Part shown: positions 1 through 64,000 of the stretch, in pieces
How positions within the stretch are numbered: the first letter of the stretch is position 1
Layout of the letters: the number at the start of each line of letters is the position of its first letter
Notes under the pieces: model-generated
Database searches by the model: none
Seen by the model: the letters and a program-made list of their open reading frames with translations, nothing else
Told to the model about the DNA's origin: nothing
Program-made: the position numbers and the translations under genes
Origin: Colwellia sp.
GTDB lineage: Bacteria; Pseudomonadota; Gammaproteobacteria; Enterobacterales; Alteromonadaceae
DNA: 64,000 nt
Direction of reading: 5' to 3'
NCBI RefSeq assembly: GCF_013215345.1
Contig: NZ_JABSOV010000002.1
Span: 1-64,000 of the forward strand

Positions 1-101
1 AAGTGTTTTGGGGAGGACTACTCTAGTGTAGTAAGTATTATTTCTATTTTTTGAAAGGTACATATTGATTGTTGATCCATAGAGTTGATCTACAAAACAA
101 C

Positions 102-145
102 AAAAAAAAAGCGTTTGACTTTAAATTTCTTTAAAATCAAACGCT
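102..145 (-). terminator. ssrA intrinsic terminator
   Basis: On the minus strand an AAGCGTTTGA/TCAAACGC stem is followed by a run of T residues (the A-tract at 102-110 on the plus strand). It begins a few bases after the tmRNA 3' CCA, as expected for the ssrA terminator. The first 100 bases of the window show no gene I can support. Confidence 0.85.
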
Positions 146-151
146 TATATT

Positions 152-502
152 TGGTGGAGCGGGGGGGAATCGAACCCCCGTCCAAAAAGCCTACATCCTC
201 GGTACTACATGCTTAGTCGCTTATTTATTTAACCAATTAGACGCCAAGCGACAGGCTTCGTCATGGTGAGCTTAATACTATTTCGCGGTTCAGCCTTAAG
301 CGTGCTTCCCTCGCTATCCTATTTGGGGTGACCATCGATCCTCTAACCAATAGGAGAGATTTCAAGGCGATGGCTAGCCTAAGCGGCTAGTGCGAACGTA
401 TCGTCGTTAGCAATTATAGTTTTTACGGCTTTTTACCAGGCAAACCGCCCCTGGGCATGCACCTTGGGTTTCATGAATCTTGTCGAATCCTAGATCCGCC
501 CC
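152..502 (-). ncRNA. ssrA: transfer-messenger RNA (tmRNA)
   Basis: This is the ribosome-rescue RNA that acts as both tRNA-Ala and a short mRNA. On the minus strand the 5' end reads GGGGCGGATCTAGGATTCGA and the 3' end carries a T arm (GGTTCGATTCC) ending in CCA. These two ends form the tRNA-like domain of a one-piece tmRNA, 351 nt long. The tag reading frame lies at 379..411 on the minus strand and encodes ANDDTFALAA followed by TAG. The hydrophobic LAA end is the known degron read by ClpXP; clpP and clpX are also in this window. smpB lies directly upstream on the same strand, so the two working partners are neighbours. The ends are assigned by pairing and the encoded CCA, not by a covariance model. 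Confidence 0.97.
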
Positions 503-586
503 AAAGTTTACTTTTGTACTTTTTTCTATTCTATTTTGCTAATACTATTTCTAATATTATCATAGACTCGATATGCCTATAATCTC

Positions 587-615
587 ATTATACAACGCTA
601 AACATGAATAGACAA
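587..615 (-). promoter_or_regulatory. candidate sigma-70 promoter of ssrA
   Basis: On the minus strand TTGTCT is followed after 17 bases by a perfect TATAAT. It lies between smpB and ssrA and points at ssrA. It would give a 5' leader of roughly 75 nt before the mature tmRNA end, to be removed by processing. Confidence 0.5.
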
Positions 616-651
616 CGTGGTAATTTTTAACCACTTATCTAAATAATCAAT

Positions 652-1143
652 TTAACGGTCTAAATTTTTATTCTTCATTAAACGGCCTTTATCAACAGCC
701 CATTCTCTGTCTTTTATGTCGGAGCGCTTGTCATGATCTTTTTTACCTTTACCCAGATAAAATTCGAGTTTTACCCAACAGGCTTTCCAGTACATCGCGG
801 TTGCAATCAAAGAGTAACCGTCACGTTCAACAGCAGCAGTAATTTTCTCTAACTCTCTACGATTAAGTAATAATTTTCTATCACGATTTGGATCACATAC
901 CACATGACTAGAGGCGGCATTAAGTGGCGATATTTCAGATCCTAATAAATAGGCTTCACCGTTTTTTACATGGACGTAACAATCAGAGATGTTAACTTTA
1001 CCACTTCTTATGCTCTTTACTTCCCAACCTTGCAAGCTCATACCACCCTCAAACTTATCAGTTAGGCTGTAGTTGTGCCTCGCTTTTTTATTTAAAGCGA
1101 TAGTATTGCTATTGGATTTATTTTTAGATTTCTTTTTAGCCAT
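652..1143 (-). CDS. smpB: SsrA-binding protein SmpB
   Basis: SmpB binds the tRNA-like domain of tmRNA and places it in the decoding centre of stalled ribosomes. The protein has the usual core ([12 protein letters not shown], then [13 protein letters not shown]) and the basic C-terminal tail (GKKDHDKR and onward) that mimics an mRNA/anticodon contact. I start at MAKKKSK (163 aa), because GGA inside the upstream ATGGAACAAAAA forms a ribosome binding site with good spacing. The longer ORF start, four codons upstream, has no such site. The family is usually about 150-165 aa, so the length is normal. The gene is transcribed towards ssrA, and divergently from ratA, the gammaproteobacterial arrangement. 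Confidence 0.96.
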
Positions 1144-1328
1144 TTTTTGTTCCATTTATCGTTGCTATAACAAGCAGCAAGCGCGGTGATTATACCGACA
1201 TAAAGGCTTATTTACATGGCAAATTAGTGTTTTTTATAAAAATGACCAGATTAATGCGGTTTTAGCTGCATTTTGTTATGATAGTGCCATTATTTGCTGG
1301 CCAATAGGTGAAAAAAGGTGGAGAGAGA

Positions 1329-1775
1329 ATGCCAACCATAAGTCGTAGTGCGTTAGTTATGCACAGTGTTGATCAAATGTATCGGTTGATAAATGATATT
1401 GTCGCTTATCCTACTTTTTTACCTGATTGTAATGACAGTAAAATTATTTCTCAAGATGAAGATACGGTTACCGCAGCTTTACTTGTATCTAAGGGCGGTT
1501 TAAGTAAATGGTTCACCACTAAAAATACTATGGTTTCTAATGAAAAAATAAAACTATCTTTAGTTGATGGACCCTTTAAAAGCCTCGAAGGCTATTGGTT
1601 ACTAACACCCTTGTCAGACGAAGCTTGTAAAATAAGCTTAGAGTTAGAGTATGAGTTTTCAAATAAACTTGTTTCATTAGCCTTCGGTAAAGTCTTTGGT
1701 CACTTTAGTAACAGCTTAGTGCAAGTGTTTACTCAACGAGCAAAAGAGATATACGGAGTTAATGTCTCATTATGA
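1329..1775 (+). CDS. ratA: RatA/PasT, START-like (coenzyme Q-binding type) protein
   Basis: This is a 148-aa member of the RatA/PasT family of the START/polyketide-cyclase fold. In E. coli it has been linked to 70S ribosome assembly and to stress or persister physiology; the fold is related to Coq10. The sequence starts MPTISRSALVMHS and has the family's YPTFLPDC segment and a C-terminal amphipathic helix. The ORF track begins seven codons earlier, but the MPTISRS start has a GGAGAGAG ribosome binding site immediately upstream and matches the usual N-terminus. Its stop overlaps the start of rnfH by 4 bp (ATGA), which indicates translational coupling. The toxin label once given to it is debated for the family. 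Confidence 0.93.
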   Translation: MPTISRSALVMHSVDQMYRLINDIVAYPTFLPDCNDSKIISQDEDTVTAALLVSKGGLSKWFTTKNTMVSNEKIKLSLVDGPFKSLEGYWLLTPLSDEACKISLELEYEFSNKLVSLAFGKVFGHFSNSLVQVFTQRAKEIYGVNVSL

Positions 1776-2167
1776 CTTTAGCTAGTTCCGCGTTAAATAG
1801 TGCTGATGATGCATTAATAGATGATAAAATCACCATAGAAATTGTCTATGGTGTTCCGCATAAACAGAAAATATTAACCTTATTACTTGCTGCTGGTATA
1901 ACAGTAGAGCAAGCCGTTATTGAATCAGGAATAATCGATTTATTTCCTGAAATTGATTTAACGGTAAACAAGGTTGGCGTGTGGAATAGAGCAGTAAAGC
2001 TAACTGATACGGTAAATGATCTTGATAGAATTGAAGTGTATCGTCCGCTGATTGCAGACCCTAAAGATGTAAGGAAGCGTCGTGCAGAGAAAGCTAAATT
2101 AGAAGGGCGAGCGGATAAAACCACCGGTGGTCGGGTTAACCCACTACGGGTAGATGCAAAGAAATAG
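1772..2167 (+). CDS. rnfH: RnfH/PasI family ubiquitin-like protein
   Basis: This is a 131-aa member of the RnfH (PasI/RatB) family, a beta-grasp, ubiquitin-like fold of unsettled function. The diagnostic stretch is IDLTVNKVGVWNR, followed by RIEVYRPLIADPKDVRKRRAEK. The N-terminus is about 17 residues longer than usual, and the core begins near KITIEIVYGV, so a later start is possible. However, the 4-bp overlap with ratA supports the annotated ATG. The pair is co-transcribed and ends at a terminator shared with the convergent bamE. Confidence 0.93.
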   Translation: MTLASSALNSADDALIDDKITIEIVYGVPHKQKILTLLLAAGITVEQAVIESGIIDLFPEIDLTVNKVGVWNRAVKLTDTVNDLDRIEVYRPLIADPKDVRKRRAEKAKLEGRADKTTGGRVNPLRVDAKK

Positions 2168-2194
2168 TGATTCAATAACCGCTATATTCAGACA

Positions 2195-2223
2195 ATAAAA
2201 AACGGCATAAATGCCGTTTTTTG
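2195..2223. terminator. bidirectional terminator between rnfH and bamE
   Basis: AAAAAACGGCAT and its complement ATGCCGTTTTTT form a stem with a 3-base loop and T-tracts in both directions. It lies between two convergent genes. Confidence 0.9.
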
Positions 2224-2269
2224 TTGCAAGATTTTAATCTCTGCTAAATTAGCTTAATTAAAAGTAATG

Positions 2270-2749
2270 CTAATTATTAAGCGTCTCTTTGTTTTCAGCA
2301 GGCTTACTTTCTATAGCCTTATCTTCCATCGGCTTAACCTCTACAGCATCAGCTTGCTCTGTGCTGAACTTGCTGGTATTGGCCGGCTCTGCTTGTTCTG
2401 CAGGCGCATTGAACGGGGTATTAAACTTTTCAGAAAGTTTAAAATCCCCGGAAGCTGAAATTAATTTGTCGTCGGAAAAGTTAATGGTGAACTGTTTTCT
2501 TTTATCGAATTTTTTACTTCGGCCAGATTTCAACTTGTAGATATAATTCCAAGTATCATCATTGAAAGCGTCTACAACAACCGGGCTACCGAGAATAAAC
2601 TTAACTTGCTCCTTGGTCATACCCACTTGCAGTTTATCAATACTTTTTTGCTCAAGGTAATTTCCTTGTGGAACATCGTAGCGATACACCCAACTAGAGC
2701 AGGCAGATAACGTCAGGGCTGTGATAACAATGGCAACACGAAAATACAT
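2270..2749 (-). CDS. bamE: outer membrane assembly lipoprotein BamE (SmpA)
   Basis: BamE is the small lipoprotein of the BAM complex, which inserts beta-barrels into the outer membrane. The N-terminus is a lipoprotein signal with lipobox LSAC (Cys17), followed by the BamE core: a DKLQVGMTKEQVKFILGSP helix-turn region and WNYIYKLKSG. The core is normal. The C-terminus is extended by about 45 residues rich in Ala, Glu, Pro and Lys (EQAEPANTSKF onward), low complexity and probably disordered. The protein is 159 aa, against about 113 in E. coli. Its neighbour upstream is recN, as in many gammaproteobacteria, but a repeat element separates them here. Confidence 0.94.
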   Translation of the reverse strand: MYFRVAIVITALTLSACSSWVYRYDVPQGNYLEQKSIDKLQVGMTKEQVKFILGSPVVVDAFNDDTWNYIYKLKSGRSKKFDKRKQFTINFSDDKLISASGDFKLSEKFNTPFNAPAEQAEPANTSKFSTEQADAVEVKPMEDKAIESKPAENKETLNN

Positions 2750-2840
2750 AAAATTTATTTACCTTAAAGTAGCGCTAAAAAATAGGCTAAAAGTGTGAGC
2801 AGGGATAATACCCAAGCCCAGCTTGGATGCAAAGCTATTT

Positions 2841-3116
2841 ATACCAATCGGACTGATTTTTTGCTCACTTAGCGAGAATTAAAAGGCTTAGAGGCAAGGC
2901 ATTGATTGAAGATAATGGTTATTCCCTTATCAAAATCAATAACGCTGCATGTAAGCCTTTACCTTTTATTAGGTACTCGCCCTTCGGGAGCTCATTAGCA
3001 AACTGATAACATCACAAAATGTATGAAATATAGAATAACTATGTTTAATCCATTTTGTTTGTTCTAAGCTCGCTAGTGCAGCTCTAAGTTGGTCAATTAA
3101 TTAATCCGTTTGGTAT
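2841..3116. repeat. MITE-like intergenic repeat, copy 1
   Basis: This non-coding element in the 473-bp bamE-recN gap has imperfect terminal inverted repeats: ATACCAATCGGACTGATT at the left, and the complement of AATTAATCCGTTTGGTAT at the right. A second inverted pair lies inside (CACTTAGCGAG against CTCGCTAGTG). The middle contains GGCAAGGC, TTGATTGA, a small ATAA/TTAT hairpin, then AACGC. The same ordered core occurs in reverse orientation at 52087..52244. It holds no ORF, so it would need a transposase supplied in trans. The rest of the gap shows no gene. Confidence 0.75.
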
Positions 3117-3222
3117 TATTACATCAGTTAAAAAAACGCTATTTACACTACGCTATTGAAAGTAAAAATATTACTGTTATTAGCGGCTTCATTTTATTGA
3201 AGCCAATCGCAGATAAATGCAG

Positions 3223-4932
3223 TTAGCTAGCTAATAGCTCTTGTGCATTTGCTAAGCTGTGCTGTGATATTTTATCACCAGCTAACAAGCGAGCAATTTC
3301 TTTGACACGGTTTGACTCACTTAGTTCACTTACATGGGTTTCTGTTAATTCACCATCGGTTGTTTTACTGACAAAAAGTTGTTGATGACCCTTACAAGCC
3401 ACTTGTGGTAAATGAGTGACACAAATAACTTGGGTGTTTTTCGACAACTGTTGTAGTTTTTTACCGACCATGGCAGCTGTTGGACCGCTAATACCAACAT
3501 CCACTTCATCAAAGATTAATGTTGGGGTAATAACTTTATCAGCCAGAATTACCTGCATGGCTAAGCTGATACGTGATAATTCTCCACCTGAAGCAACCTT
3601 GTGCATAGCCTCAAGTGCTTGACCTGGGTTAATACTCACTTGGAAACTAATATTATCAGCACCATTGGTACTGATAGGTTCTTTGCCTTTATTACAGTCA
3701 TTCGGGGTGTGATTGTCTTGTAGCTTATTACTCTCAACAGCAATATAAAACTGACCATGGGGCATATTTAGCTCTTGCATGCTTTTACTTATCCGCTTGC
3801 TCAGGCTTTGCGCTGACTTTATTCTTGAAGCTGATAGGGCAGCTGCACTTTCATAATAATGCTGTTTAGTCAGTTCTAACTCTTCAATAATGGTATTAAT
3901 TCGTGTTTCATCACCCGATATTGAAGCAAGTTGCTGCTTTAATTCACTATGAAAGTTAACTAGTTTTTCTGGAGACAGTTGATGTTTCTTCGCTAATTGT
4001 AAAGCGGTGGAATAACGTTCTTCAATAATGGCGTAACTTTGTGGGTCTAACTCTAATTGCTGGTAATAGTGTTTTAAGTCGTTATTTGCTTCATCTAATT
4101 GAATGAGTGTGTCAGCAAGTATAGTGGCGACATCGTTTAATTGATTATCAACCCGCGCGATGGAACTGATATTTTCGCTACATTCTCGAAGTGAGTCCAA
4201 AATATTGAAGTTATCATTTTCAGAGAGAATCTGTAGTGAACTTAGCGTTGAATCGAGCAAATCTTGGGCGTTACTGTGCCTTTTATAATCTTTTTCTAGC
4301 GTGGTAAACTCATCTGGCTGAAGAGAAAACTCATCAAGTTCAGTGACTTGATATTGAATGAGTTGCTGTTCAGCTTCGCGTTGTTGCTTACTTTGCTGTA
4401 ACATTTCTAGTTCTTTATTGAGTTTATGCCATTGTTGCGCGTAATGTTTTACCTCGCTAAGTAACCTTGGATGATTAGCGAAGTTATCGAGTAAACGGCA
4501 CTGTTGATTGGCTTTAACAATAAGTTGATGATCATGCTGGCCATGGATATTAATTAATAGTTGGCCTATTTCTTTTAATTGCACCAAGGGCACTTGGCTG
4601 CCATTGATATAAGATTTTGAACGGCCTTCGGCTGATATCACGCGGCGCAGTATACATTCGCTGTCATGCTCGGCAAGAAGCTCATGCTTTTTTAACCAAG
4701 CTTTCGCCATTTTATTTTTTTTTGTTTCAAAGGTTGCTGCTAAATCGGCTTTTTTGCAGTTTGGCCTAACAATATTGGTTGTTGCTCGGTCACCTAAACA
4801 TAAACCTAAGGCGTCAATGGCAATAGATTTACCCGCGCCAGTTTCACCGGTAATTGTCGTCATGCCCGCTTGCCAATCAATATCTAATGAACGGACAATG
4901 GCGAAATTTTGAATGTTAAGTTGCAGTAGCAT
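3223..4932 (-). CDS. recN: DNA repair protein RecN
   Basis: RecN is an SMC-like ATPase that acts in the cytoplasm during RecA-dependent double-strand break repair. The 569-aa protein has Walker A GETGAGKS at residues 29-36, a long coiled-coil middle (about 155-370), the ABC signature ASGGELSRISLA and Walker B LIFDEVDVGISG, followed by an HLPQVAC switch region. Length fits the family (about 550 aa). A low-complexity linker (NKLQDNHTPNDCNKGKEP) sits just before the C-terminal ATPase half. A perfect LexA-type palindrome lies about 34 bp upstream of the start codon, so SOS control is likely. nadK is upstream on the same strand. Confidence 0.97.
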   Translation of the reverse strand: MLLQLNIQNFAIVRSLDIDWQAGMTTITGETGAGKSIAIDALGLCLGDRATTNIVRPNCKKADLAATFETKKNKMAKAWLKKHELLAEHDSECILRRVISAEGRSKSYINGSQVPLVQLKEIGQLLINIHGQHDHQLIVKANQQCRLLDNFANHPRLLSEVKHYAQQWHKLNKELEMLQQSKQQREAEQQLIQYQVTELDEFSLQPDEFTTLEKDYKRHSNAQDLLDSTLSSLQILSENDNFNILDSLRECSENISSIARVDNQLNDVATILADTLIQLDEANNDLKHYYQQLELDPQSYAIIEERYSTALQLAKKHQLSPEKLVNFHSELKQQLASISGDETRINTIIEELELTKQHYYESAAALSASRIKSAQSLSKRISKSMQELNMPHGQFYIAVESNKLQDNHTPNDCNKGKEPISTNGADNISFQVSINPGQALEAMHKVASGGELSRISLAMQVILADKVITPTLIFDEVDVGISGPTAAMVGKKLQQLSKNTQVICVTHLPQVACKGHQQLFVSKTTDGELTETHVSELSESNRVKEIARLLAGDKISQHSLANAQELLAS

Positions 4933-4965
4933 AGTTAACCTTTAGCATGAATACAAAACCAGTAC

Positions 4966-4981
4966 CTGTTAATTTATACAG
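4966..4981. promoter_or_regulatory. LexA (SOS) box upstream of recN
   Basis: The sequence CTGTTAATTTATACAG fits the LexA operator rule CTGT-N8-ACAG exactly. It lies 34 bp before the recN start codon, where a repressor would overlap the promoter. recN is a classic SOS gene in E. coli, where it has several LexA boxes. I see only one good box here. Confidence 0.85.
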
Positions 4982-5073
4982 TAACTGAGTTTTATTCAAG
5001 CTTATTTGAAACTATTGGCTTATTTTTTGATAGGTGTCTAACCGTTATTTATCTGTAGAGTAGATAAAACGGG

Positions 5074-5955
5074 CTAATAGAGTTTATTACCCCAACTTAA
5101 TTTATTTCTTAATACGTTAAAGTAATTGTGATCAAGGGGATGAATTAAGCGAATACTGCATTCGCTCTTTTTAATAATAACTTCATCGCCAGGCATTACC
5201 GATAAAATCACATGACCATCACAACTTACTTGTAAATTTTCATGGTTATCATTGGCGAGTATCAATTTAATCTCACTATTACCATCGACAACAATAGGAC
5301 GACTGGTTAGCGTATGCGGAAACATTGGTACCAGTGATAGTGCATTAAGGTTAGGAGTTAAAATAGGTCCGCCAGCAGACATTGAATAAGCCGTTGAGCC
5401 AGTTGGAGTGGACACTATTAAGCCGTCAGAGCGCTGGCTAAACATAAAGCTACCATCAATATAAACCTCAAACTCGATCATACTGGCAACTTTACCGGCA
5501 TGCAGTACCGCTTCATTAACGGCACTGTTTGAGCTTTTCAGTTTGCCATGGCGATACACTTCAGCTTCAATAATAAAACGTTGTTCACTGCGAGACTCAC
5601 CCGCGAGTATTTGTGCTAGCGGTTCGATAATTTCAGCAGGTGAAAGATCGGTTAGAAAACCTAAGTTACCGCGGTTCACGCCAATAACTCCGATATCAAA
5701 ACAAGCAAGCACCCGAGCAGCGCCGAGCATGTAGCCATCACCACCAACAACAATGGCTAAATCTGCTTGCTCACCAATGTCGGTTAATTTACCGATGGTC
5801 ATATTTTTTATATCGAGTGATTGTGCTACAGACTGTTCAACAATCACGTGATATTTATTAGCTAATAAATAGTCATGTAAGGTTTTTATTGTGGCACTGG
5901 CACCATCGTGATTTGGTTTGCCAATAAGGCCTATAGTTTTATATAATTGAGCCAT
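5074..5955 (-). CDS. nadK: NAD kinase
   Basis: This 293-aa cytoplasmic enzyme phosphorylates NAD+ to NADP+ using ATP. Motifs of the family are all present: VVGGDGYML (GGDG at residues 71-74, with the catalytic Asp), [11 protein letters not shown], and [16 protein letters not shown] in the C-terminal domain. Length equals that of E. coli NadK (292 aa). The gene diverges from grpE across a 159-bp spacer and precedes recN on the same strand, a conserved arrangement. A second, unrelated-looking GGDG kinase family member lies at 26320..27486. Confidence 0.97.
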
Positions 5956-6051
5956 AACGATTATTTACTTAGTTTGCTAGGTATAGGGGCAGTTTCGCTG
6001 GATTTTATCCGCTTGTAAAGTTCACTTTTTTATAAAATGTATTAAATCACG

Positions 6052-6077
6052 CTTGAATCCTTTTTCACAGCCCCCAT
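6052..6077 (+). promoter_or_regulatory. sigma-32 heat-shock promoter of grpE
   Basis: CTTGAA and CCCCAT (continuing AAT) are separated by 14 bases, a very good match to the RpoH consensus. The -10 element lies immediately before the first ATG of the grpE ORF, so transcription would start downstream of that ATG. This rules it out as the translation start. Confidence 0.88.
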
Positions 6078-6114
6078 AATGTTTGCATTAGTTACACAAA
6101 TTGAGGTTTATTCC

Positions 6115-6744
6115 ATGACAACAGAGTCAAAAAACAACGAAGAAGAGTTAAATGCTGAGCAATTAGCCGATGACATTGTAAAGCAAGTTGAAGGACAAGT
6201 AGAAGAGCAGGCTGAGCCTGTTGCTGAAGTGATTAGTGCTGAGCAAGAAAAAATTAACGAGTTAGAGTTAGCGTTAGCTGCAGCAAAATCTACTGTTGCC
6301 GATCAAAAAGACTCGGTTATTCGTGCTAAGGCAGAAGTTGATAATATTCGCCGTCGCGCAGCGCAAGATGTAGAAAAAGCACGTAAATTTGCTTTAGAAA
6401 AATTTGCCGGTGAAATGTTAACAAGCGTTGATAACTTAGAACGTGCTTTACAAAGTATCGATAAAGAAGATGAAAGTAACAAAGGTATTATCGAAGGTGT
6501 TGAATTAACCCTGCAAGGTTTAATTTCCTCATTAGAAAAATTTGGAGTAAATGCGGTTGATCCAAAAGACCAACCTTTTAACCCTGAACTTCATCAAGCC
6601 ATGTCTATGCAAGAAGTTCCAGATGTAGCGCCAAATACAGTTATTGCGGTAATGCAAAAAGGTTATGAGCTTAATGGTCGTTTAATTCGTCCAGCTATGG
6701 TGATGGTATCTAAAGCGGCACCGATTGTTGACGCTACGGCTTAA
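6115..6744 (+). CDS. grpE: nucleotide exchange factor GrpE
   Basis: GrpE is the nucleotide exchange factor that releases ADP from DnaK. The protein has an acidic disordered N-terminus, a long coiled-coil (about residues 50-130) and the C-terminal beta domain with [20 protein letters not shown] and [24 protein letters not shown] start at [11 protein letters not shown] (209 aa), not at the ORF-track ATG 36 bp upstream. GAGG stands 9 bases before it, and the upstream ATG overlaps the -10 element of the heat-shock promoter. Followed by its own terminator, so it appears to be monocistronic. dnaK and dnaJ follow within 4 kb. Confidence 0.96.
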
Positions 6745-6816
6745 CACCCTCTTTTAACAAGAGTATTAACAGATAGCGTTAACTTATTATTTTAAACGAG
6801 TTAACGTTGTTTAAAT

Positions 6817-6849
6817 AAAAAAGCAAAGGTCTATGCCTTTGCTTTTTTT
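6817..6849 (+). terminator. grpE terminator
   Basis: AAAAAAGCAAAGG and CCTTTGCTTTTTT pair around a 6-base loop, with a T-tract after. The ATG at 6833, which opens the next ORF in the track, sits in this loop and is therefore unlikely to be a start codon. Confidence 0.9.
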
Positions 6850-6958
6850 ATATGTACTTTTTACCTACACACTTTTATGTATGAATCACGCTGAAAGATA
6901 TTGGCGAAAAGCAGGTCTTTTACCATACCATACCATTCTTTTATTCGTGATTTTTATA

Positions 6959-7450
6959 ATGAATCAACTGCTAAGAACCGTATCTTATATTTTTATTAGC
7001 TATTTAATTGTCATCAGTTTTAGTCTGCAAGCCTATGAAACAGCAAAACCTTGGCAGCTAAAAACCCAAGACGGGCAGCTAATTAGTTTAGCCCAATATA
7101 AAAACAAGCCAGTTATTCTCCATTTTTGGGCTACTTGGTGTCCTTATTGTAAAAAAATTCAACCCACCTTGGTCGAGTTACAAAAAAAATATCAAGAACA
7201 AGGCGTAGAGTTAATATCCATTAGCTTTAAAGAAGATGAAGGAACATTGCCCCAAGATGAAATTAACAGTAGAGGTTATTCTTTTATCACGGCGGTAATG
7301 GGAGAGGAGGTTGCTGAACTTTATGATGTTCGAGGTACTCCGACAACATTCTTCATTAATAGAAAACATGAAATCATTTTTAAAACGTCTAGCTCCAATA
7401 AAGCCGACCCTCGCCTTGAATTAGCATTAAAAGAAATAATTAAAATTTAA
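6959..7450 (+). CDS. secreted thioredoxin-fold protein, TlpA/ResA-like
   Basis: This is a TlpA-like thiol-disulfide oxidoreductase, probably periplasmic. The likely start, MNQLLRTVSYIF, gives a signal peptide ending near SLQA, and a 163-aa precursor. The thioredoxin fold contains the active site WATWCPYCKK and the cis-Pro loop GTPTTFFI. The ORF-track start 42 codons earlier lies in the loop of the grpE terminator, and I reject it. The specific partner is unknown: TlpA-like proteins can serve cytochrome maturation or general disulfide reduction, and no cytochrome gene is nearby. It stands alone between grpE and dnaK. The ribosome binding site is weak. Confidence 0.85.
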   Translation: MNQLLRTVSYIFISYLIVISFSLQAYETAKPWQLKTQDGQLISLAQYKNKPVILHFWATWCPYCKKIQPTLVELQKKYQEQGVELISISFKEDEGTLPQDEINSRGYSFITAVMGEEVAELYDVRGTPTTFFINRKHEIIFKTSSSNKADPRLELALKEIIKI

Positions 7451-7784
7451 ATTATGAACTGTGACCCTCATCATTAAAATTTATATATCTGGATAAATTA
7501 GCCTTAAGTCAATAACTCGAACTAAAGCTAAAGACAAGTAAGGTAAAAAATTACTCTGATGACGTTAATGTTATTTGTCGTTGTACGCTTCCCTGCGAGC
7601 AGGGTAAACCTCAAGGCTTGTTATTTTACGAAATTTTTTTTCACTATATTTCAACATAAAAGAAAGTTTTTTAAAGTTATCTATTGAAAAGCATTTCGCC
7701 GACCCCACTTACTATTCAACAAACAATTTAATTAATATTACTTTATCTTTTCCAGATAAAGACTAATGAATAGGAGCTCCCAAG
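7451..7784. other. intergenic region upstream of dnaK
   Basis: No ORF of note occurs here. It contains a short GC-rich hairpin CCCTGCGAGCAGGG at 7591-7604, the heat-shock promoter of dnaK at 7683-7710 and a purine-rich ribosome binding site (TAGGAGCTC) just before dnaK. Confidence 0.6.
7683..7710 (+). promoter_or_regulatory. sigma-32 heat-shock promoter of dnaK
   Basis: ATTGAA (continuing AA) and CCCCACTT are separated by 14 bases, which fits the RpoH consensus. The spacer length is the same as upstream of grpE and lon. It lies 75 bp upstream of the dnaK start. Confidence 0.8.
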
Positions 7785-9707
7785 ATGGGCAAAATAATCG
7801 GTATTGACCTAGGAACAACTAACTCATGTGTTGCTGTATTAGACGGCGACAGTGTACGTGTTATTGAAAATGCAGAAGGCGATCGTACAACTCCTTCTAT
7901 CATTGGTTATACGGCTGAAGGCGAAATATTAGTAGGTCAACCTGCTAAACGTCAATCAGTAACTAACCCTGAAAACACTTTATATGCTATCAAGCGTTTG
8001 ATTGGTCGTCGTTTTGAAGACGAAGAAACCCAACGTGATATTAAAATTATGCCATTTGGCATTGTTAAAGCCGACAACGGTGATGCTTGGGTTGAAGTAA
8101 AGGGCGAAAAAATTGCGCCACCACAAGTATCTGCTGAAGTGTTAAAGAAAATGAAAAAAACAGCGGAAGACTTCCTTGGTGAAACAGTAACTGAAGCGGT
8201 TATTACCGTTCCTGCTTACTTTAACGATTCACAACGTCAAGCAACTAAAGATGCTGGTCGTATTGCTGGTCTTGATGTTAAACGTATTATCAACGAGCCA
8301 ACTGCTGCTGCTCTTGCTTACGGCATGGACAAGCAAGAAGGCGATAAAGTTATTGCGGTATACGATTTAGGTGGTGGTACTTTCGATATTTCAATCATTG
8401 AAATTGATGAAATGGACGGCGAACATACTTTTGAAGTATTAGCGACTAATGGTGATACTCACTTAGGTGGTGAAGATTTCGATAACCGTTTAATCAACTA
8501 TCTTGTAGCTGAATTCAAAAAAGACCAAGGCATGGACTTAACGTCTGATCCTCTTGCAATGCAACGTCTTAAAGAAGCGGCAGAGAAAGCGAAATGTGAA
8601 CTTTCTTCAGCACAACAAACGGATGTTAACTTACCTTACATCACGGCTGATGGTTCAGGTCCTAAGCACATGAACATTAAAGTAACACGTGCTAAGTTAG
8701 AGTCTCTTGTTGAAGACATGGTTAAAGCAACTTTAGTACCGCTTAAACAGGCGCTTAAAGATGCTGATTTATCAGTAAGTGACATCGATGATGTTATCTT
8801 AGTTGGTGGTCAATCACGTATGCCTATGGTACAAAAAGCGGTAACTGACTTCTTTGGTAAAGAACCTCGTAAAGATGTTAACCCAGATGAAGCAGTAGCT
8901 TCTGGTGCTGCGATTCAAGCCGGTGTTCTTTCTGGCGAAGTAACTGATGTATTGTTGCTTGATGTTACACCTTTGTCTTTAGGTATTGAGACTGCTGGTG
9001 GTGTGATGACAAATGTTATTGATAAAAATACTACTATTCCAACCAAGCAATCACAAACTTTCTCTACTGCTGATGATAATCAATCTGCTGTTACTGTACA
9101 TGTTTGTCAAGGTGAGCGTAAGCAAGCCTCAGCTAACAAATCTTTAGGTCAATTTAACCTTGAAGGTATTCCTGCTGCTCCTCGTGGACAGCCGCAAATC
9201 GAAGTAACTTTCGATATCGATGCTGATGGTATCTTGCATGTTACTGCTAAAGACAAAAATACGGGTAAAGAGCAAAAAATCACTATCAAAGCTTCTTCTG
9301 GTTTATCTGATGAAGAAGTAGAGCAAATGGTACGTGACGCTGAAGCAAATGCTGATGCCGATGCTAAGTTTGAAGAGTTAGTTACTGCACGTAACCAAGC
9401 TGATGGCATGATTCATAGCACTCGCAAGCAAATCGAAGAAGCGGGCGAAGAGTTACCAGCAGAAGACAAAGAGAAAATTGAAACAGCATTAACTGAGCTT
9501 GAAGAAGCAGTTAAATCTGATGATAAAGAAGCGATTGATACAAAAACTCAAGCGTTAATGGAAGCATCAGCTAAGTTAATGGAAATTGCTCAAGCTAAGC
9601 AACAAGCACAAGCTGCTCCAGAAGGTGCTGATCAAGCAACTGATGCTGGCGCACCTGCAGACGACGTAGTAGATGCTGAGTTTGAAGAAGTTAAAGACGA
9701 CAAGTAA
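7785..9707 (+). CDS. dnaK: chaperone DnaK (Hsp70)
   Basis: DnaK is the ATP-driven Hsp70 chaperone of the cytoplasm and works with DnaJ and GrpE. The protein opens with [18 protein letters not shown] (phosphate-1 loop) and has [32 protein letters not shown] and [12 protein letters not shown] in the ATPase domain. The linker [12 protein letters not shown] leads to the substrate-binding domain and helical lid, and the end is the usual acidic tail (EFEEVKDDK), which resembles the conserved EEVKDKK-type end. Length is 640 aa, against 638 in E. coli. It follows a sigma-32-type promoter and a strong ribosome binding site. A hairpin repeat and a terminator separate it from dnaJ. Confidence 0.99.
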
Positions 9708-9718
9708 TTAATTTTTTA

Positions 9719-9830
9719 TTCGCTTAGCTGTCGTTATATCGCTTAATTTCTGCGGCGAAGGTACTCACGTATAGTCATACGCTCTGTGCCTTCTTCTTGA
9801 ACTAAAGCGATATAACTTAATCTTAGCGAG
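9719..9830. repeat. long imperfect inverted repeat between dnaK and dnaJ
   Basis: Two arms of about 55 bases pair across a short loop. Matching blocks in order are TCGCT, GTTATATCGCTT (its complement AAGCGATATAAC is at 9806-9817), GAAGG-AC and CGTAT. The structure would fold as one long RNA hairpin in the dnaK-dnaJ transcript, or as a cruciform in DNA. It looks like a mobile non-coding repeat, not a simple terminator, since it has no T-tract. Confidence 0.75.
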
Positions 9831-9872
9831 TAAAAGAGTTAAGCTATGTCATCTGTACTTGTATAGAAAAAT

Positions 9873-9900
9873 AAAGCGTCGATATTTCTCGGCGCTTTTT
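9873..9900 (+). terminator. terminator between dnaK and dnaJ
   Basis: AAAGCG-CGA and TCG-CGCTTT pair, with one mismatch, around TATTTC, and the stem ends in five T residues. It would end part of the dnaK transcripts before dnaJ, so dnaJ could be expressed by read-through or from its own promoter. Only a weak promoter candidate (TTGATT near 9947) is visible after it. Confidence 0.7.
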
Positions 9901-10031
9901 GTGTGTAAAGCATTAGTAAAATAATTTTTATTTGGTGCTGATTTTCTTGATTTTTTATCGTGACAATAGAATAAATCACGGAGAAATGAAGAAAATTAGC
10001 CTCAATCAACTTGAAGTAAAGAAACAGATTT

Positions 10032-11153
10032 ATGTCAAAACGTGATTATTATGAAACTCTAGGGGTTAGCCAAAGCGCCACTGAGAAAGAAGTCAAAAAA
10101 GCCTATAAAAAGTTAGCAATGAAGTATCACCCAGATCGTACCCAAGGTGATAAGGCTAAAGAAGAGACGTTTAAAGAAGTTAAAGAGGCCTATGAAATCC
10201 TCAATAACGATCAAAAACGTGCTGCTTATGATCAATATGGTCATGCTGCTTTTGAACAAGGTGGTCACGGTGGTGGCGGCGGTGGTGGTTTTGGCCAAGA
10301 CTTCGGTGATATCTTCGGCGATATTTTTGGCGGCGGTGGTCGTGGACGTCAACGCCAGCAACGTGGCTCAGATTTACGTTATAACGTAGATTTAACACTT
10401 GAAGCTGCGGTTAAGGGTAAAAGCTTAGAAATTAAAGTACCTACCTATGTTAGTTGTGATCCATGTGACGGCTCTGGTGCTAAAAGAGGCACTTCGGCTA
10501 AGACTTGTAGCACTTGTCACGGCCACGGCCAAGTACAAATGCGTCAAGGCTTGTTCGCTGTACAGCAAACGTGTCCTACTTGTAGTGGCAAAGGTAAAGT
10601 TATTGCCGAGAAGTGTACTTCATGTCGCGGTCAAGGCCGTGTTGAGAAAACTAAAACTTTATCAGTTAAAATTCCACCAGGTGTTGATACCGGTGATAGA
10701 ATTCGTTTATCTGGTGAAGGCGAGGCGGGTGAGCATGGCGCCCCTGCAGGCGACTTGTATGTACAAGTGAATGTACGTGACCACGAGATATTTGTTCGTG
10801 ATGAAAATCACTTATATTGTGAAGTGCCAATTAGCTTTGTAACAGCTGCTTTAGGTGGTGACATTGAAGTGCCAACACTTGGCGGTAAGGTTAAGCTGAA
10901 GGTTCCGAAAGAAACACAAACAGGTAAAATGTTCCGCTTACGTGGTAAAGGTGTTAAGTCAGTACGTAGTTCTACTACCGGTGATTTAATGTGTAAAGTG
11001 GTTCTTGAAACGCCTGTTAACTTATCAGGTGATCAAGCTGACTTATTACGTCAATTAGAAGAGAAAATGGCGAATAGCAGTAAAAAACACAGTCCAAAAG
11101 AAACTGGTTTTTTTGATGGTGTTAAAAGGTTCTTTGATGACCTGAAAAGCTAA
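10032..11153 (+). CDS. dnaJ: chaperone DnaJ (Hsp40)
   Basis: DnaJ is the J-protein that delivers substrates to DnaK and stimulates its ATPase. Domains in order: J domain with HPD at residues 33-35; a Gly/Phe-rich segment ([13 protein letters not shown]); four CxxCxGxG zinc-binding repeats ([32 protein letters not shown]); and the C-terminal substrate-binding domains. At 373 aa it is a full-length type I DnaJ (E. coli 376 aa). The ORF track shows several long shadows here because of the repeats; none is real. dnaK lies upstream on the same strand. Confidence 0.99.
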
Positions 11154-11193
11154 ATCATTATGTTAATACTTTAAGTATTAGCTCTGTGATAAT

Positions 11194-11234
11194 AAAAAAT
11201 CCCGCGTTATTAAACAATAACAGCGGGATTTTTT
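11194..11234. terminator. bidirectional terminator between dnaJ and the Lrp-type gene
   Basis: AAAAAATCCCGC and GCGGGATTTTTT form a GC-rich stem, extended by TTATT/AATAA, with T-tracts on both strands. It lies between convergent genes. Confidence 0.92.
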
Positions 11235-11267
11235 ATGCTTTATTTTTATGGTATAAAATTAAAGCTG

Positions 11268-11735
11268 TTACTCGTCAAAATTTGGCAGTACGCCACTGCG
11301 GCTATGATCAAACACCAGTGATGTTTCTACTGTAGTGACTTCTTCGCGTGAGGTGATGTTTTTGAAAACAAACTGGCGTAAATGCTCACTATCTTTAACC
11401 GACATGTGAATGTAGTAATCATAACTACCACCCATGTGGTATAAATTTAATATTTCGGGATACATCAATAAATCATCACGTAAGCTATTAACTATTTCTT
11501 CTGAATAAGGCTGCAAACGTATAGCTGCAATGGCTTCGATATTACCGCCAATGGTTTTTAAGTTAACATCGATAAACGCACCCTTAATAACACCGCTTTG
11601 CTTTAGGCGCTTTACTCGCTCTAAACACGTAGAGGGGGCAATACCTATTTGGGCTGCAAGTTCTTTATTCGTAATATCTGCATCATCATATAGTATGGTT
11701 AATACTTGTAAATCGATGCCATCAAGCTTTTTCAT
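11268..11735 (-). CDS. Lrp/AsnC family transcriptional regulator
   Basis: This is a 155-aa feast/famine-type DNA-binding regulator. The N-terminal winged helix-turn-helix is LDGIDLQVLTILYDDADITNKELAAQIGIAPSTCLERVKRL; the C-terminal RAM ligand-binding domain includes the YHMGGSYDYYIHM segment. These proteins usually bind an amino acid and form octameric discs. The size is typical (about 150-165 aa). It is divergent from the mrp operon across a 283-bp gap, so it may regulate mrp, itself, or distant targets; the sequence does not decide. It lacks the longer N-terminus of global Lrp and is better seen as a local paralogue. Confidence 0.9.
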   Translation of the reverse strand: MKKLDGIDLQVLTILYDDADITNKELAAQIGIAPSTCLERVKRLKQSGVIKGAFIDVNLKTIGGNIEAIAAIRLQPYSEEIVNSLRDDLLMYPEILNLYHMGGSYDYYIHMSVKDSEHLRQFVFKNITSREEVTTVETSLVFDHSRSGVLPNFDE

Positions 11736-12018
11736 TAGTCACCCGTGAATTTATTACCGCTTCTTTCGCTAAATATTACACTTAATGCAGGTAGAGAGAC
11801 TAGTGAAATATAGGGTTTATTTGAATTTTTGACGTGAAAAGTTAAATTATCCGAATTATTTTTAGACTTTAGTCAGTATTCCTGTGTTGTAGCGTGATAA
11901 AAGCGTTACAAATATACATAGCGATAATGTTTGCCAGTACTATCCTTTGTGACATATTATGGCGTTATATCTTTCGATATGATTACTTCTAGCTAGAAAA
12001 ATAAAAAAGGTTAACTCT

Positions 12019-14823
12019 ATGACTTTGCTTTGGATACCCTTGTTATCCTTACTTGGCAGTATTATTTCTTCAATGACGGGTAAATTAACACGTAATCAAT
12101 CTACTGGTTTGACGTTGTTAATGCCAATCACCGCATTATTAATGACGATTAGCTTAGCGCCTGCTGTTTTCTCTGGCGAAGTTATTCGATCAACATTTTC
12201 CTGGATCCCTTTACTAGGTATAGATATCGCTTTTCGTTTAGATGGCTTAGCGCTGCTGTTTGTATTTATGATATTAGTCATTGGCATATTAGTTATTTTT
12301 TATGCCCGTTATTACCTCAGTAGTAATGACTCTATGCCTAAGCTTTATGCCTATCTGATGTTATTTATGACGGCGATGCTGGGTATTGTTATGTCAAATA
12401 ATGTCATCCAGCTGTGGTTCTTTTGGGAACTTACCAGTATTAGCTCATTTTTGTTAATTAGTTATTGGTGGCATAAAGCAGAAGCGCGTAATGGCGCAAT
12501 AATGGCTTTAACTATAACCGGTGGTGGTGGATTAGCATTATTAGCTGGTTTGCTGTTGTTGGGGAATATCGTTGGTAGTTATAATTTAGATATTATTTTA
12601 GCCAGCAGAGATATTATTCAAGCACATGACTGGTATGAAGTAACCTTAATATTAATACTACTTGGCGCTTTCACTAAGTCAGCACAATTTCCTTTTCATT
12701 TTTGGTTACCACATGCGATGGCTGCACCAACACCGGTCAGTGCTTACCTGCATTCGGCCACTATGGTCAAGGCAGGGGTTTTCTTATTAGCGCGTTTTTA
12801 TCCGGCTTTAGCGGGTACTGATATATGGTTTATTATTGTCAGTTTAACCGGGCTAGCGACATTATTGTTTGGCGCATATGTAGCGTTATTTAAACATGAC
12901 TTAAAAGGTTTATTAGCCTACTCGACCATTAGTCATTTAGGTTTGATCACCTTACTCTTTGGTTTGGATACCAAGCTTGCGGCAGTAGCGGCGATATTCC
13001 ATATAATCAATCACGCAACTTTTAAAGCCTCGTTATTTATGGCAACCGGTATTATTGACCATGAAACCGGTACCCGTGATATGCGAAAAATCAATGGTAT
13101 GTGGAAATTTATGCCTTATACCGCTACGTTGGCAATGGTTGCGGCAGCGGCGATGGCTGGTGTGCCACTGTTAAATGGTTTCTTATCGAAAGAAATGTTT
13201 TTTGCTGAAACTTTACATCAACAGTTGCTTGGCTCCATGTCTTGGCTTATTCCAGTTCTTGCTACTATTGCAGGGGCTTTTGCGGTGGCTTATTCAGCAC
13301 GCTTTATTCATGATGTTTTCTTTAATGGCGACCCTATTGATTTACCCAAACAACCCAGTGAGGCACCAAGATACATGCGGTTGCCAATCGAAATACTGGT
13401 TGTTTTATGTTTAGTGGTGGGCATAGTGCCAAACTTTGTTATCGACGACATTTTAAAGTCAGCTTCCTTTGCTGTACTCGGTGGCTATGTACCTGAGTTT
13501 GAAGTTTCTTTATGGCATGGTTTTAATTTACCACTATTGATGAGCGCGATAGCAGTAAGCGGTGGTTTGTTGATGTATACCCAGCGACATTATTTGTTTC
13601 AATTTCATGCTTCATTGCCGTCTTTGAACGGTAAAAAACTGTTCGATAATAGTATTAGTGCGCTGACTAAATGGTGCCAAGTTAAGATACACACTATAGA
13701 AAATGGCTCTTTACAACGCTATTTAGTGTTGATGTTTGTCGTGGTGTTATTTTTTGCTGGCTGGCCATTATTTGAAATGAATCAGTTAAGCGGGCAAAAA
13801 CCCCTGACTCCGGTTGATGTTCATAATGCGATGGGGGCAGCATTATTAATGATAGGTGCAATTAGTACCGTGATTTGGTATCGCACACGAGTGATATCAT
13901 TACTGATGCTCTCAGTCGTGGGTTTAATGGTGTCTATCGCGTTTACTCGCTTCTCAGCACCCGATTTAGCCTTAACCCAATTAACCGTTGAAGTAGTCAC
14001 CGTTATTTTACTTATGCTGGCATTGTTTTTCTTACCACAGAACTCGCCAAAAGAATCTAGCTCTATGCGTGTGTTGCGTGACCTAGGCATATCTGCCGGT
14101 TTAGGCATTGTAATTGCGAGTATTTGTTATGCATTAATTACCCGTCCACTTGAGTCAATCTCAGACTTTTTCTTAGCAAATGCTAAAACAGGTGGCGGTG
14201 GTACTAACGTTGTTAATGTTATTTTGGTGGACTTCCGTGGCTTTGATACCCTAGGTGAAATTTGTGTATTAGGTATTGCCGCGCTGGGTATTTACAAGCT
14301 TTTAATTAACTTACCGTTATATATTCCTGCTACTGATAGTGAAGGGCGGCCTTGGGCGAAAGAACGCTACCCGGTGTTATTGGCTAGTATTTCTCAATCC
14401 TTACTACCGTTAGCATTACTGGTATCGTTTTATATTTTCTTACGTGGCCATAATATGCCCGGTGGTGGATTTATCGCTGGCTTAGTGACCGCAGTAGCCT
14501 TTATTTTGCAGTACATAGCGCATGGCTCAAACTGGATTGCTGAGCGCTTAACCATAAATTATCGCAAAATTATTGCCTCAGGCATTGCTATTGCGCTATT
14601 GACTGGTGTTGGCAGTTGGTTCTTTGGCAGACCTTTCATGACTACTTGGTTTGAATACTTTGATATTCCTTTTATTGGCGAAATTGAACTTGCCAGTGCC
14701 TTGGTATTTGATATTGGTGTTTATATTACGGTTGTCGGCTCTACCTTAATGATTTTGGCAAGTCTCGGTAAATTAACTGCAAATGAGCCGGCTAATGCTC
14801 CTAGTAAAGAGGTAAATATTTAA
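12019..14823 (+). CDS. mrpA: Mrp-type Na+/H+ antiporter subunit A, fused to subunit B
   Basis: This is the largest subunit of the multi-gene cation/proton antiporter, related to NuoL of complex I. The 934-aa protein is almost entirely membrane segments. The N-terminal two thirds carries the proton-translocation domain, with [16 protein letters not shown], the [23 protein letters not shown]-like segment (here [16 protein letters not shown]) and [11 protein letters not shown]. The last roughly 150 residues match MrpB ([19 protein letters not shown]). An A-B fusion marks the six-gene (A'CDEFG) form of the operon, as opposed to the seven-gene Bacillus form. Stop and start codons overlap with mrpC (TAATG), so the operon is translationally coupled. 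Confidence 0.96.
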
Positions 14824-15191
14824 TGGAATTACTTTACGCATCCAGCGTTGGCGTTTTAGTGTCTTGTGGCGTATTTTTAATTTTACGCTCTAGAACTTTC
14901 CCTGTTGTCTTAGGGTTAACTATGTTTTCTTACGCGGTTAATTTATTTCTTTTCTCTTCTGGACGACTTAGCCTTAACCAAGCTGCGGTACTTGGCACCA
15001 GTACAGAATATGCTGATCCACTGCCGCAAGCTCTAGTGTTGACCGCTATTGTTATCGGTTTTGCCATGACAGCCTTTGTGGTTATTTTAGCAATCAGAGG
15101 GCGAACAGATTTAGGCAACGACCATGTAGATGGTCAGGTGCCCGACACAAAAAACCACAACAACGACAATAATAACAAGGTTAAAGTATGA
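14823..15191 (+). CDS. mrpC: Mrp-type Na+/H+ antiporter subunit C
   Basis: MrpC is homologous to NuoK. It is 122 aa with three predicted membrane helices (ELLYASSVGVLVSCGVFLIL, VVLGLTMFSYAVNLFLF and ALVLTAIVIGFAMTAFVVILA). The family hallmark DPLPQALVLTAIVIGFA is intact. The C-terminal tail is hydrophilic and ends in an Asn/Lys-rich low-complexity stretch (KNHNNDNNNK). It overlaps mrpA by one base and mrpD by four (ATGA), so its expression is coupled within the operon. Confidence 0.95.
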   Translation: MELLYASSVGVLVSCGVFLILRSRTFPVVLGLTMFSYAVNLFLFSSGRLSLNQAAVLGTSTEYADPLPQALVLTAIVIGFAMTAFVVILAIRGRTDLGNDHVDGQVPDTKNHNNDNNNKVKV

Positions 15192-16720
15192 CCCAGCATT
15201 TAGCCTTTTTACCTGTCTTATTGCCTATGTTGGCAGGTGTTATTTTATTAACGTCACTTTTTGGTAAGAATATAACCAGCAGAAGAGTTACGTCTGTAGT
15301 ACTAAGCACAATCACCTTTTTAGTTTCATTGGCTTTATTACTAAAAGTTCAAGCCGATGGCACTCAAGTTTATGCAATCGGTGAATGGAGCGCACCTTTT
15401 GGTATTGTGCTGGTAGCTGATCCGTTATCTACCTTGTTAGTAAGTTTAACTGCCTTACTCGGTCTAGTATGTGTTTTATATGCCAGTGCGGGAGATGATG
15501 AAAAAGGCAGCTTCTTTCATCCTTTAGTGCACTTTTTAATTTTAGGTGTAAATGGTGCATTTTTAACCGGTGATATATTTAATTTATTTGTATTTTTTGA
15601 AGTGTTACTTATTGCCTCGTATGCATTATTAATGCATGGCGGAGACAAAAGAAATACCCGCGCAGCCTTACACTATGTGATTTTGAACCTGGTCGGCTCG
15701 GCAATATTTTTGATTGCTCTGGGTGTGCTATACGGTGTCTTAGGTACACTTAATATGGCTGATATGGCGCAGAAAGTGGCACTTCTACAAGGTGATGATG
15801 TCTATCTAGCTAAGATAGGTGGACTGTTGTTACTGGTGGTGTTTGCTTTAAAGGGCGCTTTGTTACCGCTACATTTATGGTTACCCAATACTTACGCTAC
15901 CGCTATGCCTGTTGTCGCGGCATTATTTGCCATTATGACAAAAGTCGGCGTTTACTCAATGATGCGTGTTTATACGCTAATTTTTGGCGATGAAGCCGGT
16001 GAGTTGAGTCATATGGCGCAAACTTGGATGTGGTGGTTCGCAATGGCAACTATTGCAATGGGCGGAGTGGGTGTCTTAGCGAGTAAAGATTTAAGGAAAT
16101 TAACCGCCAATTTGGTGATTGTATCGGTAGGTACTTTAGTGGCGCTGGTTGCCGTACAAACCGTTGAAGCCAGTTCTGCCGCTATCTATTACTTAGCTCA
16201 TTCAACGTTAGTTACTGCAGCACTATTCCTGTTAGCTGATTTAATTGGCCGTCAACGTGGTGAAGTTGCTGACCGTATTACTGCCGGTCCTCCTGTGGCT
16301 CAGCCAAGGTTGTTAGGTGTTTGCTTCTTGGTTGCTGCTATTGCAGTAATAGGTATGCCACCATTGTCTGGCTTTATTGGTAAAGTATGGCTGCTGAAAG
16401 CAACCTTAGATGCTGAATATACTTTTGTTTTTTGGCCGCTTTATTTATTGGTAAGTTTAGCAATATTGCTTAGTGTGGCTAAAGCTGGCAGTACTGTTTT
16501 TTGGCATCATCAAGACTCACTCATAGAAAGTAATGCAACTGAGAGTGCTGAGCAAAGCCGCGTTCACCCTGCACAGCTAGCGGCATTGATTATTCTTATT
16601 GCTGGTGCGCCATTGATGACTATTTTTGCTGGACCATTAAGTGAGTATGCAATTGGCGCAGCTAGCCAATTACATGACTTTAACAACAATATTAACGTTA
16701 TCCTTTCAGGAGGTCATTAA
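15188..16720 (+). CDS. mrpD: Mrp-type Na+/H+ antiporter subunit D
   Basis: MrpD is the second NuoL/M/N-type proton-translocating subunit, with about 14 membrane helices over 510 aa. Conserved motifs are FNLFVFFEVLLIASYALL, containing the membrane Glu; KGALLPLHLWLPNTYATAMPVVAALFAIMTKVG; and LAHSTLVTAALFLLAD. The C-terminal helices run to about residue 490. It overlaps mrpC by 4 bp and mrpE by 1 bp. Size is normal for the family (about 490-510 aa). Confidence 0.95.
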   Translation: MTQHLAFLPVLLPMLAGVILLTSLFGKNITSRRVTSVVLSTITFLVSLALLLKVQADGTQVYAIGEWSAPFGIVLVADPLSTLLVSLTALLGLVCVLYASAGDDEKGSFFHPLVHFLILGVNGAFLTGDIFNLFVFFEVLLIASYALLMHGGDKRNTRAALHYVILNLVGSAIFLIALGVLYGVLGTLNMADMAQKVALLQGDDVYLAKIGGLLLLVVFALKGALLPLHLWLPNTYATAMPVVAALFAIMTKVGVYSMMRVYTLIFGDEAGELSHMAQTWMWWFAMATIAMGGVGVLASKDLRKLTANLVIVSVGTLVALVAVQTVEASSAAIYYLAHSTLVTAALFLLADLIGRQRGEVADRITAGPPVAQPRLLGVCFLVAAIAVIGMPPLSGFIGKVWLLKATLDAEYTFVFWPLYLLVSLAILLSVAKAGSTVFWHHQDSLIESNATESAEQSRVHPAQLAALIILIAGAPLMTIFAGPLSEYAIGAASQLHDFNNNINVILSGGH

Positions 16721-17268
16721 TGCGGTCACAAATGCGCTTAGAAGCAAAATTTAGATGGCTACCGACTCCTTTAAGGAGCCTGTTATTATTTATTGTCTGG
16801 TTATTATTGAATAACAGTGTCTCACCAGGGCATATTGTCTTAGCTGTTATTTTAGCCATAGTTATTCCATTGGCGACTAGCCCATTTAGGACTAAGCAGC
16901 CATTAATTCTAAAACCCGGTTTGGCGTTTCGTCATTTAATGCTGGTTCTATATGACATCATTACGGCCAATGTTCAGGTTGCTATTTTGATATTAGGTCC
17001 TAATAAAAAATTGACCCCTGGGTTTGTTAAGGTACCGCTAGATTTAACACATGATATGCCTATTACTATTTTGGCGAGTACAGTGTCATTAACACCGGGC
17101 ACGGTCAGTGCTGAAGTGTACCCTTGGCGAGAGTGTTTAACCGAAGGTAAAGAACCAGAAGAACGTTTTTTACTGATACACGTGTTAAACCTTGAAGATG
17201 AACAGGCCTTAATAAAAACAATTAAGCAACGTTATGAAGCGCCTCTTAAGGAGATATTCCAATGCTAG
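16720..17268 (+). CDS. mrpE: Mrp-type Na+/H+ antiporter subunit E
   Basis: This 182-aa subunit belongs to the MrpE/MnhE family, with two or three N-terminal membrane helices and a cytoplasmic C-terminal domain. Family marks are PITILASTVSLTPGTVSAEV and a following HVLNLEDEQALIKTIKQRYE. It lies between mrpD (1-bp overlap) and mrpF (7-bp overlap). The subunit stabilises the complex; unlike A and D, it has no complex I counterpart. Confidence 0.94.
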   Translation: MRSQMRLEAKFRWLPTPLRSLLLFIVWLLLNNSVSPGHIVLAVILAIVIPLATSPFRTKQPLILKPGLAFRHLMLVLYDIITANVQVAILILGPNKKLTPGFVKVPLDLTHDMPITILASTVSLTPGTVSAEVYPWRECLTEGKEPEERFLLIHVLNLEDEQALIKTIKQRYEAPLKEIFQC

Positions 17269-17531
17269 AAACTGTGATTTTAATTGTCTTTGCCATGATA
17301 GGTTTATCGTTATTATTAAATGTATGGCGTTTATTAATCGGCCCTTCTGTCCCCGATAGGATACTTGCACTCGATACTATGTATATCAATACCATTGCCT
17401 TGATCATCTTGTACGGCATGAGTATGGGCACGGCATTATATTTTGAAGCCGCGCTGTTAATAGCAATGCTAGGATTTGTCAGTACAGTAGCAGTATGTAA
17501 GTACCTGCTACGCGGCGATATTATCGAATAG
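17262..17531 (+). CDS. mrpF: Mrp-type Na+/H+ antiporter subunit F
   Basis: MrpF is an 89-aa small membrane subunit with three helices. The conserved loop GPSVPDRILALDTMYINTIALI is intact. It overlaps the end of mrpE. Its stop codon lies inside the first unit of a 12-bp tandem repeat that fills the gap to mrpG. Confidence 0.95.
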   Translation: MLETVILIVFAMIGLSLLLNVWRLLIGPSVPDRILALDTMYINTIALIILYGMSMGTALYFEAALLIAMLGFVSTVAVCKYLLRGDIIE

Positions 17532-17606
17532 ATAGTCGAATAGATAGCCGAATAAAAAACGAATAAAAAGACGAATGAAAATTCGAATAGAAAATAGAAT
17601 AGGAAC
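17524..17606 (+). repeat. 12-bp tandem repeat between mrpF and mrpG
   Basis: Six degenerate units built on CGAATAGATAG / CGAATAAAAA start at 17525, 17537, 17549, 17560, 17572 and 17584, with a weaker seventh (AGAATAGG) at 17596. The period is 12 bp except for one 11-bp step. The array includes the mrpF stop codon and ends at the ribosome binding site of mrpG. It holds several in-frame stop codons and codes for nothing. Confidence 0.85.
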
Positions 17607-17613
17607 TTAGCTC

Positions 17614-17946
17614 ATGATTGAATGGATTATTTCAATATTATTATTAATTGGTGGTTCTTTTGTACTGGTTGGCTCTATTGGTTTAGTGAAAATGCCTGAT
17701 TTTTTTATGCGCCTTCATGGTCCAACTAAAGCGACAACCTTAGGCATGGCATTATTGTTAACTGCTTCAATGATCTTTTTTAGCTCTACACAAGCAGGAT
17801 TTAGTGCTAAAGAAATACTTATCTCGCTATTTCTCTTACTAACGGCACCGATCAGTGGCTATATGATGATTAAAGCGGCCATTCATCATAAACTCGATAG
17901 TATAGATCGCACTAAAGGCATAGATAACATCGAAGATGATGTTTAA
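17614..17946 (+). CDS. mrpG: Mrp-type Na+/H+ antiporter subunit G
   Basis: MrpG is a 110-aa subunit with three membrane helices, starting IEWIISILLLIGGSFVLVGSIGLVKMPDFFMRLHGPTKATTLG; the MPDFFMRLHGPTKA segment is the family signature. It is the last gene of the operon and is separated from mrpF by 82 bp, unlike the overlapping genes before it. A GGAA ribosome binding site precedes the ATG. A terminator shared with the subtilase gene follows. Confidence 0.95.
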   Translation: MIEWIISILLLIGGSFVLVGSIGLVKMPDFFMRLHGPTKATTLGMALLLTASMIFFSSTQAGFSAKEILISLFLLLTAPISGYMMIKAAIHHKLDSIDRTKGIDNIEDDV

Positions 17947-18090
17947 TGTTTTGTAGCTTGTTGACTTATGGTAATCAAACTAGCGAATGTCAGCTAATAC
18001 TAAGTAATGTAAGCTAAAGTTAGGTAAGGCTAAGTATGAATAAGTACTTCTTAGTTTTGCCAAGTTAGCAGTCAATTTATTTTTGAAGAT

Positions 18091-18128
18091 AAAAAATCCC
18101 TAACAGTTTTAATTGTTAGGGATTTTTA
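18091..18128. terminator. bidirectional terminator between mrpG and the subtilase gene
   Basis: AAAAAATCCCTAACAG (with GTTAGGGATTTTT opposite) makes a long stem with T-tracts in both directions, between two convergent genes. Confidence 0.92.
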
Positions 18129-18197
18129 TTAGCGGCTACTGTTAGCCAGAGCATAGCTTGATAACAGTTATATTATTAAGCAGCTCTTAAGTAAAAG

Positions 18198-20693
18198 TTA
18201 AAAGTTAACGGTTACTTCATTTGAACATGCAGATGTTGCATCACAGATTTGGTAAATAAACTGGTTGCCATCTATGCGACGTTCACGGTCACGATAAATA
18301 CCCGCATTTTCAACGGTATCAATTTTTATACCATTACGGAAGATATCTACCATATCAGCTGTAGTACCTTGCCAAGTAATATCAACACGTAAGCGACCTA
18401 AACGAGATTTATATGCACGTTTAACCGCAGCTTCAATATTGGCTGATGATACACTTACCGACATAGTTTCGCTGCTGTTTAAGCCTTCACTATCAGTCAC
18501 GGTAAGAGTAACGTCATAGTTACCCGTTGCTGCGAAAGTATGCACAGGATTTTGTTCAGTCGATACTGTACCGTCACCGAAGTTCCAGTCCCAGCTAACC
18601 ATATCGTCATTTCTATCAGAGCTATTATCAGTAAAGGTAGCGGTTAGTTGTTCAGCTTCATAAGTAAAGCTAACCTCTGGTGCGCTCGGTAGTGCTTCAC
18701 CAAGACCAGTAATGGTAAGTGCCCAATTATTTAGTGTTCCGGTGTCAGCTGCCGCATTATCGCTAACAGTTAATACCCAGTCGCCAGTTGCTACTTCGCC
18801 ATTGAATGCAGCTGAACTAAAGGTACTATCGATGTTATCGTTGCTGCCACCTGAGCCACTGTGTAATGCTGCAGTACTACCTGCAGGAGAAGTTAACATA
18901 ACCGTTAAATCACCAATCCAAGTGTGAGTGATATTTACATAAATATCAGAGGCAAATACGGTAATATCATCGGAAACATTAATGCTTGACGTTATACCTG
19001 TAGCATCGTTGTCTGGAATATTAACAAGGGTGTCATTAGTGTAAGTAAACTCATTCAAACCTTGTGGGTTAACCATTAAGCGAACGGTAGATTCTTTGAC
19101 CAAATCACCACTGGTTGCTGTTACCGTAAAGCTATATTCGCCCCATTGTGTTTCAGCTGTGGTTGGCACTGTTAATTCAAATGTAGCTCCAGGCGTTGCG
19201 GTATCGGTTGATAGTGTTGCGCCACCTAATGAATCCGCTAAAGTTAGATTAACTTCGCCAGTCCAATCGGCAATTGAACCAACATCGAAACTGTAAATCG
19301 CTGTTTCGCCGGCTGTAATAACACTTGAACCAGGTGTTGGTGATAGTGTGAAGCCAGGGGTTGGATCGGCATTTTCAAGTGCACTTCTAACGTTTAAGCG
19401 TTTACCTGATACAGTTTTTCCGGCAAGTGCGGCGTTATCATCACCTGAGCTCATCAATAACGCTTTCATTTCAACTGCGCTTAGTTCAGGGTTCACTGAC
19501 CATGCTAGCGCTGCGGCACCAGTTACGTGTGGCGTAGCCATTGAAGTACCTGAAAAGGAAGCATAGCCACCACCTGGTACTGTTGATAGAATGTCTGAGC
19601 CAGGCGCACCTAAATCAACTGTGGTTAAACCCCACTGTGAGAAACCAGACATGTCATCAGTATGCGTTGTACTGGCGACGGATAGTACTGAGTCATGTGG
19701 ATAGCCAGAAGGATAGCTTGCTTGTGCATCATTGTCAGAAGCACTGTTACCTGCAGCTGCAACAAATAGAATATTCGCTTGTTCAGATGAAGTAATTGCG
19801 TCAGAAAGTGCTTGGCTAAAACCACCGCCACCCCAGCTATTGTTGGTTGCACGTACGTTTACACCATTATTTTTTAAATCAACAAAATAATCAATACAGG
19901 TTAAAGCATCTGAAAGGCTACCTGAGCCAGATGAATCAAGGAATTTACAGCCAATAATTGAAACATTGTGGTTAACACCAACAACACCTAAACCATTATT
20001 GCCTGTTGCACCGATAGTACCTGAAACGTGACTGCCGTGTCCTTGATCATCCATAGGATCACCAATACCGGTAATAGCATTGATACCATGAATATCATCG
20101 ATATAGCCATTACCGTCGTTATCAATACCATCACCTGCGATTTCTGCAGGGTTAGTCCAGATATTTGCCATTAAATCGGGGTGGCTATGATCAACACCAG
20201 TATCAATAACACCAACAATCACATCATGACTACCTGTTGAGATATCCCATGCTTCAGGCGCATCGATATCAGCATCTGCTACACCACCTGTTTGACCTGT
20301 ATTATTCATACCCCAAAGATCAGCGAAGCTAGTATCGTCAGGCGTTACGCTGGCAGTAACAATATAGTCAGGCTCTGCATATAACACCGCTGGATTTTTA
20401 CGCAGCTTTTCAAGGGCATTTTTTACTGAAACACCATTAAGGCTGAATTTCGCTATGCGGCCTTTTTTTAAGTTGCGATATTTATCATCTATTTCATCAT
20501 TGTTTAAGTCCGAAATTCTTGCTTGGACAATGCTACGAGCATTGCGTCGGTCAAGTTTAGATGCAGTGTCTTTATAGACAACAATAATAGAGTCTGACTT
20601 ATAACTAGGGCTTTGTGCTGAGCTGAGCTCTATTGATGCATTCGCCAATACAGGTATTAACGCTAATGTTAGCGCTGATAATTTTGCTTTCAT
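18198..20693 (-). CDS. secreted subtilisin-like serine protease with P and PKD domains
   Basis: This is an extracellular S8 family protease of 831 aa. Domains in order (ORF-track numbering): signal peptide to about 27; inhibitor-I9-like propeptide, about 35-118; catalytic domain with Asp168 (VIDTGVDHSHPDL), His223 (GHGSHVSG), the oxyanion Asn (NNSWGGG) and Ser388 (GTSMATPHV); then a proprotein-convertase P domain (ITHTWIGDLTVML; NNWALTITG), a PKD domain (WDWNFGDG; YDVTLTVTDS), and a C-terminal beta module (IFRNGIKI). P and PKD domains commonly mediate substrate binding or help with maturation. I prefer the start MKAKLSAL, preceded by GGAG, over the ATG four codons upstream. Cysteine pairs are few. 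The target is unknown; the curli operon begins about 800 bp away, divergently. Confidence 0.95.
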   Translation of the reverse strand: MKAKLSALTLALIPVLANASIELSSAQSPSYKSDSIIVVYKDTASKLDRRNARSIVQARISDLNNDEIDDKYRNLKKGRIAKFSLNGVSVKNALEKLRKNPAVLYAEPDYIVTASVTPDDTSFADLWGMNNTGQTGGVADADIDAPEAWDISTGSHDVIVGVIDTGVDHSHPDLMANIWTNPAEIAGDGIDNDGNGYIDDIHGINAITGIGDPMDDQGHGSHVSGTIGATGNNGLGVVGVNHNVSIIGCKFLDSSGSGSLSDALTCIDYFVDLKNNGVNVRATNNSWGGGGFSQALSDAITSSEQANILFVAAAGNSASDNDAQASYPSGYPHDSVLSVASTTHTDDMSGFSQWGLTTVDLGAPGSDILSTVPGGGYASFSGTSMATPHVTGAAALAWSVNPELSAVEMKALLMSSGDDNAALAGKTVSGKRLNVRSALENADPTPGFTLSPTPGSSVITAGETAIYSFDVGSIADWTGEVNLTLADSLGGATLSTDTATPGATFELTVPTTAETQWGEYSFTVTATSGDLVKESTVRLMVNPQGLNEFTYTNDTLVNIPDNDATGITSSINVSDDITVFASDIYVNITHTWIGDLTVMLTSPAGSTAALHSGSGGSNDNIDSTFSSAAFNGEVATGDWVLTVSDNAAADTGTLNNWALTITGLGEALPSAPEVSFTYEAEQLTATFTDNSSDRNDDMVSWDWNFGDGTVSTEQNPVHTFAATGNYDVTLTVTDSEGLNSSETMSVSVSSANIEAAVKRAYKSRLGRLRVDITWQGTTADMVDIFRNGIKIDTVENAGIYRDRERRIDGNQFIYQICDATSACSNEVTVNF

Positions 20694-21489
20694 TTTTTGC
20701 TCCATGTTTTAATTAATATCATGTTTAAAGTATTTTTAACCTAGGGGGTAATTACTAGGCAGTATGCTTTTATTTTAACTTTTCTACTTACTATGGATTT
20801 GTGCAACGTCATTACTTTAATCATAAAAATAGGCTTGTTTCTATAGAAAGCGGATAAACACGACTTTTTCATGACTTTAAGTGGCGTTTCTAATGGTTTT
20901 TACTACTTTTTTACTACTTTTTATTTAGTAGTTATTAGAGTGACTTTACTAGTCCTTTTGTATTGGTTTTTGATTTTCAATCTACAATTCTCTTTAGGGA
21001 TTTTGTATGTTTATCGTTTATCTATCTGTTTTAATAGCTTTAAATTGGAATACTAAAATAGGGTGATATTTATTGTTAACAGAATGTTGTAGAGTTTTTA
21101 ACGCAACGAACTAAAGCTAACTTAGCTTATGTTTGGATTGTTTAGGTTTGTGGGGAGAATCTAGATGAAGTGCTTATTTATAATTGTTTAGTGATTGTGA
21201 AAAGCCGAAATAACACCAATTAAGTTAGGTGTTATATCCATCGATAAGGTCAGTTGGCTACAGTGATATAGATAAAGGTATTTACCATAAAACCTTTGCA
21301 TAACACGACAAAATTATCTTAATAATACTACTTGTTTTTTTAACCATACCATTGGTTATTGTTGTTAAAACTACTATGGAAAGATGAAAACGACACTAGC
21401 AGTTAAAACCATAAACTGCTTATCTATTAAAAATAATCTTTGTGAGTTAATTGTTTGCTTACATAAAACAAAAAGAATAGGGATATATT
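20694..21489. other. 796-bp AT-rich intergenic region upstream of the curlin gene
   Basis: I find no convincing gene here. The 61-aa ORF at 20871-21056 is a hydrophobic low-complexity translation without a ribosome binding site. Visible structure: a TTTTTACTAC repeat, twice plus a related third unit, at 20897-20931; and a palindrome TAACACC/GGTGTTA with a 10-base loop at 21211-21234. The region separates the divergent subtilase and curlin genes and presumably holds both promoters. Its size fits a heavily regulated curli promoter. I could not place a convincing -10/-35 pair. Confidence 0.5.
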
Positions 21490-22944
21490 GTGAATTTTAA
21501 TAAATCAATAATCACTTGTGCTGTTGTTATGGCACTCGGTCTAAGTCAAACGGCTTTTGCGGCTGAAGCAGCGAAAGAAGAAAAATCAGTAGCTGCTATT
21601 CAATCAGATCTGATGGTTAATGCCTTAGGTAATGTGATTATCTTGTCACAAACTTCTAGCGAAGGTTCAAATGTTGGTAATGAAACGACTATTTTTCAAG
21701 AAGGTGATGTAAACGGCACGGACTTTACTGTAATAGGTGAAGGTAATGTCGCTGAAATCATTCAAATAGGCACTGACAACCTAGTCGTTGGTACTTTTAA
21801 TGGCAATAATAATGAGCTCTACATTGCACAAGATGGTGAAATTAACGAAACTGAAAATAACGTCACAGGTGATGAAAACAGCGTTGAAGTGACTCAGCTA
21901 GGTGTGGGTTACTTAGGTTTTGGTAATCGTGCGATCAACGAAATAGTTGGTGATGGTAATGAAGTTGTTATTGACCAAGGTGAAGGCGGTCATTGGGCTA
22001 TTAACTCAGAAATAACGGGTTCTAATAATACTATTGATATTGTGCAAGATGGTGAATGGAATGAGAGCTACTTAACGAGTATTGTCGGTGATGACAATGC
22101 CATTGAAGTGACTCAAGATGGCTATTGGAGTGTTACAACTATCTCTTCGATTGAAGGTGATGCCAATGAGTTATCGATTGAACAAGAAGGCGATCGAAAT
22201 AAGATTACTATTGCTTCAATTGAGGGCGATGAAAAAGAAATTTCTATCGACCAAGAAGGTAATGACAACATCGTTGAATCTTCGATATATACAGGGATGT
22301 CTAACTCTGTAGATGTCATGCAAAACGGTGATGGCAACAGTGCCAGCTTTGATGCCATTGGTGATGATAACGACTTTAATTTCATCCAAGTAGGCGACAG
22401 CAATATTAGTTACATTGCTACTATTGGTATGAATAATGAGTACAGCTCTGTGCAAGTAGGTGACTTAAACGAAAGCCATGTGATGAACTTTAATGGTGAT
22501 GATAACGACATTGACGTGATGCAATCAGGTAGTGAAAATGTTGTTGTTGTGCAAGCTTCAGCTGAGAATAATGAGTTACTTACCAGCGAAAATGATATCG
22601 ATATATCTCAAACAGGTTTTGCTAATGACGCTGTAGTTATGTTGAGTACGATTATTGATAGTAATGCAAATACCATTGATATTGATCAAACAGGTGAGCT
22701 GAACTCATTAGATATTTTAGTTGAAGGTAGCAACCATCAAATTGGTATCGAGCAAATAGGAGATGAAAACTTAATCACTGGCGAGGGTGGTGACACCATG
22801 CTCATCGGTGGCAACAATATTACCTTTAATATCAGCCAAATAGGTAATGGCAACATTGTTGAAGGCTCCTTTATCAGTGATTCAGGTGTAGTTTCTATTA
22901 CCCAACTAGGTGATTGGAATACTGCTGTTATTGTTCAGCAATAA
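21490..22944 (+). CDS. csgA: long acidic curlin (CsgA/CsgB-like amyloid subunit)
   Basis: This is a secreted amyloid-fibre subunit. The 484-aa protein has a signal peptide (cleavage near AFAAEA), then about 18 tandem curlin repeats of 22-23 residues built on G-x-x-N-x-[IV]-x-[IV]-x-Q-x-G-x-x-N (for example GDANELSIEQEGDRN). Two repeats are disturbed by insertions of about 10 residues. E. coli CsgA has five repeats in about 150 aa, so this is roughly three times longer. The mature protein is very acidic: Asp and Glu fill many of the variable positions, with only about six Lys/Arg. The start codon is GTG, with AGGGA 7 bases upstream. csgE, csgF and csgG follow. No separate csgB nucleator or csgC is present in the window, so it may serve both roles. 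Confidence 0.93.
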   Translation: MNFNKSIITCAVVMALGLSQTAFAAEAAKEEKSVAAIQSDLMVNALGNVIILSQTSSEGSNVGNETTIFQEGDVNGTDFTVIGEGNVAEIIQIGTDNLVVGTFNGNNNELYIAQDGEINETENNVTGDENSVEVTQLGVGYLGFGNRAINEIVGDGNEVVIDQGEGGHWAINSEITGSNNTIDIVQDGEWNESYLTSIVGDDNAIEVTQDGYWSVTTISSIEGDANELSIEQEGDRNKITIASIEGDEKEISIDQEGNDNIVESSIYTGMSNSVDVMQNGDGNSASFDAIGDDNDFNFIQVGDSNISYIATIGMNNEYSSVQVGDLNESHVMNFNGDDNDIDVMQSGSENVVVVQASAENNELLTSENDIDISQTGFANDAVVMLSTIIDSNANTIDIDQTGELNSLDILVEGSNHQIGIEQIGDENLITGEGGDTMLIGGNNITFNISQIGNGNIVEGSFISDSGVVSITQLGDWNTAVIVQQ

Positions 22945-22967
22945 TTGCAATTAATAGGTATTTGAAT

Positions 22968-22990
22968 AAGGGGCTTATGGCCCCTTTTTT
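22968..22990 (+). terminator. terminator/attenuator between curlin gene and csgE
   Basis: AAGGGGC and GCCCCTT pair around a 5-base loop (TTATG), followed by T residues. It ends 10 bases before the csgE start codon. It probably stops most curlin transcripts while letting some read through into csgEFG. Confidence 0.85.
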
Positions 22991-23000
22991 CTATCATAAT

Positions 23001-23393
23001 ATGACTAAATATATATCTTCCTTGTTGGTAGCTATTACCCTGTTATTTACTTCTTTTTGCCATGCGACTAGCGAAGTCGAAATTGGTGGTTTGCTACTTG
23101 ATAATACGAAGAGCCGTTTAGGTCATGATTTTTATCATGAGTTCAGTCAGTTATGGCGAGATATTCCTAATACGCAAGGTATCAATGTGCAAATAATTGA
23201 GCAACTTGTACCAAGGGCAGGTACTAGACTTAGCCTTAGGCTGAATGGTCGAACCATTTATGTTACCCATTTTGGCCGCCGGCAAACACCTGTTAAAGAA
23301 AAAGTAGAACAAGCGATATTTATATTGATTGATGCCATGAAAAGGTCTCAATATCAACAGGATAGTCTTGATATGGCTGGAGATGGTTGGTAG
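23001..23393 (+). CDS. csgE: curli specificity factor CsgE
   Basis: CsgE is the periplasmic adaptor that caps the CsgG secretion pore and directs curlin subunits to it. I start at MTKYISSLLVAI, giving a 130-aa precursor with a signal peptide ending near CHA; E. coli CsgE is 129 aa. The core VEIGGLLLDNTKSRLGHDFYHEFSQLW is characteristic. The ORF-track start, 29 codons upstream, lies within the curlin coding end and the terminator hairpin and is not credible. It slightly overlaps the longer csgF reading frame and is 29 bp from the preferred csgF start. Confidence 0.93.
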   Translation: MTKYISSLLVAITLLFTSFCHATSEVEIGGLLLDNTKSRLGHDFYHEFSQLWRDIPNTQGINVQIIEQLVPRAGTRLSLRLNGRTIYVTHFGRRQTPVKEKVEQAIFILIDAMKRSQYQQDSLDMAGDGW

Positions 23394-23422
23394 TCATTAA
23401 TAGAATCAGAAAGGTAGTAATA

Positions 23423-23839
23423 ATGAAGAAGTTAATTTTGGCGTTAGTGATTAGCATTAGCGTAAGTGGTTATACATCGGGTTCTGAATTGGTTTACAAA
23501 CCCATTAACCCAAGTTTTGGTGGCAGCCCATTAAACGGCAATTTTTTGTTAGGTAAAGCGCAAGGCCAAAATAAACATAAGGCACCGCAAAGTACGAAAA
23601 GCTTTGAGGAAAAAGTAGCCAATGCCATTGAACGTGCAACTATCAGCGATATTGTCCGAAAATATAAAGATACAGTATTAGGTGAAAGTGCGGTCATTAA
23701 TAATGCTGAAGATAGTACTTTTATTAGTGGCGATTATCAAATTGATATTTTATCGTCTAATAGTGACACTATCACTATAGAAATCACTGATTTATTGACA
23801 GATAAAGTGACCATAATTGAAATACCGAAGTTTGGGTAA
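23423..23839 (+). CDS. csgF: curli assembly protein CsgF
   Basis: CsgF sits at the outer-membrane CsgG pore on the cell-surface side and couples secretion to fibre nucleation. The preferred start MKKLILALVIS has AAGG upstream and gives 138 aa, the same length as E. coli CsgF. After the signal peptide comes the family N-terminus ELVYKPINPSFGGSPLNGNFLL, the part that inserts into the CsgG channel. The C-terminal part (DYQIDILSSNSDTITIEITDL) is the surface-exposed domain. csgG begins 16 bp after the stop. Confidence 0.94.
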   Translation: MKKLILALVISISVSGYTSGSELVYKPINPSFGGSPLNGNFLLGKAQGQNKHKAPQSTKSFEEKVANAIERATISDIVRKYKDTVLGESAVINNAEDSTFISGDYQIDILSSNSDTITIEITDLLTDKVTIIEIPKFG

Positions 23840-23855
23840 CTCAGTGAAAAACTCA

Positions 23856-24644
23856 ATGAAAATGCCAATGAAAATAATTATGCTAGTAGGCTTACTCAGC
23901 TTATTATCGGCCTGTAGCGTACTTGAATCGACCAGTCGCCTCATTCCGCCAGACAAGTCGTTAGCGACAAAGATGATGCCATTAGAAAGCTTTAAGGAAC
24001 TTAAGGCGCTACCTAAACCTAAAGGCGCAATACCTGTTTCGGTTTATGCTTATCGAGACCAAACCGGTCAATACAAACCACAAGCCAATGTAAGCTCATT
24101 CTCTACCGCGGTAACACAAGGGGCAACATCTATTCTGATGCAAGCATTAAGCGATTCTGATTGGTTTTTACCGGTGGAACGTGAAGGTTTACAAAATGTA
24201 TTAACTGAGCGAAAAATTACCCGTGCGGCAAATAAAGCTAACAAAGCCACAGAACATATTGAATTACCGCCATTAACTTCGGCAAAAATACTCCTTGAAG
24301 GCGGTATTATCAGTTATGACTCTAATACCAGGACCGGTGGCTTTGGTGCGGAATATTTCGGCATTGGTGCTTCTGAGCTTTATCGTGAAGATCAAATAAC
24401 GGTTTATCTGCGTGCCGTTGACGTGCGCACAGGACAAGTACTGGTGTCAGTATCAACCAATAAAAAAGTATTGAGTCAAGAAATGCGTGCTGGTTTTTTC
24501 CGCTATGTTAGTTTTAAGCGCTTAGCTGAAGTTGAAGGCGGCTTTAGTGACAATGAGCCTATGCATGTTTGTGTGCAACAAGCGATTGAAAAAGCCATTA
24601 CCGAATTAGTGATTAAAGGTATAAAGAGAAACGTTTGGCGCTAA
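23856..24644 (+). CDS. csgG: curli secretion channel lipoprotein CsgG
   Basis: CsgG forms the nonameric outer-membrane pore for curlin export. The N-terminus has a lipoprotein signal with lipobox LLSAC, and the mature part contains PVSVYAYRDQTGQYKP, the SSFSTAVTQGATSILMQAL helix and WFLPVEREGLQNVLTERKI, all typical of the family. With the start MKMPMKII the precursor is 262 aa (E. coli 277). A GTG four codons upstream, or the ORF-track ATG inside csgF, are alternatives; no start has a strong ribosome binding site, which suggests coupling to csgF. A terminator shared with the convergent regulator follows. Confidence 0.94.
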   Translation: MKMPMKIIMLVGLLSLLSACSVLESTSRLIPPDKSLATKMMPLESFKELKALPKPKGAIPVSVYAYRDQTGQYKPQANVSSFSTAVTQGATSILMQALSDSDWFLPVEREGLQNVLTERKITRAANKANKATEHIELPPLTSAKILLEGGIISYDSNTRTGGFGAEYFGIGASELYREDQITVYLRAVDVRTGQVLVSVSTNKKVLSQEMRAGFFRYVSFKRLAEVEGGFSDNEPMHVCVQQAIEKAITELVIKGIKRNVWR

Positions 24645-24702
24645 TATTTAATGCGTTTGTTACAACTATCACTATAGCTTAAGTTTTTAGTTGCTTCGAT
24701 AT

Positions 24703-24733
24703 AAAAAAGCCAGTGACTGATCACTGGCTTTTT
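24703..24733. terminator. bidirectional terminator between csgG and csgD-like gene
   Basis: AAAAAAGCCAGTGA and TCACTGGCTTTTTA form a perfect stem around CTGA, with T-tracts on both strands, between convergent genes. Confidence 0.93.
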
Positions 24734-24772
24734 AATGTGTTAACCCACACTAGGATGGGGCACTTTTATATT

Positions 24773-25477
24773 TTAATTGATAGTAACGGCATAATTTAAT
24801 GTCCAACTAATCAATTCGATGCGATTTCTGGAACTGGTTTTTCGAAAAATACTGTAGAGGTGGGTTTTTACCGTATTAGGGCTGATGTGCAGCTGATCGG
24901 CAATTTCTTGATTTTTGGCTCCCGATGAAACCAAGCCAATTATGGTGTTTTCTCGTCGGGTAAGCCTAGGTAAGTGTGTGAGTCTCTTTGGGTCGAGAGC
25001 TGAGAGCAAGCTCGGTCGTCTCTCTTTTTTAAGTAGCTCATTCAATGCACTATTCATCGTTTCTCGCTTAAACCAGCGCTCATTTTTTTGTAGTTTGGTG
25101 ATACCACGTAAGATAATATCAAGACGATCATTGAGGTAAAAAATACCGGCAAGGCCTGATAATAACAACTTCTTTTCATCGAATTTATTTTTTGGCGCAT
25201 TAAAAAAAATAGTTCGTACGTTATGTATTGTTTTTTGTATGGCTAAGGGAATAACATCACCCCAAGTGCTGTGATATAAATCAATAAAAATTAAATTATA
25301 GCTTCTGCTTTGGCTGTCATCAGGTAATGATTTTTCTACTGTGGTATCAATGTTACAGGTTTGCACTAAACCAGTAAAATGATGAATTGAATGATGAAAC
25401 TCTCCTGTATTGATATTATTTTCGCTACCACTGATTAAAAAAAAGGCCTTGAGTTTAGGCGTATTAATTAAGCCCAT
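24773..25477 (-). CDS. csgD: CsgD-like LuxR-family transcriptional regulator
   Basis: This is a 234-aa regulator with a C-terminal LuxR helix-turn-helix (RLTRRENTIIGLVSSGAKNQ, then HISPNTVKTHLYSIFRK). The residues after it (RNRIELISW) resemble CsgD of enterobacteria (KNRTQAVSW), as does the middle segment GIFYLNDR. The N-terminal half is a degenerate receiver-like domain: IFIDLY stands where a phospho-acceptor loop would be, as in CsgD, which is not controlled by a standard kinase. It is convergent with csgG. The likely target is the curlin promoter 4 kb away; this is inference from family and location. GGAAG precedes the start by 9 bases. Confidence 0.87.
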   Translation of the reverse strand: MGLINTPKLKAFFLISGSENNINTGEFHHSIHHFTGLVQTCNIDTTVEKSLPDDSQSRSYNLIFIDLYHSTWGDVIPLAIQKTIHNVRTIFFNAPKNKFDEKKLLLSGLAGIFYLNDRLDIILRGITKLQKNERWFKRETMNSALNELLKKERRPSLLSALDPKRLTHLPRLTRRENTIIGLVSSGAKNQEIADQLHISPNTVKTHLYSIFRKTSSRNRIELISWTLNYAVTIN

Positions 25478-25770
25478 ATATGATATCTTCCTTGATGATA
25501 ATTTGTATATCTTTAAAAACTGACACTACTGTTAATTAATACCATGATACATTGATAACAAGCTATCTATATTTACATAAATGTAACATTTACGTGTACA
25601 GGTAAATACGGTAAAACCTCTAGCGGTAAATAATTGCCTGGCTAGCAACATACAGGGTTAAGATGATTTGACCTTGAGTAATGAAAGCTTCGACAGTTTC
25701 ATAAAAATAGCCAGTGCAAGCACTAAGGCTTTTAGTTAGAATATGCTTTTTATTTTCACCTGCACTGCGC
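25478..25770. other. intergenic region between csgD-like gene and epmC
   Basis: This region separates two divergent genes and contains no supported ORF beyond the upstream extension of epmC in the ORF track. It is AT-rich, and I find no clear regulatory site. Confidence 0.4.
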
Positions 25771-26301
25771 ATGCCATATCAATATCAAGATTTAATCCGT
25801 ATTTTTAATCATACTTTCACTACCAGCATGAATACTCAGTTGGTTAAAGGGGAGGATGAGCCTTTATATGCGCCAATAAGTGACACATGCGAACATCACC
25901 GCATAATTTTTGCTCATGGTTTTTTTGCGAGTGCTTTACATGAAGTTGCACATTGGTGTTTGGCTGGAGCTTCGCGGCGTTTATTGGAAGACTTTGGTTA
26001 TTGGTATATTCCAGATGGGCGTGATCAAGCGCAGCAACTGAAATTTGAACAAGTAGAAATAAAGCCACAGGCAATTGAATGGGCGTTTTGTGTTGCTGTA
26101 GGGAAAAAATTTGATGTCTCGGTAGATAACCTATCTGGCACGGGTAATACTGACCGTGTTGCATTTAAACAGGCTGTTTATCAGCAAGTGGAAATTTACT
26201 TAAGCTCAGGCTTCCCCCGTGATGCACAAATATATATTGCAGCGCTGGCTGACTTTTATCAAACGCCATTACCATTAACCAGAGTACAGTTTACGCTGTA
26301 G
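25771..26301 (+). CDS. epmC: elongation factor P hydroxylase EpmC (YfcM)
   Basis: EpmC hydroxylates the beta-lysylated lysine of elongation factor P, the last modification step after EpmA and EpmB. The preferred start MPYQYQDLIRIFN gives 176 aa (E. coli 182). Conserved segments are IIFAHGFFASALHEVAHWCLAGASRR, with the His and Glu metal-ligand candidates, DFGYWYIPDGRD and QVEIKPQAIEWAFCVA. The ORF-track start is a GTG 19 codons upstream and has no support. It heads a same-strand group with the NAD-kinase-like gene (18-bp gap) and yfcL. EpmC next to YfcL, MnmC and FabB is a conserved gammaproteobacterial neighbourhood. Confidence 0.94.
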   Translation: MPYQYQDLIRIFNHTFTTSMNTQLVKGEDEPLYAPISDTCEHHRIIFAHGFFASALHEVAHWCLAGASRRLLEDFGYWYIPDGRDQAQQLKFEQVEIKPQAIEWAFCVAVGKKFDVSVDNLSGTGNTDRVAFKQAVYQQVEIYLSSGFPRDAQIYIAALADFYQTPLPLTRVQFTL

Positions 26302-26319
26302 CATTAAGCAGATAAAATC

Positions 26320-27486
26320 ATGAAAAAATTTAAGCTAGGTTTAGTGATCAACCCTATTGCCGGCATAGGTGGTAGTGTTGCTCTAAAAGGCAGTGATGGC
26401 ATGGTTATGCATGCCTTAGCCTTAGGGGCAAAGCCCCTTGCCAATGCACGAACAAAATTGGCGCTGGAAATATTACTGCCTTATCAAGATGACATTGTAA
26501 TTTATACCGCTAATGACCAAATGGGTGAACAGTGTGCTCGTGAGTTAGGTTTTAGCGTTGAAGTGCTTTATCAAGCAGAACACAAACAGACGAACAGCGC
26601 AGATAGCCAGCAAGCCGCACAGGCTTTACTCAGCCAAGGGGTAGATATTATATTATTTGCGGGTGGCGATGGCACTGCCCGAGATATTGCCAATGTTGTC
26701 GCCAGTGATGATAATGATTATCAGCAAGTGCCAGTGTTAGGTATACCGGCGGGTTGTAAAATTCATTCTGGTGTTTATGCCATAACGCCTAAAGCCGCAG
26801 GTCGTATTATTGAATTGATGGTCACCAAGGAGTTAGTGACGTTAACCACTGGTGATGTCATGGATATCGATGAGAGTTTATTTAGACAAGGTATCGTTAA
26901 AGCCAAGCGTTATAGCGAGATGAAAATTCCCAGTGAATTACGCTATGTGCAAGCCGTTAAATCGGGCGGTAAAGAAAGTGATGAATTTGTGCTGCAAGAT
27001 ATTGCCGCCAATATTATCGAAGAAATGAACGATTATGATGATAGGCAGTTTATCATCGGCTCTGGCTCTACTACTGCTTTTTTAATGGCAGAATTGAATC
27101 TTGTTAATACCTTGCTCGGTGTTGATATAATCACAGAGCAGTCACTTACCGCCGCGGATGTCACTGAAGCTGAACTCTTTAGAGCGATCACTGCTTATCA
27201 AGGTATTAGCAAACTGGTTATCACCTTAATTGGTGGCCAAGGTCATGTTTTTGGTCGAGGTAATCAGCAATTAAGTCCCCGTGTCATTCGTGCTATTTTA
27301 GCGCAACCAGGGGGCCGTGAGAATATTATCATTATCGCCACTAAAGCTAAATTAGCGGCTTTGGCAAATAAGCCATTGATTAGCGATACCGGCGATAGCG
27401 AGCTAGATCAGCTGCTCGCTGGATTTATGCCAATAACGACAGGCTATAAAGACCAAGTGCTTTATCCACTTGCTAGCCCTCAGTAA
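26320..27486 (+). CDS. ATP-NAD kinase family protein (COG3199/AcoX-like)
   Basis: This 388-aa protein shares the NAD-kinase superfamily fold but not the sequence of the nadK at 5074..5955. N-terminal NPIAGIGGSVALKGSDG and the loop ILFAGGDGTARDIA (GGDG at 115-118) are typical of the COG3199 group, as is PVLGIPAGCKIHSGVYA. The C-terminal half has FIIGSGSTTAFLM and LIGGQGHVFGRGNQQLS. Members are predicted NAD or polyphosphate/ATP-dependent kinases; the true substrate is not settled by sequence. It lies between epmC and yfcL, 18 and about 44 bp away, probably one transcript. Confidence 0.88.
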   Translation: MKKFKLGLVINPIAGIGGSVALKGSDGMVMHALALGAKPLANARTKLALEILLPYQDDIVIYTANDQMGEQCARELGFSVEVLYQAEHKQTNSADSQQAAQALLSQGVDIILFAGGDGTARDIANVVASDDNDYQQVPVLGIPAGCKIHSGVYAITPKAAGRIIELMVTKELVTLTTGDVMDIDESLFRQGIVKAKRYSEMKIPSELRYVQAVKSGGKESDEFVLQDIAANIIEEMNDYDDRQFIIGSGSTTAFLMAELNLVNTLLGVDIITEQSLTAADVTEAELFRAITAYQGISKLVITLIGGQGHVFGRGNQQLSPRVIRAILAQPGGRENIIIIATKAKLAALANKPLISDTGDSELDQLLAGFMPITTGYKDQVLYPLASPQ

Positions 27487-27530
27487 AAGTAACAATAATT
27501 TTATAACTTAACATATTTAAAGTGATTTAC

Positions 27531-27842
27531 ATGCCAACAAATACAAGCTCTTCAAACAATTCAAGTGAGAAATTAACGACCATTGCCGATTTTTATCAGT
27601 ATTTAGATGGTTTATTCGATCTAGATGATACTGACAGTGATACATTATTTTCGGGAGGTTACTTGCGCGGATTATTTTCTCTAGTGGCTACCGAGTTTGG
27701 CGATGAGAGCCAAGCTATTACAAGTGCCTTGGTTGCAGGAGTAAACGAAAAATTAACTCAAGCTAAAACCGAATTATCACCACAAGATCACGCTATAGTG
27801 ACTAATTTTTGGCTGAAGGTTCAACAGCGGTTTCCACTTTAG
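27531..27842 (+). CDS. yfcL: YfcL family protein
   Basis: YfcL is a small cytoplasmic protein of unknown function, conserved beside mnmC and epmC in gammaproteobacteria. The match is in DTLFSGGYLRGLFSLVATEFG and ELSPQDHAIVTNFW, comparable with the FASGYLRGHL and ELSPRDQALV segments of E. coli YfcL. I start at the ATG (MPTNTSSSN), three codons after the GTG in the ORF track, giving 103 aa. The N-terminal 18 residues are Ser/Asn-rich. Confidence 0.85.
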   Translation: MPTNTSSSNNSSEKLTTIADFYQYLDGLFDLDDTDSDTLFSGGYLRGLFSLVATEFGDESQAITSALVAGVNEKLTQAKTELSPQDHAIVTNFWLKVQQRFPL

Positions 27843-27879
27843 TCCAAGCTTTACGCACTTTTATATTTATAATGAGGGG

Positions 27880-29121
27880 TTAGTGATTGATGTTACTCTT
27901 TTTTAGAGAGCTTTTTTCTAACAAGTTGCCCGATGATTTACCCGCTCTAGTGCTATAAAGTTGCACCAGCTCTTTAAAACTTACTTGGGTCAGTGTTTCG
28001 CTTTGCAGTAAGTGAATGTATTTACTAATATTTTTTTTGCTAATAAGAGCTAGTTCAAAGCTATTGTAGCGTTCATCGACAAAAATATTATGACTTATGC
28101 CTTGCTCTTCATTAGAAATAGCCATTATTGCCATAGCTCCCATCATAAAGTGGCCGCCAATACTTGCCGTCAACTTACGGTTATTTATGCTTATTATTGC
28201 TTTTGGCGTCCAATCAAAACCACCTACTATAATATCAACACCTGCTAGCTTGCCGCTGTCTTCAATAGCGTCAACAACTGCTAAGGCCATATGATCAGAG
28301 GCACACCAAATGATGTTGATATTAGGATAGCGTTTTAATAATCCTATTGTCTTTTGATAGGCGTCCTCTGCAGACCAGCCAGCATGAACAATTTGCGTTA
28401 ATTGAGCACCACTCTCCTTGATTGCCTTTTGTAATCCGCTATTTCTTAAGTTAGATTCTGAACCAAAATGACCACTGATTCCGGCGACAATAGGTTTTTT
28501 GTTAGCGCTTTTAACCATATTTATCAATGATTTTGCAAGCATGTAGCCAGCATTGCTATTATTGAAATATATTTCACCAAGCCAATTTTTATATTTACTG
28601 CCAGGAGTACCAATAAGGGTCTTTTCTTCTTTAGCTATGGTTTGCTCTAAGGTTATTACTTTCACTTGTTGCTGCTGGAGAAAATCCATAGTTAATTTTG
28701 CATGGCCAGGATAGTTTATTAAGACAATGTAATCTGGGGCTGGGTTCTGCTCAAAGTACTTTGTTAACTCTTCTAATTGGAAAAAACGCGTGCCATAACC
28801 ATGAATAATTGCTAAGTCAATATTTAGCTCAGTAGCGGCTTGTTTGGTTATCAGCTCTATTTTATGCCAAAAAGGGTCGTTTTCAATGGATGGGTTAACA
28901 AATAAAACTCGTATTTTATTGGACGTGTTTTTTTCAGTGTTACTTTCGCCAATATTACCTTCAACACTACTTTCAGCAATGTTATTTTCAGTAATGTTAC
29001 TTTCAGAAATTTCAGCTTCGCTTGCCAAAGCTGAATTACAAAATAACCCCACCATCATTACCAGTGTAAACTGTTGTAATGAATTGATAATACTGGTTAT
29101 TGTTTTGATGTTTTTGAACAT
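27880..29121 (-). CDS. orphan periplasmic sugar-binding-like protein (Peripla_BP_4 type)
   Basis: The 413-aa protein has an N-terminal signal peptide (hydrophobic core FTLVMMVGLFCNSALASEA), a low-complexity ESN/ENN linker coded by a short tandem repeat, then a type I periplasmic binding fold resembling RbsB or LuxP. Segments: VLFVNPSIENDPFWHKIELITKQ at the start of lobe 1, GISGHFGSESNLRNSGLQKAI and IIWCASDHMALAVVDAIEDSG in the hinge and lobe 2, then VGGFDWTPKAI. No permease, ATPase or sensor kinase lies beside it, so it is not a complete ABC transporter locus. It may deliver a ligand to a distant sensor. It is inserted between yfcL and mnmC, which are normally adjacent. Confidence 0.82.
   Translation of the reverse strand: MFKNIKTITSIINSLQQFTLVMMVGLFCNSALASEAEISESNITENNIAESSVEGNIGESNTEKNTSNKIRVLFVNPSIENDPFWHKIELITKQAATELNIDLAIIHGYGTRFFQLEELTKYFEQNPAPDYIVLINYPGHAKLTMDFLQQQQVKVITLEQTIAKEEKTLIGTPGSKYKNWLGEIYFNNSNAGYMLAKSLINMVKSANKKPIVAGISGHFGSESNLRNSGLQKAIKESGAQLTQIVHAGWSAEDAYQKTIGLLKRYPNINIIWCASDHMALAVVDAIEDSGKLAGVDIIVGGFDWTPKAIISINNRKLTASIGGHFMMGAMAIMAISNEEQGISHNIFVDERYNSFELALISKKNISKYIHLLQSETLTQVSFKELVQLYSTRAGKSSGNLLEKSSLKKSNINH
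28932..29015. repeat. 12/15-bp tandem repeat inside the binding-protein gene
   Basis: Six units of 12 or 15 bp on the consensus TTTCAG-AATGTTAC (plus strand) encode the ESN/ENN-rich linker after the signal peptide. All units keep the reading frame, so copy-number change would alter only linker length. Confidence 0.8.
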
Positions 29122-29166
29122 AGTGAGAAAAAATTCGATGGGTATTACCTACAGCATACACGATCT

Positions 29167-31263
29167 TTACTCAGAGACTTTTCTTTTAATAATGTCTCTG
29201 ATGATAAAGCGGTTAGGGCTTAAGTTAAATATCATTTGGTTATCCATAGGGTAGGGAATGTTACATAACTCGGCTGTTAAAATATCGGCAGCTAACGGCG
29301 CTGAGCACAGGCCACGGGCACCAAGCCCAAGTAAAACATAGAGGTTATCTATACACGGCGCAGGCTGACTGTATTTCCAATTCTTATCTTTGGCTAAATG
29401 TGGATAAGCTTTTATATGTTCACTGATATTGGGCACTGCGCCAACTAGGGGCAGGTGGTCTTGCGACATACAGCGTAATCTCGCCTTACGGGCAGAAATA
29501 TCTTGTTCTTGCCAATTTATTGTCGCCGATAACTCGGGTAAACACTTGTCTAACATAGTTAAGTTATAGTTATCATCAGCCTTATTCGGGATGATATTGG
29601 TATCATTTTTCTGAAAAGTTGCACCTATACAGTGGATGCCTTTATTTTCTGGGGTTAAGTAGCCTTTATGACATATAACGGTAGCTAGCTTATTTATCTT
29701 GCTATTTGTCGTCATACTGGTGATTTGACCGCGGGTAGCTGTCAGTGGCAGGGATTTTAGTTGCTCAATTTCAATTGAGTCTGCGCCGCCGCAGATGACC
29801 AAAACCCTGGCGTTAAATTCGCCTTGTTTACTCGATAAACGCCATGAGGTACTACTTTCATTTGTGGTGCCGCTTTTATCAGCCGTACTGCTTTCTCCTA
29901 CAGTGCTAGCTGCAGTTAAGCTAGGCACTTGTTGTATCTTAGTAATATGGGTATCGGTCACTATTTTTAAGCGGTTACTTGTTTTAGCCGCGTTAAACAT
30001 TTTTTTAACTAAGTCTTGCGGTGATATCCAGCCGGCGTTAGGCATAAAAAGTCCGCCATAAGGTAATTCTATATTGGCAAGGTCACTGGCTTGTTTAGCA
30101 TTAACACCATGGATTAGTTCTTTAGGCCAAGTATTCAGCTGTTCAAATGTTAATTGTCTTTTCGCTAATGCTGATTTATAAGATACTTCTAATAAACCAC
30201 ACCATTGATGGTCGAATGAATGGCCTTGCTCAGCAATTTCTGTATAGAGCGCTTTAGCACGCCAGAAGGCCTGCTGATAAAAAGCACTGATATCATCTTT
30301 TTGTTGGTGCAATAAAGGGTATAAAGCGCCAATAGCATTACTTGAAGCACCTTGAGCAAGTGAGGTATCTTTACAATATAAGGTAACGTCTACCCCTTGT
30401 TTAGTGAGCGCATAAGCTAAGCACGCCGAAGCAATACCGCCGCCAATAATACTCACATGTTTAGGTTTTATAATCGCGGGTCTTAATTGGTAACCTTTAT
30501 GTGTTAACGGGTTACTTTGCATGATAGCAACTAGCATCGCTTGGTCTTTATCGGCGGCTAATGGCTGTTCAAAGCGAAAGCCGATATCGCCTAGCTGTCT
30601 TTTTACAAAATCTGCTGTAGTACATGTGGTGAGTGTCGCTTGCTCTTTTGACAGCCGACCAATTTGAACAAATAAATCACTGCTCCACATGTCAGGATTT
30701 TTTTGTGGAGCAAAACCATCTAAATACCAAGCATCGACTAAGCCATGTTTTGAGCACCTTAGCGAAGAGTAACCTAAGGCTGCATCATCAAATATAAGTG
30801 TTAAACGTACTTGGCCATTTAAAAATGTTGCTTGAAACTCTTGTTCAAATTGCTCTACAGCACCTTCGGGGTAACTATTGGTGAGTGCTAAAGCTAATTG
30901 CTCTAATTGCGGCAATAGAGATAAAGACTGAACTAGTTGCTTTTTTGACAGCGGATATTTCTCAACACTAATGAAATGCAAGGGAGCAAGTGGTGTCGTT
31001 GAGGCTAGTTGCGCTTTTTGGTACGCCTGTAAGGTTAATAGAAAATTTAAGCCGGTACCAAAGCCTGTTTCAGCTACGGTGAAAGTTTTTTCTGCTGCTT
31101 GTAAACGTAGTTTTATGTGACTTTTTTGTATGAAAATAAAATCACTTTGTTGGTAACCATACTCTCTATCAAAATAAACTTCATCAAAACGCTGGCAATA
31201 AGGGCTACCATCTTCTTGGTAGGATAACTTACTGCGGGCATTTGTTTTATCTAGTTTTTTCAT
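29167..31263 (-). CDS. mnmC: bifunctional tRNA modification enzyme MnmC
   Basis: MnmC completes the mnm5(s2)U34 modification of tRNA: the FAD domain turns cmnm5U into nm5U and the methyltransferase domain makes mnm5U. The N-terminal part (about 1-250) is the methyltransferase, with [16 protein letters not shown] as the SAM loop and [16 protein letters not shown]. The C-terminal part begins with the FAD dinucleotide fold [17 protein letters not shown] near residue 272 and ends with [19 protein letters not shown]. Size (698 aa) is close to E. coli (668). The excess is largely a Ser/Thr-rich insert of about 30 residues ([18 protein letters not shown]) at 29845-29930. It is divergent from fabB. 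Confidence 0.96.
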
Positions 31264-31411
31264 GAAAAATTCTTTTGCTTAAGTGATAGTTTTAGTGCAT
31301 GTTTAAGGCTAGTTTACCTTATATATTTCATCCGATATATTGATATTGAACAGAAAATAACGATTGATAAGTTAAAATGTCATAGATAAATCAGAATGGA
31401 TATCATATTAT

Positions 31412-31429
31412 GGTGTACAAGTGTACGCT
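31412..31429. promoter_or_regulatory. candidate FabR-type operator upstream of fabB
   Basis: GGTGTACA-AG-TGTACGCT is an 18-bp palindrome that matches the known FabR site pattern AGCGTACA-N2-TGTACGCT at all but two positions of the left half. It lies 93 bp upstream of the fabB start codon. FabR is the TetR-family repressor of unsaturated fatty acid synthesis genes. Confidence 0.7.
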
Positions 31430-31481
31430 GGTTTACGTTGTGATGAGCAACTAGTACTACCAGTTCAACGGCTATTTCGAG

Positions 31482-31487
31482 TATAAT
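31482..31487 (+). promoter_or_regulatory. fabB promoter -10 element
   Basis: A perfect TATAAT is placed 35 bp before the fabB start codon. The -35 position (near ACCAGT) is poor, so an activator such as a FadR-type protein may help; no such site was identified. Confidence 0.5.
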
Positions 31488-31522
31488 AGCGCAAAATTTT
31501 ATAATTATAGATGGTTAGTTAA

Positions 31523-32734
31523 ATGAAACGTGTCGTAATAACAGGCTTAGGTATTGTCTCAAGTATTGGTAATAATACTGATGAAGTATTAGCCTCATTA
31601 AAAGCTGGTAAGTCAGGTATCACTCATTCTGAAAGTTTTGCGGAGCAAGGCTTGAGAAGTAATGTTTGGGGTAAGCCAACTGTAGAGATTAAAGATCACA
31701 TTGACCGTAAAGCTGTTCGTTTTATGGGTGATGCGGCAGGTTATGCCTACATTGCTATGGACCAAGCAGTTAAAGATGCCAAGCTAACTGAAGAGCAAAT
31801 CTCAAATGTTCGTACTGGTATTGTTGCTGGCTCAGGCGGCGCGTCATCAGAGAATATTGTTGCTTCAACAGATACATTACGTAGCCGTGGTATTCGTCGT
31901 GTTGGCCCTTATGCCGTACCTAAAACTATGGGTAGTACAGTGTCAGCTTGTTTAGCTACGCCATTTAAAATTAAAGGCGTTAACTATTCAATTAGCTCTG
32001 CTTGTGCAACGAGTGCTCACTGTATTGGTAACGCTATGGAGCTTATCCAATTAGGTAAACAAGATATCGTTTTTGCTGGTGGTGGTGAAGAAGTTCATTG
32101 GTCACTTGCTATGATGTTTGATGGCATGGGCGCATTATCAGCGGGTCGTAATGATACACCTGAACTAGCATCACGTACTTATGATGCTGACCGTGACGGT
32201 TTTGTTATTTCTGGCGGCGGCGGTATGGTTGTTGTTGAAGAACTTGAACATGCCCTTGCTCGTGGTGCACATATCTATGCGGAACTTGTCGGCTATGGCG
32301 CAACTTCTGATGGTTATGACATGGTAGCACCAAGTGGTGAAGGCGCGGTGCGTTGTATGCAACAAGCTATGCAAGGTGTTGAAGGTAAAATTGATTACTT
32401 AAATACCCACGGTACTTCTACTCCGGTAGGCGATGTTAAAGAATTAGGCGCAATTCAAGAATTATTTGGTGATGATTCACCAGCAATTAGCGCGACCAAA
32501 GCAATGACAGGTCATGCACTTGGCGCGGCTGGTGTTCACGAAGCTATTTACTCAATTTTAATGATGGAACACAGCTTTGTTGCGCCATCAATTAACATTG
32601 AAAATTTAGATGAAAAAGCACAGGGCCTAGATATTGTTACTGAAAAACGTGATGTTGAATTAGATCTTATTATGTCTAACAGCTTCGGTTTTGGTGGTAC
32701 TAATGCCACCTTAGTAATGAAGAAATATAAATAA
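31523..32734 (+). CDS. fabB: beta-ketoacyl-ACP synthase I
   Basis: FabB condenses malonyl-ACP with acyl-ACP and is needed for elongation in unsaturated fatty acid synthesis. The 403-aa protein (E. coli 406) has the active-site Cys in [10 protein letters not shown], and the two His residues in [11 protein letters not shown] and TGHALGAAG, plus the Lys in SATKAMTGH. The C-terminal [14 protein letters not shown] glycine loop is intact. It is monocistronic: its own promoter with a FabR-like site stands upstream and a strong terminator downstream. Membrane unsaturation is important at low temperature, which gives the operator special interest here. Confidence 0.98.
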
Positions 32735-32807
32735 ATTTATATTTTATCCGCTAGGCTGCTGATTTAGACAAAGTTACTCATGTGCTAAGTCATGACTTTC
32801 TAGCGAT

Positions 32808-32845
32808 AAAAAAACCACATTAAGTAATGCTTAATGTGGTTTTTT
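32808..32845 (+). terminator. fabB terminator
   Basis: AAAAAAACCACATTAAG and CTTAATGTGGTTTTTT form a perfect long stem around TAATG, with a T-tract. Confidence 0.93.
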
Positions 32846-32914
32846 CGTTTCAGAAGTGGTTTTTTCTAGGGATATCTGCTTGTCTTAATCTAGTACTTAA
32901 TCGCTAAATAAGCG

Positions 32915-32920
32915 TATAAT
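32915..32920 (+). promoter_or_regulatory. candidate -10 element of pdxB
   Basis: A perfect TATAAT after GCG lies 39 bp upstream of the pdxB start codon. No matching -35 stands out. Confidence 0.4.
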
Positions 32921-32958
32921 TACGCCCTTTAATGCCTCAAGCCAGTTAGTTAAAATCA

Positions 32959-34182
32959 ATGAAAATATATTTTGATGAAAATATGCCTTTTGCCGAAGAA
33001 TTTTTTAGTGAACTTTGTCACCATCGTTTTGCTAATAGTGATGGTAGCAATGACGTAGAGCAGGGCGAGTTAGTGCCGTTCTCTGGCCGCACATTAACCG
33101 CAGAGCAAGTTGCTGATGCTGATGTGCTATTGGTACGCTCAATTACTCAGGTTAATGAGCAGTTACTGCACCTTAACGATAAACTCGCCTTTGTTGGTAG
33201 TGCTACTATCGGTACAGATCATATTGATAAAGACTACTTAGCTAAACGAAATATCTCCTTTCATTCAGCACCAGGTTGTAATGCTGTTTCAGTGGCTGAA
33301 TATGTTTTGAGTGCATTAGTGGTTTTAGCTGAACGCTATTTACTTGATTTATCGTCATTAACCGTCGGTATTGTCGGTGGTGGTAATACCGGTACTCGTT
33401 TAAGTGAAAAACTAACGGCATTGGGTATTGGACATAAAATATGCGACCCACTGCTTGCTGCAAAGCAGGCCCAAGAGCAGATTAACAAACAAGCGCAAGA
33501 CATTAGCGAAACTGAAGTAGATAAACGCATTTATGTATCACTGCAGGAAGTATTAGCCTGTGATGTGATTTCCTTGCATGTGCCTAAGGTGGTTGGTGGT
33601 GAACACCCAACATACCAATTATTAAATAAAGATAATTTAGCACAGCTGCGCGACGAGCAAATATTGATCAGTGCTTGTCGTGGTGATGTTATAGATAACC
33701 ACGCTTTATTGGCGCTTAAAAAGGCAGGGCATGGCTTAAAAGTTGTGCTTGATGTTTGGCAAGGAGAGCCCGATGTTCTTACTGCACTGATTCCTTTTAC
33801 CGAAATAGCCACAGCACACATTGCGGGTTATAGCTTAGAAGGAAAAGCTCGTGGTAGTGAAATGCTCTATCAGGCATTATGTCAACAGCTTAAGGTTGAG
33901 CCGAAATATCAGCTAGCAAATTTTTTACCGTCAGCAAGTATCCCTACAATTGAAATTAATCAAGAATTTAGTCAAATACTACTAAACCAGCTTGTTAAAA
34001 TGGTTTACGATGTTAGGCGAGACGATGCAATATTTCGTCAACAGTTATCAATACAAGGTTTTGACAGTTTACGTAAAAATTACCCCGTTCGCAGGGAGTT
34101 TTCCGCGGTTACTGTTAACTTGTCATCCAATACCGAAAGTGATGTGCCACATCGCTTAGGTTTTAGTAAAACGTCCAACTAG
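32959..34182 (+). CDS. pdxB: erythronate-4-phosphate dehydrogenase
   Basis: PdxB oxidises 4-phosphoerythronate in the DXP-dependent pathway to pyridoxal phosphate. The 407-aa protein begins KIYFDENMPFAEEFF and has the D-2-hydroxyacid dehydrogenase NAD fold VGIVGGGNTGTRLSEKL, the substrate-side SATIGTDHIDKDYL and the catalytic segments ISACRGDVIDNHAL and IATAHIAGYSLEGKARG. It is about 30 residues longer than E. coli PdxB, mainly through a Gln/Ala-rich insert near residue 175 (KQAQEQINKQAQDISE) and a C-terminal extension. asd begins 10 bp after the stop, so the two form an operon. Confidence 0.97.
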   Translation: MKIYFDENMPFAEEFFSELCHHRFANSDGSNDVEQGELVPFSGRTLTAEQVADADVLLVRSITQVNEQLLHLNDKLAFVGSATIGTDHIDKDYLAKRNISFHSAPGCNAVSVAEYVLSALVVLAERYLLDLSSLTVGIVGGGNTGTRLSEKLTALGIGHKICDPLLAAKQAQEQINKQAQDISETEVDKRIYVSLQEVLACDVISLHVPKVVGGEHPTYQLLNKDNLAQLRDEQILISACRGDVIDNHALLALKKAGHGLKVVLDVWQGEPDVLTALIPFTEIATAHIAGYSLEGKARGSEMLYQALCQQLKVEPKYQLANFLPSASIPTIEINQEFSQILLNQLVKMVYDVRRDDAIFRQQLSIQGFDSLRKNYPVRREFSAVTVNLSSNTESDVPHRLGFSKTSN

Positions 34183-34192
34183 AGAGAGAATC

Positions 34193-35212
34193 ATGGCACA
34201 GAAATTTGATGTATGTATACTTGGCGCAACAGGATTAGTTGGCAAAACCATTATGGAAATCTTAGAAGAAAGAGATTTCCCAATTAATAAACTTTATCCA
34301 TTAGCAAGTGCTCGCTCTGCTGGTGAGATCATTGAGTTTAATGGCGAAAGTATTGAAGTGCTTGATGCTGAACATTTTGATTGGAGCCAAGCGCAAATTG
34401 GTTTCTTTTCAGCAGGAGGCGACATTTCTGCTAAGTTCGCACCAATAGCGGGTGAAGCTGGTTGTATCGTTATCGATAATACTTCAGAGTTTCGTTATGA
34501 CGCAGATATTCCTCTTATTGTGCCTGAAGTCAACCCAGAAGCGTTAGCTGATTATCGCAATCGCAATATAATCGCGAACCCTAATTGTTCAACCATTCAA
34601 ATGATGATGGCGTTAAAGCCTATTTATGATGCTGTAGGTATTAGCCGAGTAAATGTTTGTACTTACCAGTCAGTTTCTGGTGGCGGCAAAGAGTCTATGG
34701 ATGAATTAGCCAAGCAAACAGCTGCTTTATTAAGTGGCAAGCCAGTAGAAAGTAAAAACTTTTCTCGTCAAATCGCTTTTAATGTAATTCCACAAATCGA
34801 TGTCTTCTTAGAAAACGGTTACACCAAAGAAGAAATGAAGATGGTTTGGGAAACTAAGAAGATATTAGGTGATGAAAACATATTAGTTAACCCAACGGCA
34901 GTACGTGTACCGGTATTTTTTGGTCATGGCGAAGCTTTACACATTGAAACTAACTCACCTATTTCAGCCGATGAAGTTAAAGACTTATTAGAACAAGCTC
35001 CTGGTGTAGTGCTTTGTCGTAATGATGAAGACTTTCCAACCCAAATTGGTGATGCTAGTGGTAAGGATGATACTTATGTTGGCCGGATTCGTGAAGATAT
35101 CAGTCACAATTGCGGCATTAATATGTGGGTTGTTGCCGATAATGTTCGCAAAGGGGCGGCAACTAATAGTATCCAGATCGCTGAATTATTGGTAAAAGAT
35201 TATTTAAGCTAG
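34193..35212 (+). CDS. asd: aspartate-semialdehyde dehydrogenase
   Basis: This enzyme reduces aspartyl phosphate to aspartate semialdehyde in the Lys/Thr/Met and cell-wall diaminopimelate pathway. The NADP loop is CILGATGLVGKTIMEIL, the catalytic Cys is in ANPNCSTIQ, and the following YQSVSGGGKESMDELAKQ is typical. The length (339 aa) fits the ASADH group shared with Gram-positives and Vibrio asd2. In E. coli this position between pdxB and truA holds usg, an asd homologue thought to be inactive. Here the active-site residues are present, so I call it a true Asd. It follows pdxB by 10 bp and has an AGAGAGA ribosome binding site. Confidence 0.94.
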   Translation: MAQKFDVCILGATGLVGKTIMEILEERDFPINKLYPLASARSAGEIIEFNGESIEVLDAEHFDWSQAQIGFFSAGGDISAKFAPIAGEAGCIVIDNTSEFRYDADIPLIVPEVNPEALADYRNRNIIANPNCSTIQMMMALKPIYDAVGISRVNVCTYQSVSGGGKESMDELAKQTAALLSGKPVESKNFSRQIAFNVIPQIDVFLENGYTKEEMKMVWETKKILGDENILVNPTAVRVPVFFGHGEALHIETNSPISADEVKDLLEQAPGVVLCRNDEDFPTQIGDASGKDDTYVGRIREDISHNCGINMWVVADNVRKGAATNSIQIAELLVKDYLS

Positions 35213-35653
35213 TGAGCTAAGTTACTTAACTATATTAATTAAGTAACTTTAAGTTATATAAAGCTAAGAAAGATAAACAAAACTCGTCGAGCAATATAGT
35301 GCACGGCGAGTTTTTTTCGGTTAATAGCTCTATTAGCTCTAGATAAATAACTTATTACTCAGGCAAGCGCTGCTTATCCAGAGTACAAGTTAGTTAAGGC
35401 CTCTAGCTAATTATTTACAACGCTAGCGCATAGAGGGTTTTGTTTACGGAACAGTTACAAAAATAGAAGACTTATTGAGTGAATTTGCTATTATCTTGTT
35501 AGTTAATGATTTTTTGGAATAAACATTGCATTTTATCTTTGAGATAAGCTTTATCTGATAAAGGTGGAGTAAAGCGGTATTTTTTTGGCGCCAAAATATA
35601 TTGATTAGCGCTCGTAACATAAAATAGTTAAATTAGCTTAATTAGGAATCCTG
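35213..35653. other. intergenic region between asd and fimV
   Basis: No gene was found in these 441 bp. It holds a palindrome GTTACTTAA/TTAAGTAAC (35221-35247) just after asd, the asd terminator at 35279-35317, and the unidentified promoter of fimV. A GGAATCC sequence precedes the fimV start. Confidence 0.5.
35279..35317 (+). terminator. asd terminator
   Basis: AAAACTCG-CG and CG-CGAGTTTT pair around about 14 bases and are followed by T residues. Confidence 0.8.
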
Positions 35654-38600
35654 ATGCAAAAATTATTACGCCTGTGCCTATGGCAGGCGATTATTATTGG
35701 CATACTCACTGCTCATTTCCCAGTTAGTGCAGAAGAAGAGCGCGGCATTCGCATGCGCGGGCCTAAAAGTAGTGATGTTTTTCCTTATGACCGTTATGGC
35801 CCCATCACCTCAAAAGATACTTTGTGGAATATTGCCACTAGAGTGAAACCTGATACTCGCTTGAGTGTTTACCAGGTAATGCAGGCGCTATATCAAGAAA
35901 ACCCACAAGCGTTTGTTGATAGTAATATCAACCACTTAATTGAAGGACAATATTTAAAAATCCCATCGTTTAATAACATGATGGCGGTTAATACTGCAAG
36001 TGCGAAAAAGAAATCAGCCCGAGACAGTAAAACTTGGCAAAAAGCTCAACCGAAAGTAACTAAAAAGGTGTTAATCACCGAGCCTAGTGTTAATAAAAAA
36101 GATTTAGATACGGTAAAAACTCAAATCAACGAGCAATTGACAAAAATTGATAATGAACAGCAAAAGCGTTTAGAAACTATTCAAAATGACGTCTTAGACT
36201 CAATTGATGGCCTGCAAGCCATATTAAAAGAAAATGATCATTTACGTCAGCAACTGACCTCTTTTAATGACAAGCTTGGTGTTATGCAAAATGAGGTGGC
36301 TAAAGGCAAAGAAATCAAGTTGCAAATGGATGATATGATCAGGTTGCAGCAAGCCTTATTAGCAAAAGCGGAAGCTCGAGAAAAAGAACTGCTACTCGAA
36401 AAACAACTTGCCGAGCTAGCTGAGCAAGACATTACTTCAAGCTTGTGGTTTAAGATCGTTATGGGCACATTGCCAGCGCTATTAATTCTCGGTTTATTGG
36501 GTTTTTTGTTTAAACGTAGGCAACAAGTCTCAGATGAAGCATTTTTTAGTGAGTTAGATAGCAAAAAGAAAACACCTGCAGCTAAAAAAGCAACAGAATC
36601 GGAAGAGCTGCCACTTGATAATGAATTGTCATTAGACAATGAGTTGAGCTTGGATGATGAACTGGATTTAAGCGATGACTTATCATTGGATGATGAATTA
36701 TCTCTCGATGATGAGTTAGATTTAGATGATGATCTTTCAATAGATCTCATTGAAAATGATGATGACAAGTTACTTGATGACGAGGTTATTCATTTAGATG
36801 ACGATGATAGTCTAGATGATCTCGACGATCTTGAAGATATATTATTAGATGATGAGAGTGACAACGGTGTTCTTGAAGGCGGCGAACTAGCTCAAGATGA
36901 CTTAGACTCCTTATTATCCGGATTAGATGATGACGCTCCAGACTCTGATAAGCCTTCAACCGATGATGAAAAAAATAAGCAAGAAGATGAGCTTGAAGGT
37001 GGTGAATTAAGTCAAGATGACTTAGATGACCTGCTTGGTGGTTTAGACGATCTTGATGATGACGACATAGCTGTTGAAGGTCCTAGTGAAGACAAAGTCG
37101 AACAACCTCTCGAACAGGTGAAAGAAGAAAAAATAGAAACGGCAGAGGTAACTGACCCAGATGATATCGATGCGCTGCTCGAATCAGTTTCTGATCAGGC
37201 AAATGATACCCCTGCAGATGTCACCGACCCAGATGATATCGATGCGCTGCTCGAATCAGTTTCGGATAAAGCAAGTGAAGCTCCTGCTGATGTAACTGAT
37301 CCGGATGATATTGATGCTTTACTTGCCTCTGCTTCTGCTCCTGTTGAGGAAAAAGCCGAAGAACCAGTTGATGTAACTGACCCCGATGATATTGATGCTT
37401 TGCTTGCCTCAGCTGCTCCTGTTGCTGAAGAGCCAGTCGAAGAAAAAGCCAAAGAACCAGTTGATGTAACTGACCCTGATGATATTGATGCTTTGCTTGC
37501 TTCAGCTGTTGCTCCTATTGCTGAAGAGCCTGTCGAAGAACCAGTTGATGTAACTGACCCCGATGATATTGATGCTTTGCTTGACTCTGTTTCTGAACGG
37601 GAAAGTGTTCAGGCAAGTGATGCACCTGCCGAAGAAAAGGTTGCAGAGCCAATTGAAGACGTTGATGTCACAGATCCCGATGATATCGATGCGCTGCTAG
37701 CCTCTATGTCAGATAACGCTCCTATGCCGAAGCAAGCAGATGTGACAGAGCCAGAGAATCAAGAAAAATCTGATATGGCAGTGGCTGAACAAGATACTGA
37801 GGATAAGGCAATGGCACAAGATAGTGAATTAAGTGCCGAAGAGTTACAAATCCAAAAAGAAATCGCAGAAAATGAAGCTAAAATTGCCGAGTTTACTGCC
37901 GAATATGTCACACCATTTCTCACCGCAGACTTTAGCGATATTCTCGCTAAACAAAATGAAGCGGAGTTAGCTACTGAAGAGCCCGCGAGTACTGACAGCG
38001 TTGAAGTCGATGATGAACTAGATATTGATGCCCTCATTGCTGATACACAAAGTGAAGATGAAGTTGTTGAAAATGAGCAAGCAGCCACGCAAGAAGATAT
38101 TGGTGATAGCTTAACGGATTATGTAGCAGATGAAGTATCTAATGAACAAAGTGATGAATCACTTACTGAGTCAGCATTAACTCAATTACTGGCAGAAGAA
38201 GCGTTAGATGACACGGCTGGGCAATCAGAAGAACAAGCAGAAGTAAGCCCTTTTGAAGGTATTGAATTAGCGCCTGATTTTTCTGATGAAGAGGTTTTAG
38301 CTGATCTATTGGCCGAGACGGCTGAATTGGAGGAAGAAGAGATCATTGAAAGCGCTGATGCTCTAGACATAATTGAAGAGTTAGATAATGTCGATTTTGA
38401 TGAACTGCTGGCTAATATTGAAGAGGAGTCGGCTCCAAGTACATCAACTGATGATGAAGTTGAATTAATCCTTGATGATATTGGTGACGACCTCACTGAA
38501 GAAAGTCTTGGCGAAGAGAGTCTGCCAAGCGTAAAAGCAACAGAGGCAACACCAGACTATGTATCAGTTGATGATCTGCTCTCTGATACTTTCGATGAGG

Positions 38601-38839
38601 TTGGTACAGCAGAGCCTTACGAAAAAACCAATATTGATGTTGGCCTAGGACAGTTTGCTGAAAATGACAGTGGTATTGATGTTGATAAAGATGGCTCAAT
38701 GTCGAGTAAATTAGATTTAGCAAAAATGTATATAGAAATGAGTGATGAAGAAAATGCTCAAGTAATCTTACAAGAAGTCATGGTAAAGGGTGATGCAAGT
38801 CAGCAAGTTGAGGCGAAAGCATTATTAGATTCACTGTAA
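35654..38839 (+). CDS. fimV: FimV/HubP-like polar protein
   Basis: FimV/HubP is a large inner-membrane protein that organises the cell pole (type IV pili, flagella, chemotaxis or chromosome origins, depending on species). The 1061-aa protein has a signal peptide; a LysM-like periplasmic domain (GPITSKDTLWNIATRV, IEGQYLKIPS); a coiled coil (about 150-250); a single membrane helix (about 262-285, WFKIVMGTLPALLILGLLGFLF); and a very acidic cytoplasmic part. That part holds LSLDDELDL-type repeats, two LEGGEL-QDDLD units and seven VTDPDDIDALL units. It ends with the conserved FimV C-terminal motif (SKLDLAKMYIEMSDEENAQVILQEV). It is located between asd and truA, the usual FimV locus. Confidence 0.95.
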   Translation: MQKLLRLCLWQAIIIGILTAHFPVSAEEERGIRMRGPKSSDVFPYDRYGPITSKDTLWNIATRVKPDTRLSVYQVMQALYQENPQAFVDSNINHLIEGQYLKIPSFNNMMAVNTASAKKKSARDSKTWQKAQPKVTKKVLITEPSVNKKDLDTVKTQINEQLTKIDNEQQKRLETIQNDVLDSIDGLQAILKENDHLRQQLTSFNDKLGVMQNEVAKGKEIKLQMDDMIRLQQALLAKAEAREKELLLEKQLAELAEQDITSSLWFKIVMGTLPALLILGLLGFLFKRRQQVSDEAFFSELDSKKKTPAAKKATESEELPLDNELSLDNELSLDDELDLSDDLSLDDELSLDDELDLDDDLSIDLIENDDDKLLDDEVIHLDDDDSLDDLDDLEDILLDDESDNGVLEGGELAQDDLDSLLSGLDDDAPDSDKPSTDDEKNKQEDELEGGELSQDDLDDLLGGLDDLDDDDIAVEGPSEDKVEQPLEQVKEEKIETAEVTDPDDIDALLESVSDQANDTPADVTDPDDIDALLESVSDKASEAPADVTDPDDIDALLASASAPVEEKAEEPVDVTDPDDIDALLASAAPVAEEPVEEKAKEPVDVTDPDDIDALLASAVAPIAEEPVEEPVDVTDPDDIDALLDSVSERESVQASDAPAEEKVAEPIEDVDVTDPDDIDALLASMSDNAPMPKQADVTEPENQEKSDMAVAEQDTEDKAMAQDSELSAEELQIQKEIAENEAKIAEFTAEYVTPFLTADFSDILAKQNEAELATEEPASTDSVEVDDELDIDALIADTQSEDEVVENEQAATQEDIGDSLTDYVADEVSNEQSDESLTESALTQLLAEEALDDTAGQSEEQAEVSPFEGIELAPDFSDEEVLADLLAETAELEEEEIIESADALDIIEELDNVDFDELLANIEEESAPSTSTDDEVELILDDIGDDLTEESLGEESLPSVKATEATPDYVSVDDLLSDTFDEVGTAEPYEKTNIDVGLGQFAENDSGIDVDKDGSMSSKLDLAKMYIEMSDEENAQVILQEVMVKGDASQQVEAKALLDSL
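36609..37740 (+). repeat. acidic coding repeats in fimV
   Basis: Three kinds of tandem units lie here. First are heptad-like LSLDDEL units, near 36609-36760. Next are two LEGGELxQDDLDxLL units, near 36870 and 36990. Then come seven spaced VTDPDDIDALL units, from 37146 to about 37740, with a decayed eighth (VTEPEN). The last type shows near-identical DNA, for example GATGATATCGATGCGCTGCT recurring, which points to recent duplication. Confidence 0.88.
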
Positions 38840-38946
38840 AGCGCTAAATTTCCAGAGCAGAAAGTTAAGTATAAAATAGCCTAACTGGGTAAAATAAAGG
38901 ATAATGTGCAGCGAAAACATTCTCCTTATTAGAAAGGCAAGTTTAC

Positions 38947-39726
38947 ATGCGTTACGCGTTAGGCATTGAGTATGATGGTAAAAATTATTGTGGCTGGCAA
39001 CGGCAAAATAACGCTATCACAGTACAAGAAAAAGTAGAGAAAGCATTATCAATAATCGCTGATGAGCCGATAGCGGTTGTTTGTGCGGGGCGTACAGATA
39101 CCGGCGTGAATGCGACTAATCAAGTGATTCATTTTGATACTTTAAAAAAGCGTAAAGATGTAGCTTGGACTTTAGGCGTTAATACCCACTTACCTGCTGA
39201 TATTGCTGTTGCATGGGTAAAACAAGTTGATGAAGAATTTCATGCACGTTTTAGTGCCACCGCGAGAAACTACCGGTATATCATTTATAATAAACCGCTA
39301 CGTTCAGCTATATTAAGTCATGGCATCAGCCATTGTCACTATGCCTTAGATGAAAACCTTATGCAGCAAGGCGCCGATTACCTTCTTGGTCAGCATGATT
39401 TTACCTCTTTTCGTACCGTACATTGTCAGTCTCATTCTGCGGTTCGCACGATAAAACATTGTCGGGTAACTCGACAGGGTGATTACCTTATTGTTGATAT
39501 CAAGGCGAATGCTTTTTTACATCATATGGTAAGAAATATTGTTGGTAGTTTAATGCGGGTTGGACAATCACAAGAAACAACCGTTTGGATGCAAGAAGTT
39601 TTGTTGGCTAAAAATCGTTGTGTCGCTGGCGTTACTGCGCCACCAGAAGGTTTATACTTTGTTGATGTTGATTATCCAGAAACCTTCAATTTACCTAAAA
39701 GCCGTTTGGGACCATTGTTTTTATAG
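38947..39726 (+). CDS. truA: tRNA pseudouridine synthase A
   Basis: TruA makes pseudouridine at positions 38-40 of the tRNA anticodon stem. The 259-aa protein has the catalytic Asp51 in [17 protein letters not shown], plus [19 protein letters not shown] at the N-terminus and [17 protein letters not shown] near the C-terminus. Size is typical (E. coli 270). It stands between fimV and accD with about 110 bp upstream and 180 bp downstream, so it could have its own promoter. dedA, found between truA and accD in E. coli, is absent. Confidence 0.98.
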
Positions 39727-39906
39727 ACAAAAAAGTTTATGAACTCACAGTTTCTTACTAAGCAGACCAGTTTTTTCTATATTCTATGGGGTATAGTATG
39801 GTCTAATGTTCGGTTTATAATTCGTATAACTTTAAACTAGAGTTTGGTGGGGTATTTCCATCAATAAACCGACAGATATTTCGTTGCAACAGGCAAAAAT
39901 AAAATT

Positions 39907-40773
39907 ATGAGCTGGATAGAAAGAATTCTCCCGAAAGCAAAAACGACACAAAAAAGTAATATTCCAGAGGGTGTATGGAGTAAATGTTCTTCATGTAATG
40001 CCGTGCTTTATAAAGCTGAATTAGAGCGTCAAATCTCAGTATGCCCTAAATGTGATCACCATATGCGTATCAGTGCACGTAAACGTATTGATAGCTTTCT
40101 TGACAAAGATAACCGCATGGAATTAGGTGAAGAGTTTGAAGCTCAAGATATCTTAAAGTTTAAAGACTCTAAGCGATATAAAGACCGTTTAACTGCCGCT
40201 AGAAAAAATACCGGTGAGAAAGATGCGCTGATTGTCATGAAAGGTGAGCTATATGGTATGCCTGTTGTTGCAGCTGCATTCGAATTTGGATTTTTAGGCG
40301 GCTCAATGGCTTCTGTAGTAGGAGCTCGCTTTGTTAAAGGTGTTGAGTACTGTTTAGAGCATAATGTACCATTTATCTGTTTCTCTGCCAGTGGTGGAGC
40401 CCGTATGCAAGAAGCGCTGTTCTCTTTAATGCAAATGGCAAAAACCAGTGCCGCTTTAGCGAAAATGAGCGAGAAAGGCCTTCCTTACGTGTCAGTATTA
40501 ACCGATCCTACAATGGGCGGTGTATCAGCAAGTTTGGCTATGCTAGGTGACATTAATGTTGCTGAGCCTAAAGCACTTATTGGTTTTGCCGGTCCACGTG
40601 TTATTGAGCAAACCGTTAGAGAGAAGTTACCTGAAGGTTTCCAACGTAGTGAGTTTTTATTAGAAAGAGGCGCAATTGATATGATCATTGATCGCCGTGA
40701 AATGAAAACAACTATAGCTAGAATGCTAGGTAAGTTTATGGGCCAGGTTAGCGTAGTTGCTAAAGCAGAATAA
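39907..40773 (+). CDS. accD: acetyl-CoA carboxylase carboxyltransferase subunit beta
   Basis: AccD with AccA transfers the carboxyl group from biotin to acetyl-CoA, the first step of fatty acid synthesis. The 288-aa protein has the N-terminal zinc ribbon (Cys27, Cys30, Cys46, Cys49: [18 protein letters not shown]) and the crotonase-type carboxyltransferase domain with [22 protein letters not shown] and [18 protein letters not shown]. It is followed by folC after 51 bp. Length is slightly under E. coli AccD (304), without loss of a domain. Confidence 0.98.
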
Positions 40774-40824
40774 GCCAATAGTAATTATTGTCTATTTAAC
40801 TCAAATCAGTTGTTGATAGCATAA

Positions 40825-42156
40825 ATGTTAAAATCAAATTCAAGCCACTATCAAGATTTCACCAATCTTGAACAGTGGCTTTATTATTTAGAAAACCTAC
40901 ATAGTACTGAGATAGACCTTGGTTTAGCTCGGATCGGCAAAGTTGCCCAGCGTTTAGCCATTGACTTAAGCTTTGCTAAGGTTATTACCGTTGCTGGCAC
41001 AAATGGTAAAGGTACCACCTGTGCTTTTATCGAAAATGCCTTACTTAACGCCAAAAATCATGGCTCGCAAGATGGCATTGCTGTTTATTCCTCTCCCCAT
41101 ATTGAGCGTTTTAATGAGCGCCTGCGGATAAATAAGCAAGATATTGCCGATCAGCCGTTAATGGATGCTTTTAAACAAATTGAAGCTGTCCGTGCTGAGA
41201 TTTCTCTTAGTTACTATGAATATACAACGTTAGCAGCATTGCTGGTGTTAATGGACGCTAAGCCGAGCTATATCATACTTGAAGTAGGTCTAGGTGGTCG
41301 CTTGGATGCAACTAACCTTATTGATGCCGATATCGCTGTGATCACGACCATAGATCTCGATCACCAAAATTTTCTAGGTAATGATAGAGAAAGCATTGGC
41401 TTTGAAAAAGCCGGTATCATGCGACAAGAGCAATACATTGTTATTGGTGATACCAGTGTGCCTAAGTCGGTTCTAGCCCATGCTCATTCGTTACAGGCCA
41501 TTCATGGTGAAAACTTATTTTTACGCGAACACGAGTTTGTGGTTAAAAGTGAAAAGTCCCATTCTCATAGCCAATTGCATTGGCAGTGGCAATCTAAGAA
41601 AACCCAGCTAACCCAGCTAAAAACACCTTTTATTCCCCAAGATAACGTGGCGACCGCGTTAATGGTGTTAGAGAAACTCGATATTGCTCTTAGCTCTGAG
41701 TTTGTCAATAAAATTATTTCAATAACTAAAGTCCCTGGGCGAACAGAGTTAATACATCAAGCAAACCATTGTGATGTTATTCTTGATGTTGGTCATAATC
41801 CGCAAGCGACTCGATACTTAGCGGATCACCTTAAACGTTTAAAAGAGCAAGCTAGCTATGAAAATATTTATGCTGTAGTGGCTATGCTGGGAGATAAAGA
41901 CATCAGCGCAAGTTTGTTATCACTCAAAGATGATGTTGATTATTGGTATGCAGGAGCACTTGATGTACCAAGGGCTGCCAGCAAAGAAACCATGCAAAAG
42001 AAGTTGGCAATGTTTACTAATGCGACTAATTGTTTTGACAATGTCGACCAGGCATTTAAAATGGCGAACATGCAGGCGAGTTCGTCTGACTTGATTCTTG
42101 TTTTTGGCTCATTTTTTACCGTTGCTCAAATCAGATCTCAGCTAATTAACTGTTAG
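40825..42156 (+). CDS. folC: bifunctional folylpolyglutamate/dihydrofolate synthase
   Basis: FolC adds glutamate to dihydropteroate to give dihydrofolate, and then extends polyglutamate on folates. The 443-aa protein has the ATP loop VAGTNGKGTTCAFIENAL, the family motif YSSPHIERFNERLRIN, LEVGLGGRLDATN, and the C-terminal Mur-ligase-type domain (DVILDVGHNPQATRYLADHL). The position between accD and dedD is the standard gammaproteobacterial order. Confidence 0.97.
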   Translation: MLKSNSSHYQDFTNLEQWLYYLENLHSTEIDLGLARIGKVAQRLAIDLSFAKVITVAGTNGKGTTCAFIENALLNAKNHGSQDGIAVYSSPHIERFNERLRINKQDIADQPLMDAFKQIEAVRAEISLSYYEYTTLAALLVLMDAKPSYIILEVGLGGRLDATNLIDADIAVITTIDLDHQNFLGNDRESIGFEKAGIMRQEQYIVIGDTSVPKSVLAHAHSLQAIHGENLFLREHEFVVKSEKSHSHSQLHWQWQSKKTQLTQLKTPFIPQDNVATALMVLEKLDIALSSEFVNKIISITKVPGRTELIHQANHCDVILDVGHNPQATRYLADHLKRLKEQASYENIYAVVAMLGDKDISASLLSLKDDVDYWYAGALDVPRAASKETMQKKLAMFTNATNCFDNVDQAFKMANMQASSSDLILVFGSFFTVAQIRSQLINC

Positions 42157-42266
42157 TTAGGCCATATTATATTTGCCATTTTAGCTTAGACGTATTAACT
42201 TTGCGGTATTCATTTTGACTAACAGTTTTTCCGAATAGTTTAAGTTGTATTAATTAGGAGTGTCTC

Positions 42267-42899
42267 TTGTCTACACCGTTTCAAAATCGTCTGGTCGGTA
42301 CTATTATTGTTGCCGCCGTGGTTATCATTTTCCTACCTGATGTACTTGATGGCGAAAAACAGTCACACCAAGCAGATTTTGAAGCTATTCCAAAGGCAGA
42401 AGTGTTCACAGGGAAATTAACTAACAAACCCTTTCCAGAAGATAAATTAGTAAGACAAAAACCTATAACTATTTCTAATGAAGAAGCCATCGATGAGCTT
42501 GTTCGTGCTCAGTCGATTGAAGAGTCGACGAAACCGTCAAGTAAAGTCAAAGATAAAGTAGCCGTTACTAAATCAATAGCTAAACCTGTAGCTAAACCGC
42601 CAGTAAAATCAAAGAGTCAGTTAAATAAAACATTACCAGAAAAAGCTATCGCCAAAGAGGCTTGGGTGATTCATTTAGGTAGCTTTAAAAATAAAGATAA
42701 TGTTGCTCAGTTATTAAAAAAATTAAAGGCTAAAGGTTATATCGCTTTTACCAAACCAATCCAAACCAAGCAGGGTACATTAACTAAAGTCATTATCGGA
42801 CCAGAGTTGATAAAGTCCGCTATGGTTAAAAAGCTACCCGCTCTGCACAAGCTTACCGGTATCCAAGGAAAAGTAGCGTATTTTAAACCAAGTAAATAA
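42267..42899 (+). CDS. dedD: SPOR-domain cell division protein DedD
   Basis: DedD is an inner-membrane septal protein that binds denuded peptidoglycan through its SPOR domain. The 210-aa protein has a membrane helix (about residues 9-26, RLVGTIIVAAVVIIFLPDVL), a Lys/Pro-rich linker (KPVAKPPVKSKSQ) and a C-terminal SPOR domain (EAWVIHLGSFKNKDNVAQLLKKLKAKG). The start codon is TTG, with AGGAG eight bases upstream; no better ATG is available before the membrane helix. Located between folC and cvpA, as in E. coli. Confidence 0.93.
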   Translation: MSTPFQNRLVGTIIVAAVVIIFLPDVLDGEKQSHQADFEAIPKAEVFTGKLTNKPFPEDKLVRQKPITISNEEAIDELVRAQSIEESTKPSSKVKDKVAVTKSIAKPVAKPPVKSKSQLNKTLPEKAIAKEAWVIHLGSFKNKDNVAQLLKKLKAKGYIAFTKPIQTKQGTLTKVIIGPELIKSAMVKKLPALHKLTGIQGKVAYFKPSK

Positions 42900-42990
42900 C
42901 AGACATTTTATAAAAGGTTAGGCATTAATTGGCTAATTCTGATAGAATGCGCGCCTCTAATTTAGAGAAACTCAACGAGACACTCAAGTT

Positions 42991-43473
42991 ATGGTTTGGA
43001 TAGATTACGCCATTTTGGCCATTATAGGCATATCAACACTAGTTAGTTTGATACGGGGCTTTGTAAAAGAAGCAGTATCTTTAGTGATTTGGATCAGTGC
43101 CTTTTTCATCGCCAGTACTTTTTATGCCAACCTTGCTAATCTGTTAACCAACATTTCTGATCAATTCTTGCGTAATGCTGCAGCCGTTGCCATTCTCTTC
43201 ATAACAACCTTAGTACTTGGTGCTTTAGTTAATTACCTTATTGGGCAACTGGTCAGTAAAACCGGTCTTTCAGGCACGGACCGTATATTAGGCCTAGTTT
43301 TTGGCGCACTTCGTGGCGTACTTATCATCAGTGCACTGTTATTTTTTGTTGATGCTTTTACCGGTGCGGCCACAACACAGTGGTGGCAAAGCTCACAATT
43401 AATCCCTGAATTTACCTTAGTGGTAGAGTGGTTTTTTGAGTACCTTAAAGGTTCATCAAGTTTTTTAACTTAG
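42991..43473 (+). CDS. cvpA: CvpA family membrane protein
   Basis: CvpA is a small inner-membrane protein, in E. coli needed for colicin V production and envelope fitness; its biochemical role is unknown. The 160-aa protein has four predicted membrane helices. The N-terminus [37 protein letters not shown] and [20 protein letters not shown] are family marks. It is followed by purF after 170 bp, the classical pairing; a TGATAGAATG -10-like sequence lies upstream. Confidence 0.95.
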
Positions 43474-43643
43474 TTGTTGCTAGCAATGGCTAAGCTCATG
43501 CGGAGTCACTCCGTATACTGTAATTTATAGGGTATTATTTCAATATTCTATAACTCAATATTTATATGATGGTTCACATCATGCTAAGCACAATGCTTAG
43601 CGCATATTAATATTGTAATTAATTTTTTTGTGGAGAAAAATTT

Positions 43644-45161
43644 ATGTGTGGCATTGTTGGTATAGTCGGTAAAACCTCAGTTAGTCAGTTGTTATATGAC
43701 GGATTAACTGTACTTCAGCATCGTGGTCAAGATGCCGCAGGTATTGTAACTATTCATAATAATAAGTTCAGACTTCGTAAAGGCAATGGCTTAGTAAAAG
43801 ATGTTTTTCATACCCGCCATATGCATCGTTTACAAGGTAATATAGGTATTGGTCATATTCGTTATCCGACTGCGGGCACTTCAAGCTCTTCAGAAGCACA
43901 ACCTTTTTATGCAAACTCTCCTTTTGGCATATCATTAGCGCATAATGGTAACTTAACCAATGCTGAAGAATTAAGAACCTGGTTATTTAATGATGCTCGT
44001 CGCCACGTTAATACTACTTCAGACTCTGAGGTTTTATTAAACATCTTTGCCCATGAATTACAGCAAAGTGAAAATATTTCACTTACCCCTGATGATGTCT
44101 TTACTGCAGTAGCTAAGCTTCATAAACGAGTTCGTGGCGCCTATGCTACGGTCGCTTTAATTGTTGGCCATGGTATGGTTGCTTTTCGGGACCCGAATGG
44201 CATTCGACCTTTAGTTTTTGGTAAACGAGAAACTGAGTTGGGCGTTGAGTATATGGTTGCCTCTGAGTCAGTTGCTCTGGATGCTTGCTCTTTTGATTTT
44301 GTTCGTGATGTTGCCCCGGGTGAAACAATATTCTTTGCTGAAAATGGCCAAATCCACAGCCAGCAATGTGCTGAAAATCCAGTTTATAGCCCATGTATTT
44401 TTGAGTTTGTTTATTTTGCTCGACCTGACTCCACCATGGATAAAATGTCTGTCTATGCATCACGAGTGGAAATGGGCACTAAGCTTGGTGAGAAAATTGC
44501 AGACGAATGGCAAGATCTTGATATAGATGTTGTTATTCCTATCCCTGAAACGTCTTGCGATATAGCGCTACAAATAGCTCATCATCTTGACTTACCATAC
44601 CGTCAAGGTTTTGTTAAAAACCGTTATATTGGCCGTACCTTTATTATGCCTGGTCAAGAACAACGTAAAAAATCTGTTCGTCAAAAGTTAAATGCTATTA
44701 CCACTGAATTTAAAGGCAAAAATGTTCTACTGGTAGATGATTCTATTGTTCGAGGCACAACTTCAGAACAAATAGTTGAAATGGCACGCGCTGCTGGAGC
44801 CAAGAAAGTTTACTTTGCTTCTGCTGCTCCTGAAGTTAGATTTCCAAATGTTTATGGTATAGATATGCCAAGTGCTAATGAACTCATTGCTCATGGTCGT
44901 GAATTAGACGATATCTGTAATTTAATTGGTGCAGATAAGCTGATTTATCAATCTATTGGTGATTTAATTGCTGCTGTTGGCGCGGGTAACCCAGAAATAA
45001 AGTCTTTTGACACTTCAGTATTTGATGGTAATTATGTGACCAATGATATTGATCAGGCTTATTTAGAAAGGTTAGATGCGTTACGCAATAATACCAGTAA
45101 AGAAACATCAGATAAAAATGCTGACTCGATAATTGATATGCATAATGAAGGTGCAGAGTAA
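43644..45161 (+). CDS. purF: amidophosphoribosyltransferase
   Basis: PurF makes 5-phosphoribosylamine from PRPP and glutamine, the first committed step of purine synthesis. Cys2 (MCGIVGIVG) is the glutaminase nucleophile once Met is removed. [10 protein letters not shown]-like [10 protein letters not shown] and [10 protein letters not shown] belong to the glutaminase domain. The PRPP loop is [17 protein letters not shown], and the length is 505 aa (E. coli 505). The 170-bp gap from cvpA contains two small hairpins (GGAGTCACTCC and CTAAGC/GCTTAG). I see no convincing PurR box. Confidence 0.98.
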
Positions 45162-45212
45162 CTTTTTACTCTTTCTCACTGTTAAGAATCAGCTGCTTTA
45201 ATAATACGCAGT

Positions 45213-45252
45213 AAAAAAGCCTTATCTCTGTAATAGAGATAAGGCTTTTTAA
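45213..45252. terminator. bidirectional terminator between purF and Yip1-like gene
   Basis: AAAAAAGCCTTATCTCT and AGAGATAAGGCTTTTT form a perfect long stem with T-tracts on both strands. Confidence 0.94.
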
Positions 45253-45283
45253 TGTCGCTCTGAGTTGTCTAGCTTAATGTAAG

Positions 45284-45889
45284 CTAAGAGACGAATTCAG
45301 GACCAAATCCCATGGTCCACATCATTGCGGTAAGCCCCATTAAGGCAACCAATAAAACTAAACCGCAAGTTACCACTGAGCTGGAGTAGATAAAGCCTTT
45401 TTCTTCCGGAATATTCATCATAATAGGAACGCCGGAATATAATAAATATATTGAATATACTACAGCTGCCAGACCGGCTAGTGCGACAAACCATAGTACT
45501 GGGAATAAAGCAGTAATACCTACCATAAGTAATGGTGTTGCTGTATATGCTGCAAGTTCAAGTGCTTGAACATAATCTGGTTTAGAGTCAAAAGTTTTCG
45601 CCATCCACTGAATTAAATAAGCTAAGGCGAAAACGCCAGAAATTAAAGCGAAATACATGCTCACAGCCATTATTTTAGCGCTTTCTACGCTTATTCTTAT
45701 TGGATCACCTACGCCAATTGTCCAACCAATGTAGGCCGTAGCATAAAAACAGCATATCGCTGGAATCAAGGCTATGGTTAAAATATGCATCAAGCTATAA
45801 CTTAAGCTTTCGTGGCGCTTTTCAATAACATGCCATTCTTCTTTAGGGTGAGTGTATAAGCCCCATATGTGGTTTAGTATCATAATCAT
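45284..45889 (-). CDS. Yip1-family inner membrane protein
   Basis: This is a 201-aa integral membrane protein resembling the Yip1/DUF1282 family. It starts ILNHIWGLYTHPKEEWHVIEKR, a soluble N-terminal segment with the typical P-x-x-x-W, and has about five membrane helices (for example LMHILTIALIPAICCFYATAYIGW, AALAGLAAVVYSIYLLYSGVP). Bacterial members have no well-defined role. It is alone, convergent with purF. Confidence 0.82.
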   Translation of the reverse strand: MIMILNHIWGLYTHPKEEWHVIEKRHESLSYSLMHILTIALIPAICCFYATAYIGWTIGVGDPIRISVESAKIMAVSMYFALISGVFALAYLIQWMAKTFDSKPDYVQALELAAYTATPLLMVGITALFPVLWFVALAGLAAVVYSIYLLYSGVPIMMNIPEEKGFIYSSSVVTCGLVLLVALMGLTAMMWTMGFGPEFVS

Positions 45890-46102
45890 TCCTCTCGCAC
45901 GTAAATATTCGGAAAGTACTTTTTAGTCAAAATAAACAACAACAAATAATTAAGCCATCAGTACTCTTATTATTACTTCTTTATTTATGAAAGATATAAG
46001 ATGATTCGTCAAGTGTTGCTGTAAAAATAAACAATAAAGCTCTATGGAAATAGCTTTTAATACTTTTTTGCGATAACGAAAATAATTTGATTTGAGTGAG
46101 TG

Positions 46103-46408
46103 CTAACTGATTTTTATACGTACAATTGACATTACTTCTATATCAAATCCGGCGACAACCTCAGTTTCAGGGTAATAAGTTAAATTGACTCTTTGTCCTT
46201 GCAAGCATTTATAAAGCTTTTTACGTTTGTATTTAAAGGGCACATCTATATTATCTAATATCAGGGTGTTGACTATCCAATCATCACACTCTCGCTGCAC
46301 ATGGGAGCTTACTTTCATATGTTCGCTATGCACCAACTTATCGTGTTTTTTAATAAGTTTCTGAGCGGAATTTTTATTGCTAAGCTTTTTTTTTATTATA
46401 GAAGGCAT
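46103..46408 (-). CDS. hypothetical small basic protein
   Basis: I do not recognise this 101-aa protein. It is Lys-rich at the N-terminus (PSIIKKKLSNKNSAQKLIKKHDKL) and has a compact C-terminal part, with WIVNTLILDNIDVPFKYKRKKLYKCLQGQRVNLTYYPET. There is no signal peptide or membrane helix. The ORF is likely real: it has codon use like its neighbours, an ATG start, and no longer ORF opposite. The gene is divergent from miaE with a 116-bp gap. The ending VMSIVRIKIS looks like a beta strand. Function cannot be told. Confidence 0.6.
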   Translation of the reverse strand: MPSIIKKKLSNKNSAQKLIKKHDKLVHSEHMKVSSHVQRECDDWIVNTLILDNIDVPFKYKRKKLYKCLQGQRVNLTYYPETEVVAGFDIEVMSIVRIKIS

Positions 46409-46524
46409 AAATTTAATCTATGTAAGCTAAAAAACAGATTTTGCTAGTATCTCAAGAAATAGACTTTTAAAATAGGGGGACTGGCATAAATGAACTGCCT
46501 AGTTATATAGAGCTGAGAGAACAG

Positions 46525-47307
46525 ATGACTGAAGTAGAGCAACTATTAACACCGATATTAAAATTTCTATCATGTGAAACACCTGATGCTTGGATAGATG
46601 AAGCGAAGAAAAAAGTAAATTTACCGATCATTCTGCGAGATCATCTTGCCTGTGAGCTTAAAGCCGGGCAAACCGCTATGTTTCTCATTCGAAAATATGC
46701 TATTGATAAAGCCAGTCATAAGATCTTACTGGAATGGTTTGAACCTTATGAAGACTTTTTATATCGAAAGCGAGGTGATTTAGGATCACTTGCCAAGAAA
46801 AATAAGCTATCTAAGGGTCTTTTACCCAAAATTAGTAGCTCTCAAGGTAAGCCAGCTTATAGCCAAGATCTTATTGATAAAATGGTACTGTTAATTAGAG
46901 AAGAGTTGCATCATTTTTATCAAGTATTAGAGATTATGGTTAAACGGGATATTCCTTTTGATGGTCTTACTGCCGGACGTTACGCCAAAGGTATGCTCAA
47001 ACATGTGACAACTTATGAGCCAAATGCGTTAATTGATAAATTGATTATTGGTGCTTACATTGAGGCACGTTCGTGTGAACGTTTCGCGAAATTAGCGCCG
47101 CATTTAGATGATGAGTTGAATAAGTTTTATGTGTCTTTATTACGCTCAGAAGCACGTCATTATCAAGACTATTTAGCTTTAGCAGCACAAGTTGCCGGTG
47201 AGGGGATAGATATTAGCGAGCGTATTGCTTATTTTGCTAAGGTAGAAGCTGAACTTATTTCTAGCCCAGATGAAGACTTTAAATTTCACTCTGGCACGCC
47301 AGTTTAA
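46525..47307 (+). CDS. miaE: tRNA-(ms2io6A)-hydroxylase MiaE
   Basis: MiaE is a non-haem diiron monooxygenase that hydroxylates the isopentenyl chain of ms2i6A37 in tRNA. The 260-aa protein has the diiron ligands of the ferritin-like fold in REELHHFYQVLEIM (Glu, His) and in EARSCERFAKLAP and LRSEARHYQDYLALA. It matches the usual length (about 250-270 aa). It stands alone, convergent with lpxH. Confidence 0.94.
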   Translation: MTEVEQLLTPILKFLSCETPDAWIDEAKKKVNLPIILRDHLACELKAGQTAMFLIRKYAIDKASHKILLEWFEPYEDFLYRKRGDLGSLAKKNKLSKGLLPKISSSQGKPAYSQDLIDKMVLLIREELHHFYQVLEIMVKRDIPFDGLTAGRYAKGMLKHVTTYEPNALIDKLIIGAYIEARSCERFAKLAPHLDDELNKFYVSLLRSEARHYQDYLALAAQVAGEGIDISERIAYFAKVEAELISSPDEDFKFHSGTPV

Positions 47308-47332
47308 GTTATTGGTAACGCTTTAGCGGTTT

Positions 47333-47370
47333 TCGCTTTAACTACATATTGATTGAGAGAGTTAAAGCGA
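47333..47370. terminator. inverted repeat between miaE and lpxH
   Basis: TCGCTTTAACT and AGTTAAAGCGA make a perfect 11-bp stem with a 16-base loop between convergent genes. No strong T-tract follows on either strand, so the terminator role is probable, not certain. Confidence 0.4.
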
Positions 47371-47399
47371 TAAGATAATAGTACTTCTGGGAAGGGTTA

Positions 47400-48146
47400 C
47401 TAAACTAAAGGGTGATTGAGCAATTCAATAGATTCAGGTGTGACTTTTAGCCAAGCACCTTGTTCGTACCAATCACCTAATACTATGCGTTGAGCATTTT
47501 CACCATTCGCCATTATTTCATGTACTGCCGGTCTGTGTGTATGACCATGAATTAATAATTGGCTTTGGTATTGCTCAAGGCATGTAACCACTTCACTTTC
47601 GGTGACATCCATAATTTCTTGCGATTTCACTGCCGTAGCAGCAGCACTTTGTTTTCTATAATTTGCCGCCATTTTTTTACGGATAAATAATGGCAGACTT
47701 TTAACGGCTGTTTGCCACCACCAAGACCGAGATTTTTTTCTAAATACCTGGTAATTAATGTCTCGCGTACATAAGGTGTCGCCATGCATAATGACCACAG
47801 TTTGACCATAAAGCTCGATAGTCTCGATTTCAGGCAGTAGCTGCATTTTTGCTTTTTTAGCGTAAGACTTACCTAGCAGAAAATCTCTATTACCGTGTAT
47901 AAAATAAATTTTTGTGCCTATTTGACTTAGCTTAGTTAGCGCATCGGCAATGGTTTTAAGGTAAGGGCTATCATCATCATCGCCAACCCAAGCTTCAAAT
48001 AAGTCGCCAAGGATATATAGCTTTTCGGCCTCAATGGCATCATCTTTTAAAAAGCGTAAAAAACAGGCCGTTATATCTGGCCTGTTTTCGCATAAATGCA
48101 AATCAGCAATAAAATACGTTATTGCTGATTTAGTTTTGTTAATCAT
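47400..48146 (-). CDS. lpxH: UDP-2,3-diacylglucosamine diphosphatase
   Basis: LpxH cleaves UDP-2,3-diacylglucosamine to lipid X in lipid A synthesis, at the inner face of the membrane. The 248-aa metallophosphoesterase shows the metal-binding blocks in order: ADLHL, GDLFEAWVGDDD, GNRDFLLG, HGDTLCT and HGHTHRP. It is 15 bp downstream of ppiB, on the same strand, so they likely share a transcript, as in other gammaproteobacteria. Confidence 0.97.
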   Translation of the reverse strand: MINKTKSAITYFIADLHLCENRPDITACFLRFLKDDAIEAEKLYILGDLFEAWVGDDDDSPYLKTIADALTKLSQIGTKIYFIHGNRDFLLGKSYAKKAKMQLLPEIETIELYGQTVVIMHGDTLCTRDINYQVFRKKSRSWWWQTAVKSLPLFIRKKMAANYRKQSAAATAVKSQEIMDVTESEVVTCLEQYQSQLLIHGHTHRPAVHEIMANGENAQRIVLGDWYEQGAWLKVTPESIELLNHPLV

Positions 48147-48161
48147 TGTTTGCGGCTAAAC

Positions 48162-48653
48162 TTATTCAACAATTGCTGATTCAATCAAAATGTCATCTTT
48201 TGGTACGTCGCCGTGACCATGATAAGTGCCTGTTTCAACTAAAGCCATTTTATCGACGATATCCATGCCTTCGACAACTTCACCAAATACACAGTAACCC
48301 CAGCCTTGTACATTTTCAGCGGTGAAATCTAAAAAGTCATTATCTGACAAATTGATAAAAAACTGTGCTGATGCTGAATGTGGCTCTTGAGTACGTGCCA
48401 TAGCTAAAGTACCACGTTTATTACTTACACCGTTATTTGCTTCATTTTTGATACTAGCGCGAGATTCTTTTTCTTCTAAACCAGGAGCAAAACCGCCACC
48501 TTGTGCCATAAAACCTTTAATTACACGGTGAAAAATCGTGCCATTGTAGTGACCTTCTTCAACATATTGTTGGAAGTTTTTTGCTGAAACAGGTGCGTTA
48601 TCGAAGTCTAATTCAATTTTAATATCGCCAAGGCTTGTTTTTAATATGATCAT
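48162..48653 (-). CDS. ppiB: peptidyl-prolyl cis-trans isomerase B (cyclophilin)
   Basis: This is a 163-aa cytoplasmic cyclophilin without signal peptide, matching E. coli PpiB (164 aa). The active-site segment is [15 protein letters not shown], followed by [29 protein letters not shown] and [16 protein letters not shown]. It is divergent from cysS across 165 bp and upstream of lpxH. Confidence 0.97.
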
Positions 48654-48818
48654 AATTGTCTCTTGTTTAGTTCTGATGAATTGTTCTGATAAATTAATTG
48701 CGGCAATTGTACGCTAACTTGCTATAAAGTGCATTAGTCTTGGTGATCCTTTAGATTTGTTCAGGTACAATCTACAGCCTAATCAAATGAAAATACTCAG
48801 TAGGAGTCATAAAATATC

Positions 48819-50228
48819 ATGTTGCAGATTTACAACACCTTAAGTCGTCAAAAAGAAACCTTTACACCAATTAATCCAGGTAAAGTAGGCTTATATGTTT
48901 GTGGTTGCACAGTTTATGACTTATGCCATATTGGTCACGGTCGCACCTACATTAGCTTTGATAATATTGCCCGTTACTTACGATTTTCTGGGTATGAGGT
49001 GAATTATGTGCGCAACATCACCGATGTTGAAGACAAGATTATTAATCGTGCCCATGAAAATAATGAATCACCTGAAGCATTAACTGAGCGTACCATTGCC
49101 GCAATGCATCAAGACTTTGATGCCCTCAATATGGTTCGACCGGACTTGGAACCGAGAGTAACCACGCATATGGACGAAATCATTACTATGATTGAAACCT
49201 TAGTGGCGAAGGAGCATGCTTATGTTGCCGGTGCTAACGTTAAATCTACCGGGCAGGGTGATGTCTTGTTTGATGTCTCTAGTTATGCGGATTACGGCAA
49301 ACTAAGTGGCCAAAACCTTGAGCAATTACAATCGGGTTCACGCGTAGAAGTTGATCAGTATAAACATAACCCGCTTGATTTCGTCTTATGGAAATCGGCT
49401 AAATCTGGGGAGCCTAGTTGGTCATCTCCTTGGGGAGAGGGTCGTCCTGGTTGGCATATTGAATGTTCGGCGATGAACGCGAAAGAGCTTGGTCATCATT
49501 TTGATATTCATGGCGGCGGCTCTGATTTAACTTTTCCTCATCATGAAAATGAAATTGCGCAAAGTTGTTGTGCCCTTGATACACCCTACGTAAATTATTG
49601 GATTCACACAGGTATGGTGCAGGTCGATCAAGAAAAAATGTCTAAGTCATTAGGTAATTTTTTCACTATACGTGATGTATTAACTCAATATGATGCCGAA
49701 ACGGTACGATTTTTCTTAACGACAGGGCATTATCGCAGTCAATTAAATTATTCCACCGATAACTTAACGCAAGCGAGATCGTCAGTAGAGCGAATTTACA
49801 CTTCGCTACGTGATGTAAATATCCCAAGTAATCATGTGTTAGATAAAGATTTAAGTTTTGTTAAGCAATTTTGCCAAGCAATGGATGATGACTTTAACAC
49901 CCCACAAGCATTAGCAGTGTTTTTTGAAATATCGAAAGAGTTGAATGTTGCTAAAGCTGCCAATAATGAAGCCTTAGCTGGCGAATTGGCGGCAACATTA
50001 GTTGCTCTTGGTGATATTGTTGGTTTATTACAGCTTGACCCTGCCGCTTTCTTGCAAGGTGACAATGATAATGACGAAGTGGCTGAAATTGAGGCACTTA
50101 TTGTCCAACGCAATCAAGCACGGATTGATAAAGATTGGGCACTTGCAGATGACGCTCGTGACAAACTTAATGCGATGAATATTGTGTTAGAAGATAGCGC
50201 CGGTAAAACAACATGGCGTAAAGCTTAA
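48819..50228 (+). CDS. cysS: cysteinyl-tRNA synthetase
   Basis: CysS is a class I aminoacyl-tRNA synthetase that charges tRNA-Cys. Residues 37-40 are HIGH ([12 protein letters not shown]), Cys28 is the first zinc ligand, and KMSKSLGNF is the second class I signature. The central WHIECSAMN and [18 protein letters not shown] segments carry the remaining zinc ligands. At 469 aa (E. coli 461) it is complete. AGGAG lies upstream of the ATG. It ends at a terminator shared with the convergent folD. Confidence 0.98.
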
Positions 50229-50297
50229 AAGAACTTTAGTGTTGATACATACTGCACTAAGCTACGAATATTATGCATTAAGTAATTATTAAGTAAC

Positions 50298-50334
50298 AAA
50301 AAGGGTGAACACTGAAAGGTGTTCACCCTTTTTT
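50298..50334. terminator. bidirectional terminator between cysS and folD
   Basis: AAAAAGGGTGAACAC and GTGTTCACCCTTTTTT form a perfect stem around TGAAAG, with T-tracts on both strands. Confidence 0.94.
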
Positions 50335-50399
50335 ATCTCTAAGCTTAAGTCTAAGTGTTTAATAAGTACGCTTTATTTTTTAGGCTTTAAAGCGAGTTA

Positions 50400-51254
50400 T
50401 TATTGAGTCGCTTGTTCACATGCAATCAAAGTATTCTCAATTAAGCTGGCTACTGTCATTGGGCCAACGCCACCAGGCACTGGTGTGATAAATGCGGCTT
50501 TTTCTTTAGCAACATTAAATTCAACATCACCCACTAATTTACCGTTATCTAGGCGGTTAATACCTACATCTATCACTATCGCGCCTTCTTTAATCCATTC
50601 ACCAGGGATAAAGCCAGGTTTGCCAACGGCTACCACAATAAGGTCTGCGTTTCGTACTTTACCTTCTAAGTCTTTGGTAAAGCGATGCGCTGTTGTTACC
50701 GTGCACTTGGCTAGTAAAAGCTCTAAGCCCATAGGTCGACCGACAATGTTTGAGGCGCCAACAACAAGTGCATCTAGACCTCTAGGGTCGATACCAGTAG
50801 ATTCAATTAAGCTGATGATGCCTTTTGGTGTGCAGGGTCTTAGGCCAGGTTGTCTTAATACTAATTTACCGACATTAGATGGATGAAAGCCGTCAACATC
50901 TTTAAGTGGATTGATGTGCTCGATAATTAAATCAGAATTTAATGTTGCAGGTAAAGGAAGTTGCACTAAAATTCCATCAATAGAATCATCGTTATTTAAT
51001 TCACTTACTAAGGCTAGTAATTCTTGCTCTGACGTTGTTATAGGTAAGTCATAAGAGCGGGAAACAAAACCAACTTCTTCACAGGCTTTACGTTTACTAC
51101 CAACATAAACCTGTGACGCAGCATCACAACCAACAAGAATCACGGCTAAACCAGGTGCTCTTAGGCCTTTACTAATACGTAAGCTAACTTTTTCTTTAAC
51201 TGAATCTCTAAGTTGTTTGGCAATTACTTTGCCATCGATCAATGATGCTGTCAT
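50400..51254 (-). CDS. folD: methylenetetrahydrofolate dehydrogenase/cyclohydrolase
   Basis: FolD interconverts methylene-, methenyl- and formyl-tetrahydrofolate, using NADP. The 284-aa protein carries the family marks [22 protein letters not shown] (with the catalytic Lys), [36 protein letters not shown] in the NADP fold, and the C-terminal [13 protein letters not shown]. coli FolD is 288 aa. It is convergent with cysS, a common pairing. Confidence 0.98.
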
Positions 51255-51829
51255 AACTCTACTATTAGCCTTGGTTTAAGTAATAAAAAAACACGGTTAT
51301 TTTGCCACAAACTACACCCGTATTGTAGGTTTACTTTACTTAACATTACCTCAAGATAAGTAGCGTTACATAAATGAGTTAATTTCTATTGGCATTGTTA
51401 GTATTGTATACAATAGTCAGCTGATATATAGATCAGAGCGTTTTTGTGAAATTAAGAATGAGTAAAGGTGACATATTTATTTAATAGACAATACTGAGTC
51501 ATTACACAGACAACTTAATTAAATATCACACTAGGCGTAAGGAAGAGGTACCTCCATTGTTTCCCTACTAATAAGAACATTAATAATCTTGGCTTAAGTT
51601 AACTTAATAAGCTAAATGTTTTTTATATAAAGTGGAAATGATTTTAGTTGAAAATCAGGTCAAATAAGCGAGTAAATCACAGTCGCTAGCTGAACAATTC
51701 AACGACTTGTGTTAAAAACGACCGAACGGCATTTTTTTTATAAAAAAGGTTTGACTGAGGCTAAGCAACTCGGTAATATCCGCATCCGTTGAAACGAGGT
51801 GATTTATTACTTGTTGAAACAGCATAAAT
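51255..51829. other. intergenic region between folD and tRNA-Pro
   Basis: No gene can be supported in these 575 bp; the short ORF at 51712-51900 is the antisense of the tRNA. The right end holds the tRNA promoter. Confidence 0.5.
51751..51779 (+). promoter_or_regulatory. sigma-70 promoter of tRNA-Pro
   Basis: TTGACT and TAATAT are separated by 17 bases, followed by a GC-containing discriminator (CCGCATCCG), as is usual for stable RNA promoters under stringent control. The tRNA begins about 50 bp downstream. Confidence 0.8.
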
Positions 51830-51906
51830 CGGTGATTAGCGCAGCTTGGTAGCGCACTTGGTTTGGGTCCAAGGGGTCGCAAGTTCGAATCTTGCATCAC
51901 CGACCA
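51830..51906 (+). tRNA. tRNA-Pro (UGG)
   Basis: This 77-nt gene has acceptor arms CGGTGAT/ATCACCG, a D arm, an anticodon stem CTTGG/CCAAG with loop TTTGGGT (anticodon TGG), a T arm with GTTCGAATC, and an encoded CCA. The UGG anticodon can read all four proline codons once modified. It is single, not part of a tRNA cluster, and precedes the tig gene by about 600 bp. No integrase or repeated tRNA end is present, so it is not an obvious island border. Confidence 0.97.
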
Positions 51907-52086
51907 CTTTATTCTCTCTTTGTCATTCTGAAAATCCTCAATTTAATATTCAATACTGCCTAGCCTGCTTAAAATTTATAATTCTACTTGTTTTGTTATT
52001 TATAGCGGAAGCTAAAAAGTTGTTGTACACCTACTTGTTATACCTAAATCCTTATCCTGAGCGCGACTGTGCTCTGCTTTCTATTT

Positions 52087-52244
52087 ATACCAATTCCATA
52101 AATTATTGCCCACTTGTGTTGGTTAAAATACTCCAAGGTGGCGTTGCTCTCAATCCCAATAGCCAGCTATTGCTCAATCAAGCGCCTTGCCCTGATTTAT
52201 TTTCCCTACTCACAACAAGATCACAAACTTAATGTAAATGGTAT
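52087..52244. repeat. MITE-like intergenic repeat, copy 2 (inverted)
   Basis: The ends are ATACCAATTCCATAAATT and the complement of AATGTAAATGGTAT. Read on the minus strand, the core has GGCAAGGC, TTGATTGA, an AATAGC/GCTATT hairpin, GATTGA and CAACGC. This is the same order as in copy 1 at 2841..3116 (GGCAAGGC, TTGATTGA, ATAA/TTAT hairpin, ATCAA, AACGC). Copy 2 is shorter, 158 against 276 bp. Confidence 0.72.
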
Positions 52245-52369
52245 TACTATGAAATGGCTAAGATCTTTCATCGATAAAATTACCCTTATGGCAAAAGTCA
52301 AACTTTGCACAAATGATAGTCAATAGTACTGAATTATTGACAATTTATACATAGGTTAAAACTTACACC

Positions 52370-52398
52370 TTGCAACTTTTTTTTTGCCTCGCTATAAT
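52370..52398 (+). promoter_or_regulatory. sigma-70 promoter of tig
   Basis: TTGCAA and a perfect TATAAT are separated by 17 bases. The ATG of tig lies about 120 bp downstream. Confidence 0.75.
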
Positions 52399-52518
52399 TT
52401 GGCGTCATATTTTTGTAACAGGGCATCATTTTGTCACAAATTTGGTAAGTTTTATCAAATGTGTTGGCTATTAATTGGTGCGTAAAAAGCGTAGTACGCT
52501 AATTTTTGAGGTATTTAA

Positions 52519-53826
52519 ATGCAAGTTTCAGTTGAGACTACACAAGGTTTGGAACGTCGTCTGACTATTTCTGTTCCTGCTGAGAAAGTAGATGTAGAAG
52601 TTAAGAATCGTCTTCGTCAAATTAGTAAAACACAGCGTATTGACGGTTTCCGTCCGGGTAAAGTGCCAGCATCAGTAATTCAGAAGCGCTATGGTAAATC
52701 AGTACGTCAAGAAGTTGCTGGTGAGCTTATGCAGCGTAACTTTGTTGATGCTATTGTTGCAGAAAAAATCAATCCTGCCGGTCGTCCTTCATTTGTTGCT
52801 AAAAGCAATGAAGATGGCAAAGCACTAGAATTTGAAGCAACTTTTGAAGTGTATCCTGAAGTTGAACTAAAAGATTTAGATAAAATCGCTATTGAACGTC
52901 CACAAGTAGACGTGACTGATGCTGATTTAGATGAAATGTTTGTTACGCTACAAAAGCAACACCAAACATGGAAAGAAAACAAACGCAAAACTAAAAAAGG
53001 CGATAAGTTAACACTTGATTTCACTGGTCGTGTCGACGGTGAAGACTTTGACGGTGGTAAAGCTGAAGGTTTTGAATTAGAACTAGGCGCTGGTCGTATG
53101 ATCCCTGGTTTTGAGAAAGAAGTAACTGGCATGAAAGCTGGTGACGAAAAAACTATCAAGGTAACTTTCCCTGAAGATTACCATGCTGAAAACCTAAAAG
53201 GTAAAGAAGCTGAGTTTGATATCGTTGTTCATAAAACTGAAGGTCCTGAACTGCCAGAAATCAATGAAGAGTTTGCAAAGCTTTTCGGTATTGAAGAAGG
53301 TGGCGTTGAAGCTTTACGTGCTGAAGTAAGCAAAAACATGGCACGTGAACTAACACAAGCGGTTAAAGCTAAAGTTAAAACACAAGTTCTTGATGGCTTA
53401 TTAGCTGGACATGCGGTTGACTTACCTTCAGCACTTGTTACTCAAGAAGTGGATGTTTTACGTCAACAAGCGATGCAACGTTTCAAAGGCCAAATGGACC
53501 CTAAGAACTTGCCACAACTTCCAGCTGAAATGTTTACTGAACAAGCTGAACGTCGTGTTAAAATCGGTTTACTTTTAGGTGAAGTAATTAAAGTCAATGA
53601 ACTTAAAGTTGATGAAACTAAAGTTAATGAATTAATTGCGTCTGCGGCTTCTGCTTATGAAGATCCTAAAGAAGTTGTTGAATACTACGCTAACAATAAA
53701 GAGCTTATGCAACAGATGCAAAATGTTGCATTAGAAGAACAAGCGGTTGAGATTTTAGTTGAAAAAGCTAACGTTTCGGATAAAAAAGCTAGCTTCAACG
53801 ACATAATGAACCCAGAAGCGAAGTAA
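52519..53826 (+). CDS. tig: trigger factor
   Basis: Trigger factor is the ribosome-bound chaperone with prolyl isomerase activity. The 435-aa protein has the N-terminal ribosome-docking signature [16 protein letters not shown], a central FKBP-type domain ([41 protein letters not shown]) and a long helical C-terminal domain. Length is typical (E. coli 432). A GAGG ribosome binding site precedes the ATG. clpP and clpX follow in the standard order. Confidence 0.98.
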
Positions 53827-53871
53827 TTTTAAGTAAAGCTGAAGTTTATCGTCTTTAAAGTTAATTTTGCA

Positions 53872-53900
53872 TTGACAATAGACTCAGCAATCGCTTAAAT
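53872..53900 (+). promoter_or_regulatory. sigma-70 promoter of clpP
   Basis: A perfect TTGACA is followed after 17 bases by TTAAAT. The tig terminator hairpin starts 3 bases downstream, so the transcript would begin at or inside that hairpin. Confidence 0.55.
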
Positions 53901-53902
53901 TT

Positions 53903-53935
53903 AATGGCTTGTATGGCAACATACAGGCCATTTTT
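53903..53935 (+). terminator. tig terminator
   Basis: ATGGC-TGTATG and CATACA-GCCAT pair (one mismatch) around GCAA, followed by five T residues. Confidence 0.8.
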
Positions 53936-53958
53936 ATTTATTAAGGGAAGGTATACTC

Positions 53959-54633
53959 TTGTTTAACTCTCAAATTGGTTCTCAAATTACATCACAAAGT
54001 TCATCTCCGGTTTCATCACAAAGCAGTGCAACAGGTATTGAAAGCGCGTTAGTACCTATGGTTGTTGAGCAAACCCCTAAAGGTGAGCGTTCATATGATA
54101 TCTACTCAAGGCTGTTAAAAGAGCGTGTAATCTTCCTTTGTGGTCAAGTTGAAGATCATATGGCTAACTTGATTATTGCGCAGTTATTATATTTGGAGTC
54201 AGAGAGTCCAGATAAAGATATTTTTCTCTACATAAATTCACCTGGTGGTTCAGTAACCGCAGGTATGGCAATTTATGACACGATGAAATTTATTAAACCT
54301 AATATCAGCACAGTTTGTATTGGCCAAGCGGCAAGTATGGGTGCGTTTTTATTATCAGGTGGTGAAAAAGGCAAACGCTATTGTTTACCAAATGCACGAG
54401 TAATGATTCATCAGCCGCTTGGTGGTTTCCAAGGCCAAGCATCTGATTTTGAAATTCATGCGAAAGAAATATTATTTATAAAAGATAAACTTAACGGTTT
54501 AATGGCTGAGCATACCGGTCAAACGCTAGAGAAAGTTTCTCAAGATACAGACAGAGATAATTTCTTAAGTGCAGAAGCAGCAGTTGAATATGGATTAGTT
54601 GACTCCATATTAGAACAACGTAACGATAAATAG
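53959..54633 (+). CDS. clpP: ATP-dependent Clp protease proteolytic subunit
   Basis: ClpP is the serine protease ring that degrades substrates fed by ClpX or ClpA. Catalytic Ser126 (GQAASMGAF), His151 (MIHQPLGG) and Asp near 200 (DTDRDNF) are present. The start codon is TTG, with GGAAGG eight bases upstream, giving 224 aa. The N-terminal pre-region is Ser/Gln-rich ([12 protein letters not shown]) and longer than in E. coli (207 aa); such a leader is removed by self-processing in the family. clpX begins 75 bp after the stop. Confidence 0.97.
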
Positions 54634-54708
54634 GAATTCGGTGTATACTTAGCGGTGTAGATTGAGAATTAAATGGATTTATTGGTATTAAAAGTTTAGA
54701 GGTAGGGC

Positions 54709-55983
54709 ATGACCGATATTAAAAGTGGTGGCGATAATGGTAAATTACTTTACTGCTCATTTTGTGGCAAAAGCCAACATGAAGTACGTAAATTAATTGC
54801 TGGTCCATCAGTCTTTGTTTGTGATGAATGTGTAGAACTGTGTAATGACATTATTCGCGAAGAAATTTCTGAAATTTCGCCAAAAGAAAGTAAAGAAGCA
54901 TTACCTTCTCCTATCGAAATCCGGGAAAAGCTTGATGACTATGTTATTGGTCAGGATCACGCGAAAAAAGTATTAGCGGTTGCCGTTTATAATCACTATA
55001 AACGTCTACGTAAAGGTGATAACCACAACGGTGTTGAACTGGGTAAAAGTAACATCTTACTTATTGGGCCAACAGGGAGTGGTAAAACGTTATTAGCACA
55101 AACCCTTGCCCGTTTACTTGATGTGCCATTTACTATGGCAGATGCAACTACGCTAACCGAAGCTGGTTATGTTGGTGAAGATGTAGAGAACATCATTCAA
55201 AAGCTATTACAAAAATGTGATTACGACGTCGAGAAAGCTGAACGTGGTATTGTTTACATTGATGAGATTGATAAGATTTCTCGTAAATCTGATAACCCTT
55301 CAATTACCCGTGATGTTTCAGGTGAAGGTGTACAACAAGCGTTATTAAAGCTTATTGAAGGCACTGTCGCTTCAGTACCGCCTCAAGGTGGTCGTAAACA
55401 TCCACAACAAGAATTTTTACAAGTAGATACTTCTAAAATTCTATTTATTTGTGGTGGAGCCTTTTCAGGTTTAGATAAAGTTGTTGAGCAACGTAATCAT
55501 ACGGGTACTGGCATTGGTTTTGGCGCGGAAGTCCGTGGTAAAGATCAACAGAAATCATTAACCGATCATTTAGCGGAAGTTGAGCCACAAGATTTAGTTA
55601 AATATGGTTTAATTCCAGAGTTTATTGGTCGTTTACCGGTTTTAGCAACATTAACTGAACTGGATGAAGAAGCACTTATTCAAATATTGCAAGAGCCTAA
55701 AAATGCCCTGACGAAGCAGTTTTCTGCATTATTTGATATGGAAGACGTTGAGCTAGAGTTCAGAACTGATGCTTTGCATGCTATTGCTCGTAAAGCAATG
55801 GACAGGAAGACCGGTGCTCGTGGTTTACGCTCTATTGTAGAAGCGGTTTTACTTGATACCATGTATGAATTACCTTCAATGGAAAATGTCAGTAAAATTG
55901 TCGTTGATGAAAATACCATTAAAGGTGAGAGTAAGCCGATTGTTATTTATGACAGTAAGCAAGATAAAGCTGCTTCTGAGTAA
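54709..55983 (+). CDS. clpX: Clp protease ATP-binding subunit ClpX
   Basis: ClpX is the AAA+ unfoldase that recognises degrons, including the tmRNA tag, and feeds ClpP. The 424-aa protein has an N-terminal zinc-binding domain (Cys16, Cys19, Cys38, Cys41), Walker A GPTGSGKT, Walker [11 protein letters not shown], a pore loop ([10 protein letters not shown]) and the ClpP-binding IGF loop ([11 protein letters not shown]). E. coli ClpX is 424 aa. A palindromic terminator follows. Confidence 0.99.
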
Positions 55984-56018
55984 TTTGTAACACGGTTATA
56001 TCACTAGGTAAAAACTAT

Positions 56019-56075
56019 TAGCCTCAAGCAGTAAGTAATTATTAATAATAATTACTTACTGCTTGAGGCTTTTTT
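56019..56075 (+). terminator. clpX terminator
   Basis: An unusually long perfect palindrome, AGCCTCAAGCAGTAAGTAAT and its complement, of about 25 bp per arm, is followed by T residues. The long stem could also work on the minus strand, though the A-tract there is short. Confidence 0.9.
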
Positions 56076-56125
56076 GATCTTAGCAATAATAAATATAGGC
56101 TTTGGCGCTTTATTTTTTATCTATT

Positions 56126-56153
56126 GTTGAAAGTTAACAGCCTAGCCCCATAT
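56126..56153 (+). promoter_or_regulatory. sigma-32 heat-shock promoter of lon
   Basis: GTTGAA (continuing A) and CCCCATAT are separated by 14 bases, matching the RpoH consensus and the spacing seen at grpE and dnaK. It lies about 70 bp upstream of the lon start codon. Confidence 0.85.
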
Positions 56154-56221
56154 AGTTTCTATAGCTTTATTTTATTTATTAATTTTCTATCAATTAAAAC
56201 AATTCCCGAGAAGAGTAGCCA

Positions 56222-58570
56222 ATGAGTAAAGAATTATCTGGTGTCGTTGAGATCCCCGTTTTAGCCTTAAGAGATGTTGTTGTTTACCCGCAAATGGTTA
56301 TCCCCCTTTTTGTCGGTCGTGAAAAGTCTATTCGTTGTTTAGATTTAGCCATGGAAAACGATAAGCAAGTATTTCTTGTTGCGCAAAAAGATGCCGCTAT
56401 TGATGACCCTCAAGCTGAGGATGTGTACAGCACGGGCACAGTTGCCACCATTTTACAAATGTTAAAGCTACCCGATGGTACTGTTAAAGTATTGGTGGAA
56501 GGTGCACAACGAGCAAAAATAAATAAGTTCGTTGAGACTGAAGAGTACTTTAGTGCAGAAATTGAATATGTTGAGCCAAAAACCGACCTAGGTGATGATA
56601 TTGAGGTATTGATCCGCTCAGCTATTTCTCAATTTGAAGGTTATGTAAAACTTAACAAGAAAATTCCACCGGAAGTACTCACTTCGGTATCAGGCATTGA
56701 TGACGCTGAGCAGCTTGCCGATACTATGGCCGCTCATATGCCATTGAAGTTGGCTGATAAGCAAAAAGTTTTAGAAATTATTGATGTTAATCTGCGTTTA
56801 GAACATTTGATGGCATTAATGGAAGGCGAGATCGACTTACTGCAAGTTGAAAAGAAAATTCGTACCCGTGTTAAAAAGCAAATGGAAAAAAGTCAGCGTG
56901 ATTATTATTTGAATGAGCAAATGAAAGCCATTCAAAAAGAGCTTAATGAAGGTGATGATGCTCCAGATGAGCTTGAGCAAATGGCTAAGCGCATAGAAGA
57001 AGCACAAATGCCAAAAGAAGCGAAAGACAAGACTCTTGCTGAATATCAAAAGCTTAAAATGATGTCGCCCATGTCGGCAGAGGCAACTGTTGTGCGCAGC
57101 TATATCGATTGCATGATAAACGTGCCGTGGAAAAAACGCAGTAAATTAAAGCGTAACCTTACCTTAGCTCAGGAAGTGTTAGACAAAGACCATTTTGGTT
57201 TAGATAAGGTTAAAGAGCGCATTTTAGAGTATTTAGCCGTACAACAAAGAGTAAGCCAATTAAAAGGACCCATTCTTTGTTTAGTTGGTCCTCCTGGTGT
57301 TGGTAAAACCTCGCTAGGTCAGTCTATTGCTAAAGCTACCGGACGAAAATATGTTCGTATGGCATTAGGTGGCGTTCGTGATGAAGCTGAAATTCGTGGT
57401 CATCGCCGTACTTATATTGGCTCGCTACCGGGTAAGTTAATCCAGAAAATATCAAAAGTAGGTGTTAAAAACCCGCTATTCTTATTGGATGAAATCGATA
57501 AAATGGCTTCTGATATGCGTGGCGACCCAGCCTCTGCTTTACTTGAAGTGTTAGATCCAGAGCAAAATACCACTTTTAATGATCACTATTTAGAAGTAGA
57601 TTATGACTTATCTGATGTCATGTTTGTGGCGACATCAAATAGTATGGATATTCCTGGTCCATTGTTAGACCGTATGGAAGTTATTCGTTTGTCGGGCTAT
57701 ACCGAAGATGAAAAACTTAATATTGCTAAAAATCATTTGCTCAACAAACAAATTGAGCGAAATGGCTTGAACGCTAAAGAAATAGACATTGATGATAGTG
57801 CTATTGTTGGCATCATTCGTTATTACACCCGTGAAGCGGGTGTGCGTAGTTTAGAACGTGAAATTTCGAAACTATGCCGTAAAGCGGTAAAGGCTATTTT
57901 ACTGGATAAAAAGTTAAAGAAAGTCACCATTAACCAAGATAATCTAAATGAGTTTTTAGGCGTACAACGCTTTGATTATGGTAAAGCAGATACGGAAAAT
58001 CGTGTCGGTTTGGTTACCGGTTTAGCGTGGACACAAGTTGGTGGAGAGCTACTTACTATAGAAACAGCCTCTGTACCAGGTAAAGGTAAACTGACATATA
58101 CCGGCTCATTAGGTGATGTTATGCAAGAGTCAATTCAAGCGGCTATGACTGTGGTGCGAAGTCGTACCGAGAAACTTCGAATCAACGAAAACTTTTACGA
58201 AAAACGCGATATCCATGTTCATGTTCCTGAAGGAGCAACACCAAAAGATGGTCCTAGTGCCGGTGTCGGTATGTGTACCGCGTTAGTCTCAAGCCTTACC
58301 GGTAATCCGGTAAAAGCCGACGTTGCTATGACAGGTGAAATAACCTTACGTGGTGAAGTGCTTGCGATTGGTGGATTAAAAGAGAAGTTACTTGCGGCAC
58401 ATCGTGGCGGCATAAAAACAGTGATTATCCCCCATGAAAATGAACGTGATTTACAAGAAATCCCAGAAAATGTTAAAGCTGAATTGTCCATTCACCCAGT
58501 TAAATGGATAGATGAAGTACTTGCTCTAGCACTTGAGCACCCTGTAGAACAATGGAAAGTTGAAAAGTAA
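56222..58570 (+). CDS. lon: ATP-dependent protease Lon
   Basis: Lon is the AAA+ serine protease that removes misfolded and regulatory proteins. The 782-aa protein has the N-terminal substrate domain ([25 protein letters not shown]), Walker [10 protein letters not shown] near 356, Walker [10 protein letters not shown], and the C-terminal catalytic Ser in [10 protein letters not shown] (about 678) and Lys in [11 protein letters not shown]. coli Lon is 784 aa. It has its own sigma-32-type promoter after the clpX terminator, so it can be induced apart from clpPX. Confidence 0.99.
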
Positions 58571-58586
58571 CTTGTTCAAAGCTTGG

Positions 58587-58615
58587 CCTTTTTTGATGAT
58601 TTACATCAAAAAAGG
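58587..58615. other. perfect palindrome after lon
   Basis: CCTTTTTTGATG and CATCAAAAAAGG pair around ATTTA. It lies 17 bp after the lon stop codon. There is no T-tract after the stem, so it is either a poor terminator or a protein-binding site; the inner ATGAT-TTAC-ATCAA resembles an FNR box. Confidence 0.5.
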
Positions 58616-58863
58616 TCTGAAAAGTTAAAAAAATCGCAAAAAAACGTAATTTTCGCTTTGCAAACGCTGAAACTATGGTAAGTTAACAACGCTTATATCG
58701 CTAGACCCCTTATTCTCTATGTATATAGATGGACTTTAAGGAACTAGAGAGCAAAATATTTTCTACACTCAACGCTTCAAGGCATCAAGAGAAATCATAT
58801 TTCAATTGACTGCATTTATAGAAAGGATAGCGTTGTATAATAACAATTGAAGGGGTATACACT

Positions 58864-59139
58864 GTGAATAAATCTCAACTAATCGAGAAAATTGCTGCTG
58901 GTGCAGACATTTCAAAAGCTGCTGCGGGTCGTGCATTAGATTCATTTATTGGCGCTGTAACTGATGAATTAAAAGATGGCGAGCAAGTTGCTCTTGTTGG
59001 TTTTGGTACATTCTCTGTACGTGACCGTGCTGCACGTACTGGTCGCAACCCACAAACGGGTGCTACTATCCAAATCGCAGCTGCTAAAATCCCATCTTTC
59101 AAAGCTGGTAAAGCATTAAAAGACGCATGTAACGCATAA
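58864..59139 (+). CDS. hupB: DNA-binding protein HU-beta
   Basis: HU is the small nucleoid protein that bends DNA. The 91-aa protein has the DNA-binding arm [14 protein letters not shown] and the dimer-forming N-terminal helices ([23 protein letters not shown]). The start codon is GTG, with GAAGGGG eight bases upstream. It is found downstream of lon, as in E. coli, with a 293-bp gap that contains the palindrome above. A strong terminator follows. Confidence 0.97.
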
Positions 59140-59177
59140 TTAGTCACTAAACTAGACTAAGTTATACCGCGTATTAG

Positions 59178-59202
59178 AAACCACCTTTTTAGGTGGTTTT
59201 TT
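59178..59202 (+). terminator. hupB terminator
   Basis: AAACCACC and GGTGGTTT pair around TTTTTA, and are followed by T residues. Confidence 0.92.
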
Positions 59203-59392
59203 GCTTTTATCCTAGGCAAAAATAAAAATATACTAATTGAAAGAATAATAAATTTGCATTTTACCAAAGTTGTGCTTCTAGCAATGCTTATCATCTGTTA
59301 AAATCGCGAGCAACTTTAATTTATATCAATTAATTTACTTGTTATAAATATACCTAAGCCTAGTTTTTTTAGGCATAAAAAAAGAGAAAGAA

Positions 59393-61309
59393 ATGTTAGA
59401 AGATATTCGTGAAAAATCGCAGGGATTGACTGCCAAAATTATTCTTGGTTTGATTATCCTAACCTTCGCTGTCGCAGGTGTTGGCAGTTATACTAATTCT
59501 GTTGATACCTCTGTAGCTACCGTTAATGGTGAAGCTATCAGTCAACAAGCATTTAATAAAGCTTATCAAGCACAACGTAGCCGCATGGCGCAACAGTTTG
59601 GTGAAATGTTTGATACCTTATCAAATGATGCAAATTACATGGCTAACTTTCGCCAAGGTGTTCTAGATAACCTAATTAATGAAAAGTTAATAGATCAAAA
59701 TAGCGAAGCGCTTGCTATTCGAGTTTCCGATGCTCGTTTAAAAGAAACTATTCGTAAGATGCCTGAATTTCAAGTTGACGGTGTTTTTGATAATAATCGT
59801 TACTTAGCGATTATTAACCAAGCAGGCTTCTTTCAATCATCAAATTTTCGTGATTATTTACGTGTTGAAATGACGCGTCGTCAATTAAGCCAAGCACTAG
59901 TTGCCACCGAGTTTAATTTACCTTACCAAGAAAAATTGCAACTGGCTTTACAAAACCAAACGCGAGATATTCGCTTCGCTACAATCTCAGCAGAACAGTT
60001 CAAAGCGAAAGTTGAGTTAACGGATGAAGAAATAAATAATTACTATCTAGCTAATCAAGCGCGTTTTGAAAATAAAAAGCAGGTTAAAGTTGATTATATC
60101 AGTCTAAATGTTACTGATATTGCTAAAGGCATTAATGTTACTGATGCAGAGTTAACTAAGTACTACCAAGAAAACTTAGCTAGCTTTACTGAAACTGAGC
60201 AGCGTCGTATTTCTCATATCTTGATTGAATTTACCGATGGTAATGCAGAAGATGAGGCGGCAAAAACTCAAGCACAAGCAGTATTAACTCGTCTTGAGCA
60301 AGGTGAAGACTTTGCCGCACTAGCTAAAGAAGTTTCTAACGATACTTTTAGTGGTGAAAATGGTGGTGATTTAGATTGGCTAGAGTCAGGTGTGATGGAA
60401 GAAAGTTTTGATGACGCTGCGTTAGCATTGGCTAATATTGGTGACTATAGTCAACTAGTTATCACTAGCTTTGGTTATCATGTGTTGAAATTAACTGACT
60501 ATAAAGCCGAAGCTATTCAAAGTTTCGAAGATGTACAAGCTGACTTACGTATTAAACTAGGTAATGAGCTTGCACAAGATAAATTCTTTGCCTTACAGCA
60601 AGAAATGGCGCGAATTAGCTTTGAATTTCCGGATAGTCTGGAAGATGCAGCTAGTGAGGTCAATGTTGTTATACAAACATCGCCATGGTTATTGAGCAGT
60701 GGTAATAGTGTTCCTTTTGATCAAGCTAAAGTTATTGAAGCTGCTTTTTCAGATATTGTTTTACAAGACAATATGAACTCAGACCTTATTGAAGTGAATG
60801 ATGATGTTGCCTTGGTATTACGTCTCAATACTTTTCAAGCAGCTAATGTTAAGCCTTTAATGGAAGTGGAAGCACAAATTAAAGATATTTTAGTTAATCA
60901 AAAAGCCACTGAGCAAGCGCAACAAACCGTTGATGCTTTATTAGCTGACTTTAATGCCGGTACCGATATTACGGCTCAATTAACAGCATTGAATACCAGC
61001 TTTGTTAGTAAAGCCAAAGTTGCTCGTTATAGTCCTGAAATTGACCAAAGTATCAGTCGCGCTGCGTTTGTTTTACCTCACCCTGTGAATGGTGGTATTT
61101 CAGCGTCAACGGTTGCCTTAAGTAATGGTGACCTTGCCTTAGTTGAAGTAACGGCAGTAGATGTCCGTGAGTCGGCAGCTAACCCTAATTTAGCGCAACA
61201 ACAAACATCTCAATTAGCACAGTCGGCTTATCAAAGCTTTGTTAATTCGTTAAAAGTTGATGCTGAAATTACCCGTAAACAACTAACCGAGCAGGTATCA
61301 GCTTATTAA
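59393..61309 (+). CDS. ppiD: periplasmic chaperone/prolyl isomerase PpiD
   Basis: PpiD is an inner-membrane-anchored periplasmic chaperone near the SecYEG exit. The 638-aa protein has a short cytoplasmic start (MLEDIREKSQG), a membrane helix (LTAKIILGLIILTFAVAGVGSY, residues 13-33), SurA-like N-terminal helices, a parvulin domain at about 268-360 (RRISHILIEF; GGDLDWLESGVMEESFDDAA; TSFGYHVLKL) and a C-terminal domain. E. coli PpiD is 623 aa. In PpiD the parvulin domain often lacks activity, so chaperone work is the safer role. It follows hupB in the conserved lon-hupB-ppiD order. Confidence 0.96.
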   Translation: MLEDIREKSQGLTAKIILGLIILTFAVAGVGSYTNSVDTSVATVNGEAISQQAFNKAYQAQRSRMAQQFGEMFDTLSNDANYMANFRQGVLDNLINEKLIDQNSEALAIRVSDARLKETIRKMPEFQVDGVFDNNRYLAIINQAGFFQSSNFRDYLRVEMTRRQLSQALVATEFNLPYQEKLQLALQNQTRDIRFATISAEQFKAKVELTDEEINNYYLANQARFENKKQVKVDYISLNVTDIAKGINVTDAELTKYYQENLASFTETEQRRISHILIEFTDGNAEDEAAKTQAQAVLTRLEQGEDFAALAKEVSNDTFSGENGGDLDWLESGVMEESFDDAALALANIGDYSQLVITSFGYHVLKLTDYKAEAIQSFEDVQADLRIKLGNELAQDKFFALQQEMARISFEFPDSLEDAASEVNVVIQTSPWLLSSGNSVPFDQAKVIEAAFSDIVLQDNMNSDLIEVNDDVALVLRLNTFQAANVKPLMEVEAQIKDILVNQKATEQAQQTVDALLADFNAGTDITAQLTALNTSFVSKAKVARYSPEIDQSISRAAFVLPHPVNGGISASTVALSNGDLALVEVTAVDVRESAANPNLAQQQTSQLAQSAYQSFVNSLKVDAEITRKQLTEQVSAY

Positions 61310-61368
61310 TAGCTAATATTGTTAGTCGCCATTATTTAAAATGTGAGTTAAGGTGACTTTCGGTGAGT

Positions 61369-61405
61369 AAAAAAGCCAATAGCAGTTTCTGCTATTGGCT
61401 TTTTT
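61369..61405. terminator. bidirectional terminator between ppiD and sapF
   Basis: AAAAAAGCCAATAGCAG and CTGCTATTGGCTTTTTT form a perfect stem around TTT, with T-tracts on both strands. Confidence 0.95.
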
Positions 61406-61519
61406 GTTGCGTATTTTTGATTAAACTTAATGCTTAAAGCAATGTTGGATCAGGTAAGGCTGGAACTAGAAAAGCGTAGTTAAGTATTTTCTCTCTCACT
61501 ATCACTCTATTCAAATTGT

Positions 61520-62296
61520 TTACTTTATTTGGAAGTTTTGGCTCATCATCAGCTTTTGCGTTACTTTATGCTGTGGATTACGCATTACCTCAAGAGTTTT
61601 TCCTGACTCAACCACCTCGCCATGCGACATCACCATAACATCGTCACTGAAATGACGAACAATGCCTAAGTTGTGGGAAATCAAAATGTACGCTAAGCCC
61701 ATCTGTTGCTGCAAATCGAGTAATAAGTTAATCATTTGTGAGCGCAGAGAGGGATCTAGTGCCGCTAAGGCTTCATCTAGAATGATAACCTGTGGCTGTA
61801 ATATAATTGCCCGAGCGAGGGATATTCGTTGTTTTTGTCCACCGGAAAACATATGAGGATAAAAATTCATATGATCGCCAAGTAGGCCAACCTTTTGTAA
61901 TGTGGTACGTATGAGCTGACGTCGCTGTTTTTCATCTAAATCGGTATTTAGTGTTAGGGGTTCATCGAGTAACTCTTGTATGGTTAAACTGGGGTTTAAG
62001 GTGGTGCCAGAGTCTTGAAATATCATCCTGATATGTTGGCATCTCTCTTTAAAGCGTTGGTTTTGTAATAACTGCCCATTGAGGTATATTTTACCGCTAG
62101 TCGGTTTTTCTGCTCCGACTAAGATCTTCGCTAAGGTTGACTTACCAGAGCCTGTTTCCCCAACAATCGCTAGGGTCTTTTTTGCTTCTATGGCAAAAGA
62201 TATCGGTGCTAGGGCATTAAACTTTCGTTTATGATACCAATGTCCTTTAAGCTTGAACGATTTCGTTATGTCTTTTACATCCAATAAAACACTCAT
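61520..62296 (-). CDS. sapF: peptide ABC transporter ATP-binding protein SapF
   Basis: SapF is one of the two ATPases of the Sap (Opp/Dpp-type) importer, linked in other bacteria to resistance against antimicrobial peptides and to potassium uptake. The 258-aa protein has Walker A VGETGSGKS, signature SGGQKQRISLARA, Walker B VIILDEALAALD and the H-loop ILISHNLGIVRHF. It is the last gene of the operon on the minus strand, with 1 bp between it and sapD. The order sapC-sapD-sapF is that of E. coli. Confidence 0.93.
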   Translation of the reverse strand: MSVLLDVKDITKSFKLKGHWYHKRKFNALAPISFAIEAKKTLAIVGETGSGKSTLAKILVGAEKPTSGKIYLNGQLLQNQRFKERCQHIRMIFQDSGTTLNPSLTIQELLDEPLTLNTDLDEKQRRQLIRTTLQKVGLLGDHMNFYPHMFSGGQKQRISLARAIILQPQVIILDEALAALDPSLRSQMINLLLDLQQQMGLAYILISHNLGIVRHFSDDVMVMSHGEVVESGKTLEVMRNPQHKVTQKLMMSQNFQIK

Positions 62297-62297
62297 C

Positions 62298-63347
62298 TTA
62301 GTTGTTTCCTTTAACAGTTTTGTGTTTTACCGCTTTATGCTTTTTTGATTCTTTTCTTGGAGATTCATGCAGAATCGGGAAGTGACAACTTACCTTATGA
62401 CCATGAAAATTGCTGACCTTTGGCGCCGATACACAAGTTTGCTGAGCCCTTGGACATCGAGGACCTAACCGACAGCCGATAGGTAAATGTTGTAAAATAG
62501 GAATACTACCGGGTAGGGTCATTAAGCGCGATTTAGTCGGTAATTGCAGGTTAGCTTTGGTACTACTATCTACTAAAGCCCGTGTATAAGGGTGCATTGG
62601 CTTATTAAATATTTGCTCAGTGGTGCCTGCTTCAACAAATTGACCGCTATACATTACCGTGATCGTGCTGGTCCAGTGAGTAAGGTTTTCTAAATCATGG
62701 CTGATCAATAAAATAGACATGTTTTTTAGTTGGTTTAAGTTGGCTAATAACCGGTAAATTTGTCCCTGATTAGTACTTTCCATCGTGGCTGTTGGCTCAT
62801 CGGCAATCAGTAGTATGGGGCGACCTGCCAAAGCGATTGCTATCATAACGCGTTGACAAATTGCCTCGGTGAGCTGATGAGGATAACTACTAATGCATTG
62901 ACTATGTTTCTTAATACCTACTTTATGCAGTAATTTTATAACCGCCTCTTTACGTTGTTTTTTGCGTTGCCAAAAATAACCGGATAATTGTTTGCTATCA
63001 ATGGCTTCACTTAATTGCTCGCCAATTAAAGTGGTTGGGTCTAAGCAGCTCATTGGCTCTTGGAATATCATCGCTATATCACGACATAATAATGCGCGAC
63101 GTTCATCTATTGTTAGTCTCAATAAATCGATACCACGCCAGTGAAATCGGTCAGCATGAACATGCCATTTATCTTCTAAAACTCCGATAATGGCTTGCGC
63201 TAATAGTGATTTTCCTGAGCCAGACTCACCCACTAAGCCGCGTACTTCACCCTCTTTAATTGATAAACTTACTCTATCTACTGCCAATACACGGCCATTG
63301 GGGGTATCTAACTCAATGGATAAATTTCTAATGTCGAGTAAATTCAT
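62298..63347 (-). CDS. sapD: peptide ABC transporter ATP-binding protein SapD
   Basis: SapD is the second ATPase of the Sap importer. The 349-aa protein has Walker A VGESGSGKS, ADRFHWRGIDLLRLTIDERRALL and Walker B LLIADEPTATME; the C-terminal oligopeptide-transporter extension has LPIGCRLGPRCPRAQQTC with the expected Cys residues. The ABC signature is LTEAICQR in place of LSGGQ, which follows the SapD pattern (E. coli LTEGECQK). The C-terminal tail is Lys/His-rich (KKHKAVKHKTVK). It is separated from sapC by 125 bp with no evident gene. Confidence 0.93.
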   Translation of the reverse strand: MNLLDIRNLSIELDTPNGRVLAVDRVSLSIKEGEVRGLVGESGSGKSLLAQAIIGVLEDKWHVHADRFHWRGIDLLRLTIDERRALLCRDIAMIFQEPMSCLDPTTLIGEQLSEAIDSKQLSGYFWQRKKQRKEAVIKLLHKVGIKKHSQCISSYPHQLTEAICQRVMIAIALAGRPILLIADEPTATMESTNQGQIYRLLANLNQLKNMSILLISHDLENLTHWTSTITVMYSGQFVEAGTTEQIFNKPMHPYTRALVDSSTKANLQLPTKSRLMTLPGSIPILQHLPIGCRLGPRCPRAQQTCVSAPKVSNFHGHKVSCHFPILHESPRKESKKHKAVKHKTVKGNN

Positions 63348-63471
63348 ATGCTCTACTTACGCGCTCTTCTTGGGTTGAGTGATGGCTGAGTGTTTAATGT
63401 TAAAGAAAGTAAAACGTCATTGTTCGATGTTGCGGTTTTAACTGTCACTGTCGTTATGTGTGGCAATACCA

Positions 63472-64000
63472 TTAGTTTTCCTTACGTAACTTGAGGGCGT
63501 GGCGAATGCCTTCACCCACTAAGTTGGTGGCAACTACGGCGAATAATATTGCTAAGCCCGGTAAGTAAACCGTCCAAGGGGCTATATAAAAACGCTCAAG
63601 GCCATTGGCCAAAATAGCGCCCCATTCAGGTAAGGGGATTTGTGCTCCTAGGCCTAAAAAACCTAATGTCGCTATATCTAATATTGCAGCCGATTGCGCT
63701 AGCGTTGCTTGACTCATTAGGCGCTCGACAATATTAGGAAATACTGAGTAGTACAAAATACGGAAATTACTGGCGCCATCAAGGCGTGATGCTAAGACAT
63801 AATCTTTTCTAAATTCTTCTTTTACTGCATAGCGGGTAATATGGATAAATTGCGGGATAAAGACTATGGCTATTGCCCATACTGTATTACTGATGCCCGG
63901 TCCTAAAATTGCGACAATAATAATGGCGAGTAATAAGGATGGAATAGATAGCACGACATCGAGGAAGTGATTTAAAAAACTGGACTTAATACCTCGCGTT
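63472..64000 (-). CDS. sapC: peptide ABC transporter permease SapC (partial)
   Basis: The reading frame is open through to the window edge, so the N-terminus lies outside. The ORF-track start at 63954 is an internal GTG; upstream codons to 64000 continue in frame and encode IKSSFLNHFLDV, which also fits SapC. The visible part (176 codons including the stop) has several membrane helices (LLSIPSLLLAIIIVAILGPG-like), the DPP/OPP permease EAA-type loop DYVLASRLDGASNFRILYYSVFPNI, and LGLGAQIPLPEWGAI. Full length should be about 290-300 aa. Confidence 0.92.
   Translation of the reverse strand, partial: TRGIKSSFLNHFLDVVLSIPSLLLAIIIVAILGPGISNTVWAIAIVFIPQFIHITRYAVKEEFRKDYVLASRLDGASNFRILYYSVFPNIVERLMSQATLAQSAAILDIATLGFLGLGAQIPLPEWGAILANGLERFYIAPWTVYLPGLAILFAVVATNLVGEGIRHALKLRKEN

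Follow-up and report, generated by a model that had tools for sequence, protein, structure and literature searches.

A marine-type curli operon without csgB in Colwellia and other Alteromonadales lineages

In E. coli, CsgB is regarded as required if curli are to be attached to the cell. Several arrangements of the curli genes have been described. In Alteromonas and Pseudoalteromonas the genes form a csgBAEFG operon, and csgD lies beyond its downstream end on the other strand (PMC3521004); a csgABEFG operon has been reported in P. tunicata (PMC2536512). CsgA homologs are known to reach 529 aa and 22 repeats, and csgC is confined to the Enterobacteriales and Aeromonadales, CsgC being therefore not expected in the order considered here (PMC3521004). 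Another long acidic CsgA, that of Pontibacter (R15.5), has been investigated as a subunit that forms fibres (PMC10192328; PDB 8c50).

The operon analysed here belongs to a Colwellia sp. genome (GCF_013215345.1) and lies in a window of 64,000 nucleotides, which is the whole stretch of DNA that was analysed (contig NZ_JABSOV010000002.1, positions 1 to 64,000). Among marine-type curli (biofilm amyloid fibre) operons it is an ordinary one, of the csgBAEFG type of the Alteromonadales minus csgB, and its unusual feature is the missing csgB, not its layout, length or acidity. The original prediction had presented the layout and the length of the curlin as special; both the csgBAEFG order with a downstream csgD and CsgA proteins of such size were already on record (PMC3521004).

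Operon layout and a linked protease

Profile matches bear out the predicted order of a single long curlin gene followed by csgE, csgF and csgG on one strand, with a convergent CsgD-like regulator at the end. The csgA gene (21490..22944, plus strand), which opens with GTG, encodes a 484-aa curlin-repeat subunit of the secreted type that characterises curli and the type VIII secretion system (PF07012, E 2e-51, 10 stretches). It is followed on the same strand by csgE (23001..23393; PF10627, E 2e-29), csgF (23423..23839; PF10614, E 2e-24; 138 aa) and csgG (23856..24644; PF03783, E 9e-82), the last encoding the outer-membrane secretion channel; all three profiles exceed their gathering scores, so that the CsgG channel, CsgE and CsgF are present. 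The csgE start is probably the ATG at 23001, common to relatives, from which the protein counts 130 aa. A separate minor curlin acting as nucleator, the CsgB of the two-curlin csgBAEFG type, does not accompany these genes. Convergent with csgG is a gene for a CsgD/VpsT-like LuxR-family regulator (24773..25477, minus strand), of which the HTH is above cut-off (GerE, E 5e-16), the receiver domain scores 26.1 bits against a cut-off of 27, and the best NCBIfam match is CsgD (E 3e-24), below its own cut-off.

Between csgA and csgE there is a terminator-like hairpin (22968..22990, plus strand; AAGGGGC-loop-GCCCCTT plus a T tract). Most of the loci compared have a G+C-rich hairpin in this gap, with stems that differ in sequence, and this recurrence suggests, but does not prove, an attenuator by which mRNA for the subunit would outnumber that for the secretion genes. 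No known RNA family was found in the operon above a gathering score.

The divergent upstream neighbour of the operon encodes an S8 (subtilisin-family) protease with the catalytic D, H and S motifs, a P-domain and a PKD domain (18198..20705, minus strand; PF00082, E 2e-51; PF01483). Of 80 loci that had enough sequence, 77 carry such a protease gene immediately upstream of the first curlin gene and divergent from it, and it occurs in csgB-bearing and csgB-less loci alike. Among 198 relatives, the protease (E 1e-100 or better) and csgF occur together in 30, csgF only in 10, the protease only in 3 and neither in 155 (Fisher p 1e-23, a value that ignores kinship among the relatives); the protease thus largely comes and goes with curli. 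Two genomes (G007 and G037) hold extra divergent pairs of curlin and S8 protease outside their csgEFG clusters (L138:4503-9721; L140:2059-7263 and 14136-19312), with curlins of roughly 700 aa and proteases about 44% identical to that at 18198..20705. In a curli-less genome, G004, a remnant of the protease from its C-terminal end (79% over 96 aa) lies directly against a remnant of csgD (64% over 94 aa), and nothing of csgA-csgG stands between them (L139:8076-8658). A role in curli processing or turnover would be a guess; if the protease does act on curli, it would represent a naturally occurring enzyme for their processing or degradation. No paper on a curli-linked subtilase was found in the open-access literature.

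Absence of csgB and its recurrence

In nearly all loci fetched from family relatives, csgB (about 160 aa) lies directly upstream of csgA. The original prediction had remarked that no csgB was visible, and this holds genome-wide as well as in relatives with complete genomes. A search for a second curlin (QxGxxN) gene found none anywhere in the source genome, a draft of 257 contigs rated 95.5% complete, and a CsgB profile, for which 16 relatives supplied the sequences, matched no protein other than the long curlin in nine genomes of the Colwellia clade (the source genome and eight Colwellia/Cognaticolwellia relatives). The same profile detected no CsgB in the genomes of like layout from Pseudoalteromonas (16) or in the one such MAG; over these 26 csgB-less genomes its sole match outside long curlins was a weak one (40 residues, E 5e-4) in one Pseudoalteromonas genome. 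As controls, the full-length CsgB of related csgB-bearing genomes was recovered at E 1e-47 to 1e-66, and the divergent CsgB of Shewanella and Parashewanella at E 1e-22 to 1e-29. A CsgH profile gave no match in the source genome, nor in the control genomes. The csgB-less members include Colwellia sp. 75C3, Cognaticolwellia aestuarii, many Pseudoalteromonas and the MAG. A search of the open-access literature turned up nothing on curli lacking csgB in either Colwellia or Pseudoalteromonas.

It could be argued that csgB is present but was missed, through divergence or because the source assembly is an incomplete draft in many contigs. This is very improbable, since csgB is also missing where completeness is rated at 99-100%, including a genome in a single contig, and the profile reaches as far as Shewanella CsgB. 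Finished or complete genomes are among the csgB-less ones (G046, 1 contig; G034, 20 contigs, with a CsgG 98% identical). Moreover, the site that csgB occupies in relatives is sequenced here and empty: it is a 784-bp intergenic region (20706..21489), wider than in csgB-bearing loci, in which tblastn found no csgB remnant upstream of csgA (best E 0.12). This gap has a median width of 382 bp in csgB-bearing loci; in csgB-less loci the median rises to 593 bp for Pseudoalteromonas and to 772 bp for the Colwellia clade, which would fit an in-place removal of csgB.

On a tree built from CsgE, CsgF and CsgG, the csgB-less operons fall in three places: the Colwellia/Cognaticolwellia clade, the MAG, and a Pseudoalteromonas clade that lies within a set of csgB-bearing species. 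Parsimony requires three changes in csgB presence, and a single clade joining both main csgB-less groups was rejected (AU p 0.022, quick tree). Because the surrounding lineages carry csgB, the changes are read as losses and not gains; the tree implies that csgB was lost about three times, and the gene seems to have been lost in the Colwellia/Cognaticolwellia lineage and in at least two others. The nearest csgB-bearing relative is placed differently in the two trees; in the full tree it is locus L062, where part of csgB is preserved at the edge of the contig. Elsewhere, two genomes of one genus (g9) differ in this respect, one having a csgB-less curli operon (L044) and the other a csgB-bearing one (L046).

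The single curlin as CsgA

The subunit had been predicted to hold about 18 curlin repeats in 484 aa, and 18-19 were indeed counted when degenerate ones were included, 15 of the motifs being strict QxGxxN, with a spacing of mostly 22-23 aa. In one close relative the curlin has 507 aa and one added 23-aa repeat, and repeat number therefore changes. AlphaFold2 gave a confident model (pLDDT 85.7, pTM 0.83) with about two strands per repeat over residues 48-483. An all-strand model that spans the whole repeat region would suit the continuous beta-solenoid raised in the original prediction, but a Foldseek search of this model against solved structures gave no significant match (8c50 at E 0.13, TM 0.2), so that the solenoid geometry is a prediction. 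In sequence, the Pontibacter R15.5 CsgA of PDB 8c50 matches the curlin at E 1e-22.

The mature curlin has a pI of about 4.05 and 1.3% K+R, a composition that had been proposed to set it apart from E. coli CsgA and to suit salty, cold water. The CsgA of csgB-bearing relatives is similarly charged, with a net charge per residue of -0.13 compared with -0.15 in the Colwellia clade, and with 2.1% K+R compared with 1.5%. Acidity as a special feature was accordingly rejected: since length and acidity are both common to csgB-bearing CsgA, the argument from salt and cold gives the 484-aa curlin nothing special.

The curlin aligns end to end with the CsgA of csgB-bearing relatives, both terminal regions included, and by sequence comparison it is the ortholog of CsgA. 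As the same terminal regions occur in CsgA proteins that have a CsgB beside them, the suggestion that nucleation proceeds through divergent N- or C-terminal repeats is unsupported. The alignment also bears on the idea that the long curlin is a fusion of CsgB and CsgA carrying its own nucleator, which might be entertained since one curlin gene stands where relatives have two. Such a fusion is hardly credible and was rejected: the length is unchanged, the CsgB signature (SPLSLSL, EQTFxVHQIGNEMVVNITQY) was not seen at the curlin ends, and the mean CsgB-profile score of the Colwellia-clade curlins (140.5 bits) is no higher than that of CsgA from csgB-bearing loci (153.8 bits).

Within the Colwellia clade, dN/dS is 0.07-0.16 for csgA and 0.03-0.19 for csgE, csgF and csgG. 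The operon is therefore maintained by purifying selection and is probably functional. E. coli that lacks CsgB releases its secreted CsgA in unfolded form (PMC10192328), and loss of csgB could accordingly mean unattached or scant fibre. It has to be considered that all fibres from this operon are loose, unattached or badly nucleated, the loss of csgB being a step in the decay of curli in the genus, where csgF is above cut-off in only 7 of 39 genomes; a relative, G004, bears a deletion scar, with protease and csgD fragments and nothing between. Decay is nevertheless an unlikely account, as nine members have kept csgA, csgE, csgF and csgG whole and under purifying selection, and the loss of csgB is old, being common to two genera, and recurs in Pseudoalteromonas.

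Probable nucleation without CsgB and comparison with described systems

All components bar csgB are present and syntenic, and homopolymeric curli nucleated without CsgB is the best reading of this locus, with a probability of roughly 0.72. Unfolded CsgA would leave the cell via CsgG, aided by CsgE and CsgF, and would fold outside into a beta-solenoid; such solenoids would then stack end to end into a single-subunit fibre. Without CsgB, the first solenoid would have to arise by spontaneous nucleation of CsgA, either at the secretion site or on CsgF, and we infer that tethering would likewise proceed without CsgB. Self-nucleation of the curlin is plausible: a chain of 19 repeats would offer stacking edges that are nearly those at the tip of a fibre, and might get by with less assistance than the CsgA of E. 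coli, which has five repeats.

It has also to be weighed whether CsgF took over nucleation, having been remodelled in the Colwellia clade so that the single CsgA binds to it and is templated by it directly. On the branch where this clade lost csgB, the length is 1.17 for CsgF, 0.54 for CsgE and 0.19 for CsgG, giving an F/(E+G) ratio of 1.61 against a median of 0.59 (rank 5th of 87 branches). The neck/linker segment diverged there, the conserved neck FQESLERAYINKMVREITDLAFGE having become VANAIERATISDIVRKYKDTVLGE and the loop after it having been shortened, as seen in the alignment, while the csgB-bearing L062 retains the ancestral form. However, the csgB-less Pseudoalteromonas clade keeps an ancestral CsgF with no acceleration, four other branches have a higher ratio, one of them a Shewanella branch that keeps csgB, and the structure model of CsgF is poor (pLDDT 62). 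Remodelling of CsgF as a general consequence of csgB loss was rejected since it is absent in Pseudoalteromonas, and together with the Shewanella branch this makes the fast CsgF a lead only; a takeover by CsgF is rather doubtful.

Nucleation without CsgB, the preferred reading, can be extended to the order. Tentatively, marine Alteromonadales may have repeatedly done without CsgB, a very long CsgA forming homopolymeric curli, a rebuilt CsgF seeding and tethering CsgA directly in the Colwellia clade, and the linked subtilisin-family protease being an added, undescribed curli part. Natural lineages with intact csgA, csgE, csgF and csgG and no csgB offer a direct comparative test of self-nucleation by a long curlin or replacement of CsgB by CsgF.

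Compared with the described systems, the locus is closest to the csgBAEFG operons of Alteromonas and Pseudoalteromonas, sharing with them a single operon with csgE, csgF and csgG, a downstream csgD on the opposite strand, a long CsgA and, presumably, the lack of csgC (PMC3521004); it departs from them in the missing csgB, as do the whole Colwellia/Cognaticolwellia clade, 19 Pseudoalteromonas loci and one MAG. With the csgBAC and csgDEFG operons of E. coli it has in common homologous CsgA repeats, CsgE, CsgF, CsgG and a CsgD-like regulator, whereas E. coli differs in having two operons, a five-repeat CsgA, the nucleator CsgB and the chaperone CsgC. The CsgA R15.5 of Pontibacter korlensis, with 15.5 repeats and a predicted acidic surface grid, is likewise a long many-repeat curlin matching in sequence; its host lineage is distant, Pontibacter being a member of the Bacteroidota, and the 484-aa curlin of Colwellia has more repeats, several of them degenerate.
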